In this document: in pieces, positions 1 to 64,000 of the stretch
How positions within the stretch are numbered: the first letter of the stretch is position 1
Layout of the letters: the number at the start of each line of letters is the position of its first letter
Notes under the pieces: generated by a model
The model's database searches: none
What the model saw: the letters and a program-made list of their open reading frames with translations, nothing else
What the model was told of the DNA's origin: nothing
Made by a program: the position numbers and the translations under genes
Source of the DNA: Branchiostoma lanceolatum
Taxonomy: Eukaryota; Chordata; Leptocardii; Amphioxiformes; Branchiostomatidae
DNA: 64,000 nucleotides
Assembly: GCF_035083965.1 (NCBI RefSeq)
Contig: NC_089722.1
Span: 21,507,142 to 21,571,141 of the forward strand
Reading direction: 5' to 3'

Positions 1-1775
1 CAGAACTACAAAGTGTAAAAACCTTTAACAAAGGTGGAGAATCACACCATAGGAGGGCATGTCACAAATTATTAAGATGCTTGTCTGTAGTTTTGAACCT
101 ACTTGACAGTTTGGCATTAACTCTATTTTGCACACCGTTATAAACTTCAGATGAGTCCAACTTCTATTCAGGTTTCTTAGATCTTGAAGATGTGGTGTCA
201 TGTTATGGGAGTAATGACTTATACATGTAGCACATGATTTCTTAAGCAAATGGAATGAATGTTGAATGACAAACATTTTTTTACAAACTTGCATACAATT
301 AGCAGACGAACAAACGTTGCATGATCATTAACATCAACATACAAAGTTAAACATGAAACACAAGACAGTCATACAGTTTAATATGCCAAAAGCTAGCAAA
401 CATTTGTGCTATGGCAAACAGCTGGAAAAATAATATGATCATGATAAAGACATAACTTTGCCACCTTCAAGTTATGATTTCAGAAACTTATTTATGGAAA
501 AACTCATGCTCACAAAAAAAAAAAGAATTAGAATTACCAACATTGAAAAAATTACAAAATGCTACTGATAAAAAGGAGAAAGATTTATAACATAGAGAGA
601 TGATTCTGCCGAACATGTGTATATTAATGATACAGGGATAAGCTTCATCAAGACTCCAAATATTTGCAAAAGAAAGGCAAGTGGACTGGGCAAGCATCCT
701 AATCTTTTTAAAAATCAGCGATGTTGATGTACTGTAAAAAGGCTGGAAACCAAATCTGACATTAGTGAGGATGAGGATGACAGTCTATAGATGGAGATGA
801 GGATGAGGAGCATCTTCTCAGTGGCCAAGAGGGACGACAAGTAACTGTCTCAAACATAATGGGCATGTCCAAAATCTTGTAAGCATCTTTGAACTGACTG
901 GAAGCAAATTTGGCAAGACTCTTGACTCAGGAAAGTAGTCTAAGAGAAGTTACTGGAAGGATAGTAGTGAAGTTTTGCAGGGGGGGGGGGGATTCACAAG
1001 CAAAGGTCTTGACAATACAGGAACTACTGTTGGGGTGGTGGGAGACATTGCCACCAGGGGAACTGATGCAGCAATGGGTAGTGACTGTGAAGAAGAGACA
1101 CCCTAGCTAAATAATACAGCTTGTCAAAGTACCTTAATCTCTTAATTTGTAAAGAAGACAGGCATAAGTAGCATCTTCCACCTTCATGCCAAACATGCAA
1201 ATATTCATGCAAGAAAACATATTATTGTAACACAATATGGGAAAGACAAATCACAGCACAACTATAGAGTTTACTAAATGTGCAGAAAGGAACTAAAAGT
1301 GACACCACATCACAAACCATGTGAGAGAGACCAAAATGTGCAACCAAGAGTGCAATTGCATTTGACTACTTCCCTAAGTTAGGAAATTTACTTTTCTACC
1401 AATTCTTGTATCCTGAGAGTGCTTCATTTAAGCCAAAATTGTAATGTTGTTTTGAAATTTTTACAATTTCTGCCTTCTGTGTTATGTCTACAGTCGCCTG
1501 ATATTGCGTCAGCAGGTGATACATGTACCTGCAGGTGATGATTAATTGATTGGTTGGTTGATTGATTGATTGGTTAATTGACTGATTGATAGATTGTTAG
1601 TTAATTGGCTGATTGGTAGATTGATTCATTGATTGAGTTCAAAGGTCTACAGTGCACCTCTCTCAAGACACAAGCTACTAGTATCACTGCAAATGTAAAA
1701 CCTTTCCACTTCAATCTGTTTTTTGAGACAGTGTCTGAAAGATAAGAAGAGAGAGAAGGGAAGCCAACATTCCTT
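1..1775. other. Presumed CLIP intron; no exon recognised
   Basis: No convincing coding exon was found on either strand. It contains a GA/GAT-rich stretch (770-830), a G homopolymer at about 980-990 and an ATTG-type microsatellite at 1533-1637. Because the rest of the CLIP coiled coil must lie to the left, this is probably intron. Confidence 0.5.
1533..1637. repeat. Imperfect ATTG/GATT tetranucleotide microsatellite
   Basis: About 25 imperfect units of ATTG with ATTA and GGTT variants, in a CLIP intron. Confidence 0.85.
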
Positions 1776-4700
1776 GATGTTTTTGATGACAACCATCCTG
1801 GCATCTTCCAGGTCCTGCAGTTTCTTTTCCTTCTCCTGCAGTAGTTCCTAAAGAGAGTACATTCCGGGTGTGAGAAGACAGGAACTTCAGCGAAGGGTAA
1901 AGCAGAGGGTAGAGCCAAGCAGCACTTCAAAGAACAATCATGTAAATGCCACTAAATGGACATTGTTACATGTACTATGGCTGCAAGCAGGCAGAGGAAA
2001 TGGCAGTCAAAAACAGCACACTCCAAACTTCATGTTGTACTAATCTATTGTCACAAGACATTTAGGCAAAGTATTTACCATACCTGTAATAAAAGTCTTG
2101 TAAATTGTACTACTGTACTCAACAACGTGTCTTTTGCTTTGGTGGAACACCACAGCTTTGCAAGCACATGGCAGGGCCGGTATACAATGCCATGACTTAT
2201 ATAATGTGAATGGCTAGTCATACACAATCTGTACCTCACAGTCTTACAAGTGTAGCTCGAAGTGGGATCAAATCGCATTGCTTCCATTACAAATGTAGCC
2301 GATGCTACTGAGCAATAGTGGAAACCTGTGAGCTACACTACTAATTTGCTACTGCTTTTATATTTGAGAGTCTTGCAAAGTAAAAGACTTTTTGTCACTG
2401 CTTTGAGACAAACACAGACCCCACATCAGACAGTACCTGCATGGCATGTGTAGAGCTTCCCGTGGACGCCCGCGTCTTTCTGGCAGCGGCGCGGAGTTCC
2501 TGGGGGAAAACATTGCAAAAATGGTGAGTACGTGAACACATAAACATACTATTACAAGGCCAAGTAGGTACATACATTAGAAGAAAATGTATCTTTTGTC
2601 ATGTTTTGTATCAACTGACCAAAGGATACTAGCACACAAACTACCAGCACTGAGCTGCAATGTGGTGGGCACCTGTTTCACAGGACCAAGTGGGTCCTTG
2701 GGATCACTGGCCATATTTGGGGCAGCAGTTGGATCACCAGAGGTGTGAAAACTATATCATATAGTTTATGATTACTTGACACAACACATGAGGGATGTCC
2801 CTACAGCTCAACTGGTAGCAGCCTCAAAATTCAATTCCTAGTTCCAATTAGTTGTTAATTGGGAGAGACCTGGTTCCAATTCTGTATCAGGACATCACAG
2901 TTGGGGGACGTAAAATGTGGGTTCAAGAAGGTGCCTCAAGCATGATACAGGGGAAGGGCTAGCAACCCCTCCCTGTAAAGATATACCCTGCTACTGAAAC
3001 AGCAAGGAAACTTGCTGACATATACATCACTATAGCCACTACAAGGGTCTGAACAAACGATCGAACGAAGAACACAACACATGGCGGAACTTACAGAATG
3101 CCTTCCATATCCGGATGCAGAGCTGATGTTGGAACTGATGGAGCTGATAGAGCTGCTGCTGCCACTGCGAGACCTCGCCCCTGGAGTACCGAGGGGCAGG
3201 GGTGGGGGCGCTTCTGACTGGGCTTTCCTGGCAGCTATTCTTGCAGCTGTTGCAGAGCCTACAGGATGTACAAAAGTGTTCTTTTAGCTTATTTACATGT
3301 ACGTGGAATTATGTCACGTTACCTCTGTCAGTCAATCTAAAACTATGACTTAAACTGCACAAAAATGGCAATGCTAAAATGTGTTAATAGTACACTTTTT
3401 TCATTAGACATACAAGAAAGTAAACATCATATTCACTGTTCATTGTGTATACTCAACAAAATATTTAAGGCAATGCCAAGATGTGTTTATAGTACACCTT
3501 TGTCATTATAATATTACATATACCAAAGTATACATCATATTTCTAGTTCACTGTTCATATTGTGCATTTGCATGACAGCATGTTATATCAAAAGTCAACT
3601 ACATTACAAGTTAGACTTAGAGTCTACATATATTTGTGGTTGCAGCATGTTACAACCCCTACCTGGTACTGAGGCTTGTTTGGGCGTTGCCTTGGGAACA
3701 GGCTCCCCCTCCCCTAGAGGCTGGACCTTGTGCACCGGAGCAAACAGGCCAAACTTGGGCTTACAGGTGAAATATCTGTCATGGAAGGAGGAGAAGTATT
3801 GTTATCTTTATCAATTGTAATCATAATTAAGTAGAAAAATTTGGTCTGTTCAATGCTTTATTTCATCTGGAGGATAAGTACATCTGTAAGGTACCAAAGA
3901 AATACTCATAAAAGAACAAAATGTACCTCTCTATAATTTCATCTACTTATCATAATGTCTATTTATCATATATGCATAGTGGGTAGTTAAAACACCAGCT
4001 GAGACAGATGAAGTCCTGCTTTTAAAATTTGTCGGTTAGGATTTATTGAATGGCATCCAAATTTTGTAACATGAAGATTTGTTGTTCCCTCTTGGCTTCA
4101 AACCATATGGAAACTTGTCACTTCAACAGCAACAGTCTGACTGCCTGGCCATGATTCAGTTTAAGTACTAACATTTATAAAAGGTGACACTGAAATATAG
4201 AGAGGGGAGCAAATGACTTCTATAATCAACATAGCAGTGTTAATCACTGAGCCAGGATATGTTTGGATAAATTGTTTGGATATGGTCTAACTAGGACCAA
4301 CTTCCTTTTAGTGTTGTGCTAGTTTTCCATGTATTTTGAGTCCGCCTTCATATGTATTTTAGTCGTAAACGTCTCAAAGTATGTCTTTGAATTTTGAAAA
4401 TTGTCCAGTTACCTGGGCTAACCCTTTGTACTGGCCTTCAGCTAGTCGGGTAGCCCTGCGTGGCTGTACATTTTTTTACAGCCAAATGAATAAATCAAAT
4501 CAAATCTACAATCCAAACTGCTCACCTCTTCCCAGCCACAGATCCGTCGTTCTTCCCCTGTTCCTCCTCCAGCTCGACTCCGACCCACTCCCCCTTGGCA
4601 AAGTCTGTCGCCCCTAGATACCTCACCAGGCCTGCTTTTGTTCCACTCACCAGGACACGGTCCCCGAGACTGAACAGTTCCTCCGCCTTCTTCCCGATAT

Positions 4701-6220
4701 CCACCAGACTAGTCATGGACACACTGGGTGTCAAGGTCCCGACACTAGATCCCGCTAACCGCTGTTTCAGACTCGAAGTTTTCGTCGACATTGAGAGACG
4801 ACTGCTCGGTCTGTCCGTTTTCGACCCATTGACCGCGTCCCCGGCTCCTCTGGTAGAAGCCGAGCTGGATGCCCGCGACCTGGCCGCGGCCGCTGACGGC
4901 ACCCCTGCGGTAGCACCAGGCGATGCCTGCTCTCTTGTAAGTTTTGCAGCTCGCGAGAATACACCATGCTGCGGCGTACACTGGAAGTATCGCACACCGG
5001 CCACGGATCCATCGTTCTTCCCGACCGGGTCGTCCAACACGATTCCGACCCACTCGCCGGGCGCAAACTGCGTTTCACCGATAAACTGGATATGTCCAGC
5101 CTTCGTGCCCGCCACATAGGCGCGGTCGCCTATCTTCCATCCATCTGAAGATAATACAGAAGAGGCCGCAGCCTTAGTGGTGGCGGAGGCATACAAGCCT
5201 GTAAAGTGTTGTATGCCTGTACAGTGCGTGTGGAGAGAAGTTCAGGGTGTGAGTAGTCATGCAAAGGAACAGCCTCGGGTTCAAGTGCAATTCAAGTGGT
5301 AGTCATGCTTGTTTACTTATTTATTGTGGTCATGCATTAACAACATACCATTTACTGTGATATCAACCTTAACCATGCAGTACACCAATTTCAAAATGTA
5401 GAATTAATGCTACACAACTTGCAGTATAATTCAGTTTCTAAAGATTAAGACAGTCAGTGAAAGCCTTTTCTTGTGAGCGATTTGTAAGAATCATGCACCA
5501 TGCACCTTAGAAGAGTCATGCAATTCTTTGGACGCTTTGAAATTATACCAAGGCTGAAGTGTACAGTCATGCCCTTTTGAAACAGATACAGAGACAGGTT
5601 GTGCATGTGCATATAAATTGTGCAGTTGGTACAGAGCTGACAGTCTGTCTGCAATGACTCTCAGTCTGCATATTGTATGAGAACAACACAGCACTACTGC
5701 ACTTCAGGACTGCCTACACATTGTAGTACACATGTACGTAAAGAACAAAGTTGTGAGAAACAAAGTTGTAAAACAAAACTTGTACTAATGTTCCAAAAAC
5801 CTTAAATGATAACGGTGGCAATAATAAAATAAACAACAAATGGCACTTACATGTAAATGAAATAAGTTAAAAGAAATACAGAAATTACAGCTTGCACACC
5901 TGTTAACGACTTTTTAATCAGAAACAGCTACCTTTAGATATACTTTTACAAATAGAAGAGGCCATACATAATGCAGTATTACCATATTCAGTACAATGTA
6001 ACTTTTCCTTACCTGAAGCTGCACCTTTTGCAGCACCTGCACCTGGCGCACCTTTGCCGGCTCCAGCTGCACCTTTCGCTGCACCTGCAGCACCTTTAGC
6101 TGCACCTGCCGAACCTTTAGCCGCCCCGGCTGTACCTCCTGCCTTGGGGATCCCTGTGCCCCCAGGTTTGGCTATCTTACTGGGCGGTTTCAGCCCAGAC
6201 GGTTTCCCTATTGAGCTCAT
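1776..6220 (-). CDS. CLIP1: CAP-Gly linker protein (CLIP-170/CLIP-115 family), 5' part, 3' end off the window
   Basis: Microtubule plus-end tracking protein. Coding exons on the minus strand: 6220-6013 (ATG, MSSIGKPSGLKPPSKIAKPG), 5198-4526, 3775-3663, 3258-3095, 2499-2437 and 1847 to about 1776; phases agree across the first five. Exon 1 carries an Ala/Gly/Lys-rich repeat instead of the usual short linker. Exon 2 holds CAP-Gly 1 (GEWVGIVLDDPVGKNDGSVAG with YFQCTPQHGVF) and most of CAP-Gly 2 (GEWVGVELEEEQGKNDGSVAG), completed in exon 3 (YFTCKPKFGLFAPVHKV). Both have the GKNDGSV motif that binds C-terminal EEY/F tails. Exon 4 is a Ser/Arg-rich linker; exons 5-6 begin the coiled coil (ELLQEKEKKLQDLEDARM). 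No good donor is visible for the last exon, so its lower edge is uncertain. CLIP1 versus CLIP2 cannot be settled because the C-terminal zinc knuckles are outside the window. Confidence 0.9.
2780..3060 (+). mobile_element. tRNA-derived SINE
   Basis: A-box-like AGCTCAACTGGTAGCA is followed about 60 bases later by a B-box-like GGTTCCAATTC. A unique body follows, and an (GAAC/GAAA)-like 3' end with ACAAACGATCGAACGAAG. Lies in a CLIP intron on the opposite strand to the gene. Confidence 0.6.
4260..4506 (+). mobile_element. 3' end of a non-LTR retrotransposon
   Basis: Sequence ends in a tandem AATC tail (AATAAATCAAATCAAATC) preceded by a short hairpin (GGCTGTACATTTTTTTACAGCC), typical of CR1/L2-type 3' ends. 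It abuts the donor side of CLIP exon 2. Confidence 0.55.
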
Positions 6221-6589
6221 TTTGTTGTTCTTGAACTTTCTTGCTAATCTTCTCGAGACTTCTTATTCTTCATTCCTGATTCTTGGTGTCTGTTTCGTGT
6301 TTCTCTTTGTTTTCAAAGTTTCTTCACTGGCTTCGCCCCTTTGCTATTTTTATGTTGAAGGCTTGTTATGCAGAGATTTTCAACTTGACCAAAGTTGTAC
6401 AGTCACTCACATTTGACATTTACCAAAGGCGGCCTTTTCTGTTTGTTTTGCTGCACGTAGAGGATTCTTTTCTTTAGATGATTGCTGTTTTCCTTGGCAA
6501 TACAAGAGCGGCAAGCAAATGGGCTAGTTCTTCATCAGTCTTGGAAAGAGTCTTCTTTATCTAAGGAACTTGTGTCCTTTTCCGCCTAT
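6221..6589 (-). other. CLIP1: 5' UTR part of the CLIP ATG exon
   Basis: Upstream of the CLIP start codon there is a pyrimidine-rich tract ending in TCACTCCAG (AG at 6591-6590) on the minus strand. It is the best acceptor above the ATG. This suggests that the ATG exon runs from about 6589 and that a further untranslated exon lies upstream. Inferred from splice-site appearance only. Confidence 0.45.
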
Positions 6590-7130
6590 CTGGAGTGACA
6601 AAAAAGAAAAGAAGAAAATGTAAGTCAAATTCTTGTGGTCAGGGCCTGAGACTGGCATTCAACATTTTACAAATGTTGTGTGACTTGGCATTTGTTATTC
6701 CAGACTTTGTTGCACAAACATACCATAGATATCCTAGACCATGAAGACAAACTGGTCTTCCCAGAGGACCAGAGTAAATGTGTTCTATTGCAGATTCTTT
6801 ACCATTATGCATTGTATGTATACATACGTAGTGACCTTCATACAGGGACACTGGGTCTGTACAGTTGTTGAATCACTCAACAGATTGTTTTCTTGTGTAT
6901 ATCTAATTACCCACACAAGGATAACATGTATCATTATGATCAATTCAATTATGTGGAAAATTCCTTTGGAGAAGAGTAGAAATGTTCTATAAGAGTACAA
7001 TTATCATCACGTTTTAACATCACTATAATTATATTTCTGCTTTTATCACCATGACCTGTACTAAGCTTGTAAATAAGAGCATAAATAACCAATAAAAGCC
7101 TTTAATTCATTATAAATATATAATAGAGAA

Positions 7131-7250
7131 CAGGGCTCCAGACTAACTTTTAGACCTAGGAGCACTGTGCTCCTAACTCAAAAAAGTTAGGAGCACCAGC
7201 AAAAAGTTAGGAGCACCACTACAAAAAGTTGGAAGAAGAAGCAAAAGTCT
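7131..7250 (+). mobile_element. hAT-like element end with repeated TTAGGAGCAC motif
   Basis: Begins CAGGGCTCCAGACTAAC and within 110 bp has four copies of TTAGGAGCAC, the first two forming the palindrome AGGAGCACTGTGCTCCT. The opposite end was not identified. Confidence 0.5.
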
Positions 7251-7387
7251 TGGCCATACCAAGTAATACTCCTATTAATAGTATTAATCAATGTTAACAA
7301 CCAGGAATAAAGTATTTGAATATTTTTGACAAACATTTAAGCATTTGAATAGTATAAGTATATGAATGGATCATAAAAGCCTACATT

Positions 7388-7695
7388 TGGCATAGGTTAC
7401 CCGGCAGGCCCCTATCCGGGGGCCACGGTGCCTCAAGTTCAACAAGTGAAAAAATACACAATTTATGGTATTTTCAACTTGGAACAAGGCAAGTGATGAT
7501 TCACATGACCATTTGCGATGACATTAAAAATGACATAAGCTTTAGTGATATAATGGGATTTTCAAAAAAATTGGGCATAGGTTCCACGGCTGGCCCCTAT
7601 CCGGGGGCCACGGTGCCTCAAGTTCAACAAGTTGAAAAATACACAATGGTATTTTTTACTTGGAACAAGGCAAGTAATGATTCACATAACACTGA
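7388..7695 (+). repeat. Two-copy tandem duplication, about 180 bp
   Basis: GGCATAGGTT, CCCCTATCCGGGGGCCACGG and TGCCTCAAGTTCAACAAGT recur at 7388 and 7573, followed in both by TTGGAACAAGGCAAGT and ATGATTCACAT. The copies differ by small indels. Confidence 0.8.
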
Positions 7696-8537
7696 ATGTT
7701 AAATAAATAGATAACTCTAAAACTTATCTATTGGTTTCATGACCAAAACAAATAAAGTCAAATTCCATAATTTGAAACGTCACTGCTGGCATGTCATCAA
7801 GTTCAACATTTTAACAGGCATTTTTTTAACCCCCACCCGCTGTCTACAAACCATCCAAAATACTTAAATATCCTTGAAATTCTTGCTCAATAGTATCAAA
7901 AATTATCTGTTTGTGCCGGCCCAGTCAAATATCTTCGGTTCCTTTGAAACGCGCAGTTCAAATTTCGCGCGTCAGACCGCGCGGCGCCGCCATCCAATGA
8001 CAGGCCGACCGCATGGAGAAAGCTTTGCTATGCATTATAGACCGCAGCAGAATGAAACTAGCACCATAAGGACGGGCAGATCATGAGCTGTGAAATGATA
8101 CCGGTAACAAAAAGAAAATTTAATATTTTTGGGGATAAAACTCCACTTGAATTGATTCATTGATTTTTGATCGAAAAAAATCATCGATTGAACAGGTGTA
8201 AACATGAGCGCAGGAAACAGGCTTGTCATTCTGCTGCGGTCTAAAAACATCATGGCGGCCCTCCAGAAGCGCACGGCCGCTAGCGCTCACTTTCATCGGC
8301 AATTTCTGGCGTTTGAAACATTTTACAAATCAAACAAATACATCAAAAAGGAGAGAAACTTATATCCTTTATTTCTATGGGCAATTTTGCCACTAGGAAC
8401 GGATAGTTTTTGTACCGCGGGCGTGGGAACATGATAGAAAATTCACCGACGATTTTCGCGGTAGGGTTGGAATACCTAAATATTTTCAGCTTACCGCTTA
8501 GTTCTGCAGCCATTATCCTGGCGCAGTCCTTAATTTT

Positions 8538-8630
8538 TTATTGTCGCACCGTGCGACCGTGATTTTAAATCTAGTCGCATTCTCAAAAAACTGGTCGCAT
8601 ACATATTGTGTGCGAGTCGCACTCACGAGC
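8538..8630 (+). mobile_element. Element fragment with repeated GTCGCAC motif
   Basis: Contains the palindrome GTCGCACCGTGCGAC and further GTCGCA copies at about 8572, 8593 and 8615. The architecture is like the neighbouring CAGGG-type ends but with a different motif. Directly abuts the element starting at 8631. Confidence 0.4.
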
Positions 8631-9941
8631 CAGGGTTGAACAAGTATGGTTGCCCGATTGCCCGGGGCAAGTGAAAGTGCTGTTCGGGCAAGTGGATATC
8701 CTCCCCCACTTGCCCGATCGGGCAAGTAAGATTTTTTCATGCAGTCTGTTTCAAAACAAACTTTATTCCAGTGAAAGGATCACAAAAACACCACACCACA
8801 ATGTATCTTATCATTAGAAACTACATTTCTCTCAAAATATTCCAAAAGATTATGAATTCAACCCAAAACAGGACAATTTGGCTCACATAGTACATGTAAA
8901 CAAACACCCATGGCTCTCTCAGTTCGTAGACCTGCTGGCATGAAACTTTGCAACATCAAATCCTTTGAAACATGATATCCCTGTGAGCACTCTCTCAATG
9001 TAGCATTTTCCTTCTTTCATTGAACAGCAACATTGTGGATATGACACACTCTGAGGGTTCCCACAACATTTTAACTGATTGAGTGTATATTCAGGACATT
9101 CTAAATTTCTGTTCAACTTCTAAATGTTAATACTGCAAAAAATCATTTGAAGGTGTTGTTTGATGTACATGTGTGGATTGATATTGACTAATGTTATCTA
9201 GAAAATAAAAATTTCATGACAATGATTCAAAACTGGCCATATCATAAGAACCATGTTTAGTTATATTAGATCCACAACACTCAAAATGTAACTTTTCCAT
9301 CATATGACAAATACCTGATTTTTTCTTCTGTTTACTAAAGAAATGGGAGAATAATAATAGCCCTCAGTGAACACAGAGAAATGGAGATGGGCGCCGCCTT
9401 ATGCACCTTCGGTGCGGGGAGTACTTTAACTTTAACTTAACTAACTCAGTGAACACAGGAATATTGTAGTACTGGATCTAAGGAATGATCGATACACAAC
9501 ATTTGCTGAAAACTTGAATGTTGTTCTTTATGTTAAATAAGCCTGTGTCTTTACCTTAGACTTTTTGCCAAAAATTTTTTCCGTATCGCTCTGATTTTAT
9601 TCTGAAAAATCTGAGAAGCAACAAATGAAATTGGCGTGGTTTAAGTTAAAGAAGATATGTTGTAATATCATGCTTCTTGTTCAAGTTTTTGTCATTTCCC
9701 GTAAATACAGTCATGACATCCACACAGCTTGGTCTTGTAGTTAAAACTTTTTTGCTACAATTACATGCTTAACAAGACGTTTTTACTGAAAAATAACAGA
9801 ATTCATTACCGCAAGCAATTTAGATGCAAAGAAAAAATGTCATTTAGATTTCGGGCAAGTCAAAAGTTGGTTCGGGCAAGTAGATTATTTTTCTACTTGC
9901 CCGATAGGGCAAGTGAATTTTTGAAAACTTGTTCAACCCTG
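8631..9941. mobile_element. Pair of inverted hAT-like termini with CGGGCAAGT motifs (one 1.3-kb element or two facing fragments)
   Basis: Left end CAGGGTTGAACAAGT at 8631 and its exact inverse ACTTGTTCAACCCTG at 9927-9941. Both ends carry clustered CGGGCAAGT repeats, including the palindrome ACTTGCCCGATCGGGCAAGT near 8710 and a diverged one at 9895. The interior has no transposase ORF and includes a LINE tail at 9361-9445. Flanks TCACGAGC and CGAGCGCT share only CGAGC, so a clean target duplication is not shown. Confidence 0.6.
9361..9445 (+). mobile_element. Non-LTR retrotransposon 3' tail
   Basis: GC-rich hairpin-like segment (GCACCTTCGGTGC) followed by tandem CTTTAA units (ACTTTAACTTTAACTTAACT), the form of a CR1-type 3' end. 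Confidence 0.5.
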
Positions 9942-10028
9942 CGAGCGCTGGAGAAGAAGATTGTTTATATGTTGTACACAAGAGGGTGAACCAATTATTT
10001 TGATGCATGTTATAAAGTACCGTCAGTT

Positions 10029-10234
10029 CAAGGCTGTCTGCAGGACCCATCCCTCTGTCCCAGGACGGAGGTGTGCTTGTTGGGACAGAAAAAAATTTCA
10101 CACCATCCCTCAAAAAAACTGAACTTCATAAATTAATAATATTGATGAAAATGTATATTCGTAAGCTTAAAATGACTGATTTAATCATGAAAATCAACAA
10201 CATGGACTACGAAACAGGGAGTGGGACAGCCCTG
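10029..10234. mobile_element. 206-bp hAT-like MITE with TIRs and near-perfect 8-bp target duplication
   Basis: Ends CAAGGCTGTC and GACAGCCCTG are inverted, and GGGACAG motifs recur inside. It is flanked by CGTCAGTT (10021-10028) and TATCAGTT (10235-10242), which share six of eight bases. 8-bp duplication and CAGGG ends are hAT hallmarks. No coding capacity. Confidence 0.65.
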
Positions 10235-10249
10235 TATCAGTTCTAAAAT

Positions 10250-11390
10250 ACATTTTGTATTCTAAATCTTGTTTCTTTTAATGTGACACATTTGGTCATA
10301 ATCCAAAACATGTTATCTTTGAAAGACAAAAACGATTCAATAGAAAAACAATAGTTAAACAACTGACGAAAGACAGTGGATACTGTCTGAAACGTCTGAC
10401 TGTTTCAAAATCTTATCCAGTTGCTTGAGTAATTATTTTTGGCGTATCTTATTACCTGGATGTCTAACCTTCACCAACGAATCCTACATGTATATCTGTT
10501 CCTTCGTTTTCTATCAAAATTCAAAGGAGTCTAATCTCTAAATTGATCTGCGGCATTGGAGATCAATAAAAAAATCACTAGTTCTTAACTCAAAGAGAGC
10601 GCTACATGGATATGATGGGCAAATGCGCTAATGGCCAAACACAACAATCTCATTCTGACTTACAATTATGGAGTTTCCATAATTCAATGAGACCAGGCTG
10701 GGAGTGAGGCAATGTCTTGCCCCTGATGCCAAGATTAGTCTGTTGTGTCTACTCTTGGGCTATAAGTAGTAGTGAGGCAGATAAAGTTATGTTACAGTAG
10801 TATAAGAATCCAATTACTATAAGCCATTGAATTAAGAGTTAGAGGGACACGATGATATTGAATGAATGAATTATCATATCATTCAACAAAATATGTGGTA
10901 TTCAAAATTAACTGAAATTACTGATGGAAGACTATACCAAGCAAAATACAGATAGTACGTAAAAGATGGTAAATTGAAGTAAGACCAGGATGCCAATATG
11001 ATCTTCCGATATACTGAATTAGACATACGGATATTGTATTTGTTTACAATATTTTATATACTTCGACTGCATCTGAAATTGTATTAAGTGTATAGAATTC
11101 ACAGTGCCAAATACACAAAACTAACTGATTTAGTGCTACGTATTTCTAACACTTTTAATTTTATGGTGGGGCTTTGCACTTAGACCTGACTCAATGCCCA
11201 GGGATATGCAAAAAGATTGGAGACATTTTCAACTTGCAACATACACCTCACAAAAATATTAACACTCAAGCAAAAGATCACAACACTATATCAGGCCCCA
11301 TGCTGAGAGGTGGACAACAAAAATCCCTCAGGAAAATAAGGGGCACATTTGATCCCAGGTCAGATTCTCACCCATACCACATGCTGGGTA
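10250..11390. other. Non-coding sequence, nothing further recognised
   Basis: Apart from the repeat at 10355-10475, AT-rich sequence with no ORF, splice-site pattern or repeat I can name. Confidence 0.4.
10355..10475 (+). repeat. Interspersed repeat shared with 62660-62795
   Basis: GACGAAAGACAGTGG followed by a variable part and CTTATTACCTGGATGTCTAA. The last 30 bases are nearly identical to those at about 62768-62795 in the same orientation. Probably the 3' end of a retroelement. Confidence 0.6.
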
Positions 11391-11394
11391 AGGG

Positions 11395-11592
11395 TACTGT
11401 AGATACAGAAATGTTCACAACTTGGTTTTATGTTCGCAGTAAGCTCTTCACCGTGAACTCAAAACCACCGCGAAATATTTTGCCCTCCTACCCCCTTGTC
11501 TACTATTGTCTTTAACTTAAAACCACGGCAAACACTCCATTTTCTCCCTACCGCAAAATTAAAACCATGCAAAATTAAATGCATTTACAGTA
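11395..11592. mobile_element. MITE family 1, copy 1 (TACTGTA ends, TTCACGGTGG core)
   Basis: Starts TACTGTAGATACAGAAATG and ends GCATTTACAGTA. The body is built of TTCGCGGT/CACCGCGAA-type segments. Homologous to copies at 50025 and 56304 and to a rearranged one at 35325. Confidence 0.8.
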
Positions 11593-12655
11593 GTTAAGGG
11601 GTGTGAGCTGAATATCAATAATATTAGTGCAAAATTCTAATAGTAGACACAAACAAACGTACACAAAAACCTACTCACATTGACTCCATCCCTGCTACAG
11701 TATTACATGGTACAGCTCAGTAAAAACACTGACACATCAATAAATAGGATATTACATTGTCAAGGACAAGTCTAAAACAGATTATGACTAAAACGAAAGC
11801 TGTGTTTCCTACAACTGGGGTCAACTACAAGTGGAGGGCCTCCAAATATCAGACTACCGCAAGTCATGGGAGTGGGACAGACCATTCACTACGAGGGAGG
11901 GGTGTCATTTTGTTGCTATGAAAACTAATACAACAATGTATATCATATATACAATGTCATATTTAAGATCTTAAAGAATTGAGGATTTGACCAACATTTT
12001 TAACTATAAACAAATAAATAAATAGGCTATGTACACATACTTTTGTCTAAAAACAACTCACTTATCATCATAAAAAACAGGGATTTTAGTCCTCTGACCC
12101 CCGCCCCCTATCCTTTCAATCTGCCCATGCACAGAAGCATATGACAACTAGAGATAAATATTAGCTTGTTCAGCAAATATGAACAGGTTTGCGTTTCAGT
12201 GTAACTAATGTGGGGGGAAATGAACATAACTAGAAAGGTAACAGTTGTAAAGTAAATAGTTAAAACACGTCATATTTCACTTCATCTCTATCCCCTGCAA
12301 AATCTTAAAAACTGACTGTTCTGAAATGGAATATTTTTGTAAAACCCATCCCCTTGGGAGAATGTACTTTTCCGGTGGTACCTTCAGTTGAAAAGAACAT
12401 TTTCACTAAAACCTTTTGCATAATTACCCCACTTTTGAATTTCACGTAAGAAAGAAGTGGGGTAAGTTTCGGTCCCTTAGCAGCTTGCCACGGAACTGCA
12501 GGGGTGTTTTTGTTAAGAAATCTTTCAAACAGGATTGCAGAATACAGTAACGATATATTACCATGCACTATGGTGTGCAGGAAGCTTAGACAAAGATGTA
12601 CATTATTTGAAGAAGCTGTCATCTGCGCTGCATGGTAATTTGTGAAGTGAATCCG

Positions 12656-13860
12656 TCACTATTGCCCTTAAACCGTTATCATAAACATTAATATGTCAGC
12701 AGAGACCCAAGTCTGTCACCCTTGCCCCTTATCTGTCACGAAAGCCTTTAATCCCTCAGCGTTGTCCTTATCCCGTCATCATAGCTCTTAATCTCTCACC
12801 ATCATCCTTAAACCGTCACCATAGCCCTTAATCCGCGACCTTTGCCCTTAATCCGTCACCACAATCCTTAATCCATCGCCCTTTTCCTTAATCTGTGATC
12901 GTTCCTCTTAATCCGTCATCCTTGCCCTTAATCTGTAATCATTTCCCTTAATCCGCCATCCTTACCCTTAATCCGTCACCTTAGTCCTTAATCCGTCACC
13001 CTTTCCCTTAATCTGTACTCATTTCCCCTAATCCGCCATCATTACCCTTAATCCGTCGCCTTAGTCCTTAATCCGTTACCCTTCGCCTTGATCTGTAATC
13101 ATTTCCCTTAATCCGCCATCCTTACCCTTAATTCATCAACCTAGCCCTTAATCTGTTACCCTTTCCCATAATCTGTACTTATTTCCTTTAATCCGCCATT
13201 CTTACCCTTAATCTGTCACTTTATTCCTTAATCCGTTACCCTAGCCCTTAATCCGTTGCCCTTGACCTTCATCAGCCATCTTTGCTCTTAATCCGTCACC
13301 ATCACCCTTAAACCATCATTATAGCCCTTAATCCGCGACCTTTGCCCTTAATCCGTCACCACAATCCTTAATCCGCCACCCTTTCGCTTAATCTGTAATC
13401 ATTTCCCTTAATCCGTCATCTTTACCCTTAATCCGTCAACTTAGTCCTTAATCCGTTACCTTTCCCTTAAGCTGTAATCATTTCCCCTTATCCGCCATCC
13501 TTACCCTCAATCTGTAATCATTTCCCTTAATCCGCCATAGTTTCCCTTAATCCGTCACCCTGGCCCTTAATCCGTTGCCCTTGACCTTCATCATCCATCC
13601 TTGCTCTTAATCCGTCTCCATAACCCTTAATTTGTCACGAAAGCCTTGATCCCTCACAGTGGTTGCCCTCAATCAGTCACGTCGCCATAACCCTTAATCC
13701 GTCACCATAGCCGTTAATCTGTCACCCGATAACCTAATCCGTCACCTTTTCCCTTAATCTGTCATCCTTACCCTTAATCCGTCACCATAACCTTAATTAA
13801 TCCATAACCCTAACCATAATCCGTTACTCTTGCCCTTAATCCATCGTCAATGTTACATCT
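12656..13860. repeat. 20-bp minisatellite, about 60 units
   Basis: Unit close to CCCTTAATCCGTCACCATAG. Variants cluster by position, for example CATTTCCCTTAATCCGCCAT recurs roughly every 80-100 bases, showing that multi-unit blocks have been duplicated. Occasional single-base phase slips occur (13460, 13480). No direct-repeat/unique-spacer pattern, so it is not a CRISPR array. Confidence 0.95.
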
Positions 13861-14699
13861 TGTTATGACCAAATTTTAGGTCTTTTAGGCAATATAGTCT
13901 ATAGATATAGACCACAAATGGTATGACATGTTAGCAAAGTTGGGATGGTGCCATTGTGATGGAAAATTTGACTGGGTATCAATTTTAAGCCCTGTTTCCG
14001 AGTTAATGACTTCTCCAGGCACAGCAACATGGATGCACCCATGGGAGTATCAGTTACAGGGTACTGGTCTGGTGGGCGGACATAAGGACACAGCTGCAGT
14101 CACACAGTCTAGTACCGTGGCCACAGTGTCTAGACGTATGAGAACAAAGGGCGTTTCTTGTGTTAGAAAACAACTCATTTGTAGCGATAATATGGAGATT
14201 TCTAAACTCTAATCGAAAGTTGTGACAACATGGTGAGCAAGAAGGGATGTATCACCTCCATGTCAGCAGTGGAAACAACAACGGGGAAGCACGGCCAGAA
14301 GAGACTGGAAGAATATGGACTGTTTGAAAATAGCAACACCAGACGTTTGTTCATTAATCTCCAAGGCAGGAAAAGTTGTTGCACGTTCCGCAGACAGGAC
14401 TCGACTATGGAAATTTAGATTCTGAGACTGGAAGGACAAATAACACCAGAGCCGATCTGTACAGAACCGAGGTAAGAGGCGTCTGTTTCTGTTTTTGTGC
14501 AGGTAGGTCTTTTCAGTTTTTATGTTAACGTTACGCTTTTGTGGTCATTTCAGATACCTTTCATGGCAAGGTAGAGATTTCGGCAAGTAGCCATTTTCGA
14601 AACCATCTCGACGTATGTTTGATATTCAGAATTGCTGTTAAAAGTGTTATTGAAACTTTTTAGGTTTGATGAAATATGAGCAATAACTTAGCAGCCTAG

Positions 14700-15385
14700 A
14701 ATTTAGAAATACGTCGCAGTCATCCACGTTTCAAAATCATGTGCCATACAAACGTTGAAATTCCAGAACTAATTCTAGTATGTCGCATGTCCACGTATAA
14801 GAACTAATTCCAATACAACTTATTTGTACACATTTAAAAATCTACATCCCCGACAAATGTAGACTGTTACAGTAGAAAAACTACAAATGTAGAAAAGAAT
14901 AATACGTCGCACTCGTCCACGTATGAAAATCATACGCCTGACAGATGTAGAAATTCCAAAACTAATTCCAGTACATCTCACCCCTGACAAATGTAGCATT
15001 AACTGAAGACAAAGTACAAATGTACAAAAAAACAGTACGTCCCATCGTCCACGTATGAAAACCATAAATCATATGCCCGAAAAACGTAGAAATGCAATTC
15101 TAGTACATCTTTTTGTCAAGTATGAAAATGTGCAAAGCCCCCCCCCCGACAAATTAATTTAGAATTAGTTGTGTAGTTAGAAAAAAGAATACGTCGCATG
15201 TATCATCCACGTATTAAAATTTTACGCCTGACAAACGTAAAAATTCCAAAACTAATTCCAGTACATCTCATTTGTCCACGTTTGAAAACCTCAACCCCCG
15301 ACAATTGTAGAATTAGCTGAAGATAAATTAAAAATGTAGAAAAATGATACGTCGCATTTGTTCACGTGTAAAAAACATAAAAAAC
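14700..15385. repeat. Degenerate tandem array, about 130-170 bp period
   Basis: Five diverged units marked by ACGTCGCA then TCCACGT, followed by CTGACAAATGTAGAAATTCC and AACTAATTCCAGTACATC. Unit starts are near 14710, 14900, 15032, 15190 and 15348. Indels between units are common. Confidence 0.75.
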
Positions 15386-16679
15386 TAGAAAGGCAACATT
15401 TGCGGGAGCAAATGCAACTTGTTTCGCCCATTTCCCTCCCCACGCAAAAATCGACTGTGGCATAGAGGCTAACGTTTGTTGTATGTCTGCAATGCTGGTA
15501 TTTGAATGAATATTGAATTGAAGACCAGTCAGAAATGGATCTCTCCCAATTTGAAACCCTATGCATGGATGGGCTCTTCCAGGCACCCATATTCATATGC
15601 TATTATTTTTTAGTACAACGCTACGCCACACATTTTGTTTAATGCGCTATCGATCAGCGCCGATATTCAAGACTTCCCCGCGGCCCGATAGTGTAGACAT
15701 GTAACAGGGGTCTACGTAAGGAGGTTGAAAATTCTTACTGATTTACGTCATTTTTAGCCAAAAACTTTAAACAACTACTCAAAGCAAGCTCAACGTAAAT
15801 TTTCACGCACTTCACAACTCTCTATTGTTAATGTTAATGTTATTGTCAACGTCCCGACACGGGATGTTTCCTAAGGTGGGAAACGTTGGGTACTTTGTGT
15901 GCACTATTGTGCGCACTAGTGTCCAATCCTGGTGACAGAGGGGTAGAAAATTCGTGTACATAGCGAGGAAATGTCAGGTTTTACCATAGTGTCCAAGCTT
16001 GCGAACTTGTAGAAATCTTTGTTTCCATGCAGTGTTAAAATAAGAAAAACACCGTGTGTGTCGAAAAATACCACCAGAAAAGTTTTGAACCTTCTCAATT
16101 GCACTTACATAACTTCAGTAGGACACAACAATAACTTACAACACAAGGATGTGAGCCAGGGAGTAGTGAAGTTGTGTCTATATACCTGTCAGAGTACAAG
16201 TAGTGCCTCTAATTAAATTGACTATTTCAACCAATCAGGTTGAGCTTGATAAATCTGCGCTCTCTCATTGGCTGACCGAATTAGTCAACCCGGCCAGATG
16301 AATAAAGATGTGACCTTTAGGTCAGTGACCCCATATGAGGAAAATAGCCGATCTTCTTCCCAAAACACCCTCTAAAATCGCATTTCGAAGTATTGTATGC
16401 CAAAAGTGCGATGGGATTCTTTAAATATTTGTTCAATGTACCACCATAGCAAATTTCAGGTCATTTGGATGTATTTCCAGAGCACAGGAGGCCAAAATGT
16501 ACGTTTTTGGTCAGAAAAACCTCAATAATTTCACGTTCAAGGTCAATATCGAAAAAAATAAAAATAATGCTCCCAGGGTATTTACCCACTCTACATGTAT
16601 ACCAAATTTCAGCTCAGTTGGTGCAGGGACGACCGAGCTGAGTCGATAACAAGATTTGACAGGAGAAAGAAACCATACG

Positions 16680-16705
16680 AACACAATATATTGCGCCCAA
16701 CAGTA
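16680..16705. repeat. Short perfect hairpin
   Basis: GCCCAACAGTATGTTGGGC: eight-base arms with a three-base loop, within otherwise non-coding, probably repetitive sequence. Confidence 0.5.
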
Positions 16706-17599
16706 TGTTGGGCTCAACATAATTACAAATGTAGAAAAAAAAGGATACGGCACATTCGTCCAATTCTTAAAGTATCAGTTATACCCCCATTCCACTTGGA
16801 CGGCGCTTTCGCCGCGCTCTCACGGCGACATAAGGACCCCATTCCAAGTCACAACACGGTTACGGGGGGCAAATGACCCATATCTTTATATAATTAGTTC
16901 GAAATATTTCGAAATATGAAATAAACCTATCTGGCTATCTATATTTCAAATCTATTAAAAAAATCTCTTTTGACAGTCACTTTCGAAATGTTTGCAAATG
17001 ATCAGAACAACTTCTGAAACATAGTATTCTCGTATTTTCTTTTGTTAGAAACATTTATGAATACTTATAAAGATTTGTAATTAATAAAACAATAATTCGA
17101 AGATATAATAAATACCATTAAAAAAACGTAAAATTGACCAGATCGCCGTGAGAGTGCCGACCCAAAATTGTGAAATTGCTTATCAGTTTCACGCATATTT
17201 AACTCCAAATGTTGTTTTCCTAGCTAAAGATAAAATTAGTACAATTTTACCTGTACTAAAATGCGAATTTCGAGCCCTATTTTTTTAATCGAACTCCAAA
17301 ACCTTGAAGTAAGTATAACACGCCATATTCGTAGGTACTAAGAAATATGTCAAACAGCTTATCAGTGTCACATACATTCTAAATTTTGTTTCCCTGTGGC
17401 TGTAGGACCTAGCAACTACATGACTAACACGCCACCGCCAACTACTTTGAAAAAGAAAAGCCAATCATGATTTTGGAATAGTCTAATTCAAGTCAATAAT
17501 TCAAGAGGTTAAATCGACCGAAGCTGTCTACCGTCTTCAGAGACGACAAGAACCAAAGAAGAGAGCATTCAGGTTGATATGTTTCTGTATGTTTTTTTC

Positions 17600-17740
17600 T
17601 CGATCCCTGCACAGGTCACCTATACCGGACTACAAGGTCATCCGGGGCACCCGGTATCCACGTGCACTAGGGAGGAACAATCCAGGCCTGGAACAATCTG
17701 GCCGTTTCCCACACAGACTCTAACCGCAGCAGGGGAGGTC
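17600..17740 (+). pseudogene. Decayed kringle-like exon
   Basis: After an acceptor-like CCTGCACAG, three short reading frames in series resemble a kringle domain: PDYKVIRGT, then VSTCTREE, then QAWNNLAVSHTDSN. The consensus order in kringles is YRGT-VST-CQxW-PHxH. Joining them needs at least two frameshifts and the first Cys of the CQxW element is not seen, so this is called a relic. No neighbouring exons were found. Confidence 0.3.
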
Positions 17741-18649
17741 GCCGGAGACCTTCCACTGCCGGACCAGCATCAAAGCCTATTACAATGATTGTGCTGTTAC
17801 AACCAGACATTACCTGACACGATTTAGAGAATCACACATGGCGTGCACATGTTGTCCACTTTATTTGATTCAAACGAATACGTATTGTCTATTTTGTTGT
17901 TTATTTTAGTGTGCAACTTTTAGAAGCTGATTTTGCATGTATAACGTTATGAAAGAAAATACAGGTGATTAACCTCGTTAAAATCAAACCGGATGTACGA
18001 ATGGTAGAAACCCAATACAAATGTGTATGCAACTGCAAGCTGCAGTAACATTTCACTCCGTCACTTACGTCCAAGAAGTTACAGTGCAACTCCTTACCAA
18101 ACTTGGAACGGTTACTTTAGAATTAGTCTGCTAATTGTTGTGCTATAATTCTTTGACGGTTATTCATTTGTTTAAGTGAACTGCAGCGAAGAGATAAAGT
18201 AATCAATGTTGTGTGAGCAGAGTAAGACAGGAGACGAGAGATTTGTAAAACTAGGAAATTAAGGTCAAGAGAGCAATAGAGACATTCAGTAATTAATAAG
18301 GATCGTAGTAAGCCAACATTATGAGGTCATAATCAGTCAGTGTTATAACGTTTACGTCTCCCTTGGTAAGTATGCGGGAATCCTTGTCTCTGTGTCATTT
18401 CTTTATCCTTGATGTGGTCGTCTTCAAATCGGCATCTAAAAGAAACCGTATTTATACATCGGCCATTCTTTATTGTAAGAAGGAAAGGGTCTTAAGTATT
18501 CACCATTTCAAAATTGACTTTTCAAATTTTATTCCAAAAGCTAATTGGCCATCTCACCATTAAACAAACTAATCGTTCATTGTTTTTGTGGCTGTCGTCC
18601 CTACATCTCTGACAAGACCACAACTGCCATGTTCTTTAAGATCACGTCT

Positions 18650-20995
18650 CCTACACTTTCTAATTTAACATCACATTAAATAACAAATCTATATTAACCC
18701 TCTATCGTTGGGGATCTTGTCGTCCCTTACTTTTCGACAAGATCACAACAACATGATGCTCAGTGGACCTTGCTCGTCCTTTAGTACAGTGGGCCTTGTG
18801 TCCATTTGTGCCAACGGCAAGGTCACAACATCACCACACTAATAACTTTCATCTCTTATACCTAACATAAGTGGCAAAAATCACCCCTCCGGTCAAAATG
18901 GTCACACCCAACCCAAAACTAGGAAAAATATGGGAAACCAACATTAGCGACAAAAACCAACCCTAATATTATTGATTACAACACTTTCTAATCCAACATC
19001 ACATTAAATAACAAATCTATATTAACCCTCTATCGTTTGGGATCTTGTCGTCCCTTACTTTTCGACGAGACCACAACAACATGATGCTCAGTGGACCTTG
19101 CTCGTCCTTTAGTACAGTGGGCCTTGTGTCCATTTGTGCCAACGGCAAGGTCACAACACCACCACACTAATAACATTCATCTCTTACACCTAACATTAGT
19201 GGCAAAAATCACCCCTGTCAAAATGGTCACATCCAACCCAAAACAAAGCAAAATATAGGGAACCAACATAAGCGATAAAAAAACCCCAATATTATTGATT
19301 ACAACACTTTCTAATCCAACATCACATTAAATAACAAATCTTTATTAACCCTCTATCGTTGGGGATCTTGTCGTCCCTTACTTTTCGACAAGACCACAAC
19401 AACATGATGCTCAGTGGACCTTGCTCGTCCTTTAGTACAGTGGGCCTTGTGTCCATTTGTGCCAACGGCAAGGTCACAACATTACCACACTAATAACTTT
19501 CATCTCTTATACCTAACATAAGTGGCAAAAATCACCCCTCCGGTCAAAATGGTCACACCCAACCCAAAACTAGGAAAAATATAGGAAACCAACATTAGCG
19601 ACAAAAACCAACCCTAATATTATTGATTACAACACTTTCTAATCCAACATCACATTAAATAACAAATCTATATTAACCCTCTATCGTTTGGGATCTTGTC
19701 GTCCCTTACTTTTCGACGAGACCACAACAACATGATGCTCAGTGGACCTTGCTCGTCCTTTAGTACAGTGGGCCTTGTGTCCATTTGTGCCAACGGCAAG
19801 GTCACAACACCACCACACTAATAACATTCATCTCTTACACCTAACATTAGTGGCAAAAATCACCCCTGTCAAAATGGTCACACCCAACCCAAAACAAAGC
19901 AAAATATAGGGAACCAACATTAGCGACAAAAAACCCCCAATATTATTGATTACAACACTTTCTAATCCAACATCACATTAAATAACAAATCTTTATTAAC
20001 CCTCTATCGTTGGGGATCTTGTCGTCCCTTACTTTTCGACAAGACCACAACAACATGATGCTCAGTGGACCTTGCTCGTCCTTTAGTACAGTGGGCCTTG
20101 TGTCCATTTGTGCCAACGGCAAGGTCACAACACCACCACACTAATAACATTCATCTCTTACACCTAACATAAGTGGAAAAAATCACCCCTGTCAAAATGG
20201 TCACACCCAACCCAAAACTAAGAAAAATATAGGGAACCAACATTAGCGACAAAAAACACCCCCAATATTATTGATTCCAACACTTTCTAATCCAACATCA
20301 CATTGAATAACAAATCTTTATTAACCCTCTATCGTTGGGGATCTTGTCGTCCCCTACTTTTCGACAAGACCACAACAACATGATGCTCAGTGGACCTTGC
20401 TCGTCCTTTAGTACAGTGGGCCTTGTGTCCATTTGTGCCAACGGCAAGGTCACAACACCACCACACTAATAACATTCATCTCTTACACCTAACATAAGTG
20501 GCAAGAACCACCCCTCCGGTCAAAATGGTCACACCCAACCCAAAACTAGGAAAAATATAGGGAACCAACATTAGCGACAAAAACCACCCCCAATATTATC
20601 GATTTCAACACTTTCTAATCCAACATCACATTAAATAACAAATCTTTATTAACCCTCTATCGTTGGGGATCTTGTCGTCCCCTACTTTTCGACAAGACCT
20701 CAACAACATGATGCTCAGTGGACCTTGCTCGTCCTTTAGTACAGTGGGCCTTGTGTCCATTTGTGCCAACGGCAAGGTCACAACACCGCCACACTAATAA
20801 CTTCCATCTATCACACCCACACATTAGTGAAAACAACATCCCTCCAGTAAAAATGGTCACACCCAACCCAAAGCAAGAAAAAATTAGCAAGAAAACCAAA
20901 AAAAGAAAACTAGCAAGAAAAACACCCCTCCGTCTAAATAGTCACACCCAACATTAGCGAAAAGAAACACCCCTCCCAATAAAATGGTCACATCC
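18650..20995. repeat. Satellite array, seven copies of a roughly 325-bp unit
   Basis: The marker CTATCGTT(T/G)GGGATCTTG begins at 18702, 19030, 19353, 19681, 20004, 20329 and 20657, giving spacings 328, 323, 328, 323, 325 and 328. Each unit has an internal hairpin (CTTGTCG...CGACAAG) and GTGCCAACGGCAAGGTCAC. The left edge is a diverged half unit from about 18590. The right edge decays into shorter ACACCCCTCC repeats until 20995. Confidence 0.97.
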
Positions 20996-22630
20996 AACAT
21001 GGCCGCCCCCATCCTTGGATGCAAAAACAGAACAGGTTTTGCTATCGCAAACCTGTAATCATAGGACTTGCCTTCCCTAGTGTGTAAATTAAATGTAGTT
21101 ACTTAGAATTGAAAGACTTGTTTGACCTTACAAACATGTGGCGGCACTAAATTTACATATGCAAGTTGGTGAGAGAAAGGATACTGTTACCAGCAATGTT
21201 GACATGGCAGAGTTCCAATCTTGTATTTCAACTTGACCAGACCACTTGACTCTTTAAAAGTCATCAGCCTTCAGCAATATAACATCAGATGACTTAAGCA
21301 ACATTACTGATCCATCTACAAATTTGATGTAGTATAGCAAAATCTTTCTAGAGATCATAATTTTCAATATCAAGAATTTGTGCCTGAGAAAAAATGTTGT
21401 CATGGCAACACCGAAACATTGAATGGTTTTCAAAATCATTTATCATGCCTATGTGACTATGTCTGCATTGGCATATTAGCAATATAATATTATCACCGCC
21501 ATTATCGAACAAATACAATGTCCATTTCGTCTAGTAAATACAAAATCAGCAAAATGAAAGGCATACAAAATCTGCCAAAAGAAGTACTGAATCATGTCTA
21601 GATTGATCAATCTTTTGTCATATTCTGAGAAATTTCTGAATCAATTTCTAGATCTAGATGTTTTTGTATTGCTGACCCAACAGAACACTAAAGAAAGAAC
21701 ACTCTTTTATCAGGATGATTCACACTTGAGCTGACTCATAACTGTCCTGTAAGCGGCATCGCCCTTCTAGTCAGGATGTACTGTGGGGACATGGACCACA
21801 GATGACACATGGGGCCCAGAGATGGCTCCACCAAGGTCATACAAGGTCATGATGAAAAATACCACAAGGCCAAAGGTCACAGTTGGGCTGAATCTAATAT
21901 CTCCTGATTACATACATCATGTATATGTGATACAGGACTAGTATATAAAGGGTTGGACAAGATTTTAAACTGAGGAGTAAGTACATGTATGTTCAAGAGT
22001 GCAATACTAACATTGACTTCAAAGTTCAAATACATCTGGGTATGATCTTTAACATAGGCATGCAACGACTTTAATTTTTGCCTCACTAGATTTTTGGGGA
22101 CACCTGTTTTAATAAATCCATCCTAAATCCTATTTTACTCTACCAGACTAACCATGCCCGCTATAGGGAGAATATTTGCCAGGAGAGGTTGGCCACCATA
22201 GGGTTTCATTTGCAGGCGATGTTAACATTACTGTGGACTGACTCTCCTATCCTTTTATTCCTTCTTTTGCCAAATTCAACTATCCATACCCCCGTAGGAA
22301 GGCCTAGTGGAGGCTATGAAAAACTGATTCACAGCTTATTAGGCACTTGGCATTCCTTACTTGATATAAACATACCAGCCTATAGCTATAACCTTACTAG
22401 TACTCCAGTACTTGTACTAGTAGGCCAAAGGTTGAAGAGAAAATAGGTAGCTGTAGTACTGTACTTGACTTGCAAGTGGCCATGATTCTCCACATGTTTT
22501 CGCTTGCCTTTTCAACATCACAGACCAATCTCTGGCTGTCTATGCAGGTCAGACTATTTTCTGTATTTTTACCTTTTGAGAATTTGACCAAGGTGGGTGG
22601 GGCGATGGGATTGGTCTGTAGCTGGGATGT

Positions 22631-22711
22631 TTAACCTTTAGCCTGCTGAGGTAGCCATTTGGCACCAGCTCTGTATTGGTTATGACAGCTGGGTGAAGGT
22701 TGAAACCTTGC
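22631..22711. mobile_element. TTAA-ended MITE, copy 1
   Basis: TTAACCTTTAGCCTGCTGAGGT...CAGCTGGGTGAAGGTTGAA; diverged inverted ends. Related to copies at 28534 and 39519. Confidence 0.55.
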
Positions 22712-23139
22712 TTCTCAACTACTTTGTATGTTAAGATAAGTTACATGTATTTGTACATATATATACAGATATATGCATACATACAGTGACATGAAAACAA
22801 CTTTGGCAAATTTGTCCTACCCTAGGCCTCTTGATCAGGTATTTGTATACCTTACAGCTATTCCTTGGCAATAAAATTTCACTAAAAATTGTAAACTTAA
22901 ATTCTGCAAAGACTACTAAAACTATAAGTCAACTACAACAAAATTGCTTTAGCAGTCATCTCTGAAATCTAGATCACTCTACAGTAGACCACTGAATGTT
23001 AAACTTCCAAACAGGGCAACACAGCAGATCCTACAAATCTATAACACATGGCCAGACTAGGGTGGCTGGAAATTGTTCTTGATGCAATCTGATCAACTCA
23101 ACAGATCCATGCAAATTCAATTACCTGCAGGAACAATTA

Positions 23140-23800
23140 GGCGCAGTTTACATTACGTTTTTCGCGTCAGCGGCGAAATTTCCCGCTGTCGGGAGGCCGC
23201 TGTCGCGATGTCTCTAGACACACCGCCCGGAAATCTGACAGACACCTGCGGTGCTTGCATTTCGCCATCTTGTAGAAAGTATCGGGCGTAAGCATAACAA
23301 AAGCAAGAAACAAAATTGTATGATTGTACAACGGTAGACGGCGTCTCCCCGCCCGTATTAAACTACAAAGCAAAGCCTTGTTTATGTGTAGATATTCCAT
23401 GCTCATCACTCGTAAATGTGGGGAGGGGGGCACAAGTACGATAAATATATCCGCGGGGAAATGAATGCACGGCACAAAAGTCGCCGCGGATCCCGCGAAT
23501 CTCTCTCTCTATATATATACTGGGGATCTAAGTAGACTTACAATATGCTAATCAACGCGTGCTTTATGCTAATCGCCGAAACCCCGACTCCCGCTGACGC
23601 GAGCCCGACGTATTCTCTTTAGACGGAGTTTGAAGTTGACGGGGACTCCCGCTATGCTGACGGGCGACGGCTTCGAAGCTGACGGAAGAAAATTTGTTGA
23701 CAGCGGGACTACGTCGACGGGAATTGTCTTTACACGGGGTTCCCGCTGTCGCCAGTGGCGCTGACGGCAAAAGTATAATGTAAAGAGAGCCTTATATTTA
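23140..23800. mobile_element. CpG-rich element with inverted ends and repeated GCTGACGG motifs, carrying a nested insertion
   Basis: Left TTTACATTACGTTTTTCGCG and right GCAAAAGTATAATGTAAA are inverted. The right arm has at least six CGCTGACG/GCTGACGG motifs and the left arm has matching CGCTGTCG sites. The middle (about 23270-23545) is a truncated copy of the element at 36179-37231. No transposase frame. Confidence 0.6.
23270..23545 (+). mobile_element. Truncated copy of the GATCCGCGG element (right half)
   Basis: Shares AGCATAACAA, AGCAAGAAACAAA, GGCGTC(T)CC, TGTGGGGAGGGGGGC and ATCCGCGGGGAAATTGA-like blocks, and the terminal GGATCTAAGTAGACTTACA, with 36780-37231. The left terminus is absent. 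Confidence 0.75.
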
Positions 23801-23809
23801 GGTGCTGAC

Positions 23810-26640
23810 TATTGGGGCAGAGTGCAAAAAAAACATGTATCCCCAAAAGGATTACCATTCAGGTGAAGAAAATTCCAGATACTATAGCTACATGTATAGG
23901 GAGGTTTGCCCAGACAAAAAAAATCTTTACTTTACTAGTACCAGTATATATGGCTGTTTTTCAACAAGGCCTACAGCTTAGGCATTTCAGCTATCTAACA
24001 TGTACAGGTGAGTATGGGAAGGAAAACGCTTGAGACATTAAAGGGAGGCTAAACTTAGAATTGAAAAGCCTAATATACTTTGCTAAATATACCCCAAAGT
24101 AAAGTTCTCACTTGTTTTACATAAGTAAGTGGTCATAGTTCTGGGCTCTCCCACCATTAGCAACCTGCATCATACTGATAGCTAAACGCCTGATGATTGA
24201 ATTAATCAATTATTAGTATTACCACATTCCGGCATTTCCAAACCAGAAAGAATAGGGCTTTTCGATCTGGCTTTCTGAGGATGGATTTGGAGGAATTTTT
24301 CAACAAATTTGAGGGAATCAACGAGTTACTGAGCTTTGAACTTGGTGTTATTTTTTCTTTCCATTGTCACACCTTCGTTTCTTACCAGTCCCTTTTAGAA
24401 CTAAATGAATTGCACCTTTGACCCTGATCTGCCATTGATCAGGTGGGTGACAAAAGATACCTGTGATTTTGGCTACCACCATTGATACAGGAACAAGACC
24501 AGTACAAACATGTCCACAGTTCAAATGACATGCAAACAAACCTGAACAATACCTGAGATCTCACTTTGAAAGAGGTAACTTGGGTAAGCCTTTCACTTTA
24601 CCTTTACTACCAGACTGTGTTTGAAGTTTCAGAGATAAAAATAACATTTTACACAGTTATGTCATTTACTAATTAGCCGTTTGTGCTACTAGTATTGTAG
24701 GAACAGTATGGTACTATTGTAGCTATAGCTGAAGTCAGGGTGGAAGAGGCTATATGATATCACATAATCAACCTCAATTTTCCAAATAAGGTCAAGATCA
24801 TTAATTAAGTATGAACTGGTCTTTGGACACAATCAGAATTCTAACACTAACAGGTACCTACTCAGGAATGAAGAAATACATCAAGTTATCCCATTGTTAA
24901 ACATTAGTTGGCACTGACTAAGGCCATGTTGATTTGATTGTACATCAATTTACAGCATGATATATATATGTATATAATTCTCATCTTGCAGCTGCTTTGT
25001 ACAATTTACATTGTGGCCAACTGGCCATTAACTTCTCTTTTTTGTGGAAACGGTTGAAAATTGAAATTGATGCACGTGGATGTCATCCGTATAATCAAAT
25101 CAACATGGCCTGACTGCAGTTCAAAGGTTCAGGAGAGAAGCCCTGATTATGCAACCCTATCACAGGATCTGTTACAAGTCAATAATGCTATCTGGGTCTT
25201 TTCAAAGAAGCCATAATGGCCTACGTTAACTGCATACTAATGGTGACAATTTGATGTCTTCTTGAGAAGGCGTCCAAGTAATATCAATTACCACAGACAT
25301 TTTTCACCAGACTGTGCAACATCACCAATAGAAATCAATACAGAACCATGACAGAACACATGTCACCCTTGAAAGAACAGCAAGGTATCTAACATGGTCA
25401 TGTCATGTCATGTACAATTGTTCTTTATTTTCAAACTTAATCACCCAGCAAATCACTATATATAATATATGAGTAGATGTTGCATATACATGTACCATTA
25501 AAGCATAATTTCCAGCAATAAAATAGATAAAAACACAATGTATATAATTTCAAGCCTACAATTTCACCTTTCTAAAGAAATGTCAAAAGCCAAAATTATA
25601 TCTTTCAAGTCGTTTCTAGGAGCACTCATAATCTATCTGTCATAGTCTTACATGCAGACCAGGGGGTCTCAATATGGAAACTGTATAATCTTATTAACAC
25701 TGGGAGAGTACATAAACCAATAAAGCACTTATACAAGGGACAAATCCATCTTGTTGATTTGAAATTTTAGGATATACAACAAGCAGACAAATGTTCAATG
25801 TATAACTGTGATTGACTCTCTTTGACTTTCAGTTGAAACTTTGTTTCACAGAATTCTCATACCTCACATTTCACTCAATAATGCTTTGTGAGGACAAGGC
25901 CCAACAAAGCATAGCCAACAAAAGAGCAGGCAATTCAATTGCAGTAATCTACAGTGGTGTGAATTACTAATTGATCCAAATGCCAACCAATTTCCTATTA
26001 CGACATGCACTCACTCGTAACTGTAAGTTCATGGTGAGGACAAGACTTAGAGACTGTTATCCATCAGATTTGCCATTCAAAATCTGTCCCAGGAATTATG
26101 CAAATTCATTTTTAATAATATATGATTTATTACTATCGATGGCCGTATGGTTGACAGCCACATATTGTCGATGTCATCAATGTCAACATTAATTTTCATA
26201 AGATATACAATTCTAATTGCAAAAATTACAGATGTTAACTTGCGTCTTCAGTGGAGAAAGCCTTTGATATTAACTTTCTAACCAGCAATGATGATAATTA
26301 TAGCACCTCAGTGTTTCTATACTTTATGTAATGTATATTTTGCTAGAAAAAATGTGATTACAAATTAGATGTACTGTGTTATTAAAGTACAGTATCTGTT
26401 TTCACAAAACTGAAGAGAGTGGGGAAGGTTTACACATACTGTGATTTAAGCCTGACTTATTCTATGGCATGTCCAGAATCTATAGACACTGTCACACACA
26501 CATGGCTACACATTTCAAAACATCAACAACAACATCAACAACGTCAAAATATTCTAGATGCTGTGGGATAACAAATTAAATAACAAAAGGTTTAGTTGTT
26601 TACTCGTACACAATGTCAGGAATGGTGGGAGAGTGTAAAC
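23810..26640. other. Gene-free AT-rich stretch
   Basis: Longest open frames are under 75 codons with no family resemblance. Only simple TA/TATA runs (24960, 25460) are notable. Possibly intron of the CLIP transcript. Confidence 0.4.
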
Positions 26641-27067
26641 AAAGCAGATAGCCGGCTTCTAAACATAGACCTGACTTTCTAACGTCATCAACCCAAGGCT
26701 CCCCCGGGTCAGACGGCAAGATGTTGTTTTGGAAAGAAACACTTTAACCGAAAATACATTTTACGGAAACTGTTCGGGTTCAAACAGTCTAACAACAGCA
26801 GCTATATACGCAAATGGCCAGCTTGTAACGTTGTCTAGTGAGTTTAGTGCTTCCTATGGGATTTGGGTTAGTGTTTATGACACATGAATATTGAAAGTTT
26901 TGGCAACCTTGCTAGACCAGAACGTCGGCCTACGCCCCCCTCCCCCTCACGTACCCGGACATCCCTGCATCGACACATCAATTTGCTGCCATAACGGCCT
27001 GTCAGGGACGGTCTAGAGTTACCATTCGTAACAATACCTCTTCTGTACAATAAAACAATCCACTCAC

Positions 27068-27300
27068 GTCTTCGTGAAGCTTCGGAAACTTTCCAGGCGG
27101 CTGTTAAATTCTTGTGATCGCTGAAATCCGGGGGTTGGTGCAGGGGTACAGATTTCTTCCAGCGACGACTTTCGAAGGTATATCCGATGTTAGAACGCCC
27201 TAGACGACAACAACTGCTAGAACGGACTATCTACAACGGATACATACACTACAGGGCTTTCAAACTATGACTTCGGCGTCAAAATCGTCCTTAATGAATG
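27068..27300 (-). other. Candidate untranslated first exon and promoter of a minus-strand gene, possibly CLIP
   Basis: A CpG-richer segment (27.07-27.5 kb) on the minus strand ends in GAAGAC followed by GTGAGT, a consensus splice donor at 27067-27066. No ORF of note is present. The next minus-strand acceptor leading to a recognised coding exon is the one at 6590. If joined, the intervening 20.5 kb is a first intron of the CLIP gene. The upper boundary is arbitrary. It could equally belong to an unrecognised non-coding transcript. Confidence 0.3.
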
Positions 27301-27539
27301 CAAAATATGACCTAACTCTAAATCAGGTGATTACACCACCCTGCTGTGGCCATTTTCTGGGTCAGCCTTAGTACACTATAAAGAGCCGTCGGTCGGATTA
27401 CTGCGCGGCCGTACACCTGCGTGTTACTACGCGGAGCGACGTTAATGAGTACGTCTTTTGAAAGTCCTTTTAAAGTCTGTGGATGTGTTATTCGCATAGT
27501 TATTCGTATTTGCTCAACCAAAAGCTAAATGTCTCCGGT

Positions 27540-30211
27540 GGACCTCAAAACGTTGAATTTTACTGGAAGTGATTATAGTGGTTGGGATTGAAGTGTTGAT
27601 GCACAGCGCCCTCTGGTATTGCTAAACATACTGCAGTCCATAAAATTCGTCTGCAGGTCCATTACAAACTGCAAGGCAATCATTATGATTTCTGTGTCTA
27701 TTATCCTCACTTCCATACGTAGCAGTACTGTACGACAACGAAAGACAACACAACACAATCTTTTCTCAGTACATTTTGGTAATATTTTTCTCAGCTGCAC
27801 CAATATCTGATACATTTTATGCAAGTATGCATCTTTTCAGACAGATGCACATTGGATGCCATTACAGTAACTGCAACATGCACAAATCTAACAGAAGTTC
27901 CAACGTATGCCTAAGACTAGTTCATAAACCTTTGTATCCTAATCAACAAGTGGTACGTATTACAATCAATTGTCCAATCCTGTCAAATTTCATTTCATTT
28001 ATCACTGGCCTACTTTCTAGCCTAGGTGCCATCCTCCGTTGTAACCACTGGCTCAATCTTTTCGTTTGCTAACCCTGGTACCCAGGCTACCTACTTTCAG
28101 CATTTCAGTACCTAAACCTCTTGACTGAAGTACTTATTCCTACTACCAGTTTTCTAACTCATAACATAACTAATGATGCTGTTCAAAATCTTGCACCCTT
28201 GTTACCAAGGACTACGTCCACATAGAATGTTTCTGTCATTTTCAAATAATTTCATTACAGGGCCTTGAATTGTTCACTTTGGCAAAAACTGTCATAGATA
28301 TTTTCTTCATAAACAAAATAAAAAAAGTTGTGTTGCTTATTACCATATTTCAAGAACACCACTTCCTATACTTTCTAGCAGCATTTAACCCATACCTTTT
28401 ACAAACGTACATGTATCCGACAATCAATTATGCTTCACCAAAAAAAAAAATTCATTCAGAATCAGATTTGTTCATTTCCAGCAAGACACCGTCTGAACAC
28501 CATGTCAAATATTGCAAAAAATACAGTGGTCTGTTAACCTTCTCCCTGCTGCCTAACTCTGTGACTAATAGGGAATTGGGTGTCAAATGGCTACTTCAGA
28601 GTGCTAAAGGTTAACCAAATTTTGACAGAGATACCAGGAGCTATCAAAAACCATCAGTCCTATTTCTAGGCAGCATTCAGGTTGATGTCAAACTACGCAG
28701 AAGCAAATTTCACAGCAGTGAATCTTGCATTCAGTAGTTTTCTACCAATATTCAAGATCACTATGCAGAATTTCAAAGGTATGCTTTGGTGAGAAAATAC
28801 AAAACAGGAAGTATTTTGCTGCTGAGTTCTACTAGGCAATCAATCCTTTTTACAATCGTACAATGTTGTGTTATCTTACAGCTCTTGGCATTTAAGGATG
28901 CTTGTAACTCAAGACACGTTATCAAACTGCCTAGCACATACAGTGAATGATATAACACCCATTTGAAGGCTGCACAATGCTTTCATTACTGGCCCACCTC
29001 AATACTCACAATACTTGGTCACACACATGAACATACACTTGTAGATTGACAATCAGGCTGTACAATGATATCATGGTTTCGTGATGACCTGTTCAACTTG
29101 CAGTATCTCTGGCTTGGCACACTGATTTCCATGCAACATCCCTATGGACTGATCAACACCACTGGAAGACCCTTGACTTAAAAACGAATAAGTCAAACCT
29201 CAACAATAGTCAGATGACTCAACTATGTTTTACCATTACGAAAGCACTATCGCAACTACTTTGTTCACATAAAAGTTAACTGAAGTGTTGGCAATTACAT
29301 ACTAGTACATGTAACAGAATGATCTGAAGTAACAAAGTACTTAAGGCTTCTTATATTGATTGGCTGTGAAGCTTGAAAGATATACAGATCTTTAGATGTA
29401 AAATTGTAAGAGTACTAGTATCACAACTTGAGAATCTCAACGTCATAATAACTACAAGGCAATTATTCAGTAAAAATATGCGTTGAATTACTTAGAGATA
29501 AAGGACACGTTAGATGAGAATGTAAGAACAGCCAAGGTACACAGTGGGTTGAAGAGTCCAAGGGAAGGGTTTCAATTTTTACTAGGCTGGTCAAAGTCCA
29601 CGAAGAGGACAAGTCAACTGTGAATACAACTGGAATTGAGTATGATATGTTCGAGAATTTTGGAACCAGTGATTTTTATCAAAATAAAGCTATCTACACA
29701 AAGACAAGCAACCAACAGAATAATCAAATAACATGTGTCACTTCATATTTATTCCATAATTTTTTTTTTTTCAAATTTCAACATCACCATATCAGAGGTT
29801 CAAGCTCCATCATTCTCATTTTTTTCTTTTAAGTACCATTTTACTTGAAGAGCTTTCCATACTTTAGAGGTACACTGAGGAGGCTTTGATTTGCCATTGC
29901 ACTTGCTTGAAGTAAATCCATTTCACATGAGAGTTTTTCTTTCTAAATTCAAAGTGACCAACATTTGAAGACTTACAAAACACAAGTAAATTGTTTCATC
30001 AAACTTGCATAAACAACTTTGGAGTTTTATTTCTCTTTGCCCCACAAGTTAAACTTTTCTCATGTCTACCAAGCACTGTAAGCTATATGGAACGTGCAGT
30101 TTCCTGCTGTATTCACGGCTGAAACGTCTTACTTTCTTTACTTCTCATTTGTTGCAATGATTACTATTTGAGGCATGAATGGTCACATCAACATTGGCAC
30201 CATGCAACACG
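27540..30211. other. Intergenic sequence and presumed RNF10 3' UTR
   Basis: No coding signal except the MITE at 28534. Reverse AATAAA signals (TTTATT on the plus strand) near 30028 and 29747 are candidate RNF10 polyadenylation sites. Confidence 0.4.
28534..28616. mobile_element. TTAA-ended MITE, copy 2
   Basis: About 83 bp: TTAACCTTCTCCCTGCTGCC at the left and GCTAAAGGTTAA at the right, so the terminal TTAACCTT is inverted. In reverse orientation to the copy at 39519. Confidence 0.7.
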
Positions 30212-33200
30212 TCACTTGTAGTGGATGACAGAGGTGGAGAACAACAGTTTCTTCTTATTTTTGTTCTTCTTTTTCTTTCCTCCCGAAGTCTGAGGCCCAG
30301 CTGATGATTCTGTGGAAAAATAAAAAAAACAAGACTATAGTTATAACACTGCAATGTAATCATTGACATGGATTAGCAGACTCTCACAATAGCATTATCT
30401 GAAATTCAACAGAATAATTGTGTAACTTGCCTCATGTGTATTAATTTGATGTGTGAGCATTAGTGCAATAATCTCCATGAAATACACATGTAGGAGGTAC
30501 TGTTTTTCGTTTGCGTGCTTTGCTTGCTTGTTTGTCTTGGTGTGTGTCTGCAGTTATGTGAATATTGTAGAGATATGAGGCAGAAAATGGAGTAACCAGA
30601 GATTGGCAAGATGGGAAAGTTGGCTCGGCACAAGTCCAAAATTGAACACCAAGGATGGGAAGGTTGGCTCCTTTTACTTACAAAACACATCTAATGTTAT
30701 GCAAGGTTTATTGCTCAACTAAAAGCTCTCATTCAACATGACAACATGTATACTATAGTAGCCTGTCTATAGTTTTATGGCTCTACCTGCAGATCCGTCT
30801 AGGTTGCCTAGAGCCTGTGCGATGGCCTCGCTGAAGGAGTTCTGGTAGGTCGGCGCGGGAACCCAGTCCTCGCCAGGCTCGTCGTCCTCACTATCTGCAC
30901 TGCTGCGCTGCTTACGAAGTTCAACTGAAGAAAAACGGCAGACGACTGTGTTAGATGCTCCGTAGATTCATTCACATTCGTGGTGGTTCTAATTCGTAGT
31001 AAAGTAGTACAGTAGTAGTAGACTGGAAGTGTATATTCAGATTGTCAATTTGCAGTGGGGAATCACGCACACACACACACACACCAAAAAATTACAAAAG
31101 TTTCAAGATTTACATGTATAGTACCTTAATGTATAGATAGAATGTCCTCAAAAATGACAGTATACTAAAGTGGATTTTCACCTCATAACAAGAGTATTTA
31201 GAAGCATAGAGGTATGGTAATATGAGGAAACTTCAACAATGCATACTGCTCAAGGCTCACCTTTTTGTTCCTTGGCTACCACTGCTCGTGGCCAAACCTC
31301 TGGCTTGGCTTGGCCCTCCCTCAACATCTGTAACAGACCCAGAAACAGAATTATTAGAGTCATGCAGAATGAGTTTTACTGCAGCTTTGGATACAGCTGT
31401 CAGCATAAGGCAGCAAGTTGCAAAATTATCTACATCAAAAGGGTGTTAACGTGGAAGTTCATCTGTGTTGTTAAACAACATTATGAACATGTATCTAGTC
31501 TCAAAACAGGAGTTTCCACAAATAGGGCAACTTTTTGAAAATTTGAGTGGTTTACCTGGGCGAATGATGGAGGTGGTGGGTAGAAGGGTGATGTGTCCTC
31601 AGGTGCTGCTGCTTCAGCTGCAGCTGTAGCACCTGCCGCTCCTGGCACAAACTCCACGGCAGCGGGGTTCAAGTTAGAACCTACATGTACAACACACAAT
31701 AAAGCTGTGGTAAATAAAGAGAAGATTAACACAGCAAATCCATCCTACTCCAACATACCATTCTATCAATAACTGATACAAGAACCTTGATACTATCTTC
31801 GGGAAAGGACGCAATGCCTGTGGTATCCCAGTCTCGACTAACTTATGCAGTATATATCATCTTCTCCCATTGTTTATCTGACCTGGATTCAACCTAAGTG
31901 TTTGATTAGACTGAGAGCGTTTCAGTAATTCACAGCCTTAATCCTATGGCCTCGGTCAGTCAGTATTGACCATGGTAAAATCCTAATACACATTAGCGCT
32001 ACAGCATCGGCTATGGCTTAACAGCCCTATGCAAGAAATGACACATTGGTCACATCTGATAGCTGAGTCAGTTGACCAATAAAACAGTATTAGTCACATT
32101 ACTATCATTTCGTTGTCGAATTATGCTATGATTTGACATATAATTTTTTTATATACAACCAATTACTATTCTGTTAGTATTTTGTTAGTATTATTATTGT
32201 CTGATATGTTATTGTTATTATTTACTACTATAATTATATTATGAATTGTTAGATTTATGTTATTTTTGTTAATTTAGATGGGGGAAGACCTTGTATAAGC
32301 CACTATGGCTTTTTTTTCTTCCCCCAGCACATGTTTTTTGTTTGTTCTATTATGTAAAATTGATTTTAATATGTGCAAATAAACCAAACCAAACCAAACT
32401 TACTTCTCTGTAAGTCAGAGAGGAAAAAAGGATTATCATAAAATAGAATCTACACATTAATACAGGTGAGCTTTAAGGGTGGGAGCCACGGACCTGGTGA
32501 TCCTATAGGAGTCTGGACAGAAGAAGAGGAGGCGGACCCCGGACTCTGGGACAGCTCGGATTCTGGGTTCTGTGGGTACAGAGGGTTCCGCCATTCGGGG
32601 AACTCATGTCTGCTCTCCAGGGCTGAACGCAGGTCAGGATCTGTCATCAAAGAGGAAATACAAAAAAAGTCAAGCCTTCTTGTGCACAAAATGAGTTTGT
32701 CAACAAAGGCAGTTCTCTATAGACCTCTTTCAGTGACATCAATGCAGTCGGACCTGCACAAGTGACCACATCTACATAAAGACCACCTGGCCGAAGTGAC
32801 CACATTTTGGTGGTCCCTTAGATGATTTTGCCATTGACACAAGCATTAAAAATCCTGTCTACAGTGACCACCTGTCCACACAGCCTTTTTTCGGTCTTCT
32901 TGGGCAGTTTTAACTACTGCATAATTGCAAAAACAGCCAGGTTTGATCTACTCCCTTGGCATACTCATGAAGGAAACTGTGATGTTGACTTTAACATCTG
33001 ACTCACATTGTCCAAGTATCTTCTTGGACTCTTCCTCTGAGATCCTGCGATCACGTCGCTGCTCCTGACGGTGCTTCTTGGCCCGAGCCTGCTTCCTCTT
33101 CTGAACTTCATCTAGAAAAACAAAAACGAAAGATGTTACGTGCTGACATGGTTGAGCTGCAATCAAGGGCAATTCCTGGTACAATGAACCTGTAAATACT

Positions 33201-36200
33201 GTACATAGCATTTGTCTTCACTGTCACAACCAGTGGAAGATAAGCTCTTCAGTGACCTAAACTGGACCGAGATCACTTTATCTCAGTAAGTAGCTATCAT
33301 TAGAAACCACACTATAAAAGCACTCCACTCCATAGGTGGATGCCACAAGAAAACATCTCACCTTCAAAAAAGCGCAGTGTTGCCCGAGACACCAGCGGAG
33401 GTTTGATGGCCAGCTCGCACACGCTGAACTCACAGGTCAGCGGGAGGTGGCTCAGGTAGCGCAGACGTCTGCGAACATCCTAGTGAATCAATGACATCAC
33501 ATCATGTTTAATGTCTCAAACTAATTCTAGAGTTTCTCCATGGGCTCTATGGATTAATGATTATCCAGTAGCCTTGCCTGTCAATCCATTTACATGCTGT
33601 CCCAGTGACAAAGTCTAATTTTTTTGCTTTCTTAGTGTAACGTGTCCAGCTAATCTTGATCTTGATTGGGTACTGGGCAACATCCCTCTTGTTGTAATAG
33701 CCAGCTGGTCCCAATGAGGGAGAATACGAAGGAGACAGTTATAGCCATGAGGAAATGGCTTCTAAATACATGTGTACCAAGAAACTCACTTCTGTCATGA
33801 ATTCTTGGTCTATCTCCACAGTCTTGCCACTGATCCTTTCAGGACAGTTCTCCAAACTTCCATACTCCTGAAACAACAAACAGAACATCAACTTAACTGA
33901 AACTATTTCTCACCATAACAAGTACTAACAAAGTCCATAACAACTTCTAACAAAATAGGTGACAGATCAGCAGCATTTTAACTGGGAATATTATCATTTT
34001 AATTCAAAACATAACATTGAAATGGTAGATTCATGCATAGAAGGTTAATCTCTAATCTTTATAAATATCATCTTACCTTGACAAGGCACTTGATGTTCAG
34101 AGAATGAAGGTATAAGTGCTGGCCATCGTCAGCTGTGGAGGATAGAAAAAAAATCACCAAGTGCACTACAACAAAATTACACAGACTCAAGATACAAATA
34201 AACTGCGAAGAATTCCTAAGGACAAGTTTTACAATGCAGACAGCTAAAATATTTCATACCTTGGTAGAAATAAAAGAAGTTCTTGGCCCCATATGGGAGA
34301 CTGGTTGCCTCATGACCAGCTGCTGTTGCTCCCTGACTAGAACTGGCTGTAGTTCCTTCACCACCAGCAGAACTGGCTGTAATTTCTTCACCAACTGCAG
34401 AGCTGGCTGTCATTTCTTCACCAACAGCCACATCTGACTCCTTGTTTTCACCAACACTCTGCTCCTGAACTTCTTGGCTTTGAGTATCAGAGACAGGCAA
34501 TGTTGTAGCTTCCTCAGCTGGCTCCAGGATGCCTTCAACAGCGATGGGAGACAGTAGAGCCTCATTCTCCACTTCCTCATCAGAGAAGGCTGATGCATAC
34601 TGCACCGAGGGCTGAGGACACATACATACATATTGTGTTAGCATAGGTTTGGATGTTTCCCCATATTGCTGTGATTTGTATACATGACTTTGTGCTCGAA
34701 CAATTTCATAGGTGGCAAGGTGGTCTTGTGATTAGGGTTGTTAACTTACAATCTTAAGGTTTTGGGTTCGAATCCCTAGCAGGCCCCAATGTTGTGCTTA
34801 TGGCACTTAAAACCTATTTCCTCACTTAACTTAGCTTCGTTTAGGGACATCCTCTCAGAGGGGACATAAAGTAGGAGGTCCCGTGTTTGAGGAGAGACAC
34901 ACCTCTGTTAAAGATCCCACTTATCAAAAAGAGTAACCCGATGTGAGAGGATCAAACCTTACAGTCTGGTCTTACACAGGTTGTATGTACTGTACAAACC
35001 TGGTGTCTTACACCTAAGGGTAGTACTGGCTATGAGAAACAAACAAATACATTTCGTTTGAGTAAAAAAAGTAAATTTGATCTTGATGTTTCACCTTGGA
35101 AGCCTGCCAGGTGTTCTCAGATGGTTTCTCCTCCTTGCTGTCCTCCTCCTGCCCTCCCTCCTCTGTGCTCAGCCCACCAGCTGCAGCTGCCAGCTGTTCC
35201 ACCTGCGTCTCTGTGATGGTCTTCTCCTCACGCTCAGTAAGACTCTTCAGGGCTGCCTCAATGAAGCAAGCTTCTGGGCACTAAACATATAGATTTATAT
35301 GTTATACTCAAAATGACATACTACTACTGTAATTTACTTTATCTTCACGGTAGCAAAATTTCATGGTGTGAGGAAAATGGATATTTTCACTGAACTTCAA
35401 CTTCACGGTGGTGGCAAGTGATTTACAGAACAGATGTGTGAAGGAATCATAAATAATTACAACAGGTTTTTCACAGTGATGATAAGTTCACGGTACAGAG
35501 GTGACCATGAAAACAGTAAACATAAAGTTACAGTGAAGGAAAGAAGAATAGAAATTCTTACAACAGAAAGAAGAAATAATTACAACAGGTTTTTCACAGT
35601 GATGATAAGTTCACGGTACAGAGGTGACCATGAAAACAGTAAACATAAAGTTACAGTGAAGGAAAGAAGAATTACAGTACTGTGCTCTAATGCATTAACG
35701 ATTTCAGATATCATTTGTTCTCCATTTAAAGGTCTAAATTAAACTCAAGACAAAAGATAATGGATGATAAGTGCTGTTCATACACTTACATCTTTGTCCT
35801 TTTCCAGTTGATCCTGTAGCATGGCCTTCTCAGGACCGATGATCTGAGAATGTACCTGGTCACTGGAAGCAACCAGGAGTTTCACAAAGCGAGTGTCCAC
35901 TTCATCTAAAACAGTTAAGTAATACATCATTTAAAGACACATCACAGAAACAAAAATAGAGCAAAAAACAAGCTTTCAATTGGCAACTGTTGATTTACAA
36001 TGCTTTGGAAAATATTTTTCCATTTAGTGCTTTGCTAAAAATGGGAGCCATAGTAAAGCCGCATTGTACGAGAACTAGCATCATGGACACACTGGACAGA
36101 GCCTCTTGGAAGTACACTATGAAGACTAGCCGACTGCCACGCACCCGTGTCAGGGATGCCTTCAGAAGGATAATCAAATACTGTAAGTCTACTTAGATCC

Positions 36201-39200
36201 GCGGGGCCTAAAATCCGCGGTTTCGGGCAAATGGAGAATCCGCGGTGGTTCTAAATTCGCGCTGGGCGATGAGTAGAAAAAAATAACTGAATACTGCCAT
36301 CAGAAAATGTTTGGTTAATTTTTAAAAATCAAAAATGTTACGAAGGTCGCCACAAAACTGCTTCAAAATCGTCAGAAAATGCGGTCCACGCCGAAACTGT
36401 GACGGGGAATTCCCGCCTTGTGATCACGTGAAATCTTGCAGTCAACCAATCAGAGCAAAGTTTTTCTGACTCAAACCAATCAGCGCTTAGAACAGGCGGT
36501 AAACAAGAGTAAACAAAGATGGCGACCCAGCCCGGCCCTTGCCGCTAGCGTGCTGTATTTTGAAGTAAAATTACGGCGTAAACACGACTCATCTACCCTA
36601 CCTAAGCAGAATTTCCACGGGAAGAAAATTAAAGGGATAGATTCTCCACCGAATACGACCACAAATGGCGGCAAATCACAGCGTAGGGACTCAAATGCTC
36701 GGGCGAAAATCTTTTTTTTTTCTTTACGTATTTTTGCTGGCTTTCTTGAAAAACAGGTTTTTAATGAGATCAACATATGTCAAAGGCACCGATATCGATG
36801 GTTTGCAAGCATAACAATAGCAAGAAACAAAAGAGCGTGATTATACGCCGGTAAACGGCGTCCCCACGCCCGTAACAACAATGCAAAGCCAAAATTGTGG
36901 CGTGTATCTCCATAGTTATTTTCTGATTTCTCGGTAAATTACTCTATGTGTGTAGCGGTCGGGAGTAGCGACGCCGCTCGGCCAAACTCCTGCGAATCAT
37001 ATGTAATATCACTTGTTAACTCGTATGTACTGTGTAAAAGCTTGTCATGTTTTACACAATCGCGTGCATTGTTTATGTGTCGCTTTTCCCTGAAGTCGAG
37101 CTCACTCGTATATGTGGGGAGGGGGGCAAAAGTACGATAAACATATCCGCGGGGAAATTGATTCGCGGCGCAGAGGTCGCCACGGATCCCGCGGATCTAA
37201 TTATACCGCGGATCTAAGTAGACTTACAGTACTACTACTACTTCACCTCATATTGAGGATGACAAAAGAAAAAGAAGACATGCACACACTAGGCCATCAC
37301 AAACCATATTTACCATCTACATTGAAAGGTTGAGCTCCTTTGTCTGCCTTCTGTTTCCACTGAGACACTGGCAGCGCTACGACAGACCCACGCTCACGTT
37401 TCATCAGGCGCATGGTGATCTCGCCACCAACCGCATACTGGGGAGCTGCCATAGACACCACACTGGAAAGATACATATATCATGCCATTACCATCTACTT
37501 ATAACAAGGCATGCTATATTGAGGGATTTTTAAATATTACAAGTTTTTACTTTTAGGATACAGTGTGGTAACTACATGTAGGTAAGCAGGTACATGTAGG
37601 TACGTAAGCTGGTTTTGGCTGTTGTCGCTCATCTGACATGAGCTGTCAGAAACCATTGCAGTCCTTAGTACGGGACATCAAGTCATGGTCCACTGTTCAT
37701 TGTACTTGTGAAAAAAGGCTAGGGGAATTTCCTGTGTACAATGAACCTGCATACACTGTGCATAGCATTTTCTTCTCTGCCATGACCAGTGGAAGAGTAG
37801 CTTAGCTTTTTATTGAACTCATTTGAGCTAAACTGGTTTGAGATCACTTTAACTTTCTTAGAATCTTACAAGCTGGATGTACAAGATACAAAAACAAAAC
37901 TACAGAGACCTTTTGAGGTCTTTCTTGTGGACAGCATCATAGCAGATAGGACACTTCCTCCAGGTCTTGTCGGACAGTGCCAGGTAGTGTAGGATACAGG
38001 GCCAGCAGTAGATGTGGCCACAGCGGGTGATCTTAGCCGCAGTGGGGGGATACAGGCAGATGGGACACGAGGGGACCTCGTTACTGAACAAGCGCTGAAA
38101 CGCAAAGATACCAGTTTAAAACCTTTGTAATAAAGGACAATGGTAGTACAGCTATCTGTACAATAAGCACTTTCACACATTCGAGTATGCATGTGCAACA
38201 TCAGAGGTGAAGGCCCCTGGCTTGTAAACAGCTCTCGTCTCGACCATTGTCTCGATTTGCATTATAACAACATCCAGAAGGGTTTTGGTTACGTCTCAGG
38301 GGCCTTCAACGTTGACACTGCACATGCATACTTCAATGTGTGAAAGCGCTTATAGTAGTACCGATTAGGCAGATTATCATTTACATTTACATACTGGGGT
38401 AAAAAAAGGAACAAAAGTAAATAATCATGAAAACTTAGTATACAGGTACAAGATACAAAGATCCTCACCACTTGTTCAATGCTACTCCAGTCTACCAGAG
38501 TGTCTGGGTCTGCAGAGTGCACAGTGTAGTCCCCCGTATCACGCACCACAAACTGGCAGCTAACAAAACAACACAGGGCACAATATCAGTACATGTACAT
38601 CACATAACACATCCCAATTGTATAAGGTACAATCTACAACTTATAAACATGACTAATATTAGTAATAAGGTAGGAAACTGAAAAATACATGTCTATAGAT
38701 AAACCTAAAGACACTATCATTAAGTATCAACTATAAATTACTAACTTTGACTGAAGAAACTGCTCCTTGTTGAAGGGGTGTGCTGCCCCTCCTTTGCGTC
38801 CCCACTTGTTCCTGCTCTTCCACGAGGTGTGCTGCCCCCCTCCGTACTGGGAGGCGTTCTCCCTCCGCTCGTAGGTAAAGTTGAGTAAATGGTTCAGGTT
38901 CATCTTGCGAGAACCTTTCTGCAAGGCTGAGCCCACCTCAGCCTCGCCCTCCTTCGCTACCTGTGGTTATATAAATTTGTACAATCTTGTTTATTATTTG
39001 CACACTTTAAATGCATTTCAAAATTCAATGAAAAAAAAACAGCTATGAACAGATCCCAGTGTGACAGATAACAAATAGAAACTCTTCATAAAAGACAATG
39101 AGTTAAACAGTATTACCTGAAATGGTCTATTTAGTATATTTTACTTGAATTCTAAACATTACAATATGTATAAGCCATGTGTAATGATACAGACAGTTTT

Positions 39201-40606
39201 TGATATGCACACTGATACAAAAGATATTTGTGTTGAAATGACAGACAACAGATTCCACAAAAATATTCAAACAGTCGTGTTTAAATCATAACTTACAACA
39301 TAAATCAGCATCTTCTAACAATATGTGAAACCAAAAACCTTAAGTCCTCAACACTACCCACTACACGTAATAACTAGCAATAAAAGTATTGTGTTTCACA
39401 TTTTGGGTGCATTCGATAAAAAGCAGACATAAAACCATCTTTCAGCACTGCTGTACTTATCATGTTCCAACTTAGATGAAGTTAGCATACAGTCAAAAGA
39501 AACTGTCGTACTTCTCTATTAACCTTTAGCACTCTGAAGTAGCCTGTTTGGCGCCCAATTTCCTATTGGTAACAGAGTTTGGCAGCAGGGAGAAGGTTAA
39601 CAACCCCATTGCATCACAATGACACAACATTCCAACATACCCACCTCATCACATCTCCTGGTATTGTAATCACTAGTATTGCATCTGGACCGAGGACGCT
39701 TGTCAAAGGACCTGTCAAATGGCTTTGTCTTCTGTGTCTGAGGCCGTCTCCCTTGGCCGAGACCCCCAGGTCGCGTTCGGCCCCCATAGTTTGGTTCTCT
39801 CTTCCTGTCATACTTGGGGCCTGCATTTCCCCAGCCTCTGCCACTCTCTGAAATAGTAAGTACATTCAACATTGAACAATGTATTCATTTTTGCTGAGAT
39901 AAGCATGTTACAATTGCAGAATTCTAGACCTGTAGAAATGAGAAGTGTTGTTTTTTCATTGTTGTAGCACAAACTTAGAGTGACACTGGTAATGATTTAG
40001 CCTGGCGATGCAACAAAATAAATTAGAGCCACATGTCAAAGGGGGTGTGTCCCTTGCACCTGTTTCAGGTGTTGCGTCGGTCAAGTACACGTGAGTCCTT
40101 GTATATTGGGATCAAGTTTTATTCACACACCATTTTAAAGCATGCTGTCATAATTTATTTTTGTCCTTGGGTTGCGTCCCCACGAAATAATCACTCCAAC
40201 GAAACACTTGAAGTCACGAAAACATCCGGGTTGGCATGCAGTACTGTTTTCCAATCAACAGGTGCAGAACCGTACATGGAGTTATGTAAACGCAAATTAT
40301 TCAGATACTGATTGGGCCCACGTAATACACTTTTATAGACAGATCCTGAGTGGCCAACGCTTTAGAAATGTTTTAAAAGAAATGGGAAGAACTTGAAAGC
40401 ATTTTTTTTTTTCAAGTTCTTCCTTGATCACGACGTGACCTAAAATTATTTTCGTGTATCGTGTTGACCAATGTAGAACTCGGAGAAGCCCAAAACATAC
40501 CTTGTTTTGCACTCTTATTCCCATCCTGCGACTGCCCCTTGGTGGGTCCTGCAGACGGAGAACGACCAGAAGACTTTCTTTCCATTTGTTCCGGAGTATC
40601 TACCAT
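30212..40606 (-). CDS. RNF10: RING finger protein 10, complete, 18 coding exons
   Basis: E3 ubiquitin ligase family protein. Exons (minus): 40606-40501, 39847-39645, 38960-38746, 38559-38469, 38094-37910, 37462-37314, 35905-35790, 35280-35095, 34611-34260, 34132-34077, 33867-33790, 33479-33362, 33111-33007, 32640 to 32464 or 32494, 31680-31556, 31327-31261, 30924-30787, 30309-30212. Frame closes through all junctions to about 844-854 residues (vertebrate RNF10 is about 810). Diagnostic stretches: [15 protein letters not shown], the C3HC4 RING ([20 protein letters not shown] with CWPC and CPIC), [34 protein letters not shown], a basic Lys/Arg helix, [16 protein letters not shown], and the Lys-rich tail ending [11 protein letters not shown]. 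Exon 14 has two in-frame donors (after 32494 or 32464). Start chosen at the ATG in [11 protein letters not shown]; the open frame extends further up without an ATG. Confidence 0.95.
31067..31084. repeat. (CA)n microsatellite
   Basis: About nine CA units in an RNF10 intron. Confidence 0.9.
32150..32400 (+). mobile_element. Non-LTR retrotransposon 3' end with AAACC tail
   Basis: AT-rich body, a hairpin pairing GGGGGAAG (32281) with CTTCCCCC (32318), then AATAAACCAAACCAAACCAA tail. In an RNF10 intron. Confidence 0.65.
32743..32917 (+). mobile_element. MITE family 2, copy 1 (GTGACCAC)
   Basis: GCAGTCGGACCTGCACAAGTGACCAC to TTCTTGGGCAGTTTTAACT, colinear with 56632-56813. Shown here by shared AAGTGACCAC, TTTTGGTGGTCCCTTAGAT and GGTCTTCTTGGGCAGTTTT. 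Confidence 0.8.
33145..33290 (+). repeat. Interspersed repeat shared with 37725-37865
   Basis: Both contain GTACAATGAACCTG, ACTGT(A/G)CATAGCATTT, CCAGTGGAAGA and GAGATCACTTTA in order and on the same strand; each sits in an RNF10 intron. Confidence 0.75.
34710..35035 (+). mobile_element. tRNA-derived SINE
   Basis: A-box-like TGGTCTTGTGATTAGG and a strong B box GGTTCGAATCC at 34767-34777, spaced as in a tRNA gene, followed by a 250-bp body. The rest of a tRNA cloverleaf is not present. Confidence 0.7.
35325..35679. mobile_element. MITE family 1, rearranged copy with internal duplication
   Basis: Inverted ends TACTGTAATT and AATTACAGTA. Inside, a 123-bp unit beginning AAATAATTACAACAGG occurs at 35451 and again at 35574 with almost no differences, so the duplication is recent. 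Lies in an RNF10 intron. Confidence 0.75.
36179..37231. mobile_element. 1.05-kb non-autonomous DNA transposon with 24-bp perfect TIRs
   Basis: Left CTGTAAGTCTACTTAGATCC (from 36181) and right GGATCTAAGTAGACTTACAG (to 37229) are exact inverses and extend through CGCGG. Both are flanked by TA, consistent with a TA target duplication. The interior is CpG-rich with no credible protein. Lies in the RNF10 intron between exons 6 and 7. Confidence 0.85.
37725..37865 (+). repeat. Interspersed repeat, second copy of the 33.1-kb repeat
   Basis: Colinear with 33145-33290. It ends next to RNF10 exon 5. Confidence 0.75.
38163..38353. mobile_element. 190-bp MITE with about 55-bp imperfect TIRs
   Basis: ATAAGCACTTTCACACATT and GTATGCATGTGCA at the left match, inverted, TGCACATGCATAC and AATGTGTGAAAGCGCTTAT at the right. 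The loop-proximal arms GGCCCCTGG/CAGGGGCC also pair. In RNF10 intron 4. Confidence 0.85.
39519..39601. mobile_element. TTAA-ended MITE, copy 3
   Basis: TTAACCTTTAGCACTCTGAA ... GGCAGCAGGGAGAAGGTTAA; the reverse complement matches 28534-28616 over its length, with AATTTCCTATTGGT against ACTAATAGGGAATT. In RNF10 intron 2. Confidence 0.7.
40384..40423. repeat. Perfect 13-bp hairpin in RNF10 intron 1
   Basis: GGAAGAACTTGAA and TTCAAGTTCTTCC flank a T-rich loop. Confidence 0.8.
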
Positions 40607-41983
40607 GGACAACGGACGACTCGGGCAAAAACGCCGCTCCAAATGTTGGAGAGACTCGACCAGCACTCGACTTCATCTTCTACAGCTTCATCTTGACGCA
40701 ACCCAGATACCCAAAAGAAAACAACTTCTCTCCAATACAGAAGAGCAGTTGAATAATAAAATTCAACGGGGTAGGAAGACAAAGGATACGTAGAAGTAAC
40801 TGGGGGTGAATTGTCCCCCAATTACGCGCTTATTACCCCAGAATTTGGGGCAAAACACGGAGGAAAAATCACAACTCTCCCTCCAAGATGGCGCTTCCCT
40901 GCCGGTATGTGCGTGTCCCGGATGTCTCGCGAGTTATCGTCAAATGCGTCTGCAGTTCTCGCGAGATACAATACTGCATTCTGATTGGCTGAGCTGATTG
41001 GCTATCAACTGAGCGCAGAATTTCAAAGTTTGTTGATGCTGCTCCTGTGTAAATCTGCAAGGTCAGTTCCGCCAGATTTCGACGAATTTGTGGGTAATGT
41101 TGCAATCTATGCAAGCACCAAAGAGATCTTAAGGATTTTAAAGTCATAGAGTCGCTGCGTATACCGGTTAGATACTCAGATTTTATTTTAGAAAGTTAAA
41201 AAATAGCTTGGATTTCATAGCTTGACTTTATCGTTTTATGCACACAGTAGTTTACCATGCATGCCTTGATGGAACAAATATTTTGTTCTTTAATACCTTC
41301 CTTTGTCTTACAGCATAAACAGACGGATCATTACAAAATGATACATACGGTGTACAGAGAATGGTCTTGTATGATTAGTTATCAGAGTGGTAATCTCTTA
41401 GTCTTAGTCTTAAGAATACTGGACAAAACCCACTATGGGCCATCATCGTCGTGCACGGCTAAGTGCGGCCGGTGGTGGAGTGCTCAAAACAAAACTGTAC
41501 ATAGAAAGTGAAAAACATCTAGACTAATGTGCAAAAAAGTAATATAAAATGCAGCAGTATCAAATAAATTATTTTTGCACACATCTCATAGGATTTATAC
41601 TTTTATGTTATAGGAGGGTCTGCATGTCTTTTTCAGACTGTGCTACATTCAGAAGCTAGCCTTGAATCCAAACCTGCTGGATACCCGGATACCATCTTCA
41701 GCTCCGAGTCTCCTCTCCGCAAATAGGAGAGGAGATTCGGGAGCTGTAAAAACTAATAGGTTTGGATTCAAGGCTATTCAGAAGCAAGCTATTATGATTC
41801 ACCATAATTTGAATGATTGATTGTAGCTGGCACAATGTGCTACAGATTACAATGTTGAGTATTGTCAGTAAATCATTTGTGAAGCATAATTGGTCGCTTC
41901 AATTCTACGTAGCACACATATTTGTTATCCTGGATGCGTACGGTACATGACAAATTATCCTTATATACTGTATCAGGTTTCAG
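40607..41983. promoter_or_regulatory. Divergent promoter region between RNF10 and the proline-rich gene
   Basis: The start codons of the two genes lie 1.4 kb apart and point away from each other. The CpG-containing core (about 40850-41050) has two TCTCGCGAG(A) palindromes at 40925 and 40957, a YY1-like CCAAGATGGCG at about 40884, and two inverted CCAAT boxes (ATTGGCT) near 40982-41005. This is a housekeeping TATA-less promoter composition. The distal part (41657-41776) is a palindromic mobile element described separately. Confidence 0.65.
41657..41776. mobile_element. 120-bp palindromic MITE with perfect 9-bp target duplication
   Basis: TIR TAGCCTTGAATCCAAACC against GGTTTGGATTCAAGGCTA, with a second inverted block AGCTCC...GGGAGCT and CTCCTCTCC...GGAGAGGAG inside. 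TTCAGAAGC is present on both sides (41648-41656 and 41777-41785). Confidence 0.9.
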
Positions 41984-41984
41984 A

Positions 41985-44690
41985 ATGGAGGTTCTGGGTG
42001 AGTTTGACCCAGCCCTGCCCATGGGTGCACACTACTGCAGTAACCAGCTCACCGCGGAGGAGTACGAACAGCAGGGGTCAGAGGCCACCAGACAGGCACT
42101 GCTGGTAAAACCCTTTTTATTCTGATTGACCACACAACATGCCTCTTTCACACCTAAACAACGTTTCATGCATGATTCAAGTCATAAAAGATTAAAAGAC
42201 AACGTAATCCTTCCCTTGAGTGTAGAGAGTCACTTGCAAGCAAATAGGTATGTATTTTCAAGTTGCATACAGTAATTCTTGTTTCTTTTTCTGTAACTTT
42301 ATGTTAACTGTTTTCACGGTCACCGAGGAGATTAAATTTAACAGGGCTCCGTCCTCCAATTTATTGTAATTTTCTGTCATGTAACTCATGTTCATCAGCA
42401 CTCCCTATGGTCCATTGCAGGAACTGCAGGAGGCAATGAAGCAGAATCCTGAGCTGTACAGACAGGTTCTGGGAAAGAAGAGAATAGATGAGGGAAATGT
42501 CTTCTCAAAACTCAAGGTTAGTAAGCTCTGTGTGTTTATTTTCATCACTATTTGTACTACATAACACGTGTATTTCTTTAGTTATGCACAGCGATGAATG
42601 TAATTAATAAGTATTACGGATGATAAAGAATTGGCTAATTCTTGTGTTTTCCCTACTTCGAACAGGGAAAGTTGATGACTGCTGTGAAGGGTGATGAATA
42701 TGGGAAGGAGAAAGTGACGGAGTTGGAAACTCATGTGAAGATGGCTGAGCTGCATGAGGAGATGTTCAAAGTGTTTGAATATGCACAAGGTATGTTCAAC
42801 GCAGATCGCAGATATATCCTTGGTACAATAGTTAACAATTACCATATTAACAAAGTTTTTTTTTACACAACTTCAACAACCAAAGAGTTAATGTCTTACC
42901 GGCGTTTTGGTGACCACCGGTCTAACAGCTGACCATAGCCAGGTGTTGCTGCTGCAGTATACAAAATGCCAGTATTGCCCTGAGGAAGGTGGCAGACAAT
43001 CACTGAAATGTCACCTAGTTATTTAAGTTAAAACTTTCAGGTTGTGTCAAAAAAACTTTCCTATTTTTACCAACCTGATGAAACTGTTCAAGGGCATATC
43101 ATGAAATGTAATGTAACACAAGACCAATAGGCAGTAAGCAAAGTGAATTTTGAAGTCATTAACTGTAATGAGAACTTGATTATGTTGTGAATGTGATGAA
43201 ATAATGCTGTATTGTTGGGTTCAAAACATATGTTACGGAAATTTCATAGGGAGGAAAATTTTTATCCAACTTTTGAAAGATCACTTGTGTTCTTCTTCAG
43301 AGGAAAGGACCATGACTAGAAAGTCCAAGAGACTGGCGGAAAAAAGAGCGAAGAAAGAGGCGCAGCCTGCCACCCCGGATAAGTGTTCCTCTGGGGAGGG
43401 GGATACCTACACCACACCACCCCAGTTTGTCCCCCCACCCCCTCCACCATACCCCCCTCCTGTGGCTACACCCATGGCACTCAGGGAGAGAACCAACATG
43501 CAGTCAACTCCTGCACCTAGGCCTGCTGCACAGAAAAAGACATCTGACAAGAATGGGTATGTACATTTTATGATTTAATCATAGGTTAGCTATGTGTACT
43601 AGCTACATACAGTACAAATAATACAATAGCACAGTGTCTTAACTTTTAGATTTGCTAAACGCTTCATGCTTCCCATCCATTCCTCTTCTTTGGTCATCCT
43701 CAATTGAGGTGAAGCATAATGCAAGAAGTGCAATTCGGCTTCGCTATGGCTCGCATTTTTAGCCAAGCACACTATGTCACCACTAAACTTCTTGATTACT
43801 GTGATGCCTAAAGCTCATCACCTTTTGAAATAACAAATGCAATCCTTTACAACATGTCTGAGCTGGAGCTGACCCTGGGATCAAACCCCCGCCTACGGAT
43901 CCACGAATGGCAAAACAGAGTACTGGTCTCCAGCTTAACCCACTCTTGCTATTGTCCAGGCTTATGCATGGCTCCACCACCTCCATCAACAGTGTCCACT
44001 CCGAACTGCTTGCCTCCAACCAGATGCTTCGGCTGAGACCAACAAGGGTTAAACGGTATGTAGTTGTTTCTCAGTTGACATAACAAAATACTAGTATTGG
44101 GGGCCTTGGGGCTAATTGGGGTATCAATGATCAACCATTTTAACACCACCACAGCTGCAATATGACCTTTGGGCAGATTTTTATGCCTTTCAGTCCAAGC
44201 AGTTTTACACATTTGGTATCCTTTTTCCCTTTTTCTAATTAGCACGAATCACAAAGTTGTTTGCCGAAACTTGCTCGTTGGTAAGCAAACAAAATCTAAT
44301 ATGGCTGGCAAATAAGGTGCTTAGTTGGGATAGAATTCTAACCATTCCAGAAAAATGCAGCAAATATTCACTGGTTTCTATATGCTTGTTTTGGTGTAGG
44401 GATGATACCATTTGTTTCTCTGAATCTCAGATTTCAATGCAATGTTGCTGCACTTCTCCCCCAGATCTCCAGGTGGCACCCCATACTACCGCCCCAGACA
44501 CGCCCGCCAAAAGCTGAAGGCTGTGGAGATGTCGTATGACAGCATCGGCAGCTTCAACCTCAGCAGCCCCTTCAGCCTCTTCAACTGCTCCCTGCTGCAG
44601 AAATTCCGCAATGCCCGCAGTCCAGCCAGTCCTGCAGACAACCAGCAGACTGCAGAATCCCCACACAGCCCTGCTAACTTCTCTCCCTGA
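41985..44690 (+). CDS. Proline-rich protein of 273 residues, family uncertain (weak PRR11/MTFR-like motif)
   Basis: Five coding exons: 41985-42104, 42421-42516, 42666-42789, 43301-43556, 44465-44690; all junctions are GT-AG and the frame closes at 274 codons including stop. The start is the ATG directly after the acceptor TTTCAG, so an untranslated first exon near 41.1 kb is expected. N-terminal half: acidic helical region (AEEYEQQGSEATRQALLELQ; GKLMTAVKGDEYGKEKVTEL). Middle: a basic segment (TRKSKRLAEKRAKKEA) resembling a nuclear localisation signal, then a polyproline stretch (PQFVPPPPPPYPPP). C-terminus: SPGGTPYYRPRH and a Ser/Phe-rich end (SPFSLFNCSLLQKFRNARSP). SPGGTP following polyproline recalls PRR11 and MTFR proteins, but the resemblance is short and I do not assign a function. 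Confidence 0.8.
43665..44030 (-). mobile_element. tRNA-derived SINE, reverse orientation
   Basis: Contains GGGATCAAACCCC, the complement of a B box, and the 3' segment (CATCCTCAATTGAGGTGAAGC, GGCTTCGCTATGGCTC) that matches the reverse complement of 52850-52950. Confidence 0.7.
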
Positions 44691-45900
44691 ACCTTAAAGT
44701 GGACGGTTATGATCTCCATGTAGATCTATCGGTGGCAAAGACCGTATCCAACTGGCAAAAGGGGTTTTCTGCCGCCGAGGTAATCTTTGGTGCCCCGTAG
44801 GAGTTGAATTGGGCACGACGAGGCCCACAACAACTACCGCGTAAAACAACCACCTGGTGCAAATGATTACCCAGGCGGCATAAAGCTCCATCTGTCCCGA
44901 ACAAACCTTGGCTTAGCGACGATAGACTGGATTAAAGGTTAGATTTTGTTCATTCTAATAACATCTCACTCACGTTAACCTTGACATCATTCCAAAAAGA
45001 CGTCATGTAATGTTTTCACTGTAAATATAAGCAATCTTTAGCCAAGAGGTATAGAGGGAAAAGATGATAAGAAGATTATATATTTTTCAACTAAATTTTA
45101 GAAGAAACAACAAGTTCTGATCATGTCAAAAGTGGAAAAATAGTGCTAAAAGTGGAGATAGAATTTATGTTAAGGTTAGTTGCAGGTAGATGCATTTCTG
45201 TCTCATTGTTAGCCAAAAGTATTGTTTAAAAAATCTACCACTGGCAGTAATGGTTTTCACTAATGTTTTACCCTTGATGCTATGATTTTCCTCAAGTAAT
45301 ACTTGCACATAAGATTGGTTATTAGTTTAACTGTTAAAAGTTACATGTCTTCTATAATATTGTATCTCATAGATCCGAATACCATACACATGTGACATGA
45401 TACCAAAGAAACTGTAGCAATATAGCCCTCTACCATGTATGTAAAACAATATGAAAAAAAAAATAACGCTGTAACCTCAACATTATAGTACTTTTTATTT
45501 TAGGTATCGGTAGATCACCTATTTTGCCATGTTTCCTTAAATGAAGCAATAATAGTTTTTGTAGCATTTTACCAAAAAGTAAGCATTATATCTTAACATT
45601 TCCATCTATTTAACAAGCAGAATAGATCCATGTTCATGTATGAAACTCTATGAAGTTCATCTTTAAGTACATAAACTTACACTTTAAAAAGAGCTTGCAT
45701 ATACAAATGTAGTTGTGAATAATTCTAATTATTTTTAACTGTTCATTCGGCCTTTTCTTTAATCTACACTTTAGAACAGTTAAATTAAATTCTTACACAC
45801 ATTTTTAAAACATAACCATAATCAATTGATATGTCTTGCTTTTCTTAACAGTTACCAAAAATTCATTTTTCCTGGAATAAATCACCTGCAATGATAAAGA
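44691..45900 (+). other. 3' UTR of the proline-rich gene
   Basis: AT-rich sequence without coding signal follows the stop. The first good AATAAA (45876-45881) lies about 1.2 kb downstream. The convergent HVCN1 gene ends at 47409, leaving 1.5 kb between the two ends. Confidence 0.45.
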
Positions 45901-46769
45901 ACCCTAGCATATTTTGGTAAAACATGAAAATGGATTACATTCTTGGATAAGTGATACAGATATCTTGACTAAAACAATGCTTTTCGTCAGGACTTTGCAC
46001 AAACTAAAAATCATCCATATGATTGTCTACTAGGTTGTCTATATTTGTTCCTAATGGCCCAAGTTCTTGAACATCAAAACAATTTACCATCACTGTTCAA
46101 TGTAAGTTTAAACTCTCAAAGTATCAAAATCTGTCTTCTATACTATCGCCACATTTAAGTACATGTAGATGACAGAACTGTATCCAATACAAAATTTTAT
46201 TCACTATACCCTACACACTAATCATCAGTTTGATCAATAAATGGCTCCGAGTTTGAAAAAGGAGGTCAAAGCTTCGAACAATGTTCTAAAAATGTTCTAA
46301 AATGTATGAAACCCTAAATTTGAATGGCTGAAAATCATTCACATTACTACCCGAATGTATTTCTAACATTTACTTTTGGCATTCCACATTATCGTATACT
46401 GCTATAACTATAAGGCATGTACATGGGGGCACCTATAGAGACTAGGGCACTTGATACCAAAGTTCCTAAGGCTGTTTCAAAACAATTCTTCACAGCTGTA
46501 ATGTTACAGGAAAAAGGTAATTTCATCGGTCATAGAGCATTGTTTTTGAGTAGTAACAACACCAAGACCTCTGTAGAATACAACATTCCGGGAGAAAAAT
46601 TGTACTTTTGGCACAAACTGTAACCTAGATTGTAACCTTCCTTTCCATGCTTTAGAGTTTGTCCTGTTCATGGCAAGTACATTATGTTTAGATTTGTACA
46701 AAAACATTTCACAGTGTCCTGTCCATAAGGACTTTAACTTTGCTTAAAAGTACAAATGTATTAGTAAGG

Positions 46770-46844
46770 TAGGCTGAGTGTCATCCTGTTTCAGTTCCAG
46801 GGGAAGGTAGAGCCTGGAACTGAAACATGATGACACTCAGGCTA
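46770..46844. mobile_element. 75-bp palindromic MITE with perfect 9-bp target duplication
   Basis: TAGGCTGAGTGTCATC against GATGACACTCAGGCTA, with further pairing TTTCAGTTCCA/TGGAACTGAAA. TTAGTAAGG on both sides (46761-46769 and 46845-46853). Same terminal TAG(C/G)CT as 41657-41776. Confidence 0.9.
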
Positions 46845-47408
46845 TTAGTAAGGCACCAGTGTAGCATGATATTCTGGGCAGCCCTGGTTTCAGTATAAAA
46901 TAATTCATTGTTGTATCAATTCTGGCTATCAGGTAGATTGTGTAAAGCACAGCTCTCATGATCAAGACACAGACTTTTGAAATATTCCTAACTTAGATCA
47001 AAAATTTTTCAAAATCAGCCAGTAGACAGTCTATCTAGAAATCCAAGTGTATAATGTAGGTGTTGATGCTAAAACTTGTTTACATCATCAGAAATGTTGC
47101 ATGTCCTTGCATTGCTTAGCTTATGTAATGCTAATAAGTATTTCCCCTATATGTTAGGCAAGAGGGTTGAAGGCACTTGGCCTCGCTGACATGAAGCTTT
47201 GAAACATAGTCACAGAAATAGAGACATCTCTCAATACAACTTTAAGGCATTTTCCTTCCACAAAATGCATGAAAACCTTAACAAATATGATTTTCAAGAC
47301 TTGTTCAATAGCTCGGTAAGAGGCACCTTTGAAAGCTTGTTCTGACAGATCTTTCTGAAGACAGAAAGAAGTTACAAATTTTCCAACTTCAATTTTGACC
47401 TTGAGGCC

Positions 47409-49811
47409 TCAGGCCTGAGTGTCCTCCTGCCCAGAGAAGGCGCTAAAGGTCGCGGGAGTGGCGTAGACGGTTGTCGGCGTGATTTCGGCCTCCACCTTCA
47501 CCTGTGAGCTGGACACTTCGGGCGTGCGAGGGATGGATTCCACGCTGATGCCGTTTTGACGGAGGGTTTCTCTCAACAGGTCAATTTCCTGTAAGTATCA
47601 ATGTCAACACGGTCAATGCACAGGACAATGACAATGCTTACATTCCAAATGAAACTGTGACTGCTGAACAAAGGATGATGGGCCATAATTGGACAAATCA
47701 CTCAACAAATTTCATAGATAAATTCTAATTTAAAGAAATTCTTTCATGTTTTGTAGTTTCGAATTATACTTAAACATTGCGCATCATGTTCAAATTAAGG
47801 ACCACACAAATCCAATTTTGGTCACTCAGCAGTTGCTTAGTAATCTTCCTCTAGTGAAAAGGGGGCCTCGCAATTAAACTGATATTAGAAAAACAATTAG
47901 ATTAGATTGATCTTGTCTCTGTCACCAGTACAAAGGAAGCATATTTTTCAGCCCTCCTGGTCAATATTTCCTGCATAATCCGTGCAGCATCTGTAGTCTA
48001 AGAGGACAGGTTACTGCAGTGGGTACGTGTACCTTCTCCAGATCAAGTGCATGTGCGTTCATCTTGTTCAGTTCCTGCTGCACTTCCTGTCGAGCCTGCT
48101 TCTGGGCATTGATCTTCTTCTCAGCCGTGTGCTGCACCGACATCAGGATGCCTTTTGTCATGAAATTTAAAAGCTGCAAAGTTACATTCTTTTTCCCAGG
48201 AAAAACAAATTTTTGCTCCAAATAAATTTTTGCTCCTTTAGGACCATGAGAGGCGATTAAAGTTTATAACTAATAATAAGTTTATTGCAAATTCGTGCCT
48301 GTAGGCTAATTGCAAGTTGACAACAATTAATGAGGATGCACAAACACAAAGTAAAACATAAGGTGTGATACAAACCACAAAGATTAAACTATGTTGCTAG
48401 TCTACAACAAAAAGTTTCTATAGCTACGATACTAATGCAGGGTTTGACTTCTTCATTGAAAGCAGTGGAAAATAAAATGTCCAACGTTTTCAATGATTAT
48501 TGGGTTGGATGATTTCAGAAGGAATATGACTCATGAGTTTCTGTGAATTTCTTAATCTAGAAAAGCTAAAACAATAGAAAACATTATGCAGTGAACGTTT
48601 GATTCAGAACAAGCAATGCTTTACAACTTGACATATCCACCAAAATTAAGTGTCCACCTGACTCAATACAAGTTGTTACAACAACAATAGAGTACTCCAC
48701 TCACCGTTGATTATTCTGGTGACTCGCCAAAGACGTAGAACAACCAATAGGCCAAGTCCGTCAAAGGCATCTTCGTGGTTAGCGTACGCAACGTCAAAGC
48801 AGAAGGACACGATGACAACAATAGCATCAAACAGCTCCATCTTGTGTTTGAGGTAATCCTTTTGGTAAGCGTAGATCTTAAACATGATCTCAATAACGAA
48901 GATGGTGAGGATGGCGATACTCATATAATGGAGGATCTCCGGAGCAGGGTGGTCACATTCCGCTTCCTTCTCTGCTTCTTCTGCAGGAGTCATGGCTGAA
49001 AAACATAAAAAAGACATCCAGGCACTTAGAATGAACACAGTCCTGAGAAACTGAGCAAAACTGAGGAGATACAAATTTGAAAAAGCTTACTTCCTGGGGG
49101 AAAGTAAAACTCACACTACGGTATACATTGTATATTCTTTGGATATCTGACGAACAAAAATTTGAATGTCAGGGTTGCATGTAGATAAAGAGACAATTAG
49201 AATTTAATCTGAATCAATAAATGAAAATGTTAATGAAGGATAGCCATATATGATATGATAAAGATGTGATAAGATACACAATTGAAAACTTTTCCAGTCA
49301 CTCACTGACATAAGATACTGTCTAAAACTGTCTGATGGTTAACAAAACTTCTCTTAATCAATCAAGTCATTTGGGAGAATCCATTTGATACAATGTACAA
49401 TCTTGATACCTTTTGTAGCAGCTGGACCCGCCAAGATCACTCTTTGTCTTTTCTCAAACCCTGATAAACTACTTTATACCCAACAAAATAAGTCTAGCTA
49501 ACTATAACTGGTGGATGGAACTCACTGGCAGTTACTCCCATATTCTGACATTCTGCCTTCACTGCCTCCTCGCATAGCTTTATCCCACCGAGGTCGATCA
49601 GCAGCTCAAACACGACCAGGATACAGTCCACGATCACGAGGATCACCACAGCAACCTGGAACTCCGTGGAGTGGAGCACGTGCAAGAGTTTCTCGCGGAA
49701 GGTTTTCGGTTCCGCGTTAGCTGATGAGCTGGTGTCTGACGATGTTACGACACTGCTGGTGTCATCGTTTTGGAACATCTGGAACTTGAAGGCATTCTTC
49801 AACTTGTCCAT
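47409..49811 (-). CDS. HVCN1: Voltage-gated proton channel Hv1, complete, four coding exons
   Basis: Membrane voltage-sensor protein that conducts H+ without a separate pore. Exons (minus): 49811-49526, 48995-48705, 48151-48033, 47588-47409; frame closes at 291 residues. Residues 1-45: cytosolic Ser/Thr-rich N-terminus. S1 (FQVAVVILVIVDCILVVFEL) carries the Asp of the selectivity filter. S2 (HYMSIAILTIFVIEIMFKIY) has the conserved acidic charge-transfer residue. S3 (ELFDAIVVIVSFCFDVAYA) and S4 (LLVVLRLWRVTRIINGIL) with three Arg at every third position follow. The C-terminal segment (NAQKQARQEVQQELNKMNAH to LLRETLRQNGISVES) is the dimerising coiled coil. A 35-residue tail rich in Thr/Pro/Ser, longer than in vertebrate Hv1, ends at EDTQA. 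The exon break splits S4 from the coiled coil at N-G. Confidence 0.96.
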
Positions 49812-51222
49812 GATGACAGGGGCACTCTTTTCGTGATAGATGTGAGGTAAAGGACACAGTTAACTTTTCACCGCAAAAACACAATGTAGTAAACTTAGAC
49901 CACACACAAACTATCCTCACTGCTCCGTGAATAGTTTGATCTGGTTGGCTGGCACTGCATAACAAAGTTCTTGGCAAACCTTAGTAGCTTACATTTCTGT
50001 GACCTTCTGTCACCATCCTCAGGGTACTATAAATGCAGAAATGTCGCTGGGATTTAATTTCACGGTAGAGAAAAATGTAGTGTTCACGGTGGTTTTGAGT
50101 TCACGTTTGAAACAACATTAGTGCTACAGTCACACAATGGAACGGCTTTTCACGGTGGTTTTAAGTTCGCGGTAAAGAGTTCACCACGAACATAAAACCA
50201 TGGTGAACATTTCTAGCATTTTCAGGAACATATAATACTGACTGGTTCTACTTCAAACAGCAGCTACATGTAGGTGTCGCTGCTGCAGTGTGAAGAATAT
50301 AATCCCAAACATGACTGGACTTGATATCCTCCCTCATCATGGTTCATGACTGGAGTATATTTTCTTATCCAAACAATGCCCTTAATCCAACGAGTGCGTG
50401 TATGCACAAAGAGTGAAGATGGTGACTGGGGCAGTGAGGGTCACCAAAATGTTGGCTAACTATAATGAATATAAACTCTTTAGTGTACTAAGTGTGTTAT
50501 CCACTATCCTCAGTACTTCTACCGGTTTTATCATAAACCACCACAAGGACAGTCGTGAGAAATCTGCTCATTCCCACAACCACTTTGGAGAGTCCTGTAA
50601 GGCCACTGTTAAAAAATACGGCTATTATATATAAAGGCAAGAATAGGTTCAATTTAGCAGTATATGCACACAACCTGTTCGCTTACTTTAAATCATTGTA
50701 TCTATGCGTCTTCGACTTTAAACTTTGGCTGACTACGTTTGTCAACACAGTCACTATAAACACAAGGGACAGTTGCCATTATCAGTATGTTTTACCAGTA
50801 TTGCGTTTGTGATGATTACAACAAAATTCGCCTAGATGTGTTCAGCAATCTGGTACACGTGTGATTGATAACTTGTGGTTCAAATTTTACCCAAAACAAA
50901 TGATCACAAACCTTGAAAGTTGTTACGTTTTCTTTCCGTCTCCAACTTTCATGGATCCGCCTACTTGACCTTTACCCTCTAGGGATAAGCCGTTGTAATT
51001 TTAGCGGTGGCAAATATTTCAAGTGTAAAGTACAGGTTTCATCATCGGACAAAAGCGAAATACATCATTTTTCAGTAGTCTAATAACGTTATGCAATCTG
51101 ATAGTTCCTCTAGTTTTGACTGTTGTGTGTCCAAAATTTCAAATACGACGCAGTCAATTTGCAACCCCTACCCGGGGCTATGAGTGATTTATCCCCTTTC
51201 CCATCATTCAATTGGCTCCAAA
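49812..51222. promoter_or_regulatory. Divergent intergenic region HVCN1 / PRKRIP1
   Basis: 1.4 kb separates the two start codons. A 200-bp interspersed element sits at 50025-50226. Immediately before PRKRIP1 an inverted CCAAT (AATTGGCT, about 51210) is followed by CCAAAATGGCG, a YY1/TISU-like motif that overlaps the start codon at 51223. That motif favours initiation with very short 5' UTRs. HVCN1 upstream sequence shows no clear core element and its true first exon may be further away. Confidence 0.5.
50025..50226. mobile_element. MITE family 1, copy 3
   Basis: TACTATAAATGCAGAAATG start, GTTCACGGTGGTTTTGAG and TCACACAATGGAACGGC inside, both shared with the copy at 56304. Upstream of HVCN1. 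Confidence 0.8.
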
Positions 51223-53594
51223 ATGGCGTCGAAAGAGAAGAAAGAAGTGTTCATCCCAAAAACTCCGGCCGATCTACAGCGGATGAAGCTGGAAAAGCTG
51301 ATGAAAAATCCGGTAAGCTGTGGAAAAAATACTGGAGCATAGTTGTGCTGAATATAAAGCTAGGCAGTCGTCTGTGTTGTCAGAAAACCAATATGATTGG
51401 GTTGTGAAGGGGGGGGGGGGCATGTTGGTCCTGGAATAATTTTAGTGGAAAGTTGGATCTTTGAAAACAAATCATACTTGATACTATCACTATCAAGTAT
51501 GATTTGTTTTCAAAGATCCAACTTTCCACAAGTTGATACCTGAGACTTTCATAACCTTCTGATATTGCTTGCTAATTAATATTTTGCTGTTGATATTGAA
51601 ATTTTCTTGATATACAGAGAGATCTTCAATATATTTCCGTGTTGTTGCAAATACAGAATTTGCCCACAACTCTTTAGACTGAATTTACATATTTTGTCTC
51701 TGTCAGGACAAACTGGCTGCCATTCCAGATGGCCCGAAGGACAGAAAACATCCGAATGCGCCAGAATTTGTCAGGGATGTTATGGGTAAGTACACTCCAT
51801 GTCGTTAAACAGTCGGCGAGTTAGAAAAGTTAGTTTAACGTTAGAGCATCACAGAAAGTCAGTTGTTGATTGTCCTATCCTTTATATCTCCTACGTTTAT
51901 GTTGTACTGGTCACTTGTATGATTTGTAACTAACACATGTGAAACAGCTGTAGTAATCCCATTTCTATGGGACTCAGCAGTGCACAGAATAACACTTCTT
52001 ACTAATCTTAGCTATCGCCTCTTGCTGATTAGTCCAGGATTCACTTGAAACTATGTATACGTACTAGTATGTAGCTGGTGTGTTACGCCGAAGGGCGGCT
52101 ATACCGGTTACTAGTATATAGAAACAGATATAACCAGTAACTGCAAGTAAATATCATGTAAAATACAGGAGATGTGATATTTTCTGTGCAGGCTCCAGTG
52201 CAGGTGCAGGAAGTGGAGAGTTCCACGTGTACAGAGGCTACCGCCGGCGGGAGTTGTTTCGACAGAAACATCTTGATGAGCATGCCAAGAAGGTGGGTTA
52301 GTGTCTGATATTCAGGCTCTGATATCATGTAAGCTATGCAGAGAGCAGTGTCAAACATTTCCTATTCTTGACAGCTTGTCACAGTCATTGCACATTACAT
52401 AGGTATTTGTTCTATCCTTCATTCAGCAAAGTTACTAGTACTGTGAAAGTGGTTGAGATTTGCAGGAAAAATCAAGAAGACTACTACTCGGTATTCTTGC
52501 TGTACCACTGATTTTCAAGGTACCCATTCACTAGCTAGACCAATTTCTTATTTGTTGATGCTGTACTTTTTACTTCTTGCAGGAGAGCGAGAGGACTGAA
52601 TTTGAGAAGAAAATAGATGCCAACAAGCAGGCAGCAGAAGAAAAGACAGCCAAAAAGAGAGCAAAGAGGTGGGGGTTCAATATATACATGCACCCGTGGC
52701 GCAAACGGAAACGCCTGTGTTTGATCCTAGGGTAAACTCCAGCTCAAACATATTGTAAGGGATGGCATTCGTCATTTCTCAAGCGTCAAAACTCTGTGCA
52801 CATAAAAGAACCCAACACACTTATTGAGAAGAGTAGGGGTGACCTGGTGTGCTTGGCAAAAAAAATGTGAGCCGTAGCAAAGCGAAGCCACATTGCAGTA
52901 CCACTAGCTACTTAAAAAAGCATCATGCTTCACCTCCATTGAGGATGACTGCTTTACTTTTTACTTCTGAATCAGTATATCCTATTTACTGTTAGTCCTA
53001 CTCGTTTTGACTTGTGTAAGTAGAGTATAAGTTAAAAGTAATTGATGATTTTTTTTTCATTTACAGACAGAAAAAGAAGATGAAGAAGAAAATGAAGAAG
53101 CAGGAGGAACAGAAAGACACAGAGGAGGAAAAGAAAGGTAAAATTGTTTCATTCAAAACTGTCCAAGAAGACCACTCAGGGGACTGATAAAATCTGGTCT
53201 GTGTGGACAGGATTCTCAATGCTTGTGTCAAAATTATCTGACCCAAAAAAGTGGTCACATTGGCCTGGTGGTCCTCACGTAGAGGTGGTCTCTTGTTCAG
53301 GTTGGTACTACTAGTAGAAACATGATCTGGCCATAAATTTTTACTTGAGAATATTACTGTCCTCACGCTTGTGATGAAAACTATCATATTTAAGGAATTT
53401 TCACAATTTTTTACAACAAAATTAAGGCCAGACACTGTCATATCTGATATCCTTATTTTCCAACCACAATGTTGTCTGAACTCTATTAACTTCTCATCCT
53501 TACAGAAGAGAGTGAAAGTGAAGAAGAGGAAGAGCAGGACCAAGTAAAAGAAGATGATGGAGAAGAGAACTGTTTTGTGATTGGTGGAAGATGA
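51223..53594 (+). CDS. PRKRIP1: PRKR-interacting protein 1, complete, six exons
   Basis: Small nuclear, highly charged protein that binds dsRNA and PKR in mammals and is found in the late spliceosome (known for the family). Exons: 51223-51312, 51707-51785, 52192-52292, 52583-52668, 53067-53137, 53506-53594; 171 residues. Starts [15 protein letters not shown]. The family signature is intact: [15 protein letters not shown], then [20 protein letters not shown] and [10 protein letters not shown]. It is followed by a long charged helix ([20 protein letters not shown]), a poly-Lys segment and a poly-Glu tail ending CFVIGGR, comparable to the TMGR end of vertebrate forms. The start ATG lies in CCAAAATGGCG. 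Polyadenylation signal AATAAA at about 53944. Confidence 0.95.
51445..51529. repeat. Perfect 39-bp inverted repeat with 7-base loop
   Basis: Left arm 51445-51483 begins GTGGAAAGTTGGATCTTTG; right arm 51491-51529 is its exact reverse complement; loop CTATCAC. No mismatches. In PRKRIP1 intron 1, just after a G-run at 51407-51420. Confidence 0.97.
52680..52960 (+). mobile_element. tRNA-derived SINE, forward orientation
   Basis: A-box-like CGTGGCGCAAACGG, B-box-like GTTTGATCC, then AAAGAACCCAACACACTTA and a 3' part GCTTCACCTCCATTGAGGAT. Inserted 12 bases after PRKRIP1 exon 4. Confidence 0.75.
53150..53315 (-). mobile_element. MITE family 2, copy 2 (reverse orientation)
   Basis: Reverse complement of the family: AAAACTGTCCAAGAAGACCA at the left and GGTGGTCCTCACGTAGAGG near the right. 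In PRKRIP1 intron 5, starting only about 13 bases after the exon. Confidence 0.8.
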
Positions 53595-53943
53595 CCAATT
53601 GGTGCAAAGGAAATCAGACTGAGTCTCTTAGTTGGAGGAGGAAAACTGTGTCTAGATCAAATGTAGTTGTGTATTATGGGTATCACCTAAATCATAAATG
53701 TGGAAGGGGTAAATAGCTTATGGTTGAGACGACATTAACAAAGGATCTACATTGTAACTTGTAATTTTTGTAAATATGCTTATCTATGTGAGTGCTCAAA
53801 TAGAATTTCTCCTTTTTTAAGACAGCTTAGATATGATAGTTATGTTTTTACTTTATTGTTACATTTTTAGGTTCATAGTCTGCATCATACATGTAGCTAC
53901 ATTGGTAGTCTTTCTAGCACTATGTTGCATTCTTGACTAAAGA

Positions 53944-53949
53944 AATAAA
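53944..53949 (+). terminator. PRKRIP1: PRKRIP1 polyadenylation signal
   Basis: AATAAA 350 bases after the stop codon, in an AT-rich 3' UTR. No earlier canonical signal was seen. Confidence 0.6.
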
Positions 53950-55351
53950 ATGTTTTAAAACATTTTCTATCAAACGTTGATTCTTATACTACCAATAACT
54001 CAAATTCGAATTTCTATGAGTTCATCAGGTAGCTTTCAAACCTTTCCAGCATGCCAAAGACAAAAATCAAACACTGATATTGAAACACCTTTTATTTACT
54101 CTTGAATTATCAGACTAGTCAGTATAGACATTTCTGTAAAGGCAGGTGCCTCTATTAATTGGACCACTCAAAATACACAAAAACCAGTGTCTATTCACAG
54201 ATGATATGCATGAATGCATAGCCACAGAACTGTGCATGCTCATTGGCTTTCATAGGTCACATGAACATTGTAGCACCCAAATGTTTCATGAGAAAAAAAA
54301 TCTGTGCCACAAATGTGTAATTCTCATCAGGACAATTTGCTAATGCTTTGAGTGTTGCATTTTGCTTGGCAGACAGTCACGGGTACCCAAGCACAAAGAC
54401 TGGCAGACTATTTGCACATCATTTCTAATTATCGAGTAAGACCAAAGTGTTCATGGACAATATAGGCCCTCCAGATACATCAATGCGACAGGTACACACT
54501 GCAATTCACATGCCTGCTCAACTACACATCTATCTTCACAAGTACAATAAAAATAGACTTTTCTAGCAAAGAAAAAATCAGACGGAGAATCAGTAAGGTT
54601 ACCTTAGTGCCCGTGGACAATCTTCATTTGCTATTTAATTTCAACAGGCCTAAAAGAAGCAGTCGATTTCTAAAAAGCATCCTCAAGGTCTACATGTACT
54701 TGCAGACAGACAAATGTACAGCCTACCTTGAAGTCTCACAGACATACATGAAACAGTAGATGTAGTGATCTTTCTGTGTTCCTACCTGACAATCGCAGTG
54801 TAATAGAGTGCAGTACTGTAAGTTATGTCTACAACAAGAAGCAGACCACAGGTAATTACAATTCACCAATTCATTCAACACCATGTTGACAACAGCTTTG
54901 TTTCTTCCATCTAACTGAGGTGCTTTCTGGGGACACGCTCTACAGGCACTCTGTTACTCTGCATAGCCATCAAGTTTGCATGCATCAGATAGTCCTAATG
55001 GAAGTAGTTAGATGCAATTGGGCATATAAAGTGAAACATCTAGTAGTTCATGTATCTCTGAGTTTTACCATTAATAAATTACAACTAGTCAACCCCCTCC
55101 CACCCTTCCAATAGGTTGCGTCATAATTACTACGAAATTAATCTTTTACAGAAAGCACTGGATTATTTCATTGGAAACATCACATAAAAAGGTATCGTAG
55201 TCTTCTATTTGATTGACAGAGCTGGTAAATTCAAACACACAAATTAATGGAAATACAGACTTTTTTGCTCAAGATTTTACATACTGCCACTTCTTTAACA
55301 TTTACATTTGTGAGCAATTATGTTATACAAGGTGTGGAATACGACCACACA

Positions 55352-55426
55352 TAGCCTGGTATTCATCCATTTTCAGCTTTGTCTTGGCAAGATAGTGAGC
55401 ATTGTGGAGATGGATACCAGGCTACA
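55352..55426. mobile_element. Palindromic TAGCCT element without clear target duplication
   Basis: TAGCCTGGTATTCATCCA against TGGATACCAGGCTA. Termini match the two elements at 41.7 and 46.8 kb in the first six bases; flanks CCACACA and CAACAAG are not a convincing duplication. Confidence 0.65.
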
Positions 55427-56303
55427 ACAAGCAGTGAACAGTATCAAGCTTCAGACATCAGAACAAGTACTAGTAGTTTTTAATCGCAAAATATATATTA
55501 GTCAACTTAGCTGTATATATGTCCATCCCAACTATTGATAAACAGTCCCTGACAACTTCCCTCTTATCATACACCCATGATTTGTCTTAAAAACATGTGG
55601 CTGTGGAGAAAATATCATGGGCATTACCTGTAAATACAGCATAGTGAAAATTTATTTTCATCTTAACACATCACGCAAAGCTGCCACTTATCCAGCATAA
55701 GGCGACAAGAAGGAAGAATTTACAACATTAATCTATTTTTCAGGTTTGAACTGGTTTTACTCTTCACATTACATAACAAGGGACTGATTATAAGAAATCA
55801 GAAAAACCCTAAATTACCACTAATCAAGTATAGTATCAGAGGTCCCTTACCATTTTCTACAGCTCTCAAATTACATCACTTTGTTCTGTGTTCCTTTTTC
55901 TCAAAGTTAACTCTGATATGAGCCAATTGTCGATTTCTACGGGGACATCACAGAAAAAGAAACCAATTCACAGTACTGGCTAATCTGTTGTAACATACAC
56001 AGAAGTACAGTTTTTGTTACAGAGATTGGGGCACCTACATCATTTCTTTATTTACAAGGACTAACCCTTTGTGATATCTAGGTTAGCAGTGGGAAGATAA
56101 CTAAAATGGTCGTTCATCAGGTAAGACCAACTCTAGAGGGTAGCTATGTGAGATAACCCGCTGCACGTGGCATGGTTGTGTAGTTCCCGCGGAGGTAAGG
56201 GGGTTACGTCTCCCTCGTACCGCGCACCTCTCCCTCTTTTCTTTGCTGCAAAACAAGAAGAAGCCATGTAAGTCACGCATCAAGCCTCTCGAGTTTGATT
56301 GAA

Positions 56304-56515
56304 TACTGTAAATGAAGAAATGTTCACTGGGATTTTGTTTTACGGTAAGGAGAAAATGGAGTGTTAATGGTGGTTTTGAGTTTGCGTCTGAAACAACAGT
56401 AGTACTACAGTCACACAATGGAAAGGCTTTTCACAGTGGTTTAAAGTTCGCGGTAAAGAGTTCACCGCGAAAACTGAAACATAAAACCATCAGGAACATT
56501 TCTGCATTTACAGTA
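56304..56515. mobile_element. MITE family 1, copy 4
   Basis: TACTGTAAATGAAGAAATG at the left, TTCTGCATTTACAGTA at the right. It is the best preserved copy: both termini are inverted over about 16 bp. Confidence 0.82.
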
Positions 56516-56631
56516 GGCAGACACTTCGCTATCATAACAGCTACTCTTTTGGGAGGCGTTTTCAAGAATTCAACTGACAGTTCAAGTGTGGGATCATGAA
56601 AAGCACCATAGTGAACAAACTGTTCATATCA

Positions 56632-56813
56632 TACAGTCAAACCTGTACAAGTGACCACCTCTACATAAGGACCACTTGGCCAAATTGATCACTTTTTGGT
56701 GATTCCTTAGATATTTTTTACCATTAAGATATGATCAAGTATCAAGAATCCTGTCCACACAGACCAGATTTTATCAGTCCCCTGAGTGGTCTTCTTGGGC
56801 AGTTTTGACTGTA
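56632..56813 (+). mobile_element. MITE family 2, copy 3, intact termini
   Basis: TACAGTCAAACCTGTACAAG at the left and GCAGTTTTGACTGTA at the right form inverted termini, with TA at each outer edge. Confidence 0.85.
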
Positions 56814-57077
56814 TATATATCATTATATACTTCCTTTTTAGACCATAAAATCTTCCTTTTTAGACCATAAGATCTCCAAGCAGCAGCTTAGATTAGATAG
56901 ATGTGGCATAAACAGACAACCAGCTGTAGACCTTAAACCAACACCATAATGCCAGACCACAGCAACGACAGAAGAACATCAGTCAGTACTTATAGAGTGA
57001 AGAAAAGAACATTGTAACAGTGCCCTTCAAGTGCAACCAGCTAATCTTACAAAAACAGACCACTTTTGTAGAATGCT

Positions 57078-60000
57078 TTAGTCTAAGGATCCGTGCCCAC
57101 GAATCTCATCTTCGGCACGTTGCTGGGAGGAAAAAGTACATGGCATGCTATCACCACTAACACATGCAAAAAAACATATTTTAAAGACTACATATTGCTC
57201 CCTAGCCTGTGTTACACAGTCTCTTGCTTCCAGGTGCTAGTTGGCCCCTTCCTAAAGAGGAGAGCCGGTCCATTGAACAGGTCTTTTGGAGTTCAATTTA
57301 TTCAGGCTACATTGCTTGTCTTTGATATTTATCATCAGTTTAAAATCTGATAAAATATAAGGTGAACTTTTGTAAAATGGAGTCACCAGTTCAGAATCAG
57401 AAGATGATTGTTAAAATCAACAACTTTGAAGGTGTTGGACTATCAGAAGGAAGTAGGTCAGACTTACTTTTTGAAGAATGCAATATGTAAACTAAAAATT
57501 CTATCTTGCTCAACTTTTAGATATAAAATTGAACTAATCACCTTTGCGCTAAGAGTCAGAGGGAACTAGGTTATAGCTCCTTATTGAGAATGAAATACAT
57601 CAACTAAAATTTTGGCCTCCCTTGCCCAAATCTTAGATCTTAAAATATTGGATGTCAGGGTTTCGCCTAAGCAGCTCACCTTGTCCAACTCCAGTTTAGT
57701 CTCGTCCTCCAGACGGCGGATGTCCTCCATCGTCAGACCATGCCACTCGTCCAGCCAACAGAACAGCTGGCGGTGGAAGTTGGTGAAAATCCGGCGCTCC
57801 GACTGGCGGAACAGAAGGTCACACGTTGGGAACAAATTAGACAAACCTGAAGTTAAGCATGCTGTTTGATTTGGAGACCACAGAATTGGTCATGTGCATG
57901 TTTTTGCATGCATTCAGTTGTGCATGTTTTTACATGCACTAAGTTGTGCATGTTTTTGCATGCACTCAGTTGTGCATGTTTTTGCATGCATTCAGTTGTG
58001 CATGTTTTCAATTGTGAATGTTTTTGCATGCATTCAGTTGGGGAAAAATATGTATCGGGTAATCAGAATTTTAAACAGACTTCTATTGAACACATCAACT
58101 GTGCATAATTAGGGAAGGGGCGGTGCAAATGGTATGATGGGTATACAGGTATTCCAGACAAATACAGCAATAGATATTTTCTTTCAAAGCCAAGCTTTCT
58201 TTTTGCTAAAAAGCTGAGGAATTCAGTTGCAACTTATCAAAAAATCAGTCAGAAATGTGACTTTTCTCAAAAGAACATAGTATAAATATCACTGACAGTA
58301 CAAAAGCCTAAACAATCCCAAAATTCGTATGAAAATTTTTATTGCATTTTATACAGAAAACCAAAAATTTCAAGTAAGCAAATCCAGAACTTTGATTATC
58401 AAATGTTCCCTCAACACTTTGTTGTTACCATGCAAGAACACATACCTAGCACATTGCCCAGGACAATACATCACGCAGAATGGACGAATCCTCACACAAG
58501 AAACACGCAAGAGAGCGGAAACGCTTGCGAAGTTGCCTAATATGCCAAACTTGTTTCCCCGACCACAGCCTATATGTCATTGTTCAAAGTTGAAAGGAAT
58601 TACCATCTGACCTTTGAACTATGACATTCTAAGGTCAGTGGTTAAAAGGAGAATCTTTTCAACAAAAAGCACAAGAGAGCCGAAAGACTTGAGAAGGTGC
58701 TAAATATGCCGAACTTGTTTCCCTGACCACAGCCTATATTTCATTGTTCAAAGGTAGAGGGTATTACCATCCGACCTTTGAACTATGACACTTTTAAAGG
58801 TCAGGGGTTAAGAGGTAGAAAAAGCACATCCAGGATCAAAACACTGCAAAACGATGGAGGGTTAGCAGCTTGGTTAGCCGTGCAGGACAGGACGATGTTA
58901 CCATGAAGGCCTACAGCACAAGGGAAAGGGTCCGACTTTGCCACATGCACCTCTCACCTTCTGGATAAAGTGCTCTACTGCGGTTTGCAGCCCCCACCAC
59001 TTGAACTCTATAGTAACTAACTTGTATGCACACATGAGGGCCTCTTTCTCCTGAAATAACAGGGCCATAGGTAAGTACATGGGACAGACAACAATTCACC
59101 CCTCTGGGCAACAGTTTGTGAACAACACTTGAAATGGAAAGTCGCAGTATTTTTGAAAACTTGAGATTTTGAAGGCCTTTGTTATCTCTTGTTTATGATG
59201 TGTCTGTTTGTTGATTTTTCGTTTCCACACTTATTTCATGCTAATACATGCTAGGCATGTTGGGGACAATGACAGGAAGTTAGGTCAAAGGTCCCAGAAT
59301 AGGTTATCTCATTTCCTGCCATCAATTTCCTGCTGCACATCTGTTGCCATATGGGAGCCAGTGGGAAAATCCACAGAGTCAGCGAGAAATTTGTAAAAAC
59401 TAATGATATTTCACCAAAGTATAAGATCGTCAATTTCTTGTTTTCCCCTGCTTTCCATTTCATGTACAAGGTATCGGCACAAACCATTACCGCAGGAGGG
59501 GGTACACGTGGACACAGCTATCGCTTCTTACCTTCTGAATGAACTTTTCCACTGCAGTTTGAAGCCCCCACCACTTGAATTCAACAGTTACTAACTTGTA
59601 GGCACACATCTGCGCCTGGTCTGTCTGTGAACAAAAGTTGTGTAGCATACTGTGTTCAATTCTGCAGGGCTCCTCTTTTTCTAGCATTTTCATAACATCC
59701 AGAATCTCCATCCACAGTGTGAGAAGCTTTGATAATTACTACAATCCACATTTATGAATGCCTGAATGCTGATTTCTCTGTATTTGGTTTTCAAGAAGTT
59801 GTAGCCAGGGGTTGGTGTCCTAAATCTATAAAAGGCCATTAAGTTGTTTTCTTTACAAACTATCAGACAAGATGACCCATCTGTGGAATATCTGGATGCA
59901 TGAAAATGCTTGCTATAAACTATAAAAAAGATTGAAAATCAATAGTAGTACAAACAAAATGTAGTTGATCTTCTTAATGATTCCATAATTTTGAAATACA

Positions 60001-63000
60001 AAGATAGGAGGAGTGTTTAAAGATATTTCTACTTCAGAAAACTACTCAGATTTTCTGCCGAGCGCAATGTGAAAGTTTGAGCGATAAAGCAAGAAATGAA
60101 CTTTTTATATCACCGTGTTCTTTTGCTCCATGCCACCGCACCACTAAGAACCATCTGGCAAATTTTTTCTTGATAAGGTTGTCTCACATCAAATATTTTC
60201 TCAGATAAATACATAATTTTGAACAAGCAAGAAAAAAAATTTCAATTCTTCTTTTGGTTTGTGTGTTATAAGCAATATAAATATTTTTGATGTTGATATT
60301 CTTTTTGCAAATAGACAAAAATTGAAGGCGGTTTAGGAAAATTTTCATCCAGCCTCCAGCAAACTTGTTTCACAGCCTTTTATGCCCTCAACTATGCCAT
60401 TGTTACATAAGCAGCTATCAGTAGCTAGAAGCAATAGTTAAGTGTACTACAGCTTGTATGAATGTATATTTTGTTTGTGAAAGGTTGAAGTAGCAGCTGT
60501 TACCTCCTTTGCCAGCTTCTTCTGCAAAAATGAGCAAAAGAACAACAGCAGAAAATCAGCACCAAGGACAGACAACATGCACTGTATACAATGTGAAACT
60601 TATAACTATTAATCTCAATGTGGGATAGAATATACATACAGACATATTTCAGAGCATATTTCAACTTGAAAGTTGCTATAATCTGTTCATATGTTATAAC
60701 ATGTATGTTCACACCTAGCACATACAAATAGAATCAATGAAACAAGTTTTCTGTGCACCTACGTTTTTAGGTTAGGTGCACCAGTGCACCCATTCCCAAC
60801 AATGAATTTCGAGCCCTGGTACTAAAAACTAGTACACTACACAGGTAAGGAAATCAAGCAGGACTTACTATCCAGTCCCCCTTGAGTGGCCCCCTGTCAG
60901 TCTTGAAGGAGTGGTACACAGAGGGGTCCTCCTTAGGGTTGTAATCTCTCCTGTCCACAGGGTCATTACCAATGTCAATGTCCACCTTATCCACGTTTCT
61001 CCACACCTCGGGTGCCACCTTGTGGGGCTGGCAACAAAACAAAAAGACTTTATAAACACAAGGTGAGATTTTAATGATAACTGTACATCCCTCAAATAGA
61101 TCTTACCTAAAATATATGGTGAAAACAATTTGTCTGCTATAAAAAGATGCCTGGTCCAAGGTAAAATAATTCTTTGTCTGGTTTTGGTGTCTAGCATGGT
61201 TCAATGTTCCATTGGAGACCAAAGCTTATAAATATAGCCATATAATTGATGTTAGCATCTATCTGTTTTAGAGTGCAACTTTAACCCTCCCCACATATCA
61301 TTAAGAAGCAAAATTTAAGAGTTTTCTAATATCATATTTGGCAGACCAACATTTTTCTGACATATTTCAGAATGGTACCAATATATTTCTATGAATATCA
61401 AACAAACATAAAAGCCATCTAGAATAGGCTAACGTAATGGCAAACTTCTACTCACATATCTGAAAAGTGCTAGTCTCATAGATCATGAATTTCTCTCAAC
61501 AAGAAGCTGTGAAATACAATCAGGTTCCTTACATTGTCTAGGTTCAATTCCTTTTTGTGCCATGTCTCGATCCTCAGCTCGAAGTTTTCTTTCATATAGT
61601 CCGGATTCTGCAAGAAATAAAGACTCCATCTCAGTGATGAATATGTGAAAAAAAAGGGACACATGCAAATCAGTATAACCAGAGAACTTTACAGTAAAGT
61701 TCCCATGCATATTTTACAATTACATGCACTGTAGATTTATAACAATCATCTACCACCAATGCTGGACACAATATAATGAAGTTTGCTTGCAAGGCAATGC
61801 ACTTGTCAATATTACAGGTCATACTTCTGATCATAATCTTCACAACATTGCAGGGTGAAGTCAATGTCAAAAGTACTTACTGTGATGACTGTTGGTGACA
61901 GCAGACAGGGAAAAAAAGACAAAATTAGCTTTTGAAAAAACATTTTGAACAAACATTTTGATAATCTGTCACTAATTTCATCTCCAAGCAGATGTGTGAA
62001 GACTTCCTGTAATCAGAACTAGTAGTACCAGTACCAGGTACTGGAAATTCTCATGTATGGTATACTGCAAAATTCTCAAGACATGCTGGCGCTATTTTCA
62101 ACTCTAACGGTCTTTCATTTTTTCTGTTATTCAATGACTGAACAGCATGGGACAATATACAATACAGACATCATATTATAATGATGTCAACAATATGGTG
62201 CATTGTAGATGCCAAGTTAAAAAGTAAAGAAGAAGTTGAAAGTTTTCAAATCTGAATGTTCTCTTGGACCCTTGATATAAGTTACACATTGTATAACGTT
62301 CTGCGACATTGATTTAAGTGCCATGAGGGACACGGTATCACGGGGAAAAAAGTAAGGAAGCATACTCACTGGTCCTACAGTAAGGATAAGCATTCCACGC
62401 CTTCTCGTGCATTTCTAATGATCCCTTGGGTGCTAACTTAGATATCCACTTGGGAACTTTACTGTAAGGATGGGAACAAACAATAATGTAATTTAACGAG
62501 ACAATTAATGATTTTACTCCATTCATAAACCAACAAGAATGAGTCTATTCCAACAAAAAAATCACCTAAAATTATCCACTTGATTTAGAAATGACAGCCT
62601 TGCTTTTCTAAATTCAATTTTGTTCCCTTCTGGTATACAGACATACCATAAACATTCACAAGAAAACAGTTAGTCAAGCTATTGGATTGATTTTGGAAAT
62701 GGTCAGACATTTCAGGTTGCATTCACAGCCTTTCGTCAGTGACTGGGTAACTGTTTTCTTGCGTGTCTTATTACCTGGATGTCTAACCTTCATCGACAGC
62801 ATTTTTAAGCATAGCTTTAAAATGGTCATTTCAATGTAGGCTCACTACCTGAAGTATACATATATTGTATTTAAACAAATGTCCAACACAGACAAATAAA
62901 GGGCAAACTTAACAACTCAACCTACCTTTTCAGATGGTAGATCTTGTGAGTGTATTGCCCCTTTCCCATCTCCTCATTTTCAAACGGCTCGTTGACGAGT

Positions 63001-63074
63001 ACCTCCACACCTTCGCCGCCTCCTGTTTCGTTCTTGCTCGCCTCCGCGACAGACCATAGCTGGCCGACCTGGTA
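57078..63074 (-). CDS. PITPNB: Class I phosphatidylinositol transfer protein, lacking its first coding exon
   Basis: Cytosolic protein that exchanges PI and PC between membranes. Exons (minus): 63074-62926, 62461-62370, 61888-61881 (8 nt), 61607-61533, 61027-60869, 60521-60504 (18 nt), then 59624-59532 or 59050-58958 (near-duplicate exons), 57802-57680, 57122-57078 (stop). Begins in [20 protein letters not shown], so only the roughly 20 N-terminal residues are missing; I found no first exon up to 64000. Headgroup-contact regions are present: [30 protein letters not shown], and [16 protein letters not shown]. The membrane-docking WW pair (FKWWGLQ) is encoded in both alternative exons. Ends [16 protein letters not shown] and PITPNB are vertebrate duplicates, so the symbol is nominal. 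Confidence 0.94.
57892..58041. repeat. 26-bp minisatellite, about six units
   Basis: Unit TGTGCATGTTTTTGCATGCA plus TTCAGT. Each unit contains a GCATG...CATGC dyad. One unit is truncated (near 58000). In the PITP intron upstream of the 57.7-kb exon. Confidence 0.93.
58490..58825. repeat. Two-copy tandem duplication, about 170 bp
   Basis: CAAGAGAGC(G/C)GAAA, ATATGCC(A/G)AACTTGTTTCC, GACCACAGCCTATAT and GACCTTTGAACTATGACA occur in the same order in both halves. Immediately downstream of PITP exon B. Confidence 0.85.
58958..59050 (-). other. PITPNB: PITP duplicated exon, copy B (93 nt)
   Basis: Encodes 31 residues starting [20 protein letters not shown] and ending AVEHFIQK. Same length and phases as copy A 480 bp upstream, with acceptor ATTTCAG and donor AAG|GTGAGA. 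It differs at eight positions, mostly in the first five residues, plus V to I and K to H. No stop or frame damage, so it looks functional. Confidence 0.9.
59532..59624 (-). other. PITPNB: PITP duplicated exon, copy A (93 nt)
   Basis: Encodes 31 residues starting [20 protein letters not shown] and ending AVEKFIQK. Acceptor TTCACAG, donor AAG|GTAAGA; both boundaries are phase 0. TDQAQ aligns with the DCPQ of vertebrate PITPs, so A is probably the ancestral version. Confidence 0.9.
60504..60521 (-). other. PITPNB: 18-nt microexon of the PITP gene
   Basis: Codes KKLAKE between GDWI (donor GTAAGT) and the duplicated exon; acceptor TTTTTGCAG, donor GAG|GTAACA. It aligns with WKKELANN in vertebrate PITPs. 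Both junctions are phase 0, so the exon can be skipped without frame loss. Confidence 0.82.
60740..60818 (-). mobile_element. hAT-like element end with GGTGCAC motifs
   Basis: On the minus strand it starts CAGGGCTCGAAATTC and has GGTGCACTGGTGCACC and a third GTAGGTGCAC. The same layout as the ends at 7131 and 8631. In a PITP intron. Confidence 0.5.
61881..61888 (-). other. PITPNB: 8-nt microexon of the PITP gene
   Basis: The preceding exon ends in phase 1 after CRT (A|GTGAGT) and the next begins in phase 0 at NPDYM. The only way to close the frame is the 8-nt TCATCACA flanked by CACCAACAG and GTAAGTAC. It gives CRT-IIT-NPDYM, matching CRTIVTNEYM of vertebrate PITPs. Confidence 0.88.
62660..62795 (+). 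repeat. Interspersed repeat, second copy of the 10.4-kb repeat
   Basis: Shares CTTATTACCTGGATGTCTAA and a preceding TTTCGTCAGTGAC segment with the copy at 10355-10475. Located in a PITP intron. Confidence 0.6.
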
Positions 63075-63238
63075 CTAAACCCAGATGACAAATACAACAT
63101 GTTATCCTCAAGAACTTCAGTCTTATTTCTTTGTGCGAATCATGACACCTTATGTAGCTAATCTTTAGGGGTTCATGACAGCATGATATATACTTAAAAC
63201 AACCTGAGGGAGTTTTAGAGGTACAAATTCATGGTAAA

Positions 63239-63673
63239 TGTGGAATAGACGAATTTGAACCACAGAAACTGGTTCCATCATAGGGGGGAATTTGCTCACA
63301 AACTGTCTGTGTCACTGCGCCCGTCCGTTTCATCAACATTCCCAGATCCTGTAGGAATCAGGTGTTTGATTACAATCTGACTGTTTTACGACAGTTAAGT
63401 ACACAGTAAGCCATTTTTCTCAGTAGTTTACGAAAGTGAGGAAGGGGAATAGCCGCCGACATTGTATAGCAATGCCCGGAAACGTTCAACGCCATGTGTG
63501 CAGGCGCCGGGGAAGAGTTAATACCCGTGAAACGCCTGGCTCTGAGACACTGGTTGGGGTTCAGGGAACACGTTCTATTTCTTATAGATGTGCGTGATGA
63601 CATAAACAGTTTGTGAGAAAAATCCCCTCTACGACGAAACCAGTTTGTGTGGTTCACATTCGTCTATTCTACA
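63239..63673. mobile_element. 435-bp MITE with about 105-bp TIRs
   Basis: TGTGGAATAGACGAA and GTTCCATCATAGGGGGG at the left match, inverted, ATTCGTCTATTCTACA and CCCCTCTACGACGAAAC at the right; CTCACAAACTGT also pairs. The interior is CpG-containing. No ORF and no clear target duplication. Lies upstream of the first recognised PITP exon. Confidence 0.85.
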
Positions 63674-64000
63674 CTGCACTGTGCACTTCATCATAACTAT
63701 TCATGCTTAACGTTCAGTAGCTCTCAAATCTATATCATACATCAAAATACCAGTCCATAACAAATGGGACTTGATAACCACATGATAGATTACAATTGCA
63801 ATTGCAATAGTCCATTATGCCTGGGTCACACTAGAGGGCTGTTTTTCATTATGATATTTCAAACAAAGGTGTCACTGATAAGACAACATGAAGGACAGAC
63901 TAACATTGGGATGAACAGTACACACAAATTGTGCAGTGGTAAATTATATTTCCTAAAGAACTGAGCCATTAAGCAGGCATGACAGTTTGATATACAACCT

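Follow-up and report, generated by a model that had tools for sequence, protein, structure and literature searches.

A gene for a class I phosphatidylinositol transfer protein (PITP) was identified, for the most part complete, on the minus strand (positions 63074–56204) of a 64,000-nt stretch of Branchiostoma lanceolatum DNA (hereafter, the window). Two neighbouring 93-nt exons of this gene, designated A and B, are an old tandem duplicate, and the splicing machinery would choose between them, with exactly one of the two entering each mRNA; we put the probability of this reading at about 0.75.

A class I PITP gene on the minus strand

The exons of the gene and the motifs considered below are as follows, with residues numbered as in the rat protein, the numbering used in PMC2635478.

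62926..63074, minus strand: PITP exon e2, coding
62370..62461, minus strand: PITP exon e3
61881..61888, minus strand: e4, an 8-nt microexon (TCATCACA), required for reading ...CRT-IIT-NPDY...
61533..61607, minus strand: PITP exon e5
60869..61027, minus strand: PITP exon e6
60504..60521, minus strand: 18-nt microexon encoding KKLAKE, the common upstream partner of exons A and B
59532..59624, minus strand: exon A, 93 nt, phase 0/0, PITP residues 186–216; PF02121 match unbroken with A
59051..59531, minus strand: A-B intron, 481 nt, with no TGCATG and two GCATG
58958..59050, minus strand: exon B, likewise 93 nt and phase 0/0; PF02121 match uninterrupted when B is used
58944..58949, minus strand: TGCATG, an RBFOX-type UGCAUG with putative function, from nt 9 of the intron that follows exon B
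57893..58040, minus strand: minisatellite built of TGTGCATGTTTTTGCATGCACTCAGT (26 nt) and variants of it, containing 5 TGCATG and located 110–230 nt before e9 in the intron 3′ of exon B
57680..57802, minus strand: e9, the common downstream exon, bearing Phe225 of class I PITPs
57078..57122, minus strand: C1, a possible last coding exon
56204..56245, minus strand: C2, a possible last coding exon, QRKEGEVRGTRET-stop, scoring closer to the PITP beta tail

A motif search of positions 64000–63075 did not find the first coding exon upstream of e2, which therefore presumably lies beyond the edge of the window. When the B form of the joined protein was compared with the PDB, using a query with one wrong residue, PITP alpha and beta structures were matched over residues 1–238 of 239; the best E value was 2.6e-103, and 5 distinct sequences were matched at E <=0.001. 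The Pfam PITP domain, PF02121, was detected in the joined protein at 343.4 bits, the cut-off being 21.3. In the available text of PMC8266687, T59, K61, E86, and N90 are given as binding inositol, and C95 and F225 as binding PC and telling class I from class II. The four inositol-binding residues were all present in the joined protein (4/4), as were C95 and F225, the latter being read off e9 in the PDB alignment.

Tandem duplication of a 93-nt exon

A sequence-only reading of this DNA had described two adjacent 93-nt exons, both in phase 0/0 and bounded by GT-AG, and this description was borne out, coordinates included. That reading had also considered both exons undamaged and provided with good splice sites, which agrees with the lack of in-frame stops, the GT-AG boundaries of both, and the similar donor and acceptor scores. 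The number of residue differences had been given as about eight; the actual count was 6 of 31 (25/31 identical), namely 186 T/E, 187 D/K, 188 Q/E, 190 Q/L, 199 V/I, and 212 K/H, and at the nucleotide level 22 of 93 positions differed. Concentration of the differences in the leading loop (TDQAQ versus EKEAL) was confirmed to the extent that 4 of the 6 lay at 186–190, but the fourth loop residue (A) was common to both. The K to H change near the end of the exon was located at residue 212, and the V/I difference at 199 (exon position 14) was one that the earlier list had lacked. As had been proposed, the frame is kept with both exons included: the joins with A, B, both or neither, made with either last exon, were open in 8/8 cases.

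The homology between A and B, together with their matched length, phase, and splice sites, established the tandem exon duplication that had been suggested. There were 92 open AG-93 nt-GT stretches on the two strands of the window, and only A and B among them resembled the exon (scores of 168 and 169 versus <=-4); the BLOSUM62 score of A versus B was 138, and the best among the other 90 stretches was -4. Tblastn of the entire window with A and with B as queries returned the other copy at E values of 2e-14 and 3e-14, the next match having an E value of 1.5. No third copy of the exon was detected, either among the 92 stretches on both strands or by tblastn of the window. The five other exons compared in this way, e2, e3, e5, e6, and e9, were each single copy in the window. 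An Rfam scan of the window returned nothing at the gathering score. Viral contigs gave no match, and a set of genome contigs containing no animal genomes gave 5 pattern matches and 0 relatives by tblastn.

Location of the differences in the protein

The available text of PMC2635478 states that WW203/204 is needed for membrane docking. The exon does carry this Trp pair, as the sequence-only reading had noted, but A and B do not differ in it. C192 and K195 were also fixed in both copies; K195 touches the lipid phosphate according to the accessible parts of PMC2635478 and PMC8266687. Vertebrate C188, described in the excerpted text of PMC2635478 as surface exposed, with a C188A mutant retaining normal PI transfer, falls within the differing loop 186–190, which precedes the strand. 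In this loop, EKEAL prolongs the charged, helical-looking run of KKLAKE and TDQAQ does so less, while PITP alpha and beta have Pro there. We infer that, beside the docking face, A and B would give a helix of different length or a surface of different chemistry.

PITP alpha (1t27) and PITP beta (2a1l) differ at 5 of the 31 positions (186, 190, 199, 208, and 215), and three of these five are also A/B-variable (P 0.038). This overlap suggests that the exon duplicates and the gene duplicates vary at similar sites, although it may only mean that such sites tolerate change. The contrast drawn earlier, in which vertebrates obtained their diversity by duplicating the gene into PITPNA and PITPNB, is thus suggestive only, with these three shared variable sites behind it. 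An assignment of A as alpha-type and B as beta-type was not supported. Identities to alpha and beta were 22 and 22 of 31 for A and 20 and 22 of 31 for B; by this measure, A is equally near to both and B only slightly nearer to beta.

Age of the duplication and selection on both copies

Four-fold sites differed between A and B in 6 of 9 cases, which is near saturation, and dS was 2.44 by NG86 and 1.38 by YN00, with dN of 0.14–0.15. The ungapped A/B repeat reached just 6 nt beyond the exon, into the donor, and no similarity below E 0.12 was found in a gapped comparison among the three introns around A and B. Judged by these sequence comparisons, the duplication is old and is not a haplotype artefact, since saturated silent sites and dissimilar introns do not suit an allelic duplicate in the assembly.

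The last 26 residues (codons 6–31) differed at only 2 positions, and the 13 nucleotide differences in this part were split 2, 0, and 11 by codon position. When 13 random changes were placed in codons 6–31 (50,000 runs), the mean was 9.1 residue changes, and two or fewer (<=2) without a stop occurred at a frequency of 2e-05. In simulations of neutral drift of one copy (20,000 runs), <=2 changes with no stop were obtained in 0.1% of the runs at 0.2 substitutions per site; at 0.35, 0.7, and 1.2 substitutions per site, the observed conservation was reproduced in 0 runs. As neutral drift fails to reproduce the conservation, both copies have probably been selected as protein over most of their separate history.

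The first five codons were much more changed than the remainder (9/15 versus 13/78 nucleotides, Fisher P 0.001) and were consistent with the neutral expectation (P 0.39). Because this loop is variable between PITP alpha and beta too, the A/B difference there may be mere relaxed constraint; the data on residues 186–190 may fit either relaxed constraint or useful diversification.

Probable mutually exclusive use of A and B

Among the isoforms with tail C1, those with A alone or B alone each scored 343.4 bits against PF02121 in a single 234-residue match, whereas the isoform with A and B together matched it as two stretches (372.9 bits), as did the isoform with neither (272.4 bits). Because the match is single and unbroken with either exon alone, the use of exactly one exon per mRNA would be the best-supported reading. 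The highest score, that of A and B together, presumably arises from counting the duplicated part twice, and the domain argument therefore rests on the break and not on the score.

In length, frame, splice sites, and homology, the pair also has the properties by which such exons are predicted in the available text of PMC3228551. These properties are not proof, since RNA-seq confirmed mutual exclusivity for 1,399 of the 6,541 candidates predicted in human and gave partial support for 1,741 more, as stated in the excerpted text of PMC5740500. The same text gives 377 of 629 human clusters with exon lengths not divisible by three; the length of A and B is divisible by three, so a frameshift would not eliminate transcripts that include both.

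Under the mechanism that we propose, each mRNA would join the microexon (60521–60504) through either A or B to e9. K195, the docking pair WW203/204, and the following segment would be the same in both cases, and the variable part would consist of the surface loop 186–190 (TDQAQ or EKEAL) together with V/I199 and K/H212. Protein factors would regulate the choice, RBFOX being one candidate, and the effect would be to adjust docking, stability or the binding of partners while leaving lipid selection unchanged.

Several other explanations were considered. Inclusion of A and B together, constitutively or in some isoforms, would yield a PITP with a repeated 31-residue segment; the symmetric exons (93 nt, 0/0), the open join, and the top total Pfam score of 372.9 bits would permit it, and the available text of PMC2394523 offers a precedent in vertebrate COE proteins, which keep a duplicated exon after a donor-site change. 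We consider such joint inclusion distinctly improbable: it splits the PF02121 match in two, the PDB alignments at E <=0.001 (5 distinct sequences) contain no such insert, and a second strand and WW loop would be placed after residue 216, past the WW loop that leads to helix F (the helix being taken from the accessible part of PMC8266687). It is also improbable that only one exon works, the other being a remnant that is silent or seldom used. The retention by A of one more loop residue common to alpha and beta (D187) and the presence of a branch-point-like CTTAC at the usual distance for B only would be in keeping with such a remnant, but neutral drift of one copy did not give the observed conservation, the Pfam scores were equal, and the donors and acceptors scored alike.

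The pair could also be viewed as an error of assembly that stems from two haplotypes or from the collapse of a tandem gene duplicate, a risk known from polymorphic marine genomes. With synonymous sites saturated, a repeat extending just 6 nt past the exon, nothing below E 0.12 in the intron comparison, and five other exons (e2, e3, e5, e6, and e9) in single copy, an artefact of this sort is hardly credible. The choice of exactly one exon per mRNA is the reading that we prefer.

Splicing signals around the exon pair

Splice sites were scored with a matrix, which gave donor scores of 7.0 for A and 6.6 for B and acceptor scores of 3.5 and 3.3, respectively. The donors, GTAAGA and GTGAGA, are U2-like. 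In scoring of the same kind, the 18-nt microexon encoding KKLAKE had the strongest acceptor of 9 scored (9.5) and the weakest donor of 7 scored (2.2).

The known safeguards of exclusive splicing (frame, steric block, U2/U12 clash, and intron pairing), none of which is obligatory, were not seen at the A/B pair. The A-B intron, with 481 nt, was judged too long for steric exclusion. Pairing of the docking/selector type among the three introns around the pair was not supported: of 60 shuffles, 46 did at least as well as the best ungapped stretch of I1-I2, 55 as that of I1-I3, and 16 as that of I2-I3. Complementarity within I1 and within I2 was equalled or beaten by 44/60 and 25/60 shuffles. A complementarity picked out by eye, GACCTTTGA versus TCAAAGGTC, was discarded as not being the top-ranking match.

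A branch-point-like CTTAC was present at the usual distance before B only, 22 nt from the acceptor. At nt 9 past the donor of B there is a TGCATG, with a chance of occurrence of about 0.010 per intron (first 20 nt) for a site that was picked after looking; it may be taken as a weak hint of RBFOX control. TGCATG occurred 7 times in the intron following B and 0 times in each of the two upstream introns, where the GCATG core was found once in I1 and twice in I2. An array of RBFOX sites in the intron after B was rejected as a candidate, because 5 of the 7 TGCATG sit in the minisatellite at 57893–58040 and the count is therefore not independent. The same intron holds a 126-nt block that is present twice (58501–58626 and 58665–58790), with a spacing of 164 nt and 85% identity.

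Alternative candidates for the last coding exon

C1 and C2 each close the reading frame. They have QR.E.E.RG in common, with 6 of the first 13 residues identical, and each was the best second match of the other in the window, at E values (0.70 and 0.40) that are not significant. For the tail formed by e9 and C2, the top score was with PITP beta (76.2 bits, versus <=70.4 for alpha), and for that formed by e9 and C1 it was with PITP alpha (72.3 bits, versus 68.9 for beta).

This layout resembles that of vertebrate PITPNB and would fit a tail choice older than vertebrate PITPNA and PITPNB, but with one species and short tails this is only a lead. We further consider, as a tentative idea that is on the whole unlikely, that one PITP gene combines two docking segments (A/B) with two tails to make four PITPNA/PITPNB-like proteins, the choice being tissue specific; if this were true, the tail choice would predate the vertebrate gene duplication.

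Other features of the window

An open frame on the minus strand at 4522–5241 contained two CAP-Gly matches (PF01302), and we take it to be CLIP-like. Also on the minus strand, positions 48676–49086 were recognized as a coding stretch of a voltage-gated proton channel, the best PDB match being 'Voltage-gated hydrogen channel 1' (E 2.4e-22). Upstream of e2, an 87-nt inverted repeat was observed (63239–63325 and 63587–63673), the arms of which are 82% complementary and 261 nt apart; it is perhaps a small mobile element.

Comparison with known systems

No report of an exon pair of the A/B type in a PITP gene was seen among the open-access PMC matches listed, as represented by their titles and the starts of their abstracts, and neither PMC5740500 nor PMC4465641, which survey homologous exons, mentions 'PITP' in its main text. 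The general phenomenon is not new, since exclusive homologous exons are numerous (1,399 verified in human, in the excerpted text of PMC5740500). As described in the available parts of PMC3228551 and PMC5740500, known homologous exclusive pairs resemble A and B in being neighbouring internal exons of equal length, with frame and homology preserved, inside a folded domain. The pair differs from the 377 of 629 human clusters (accessible text of PMC5740500) in that the frame safeguard is absent here, and the exclusivity of A and B is a predicted one.

A pair with a similarly placed motif is exon 7a/7b of C. elegans unc-32, in which, according to the available text of PMC3585155, a UGCAUG past the second exon favours the first. 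In both cases, a pair of exons (exclusive in unc-32) is followed by an intron that contains UGCAUG. The unc-32 site was tested by mutation in that text, whereas the PITP site is a motif match only. As the unc-32 site favours the first exon, the direction of an RBFOX effect on A and B is not predicted.

With respect to the tails, mouse Pitpnb makes two by skipping or inclusion of exon 11, as stated in the available text of PMC3896118. The present gene is comparable with the PITPNB sp1/sp2 forms (accessible parts of PMC3896118 and PMC8266687) in that C1 and C2, either of which may be the last coding exon, follow one another. These forms concern the tail and not the docking segment, and C1 and C2 are predicted from sequence.

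A parallel to the docking segment itself is offered by vertebrate PITPNA and PITPNB, which are likewise class I PITPs and whose versions of the segment differ at 5 of 31 positions, three of them A/B positions. In vertebrates, two genes encode the versions, whereas here a single gene encodes them in separate exons. Provided that both exons are used, the pair would constitute a natural six-residue swap around the docking segment, in which K195 and the Trp pair do not vary, and would offer a handle on the role of loop 186–190. Exon duplication and gene duplication would then have varied the same segment of one protein family.
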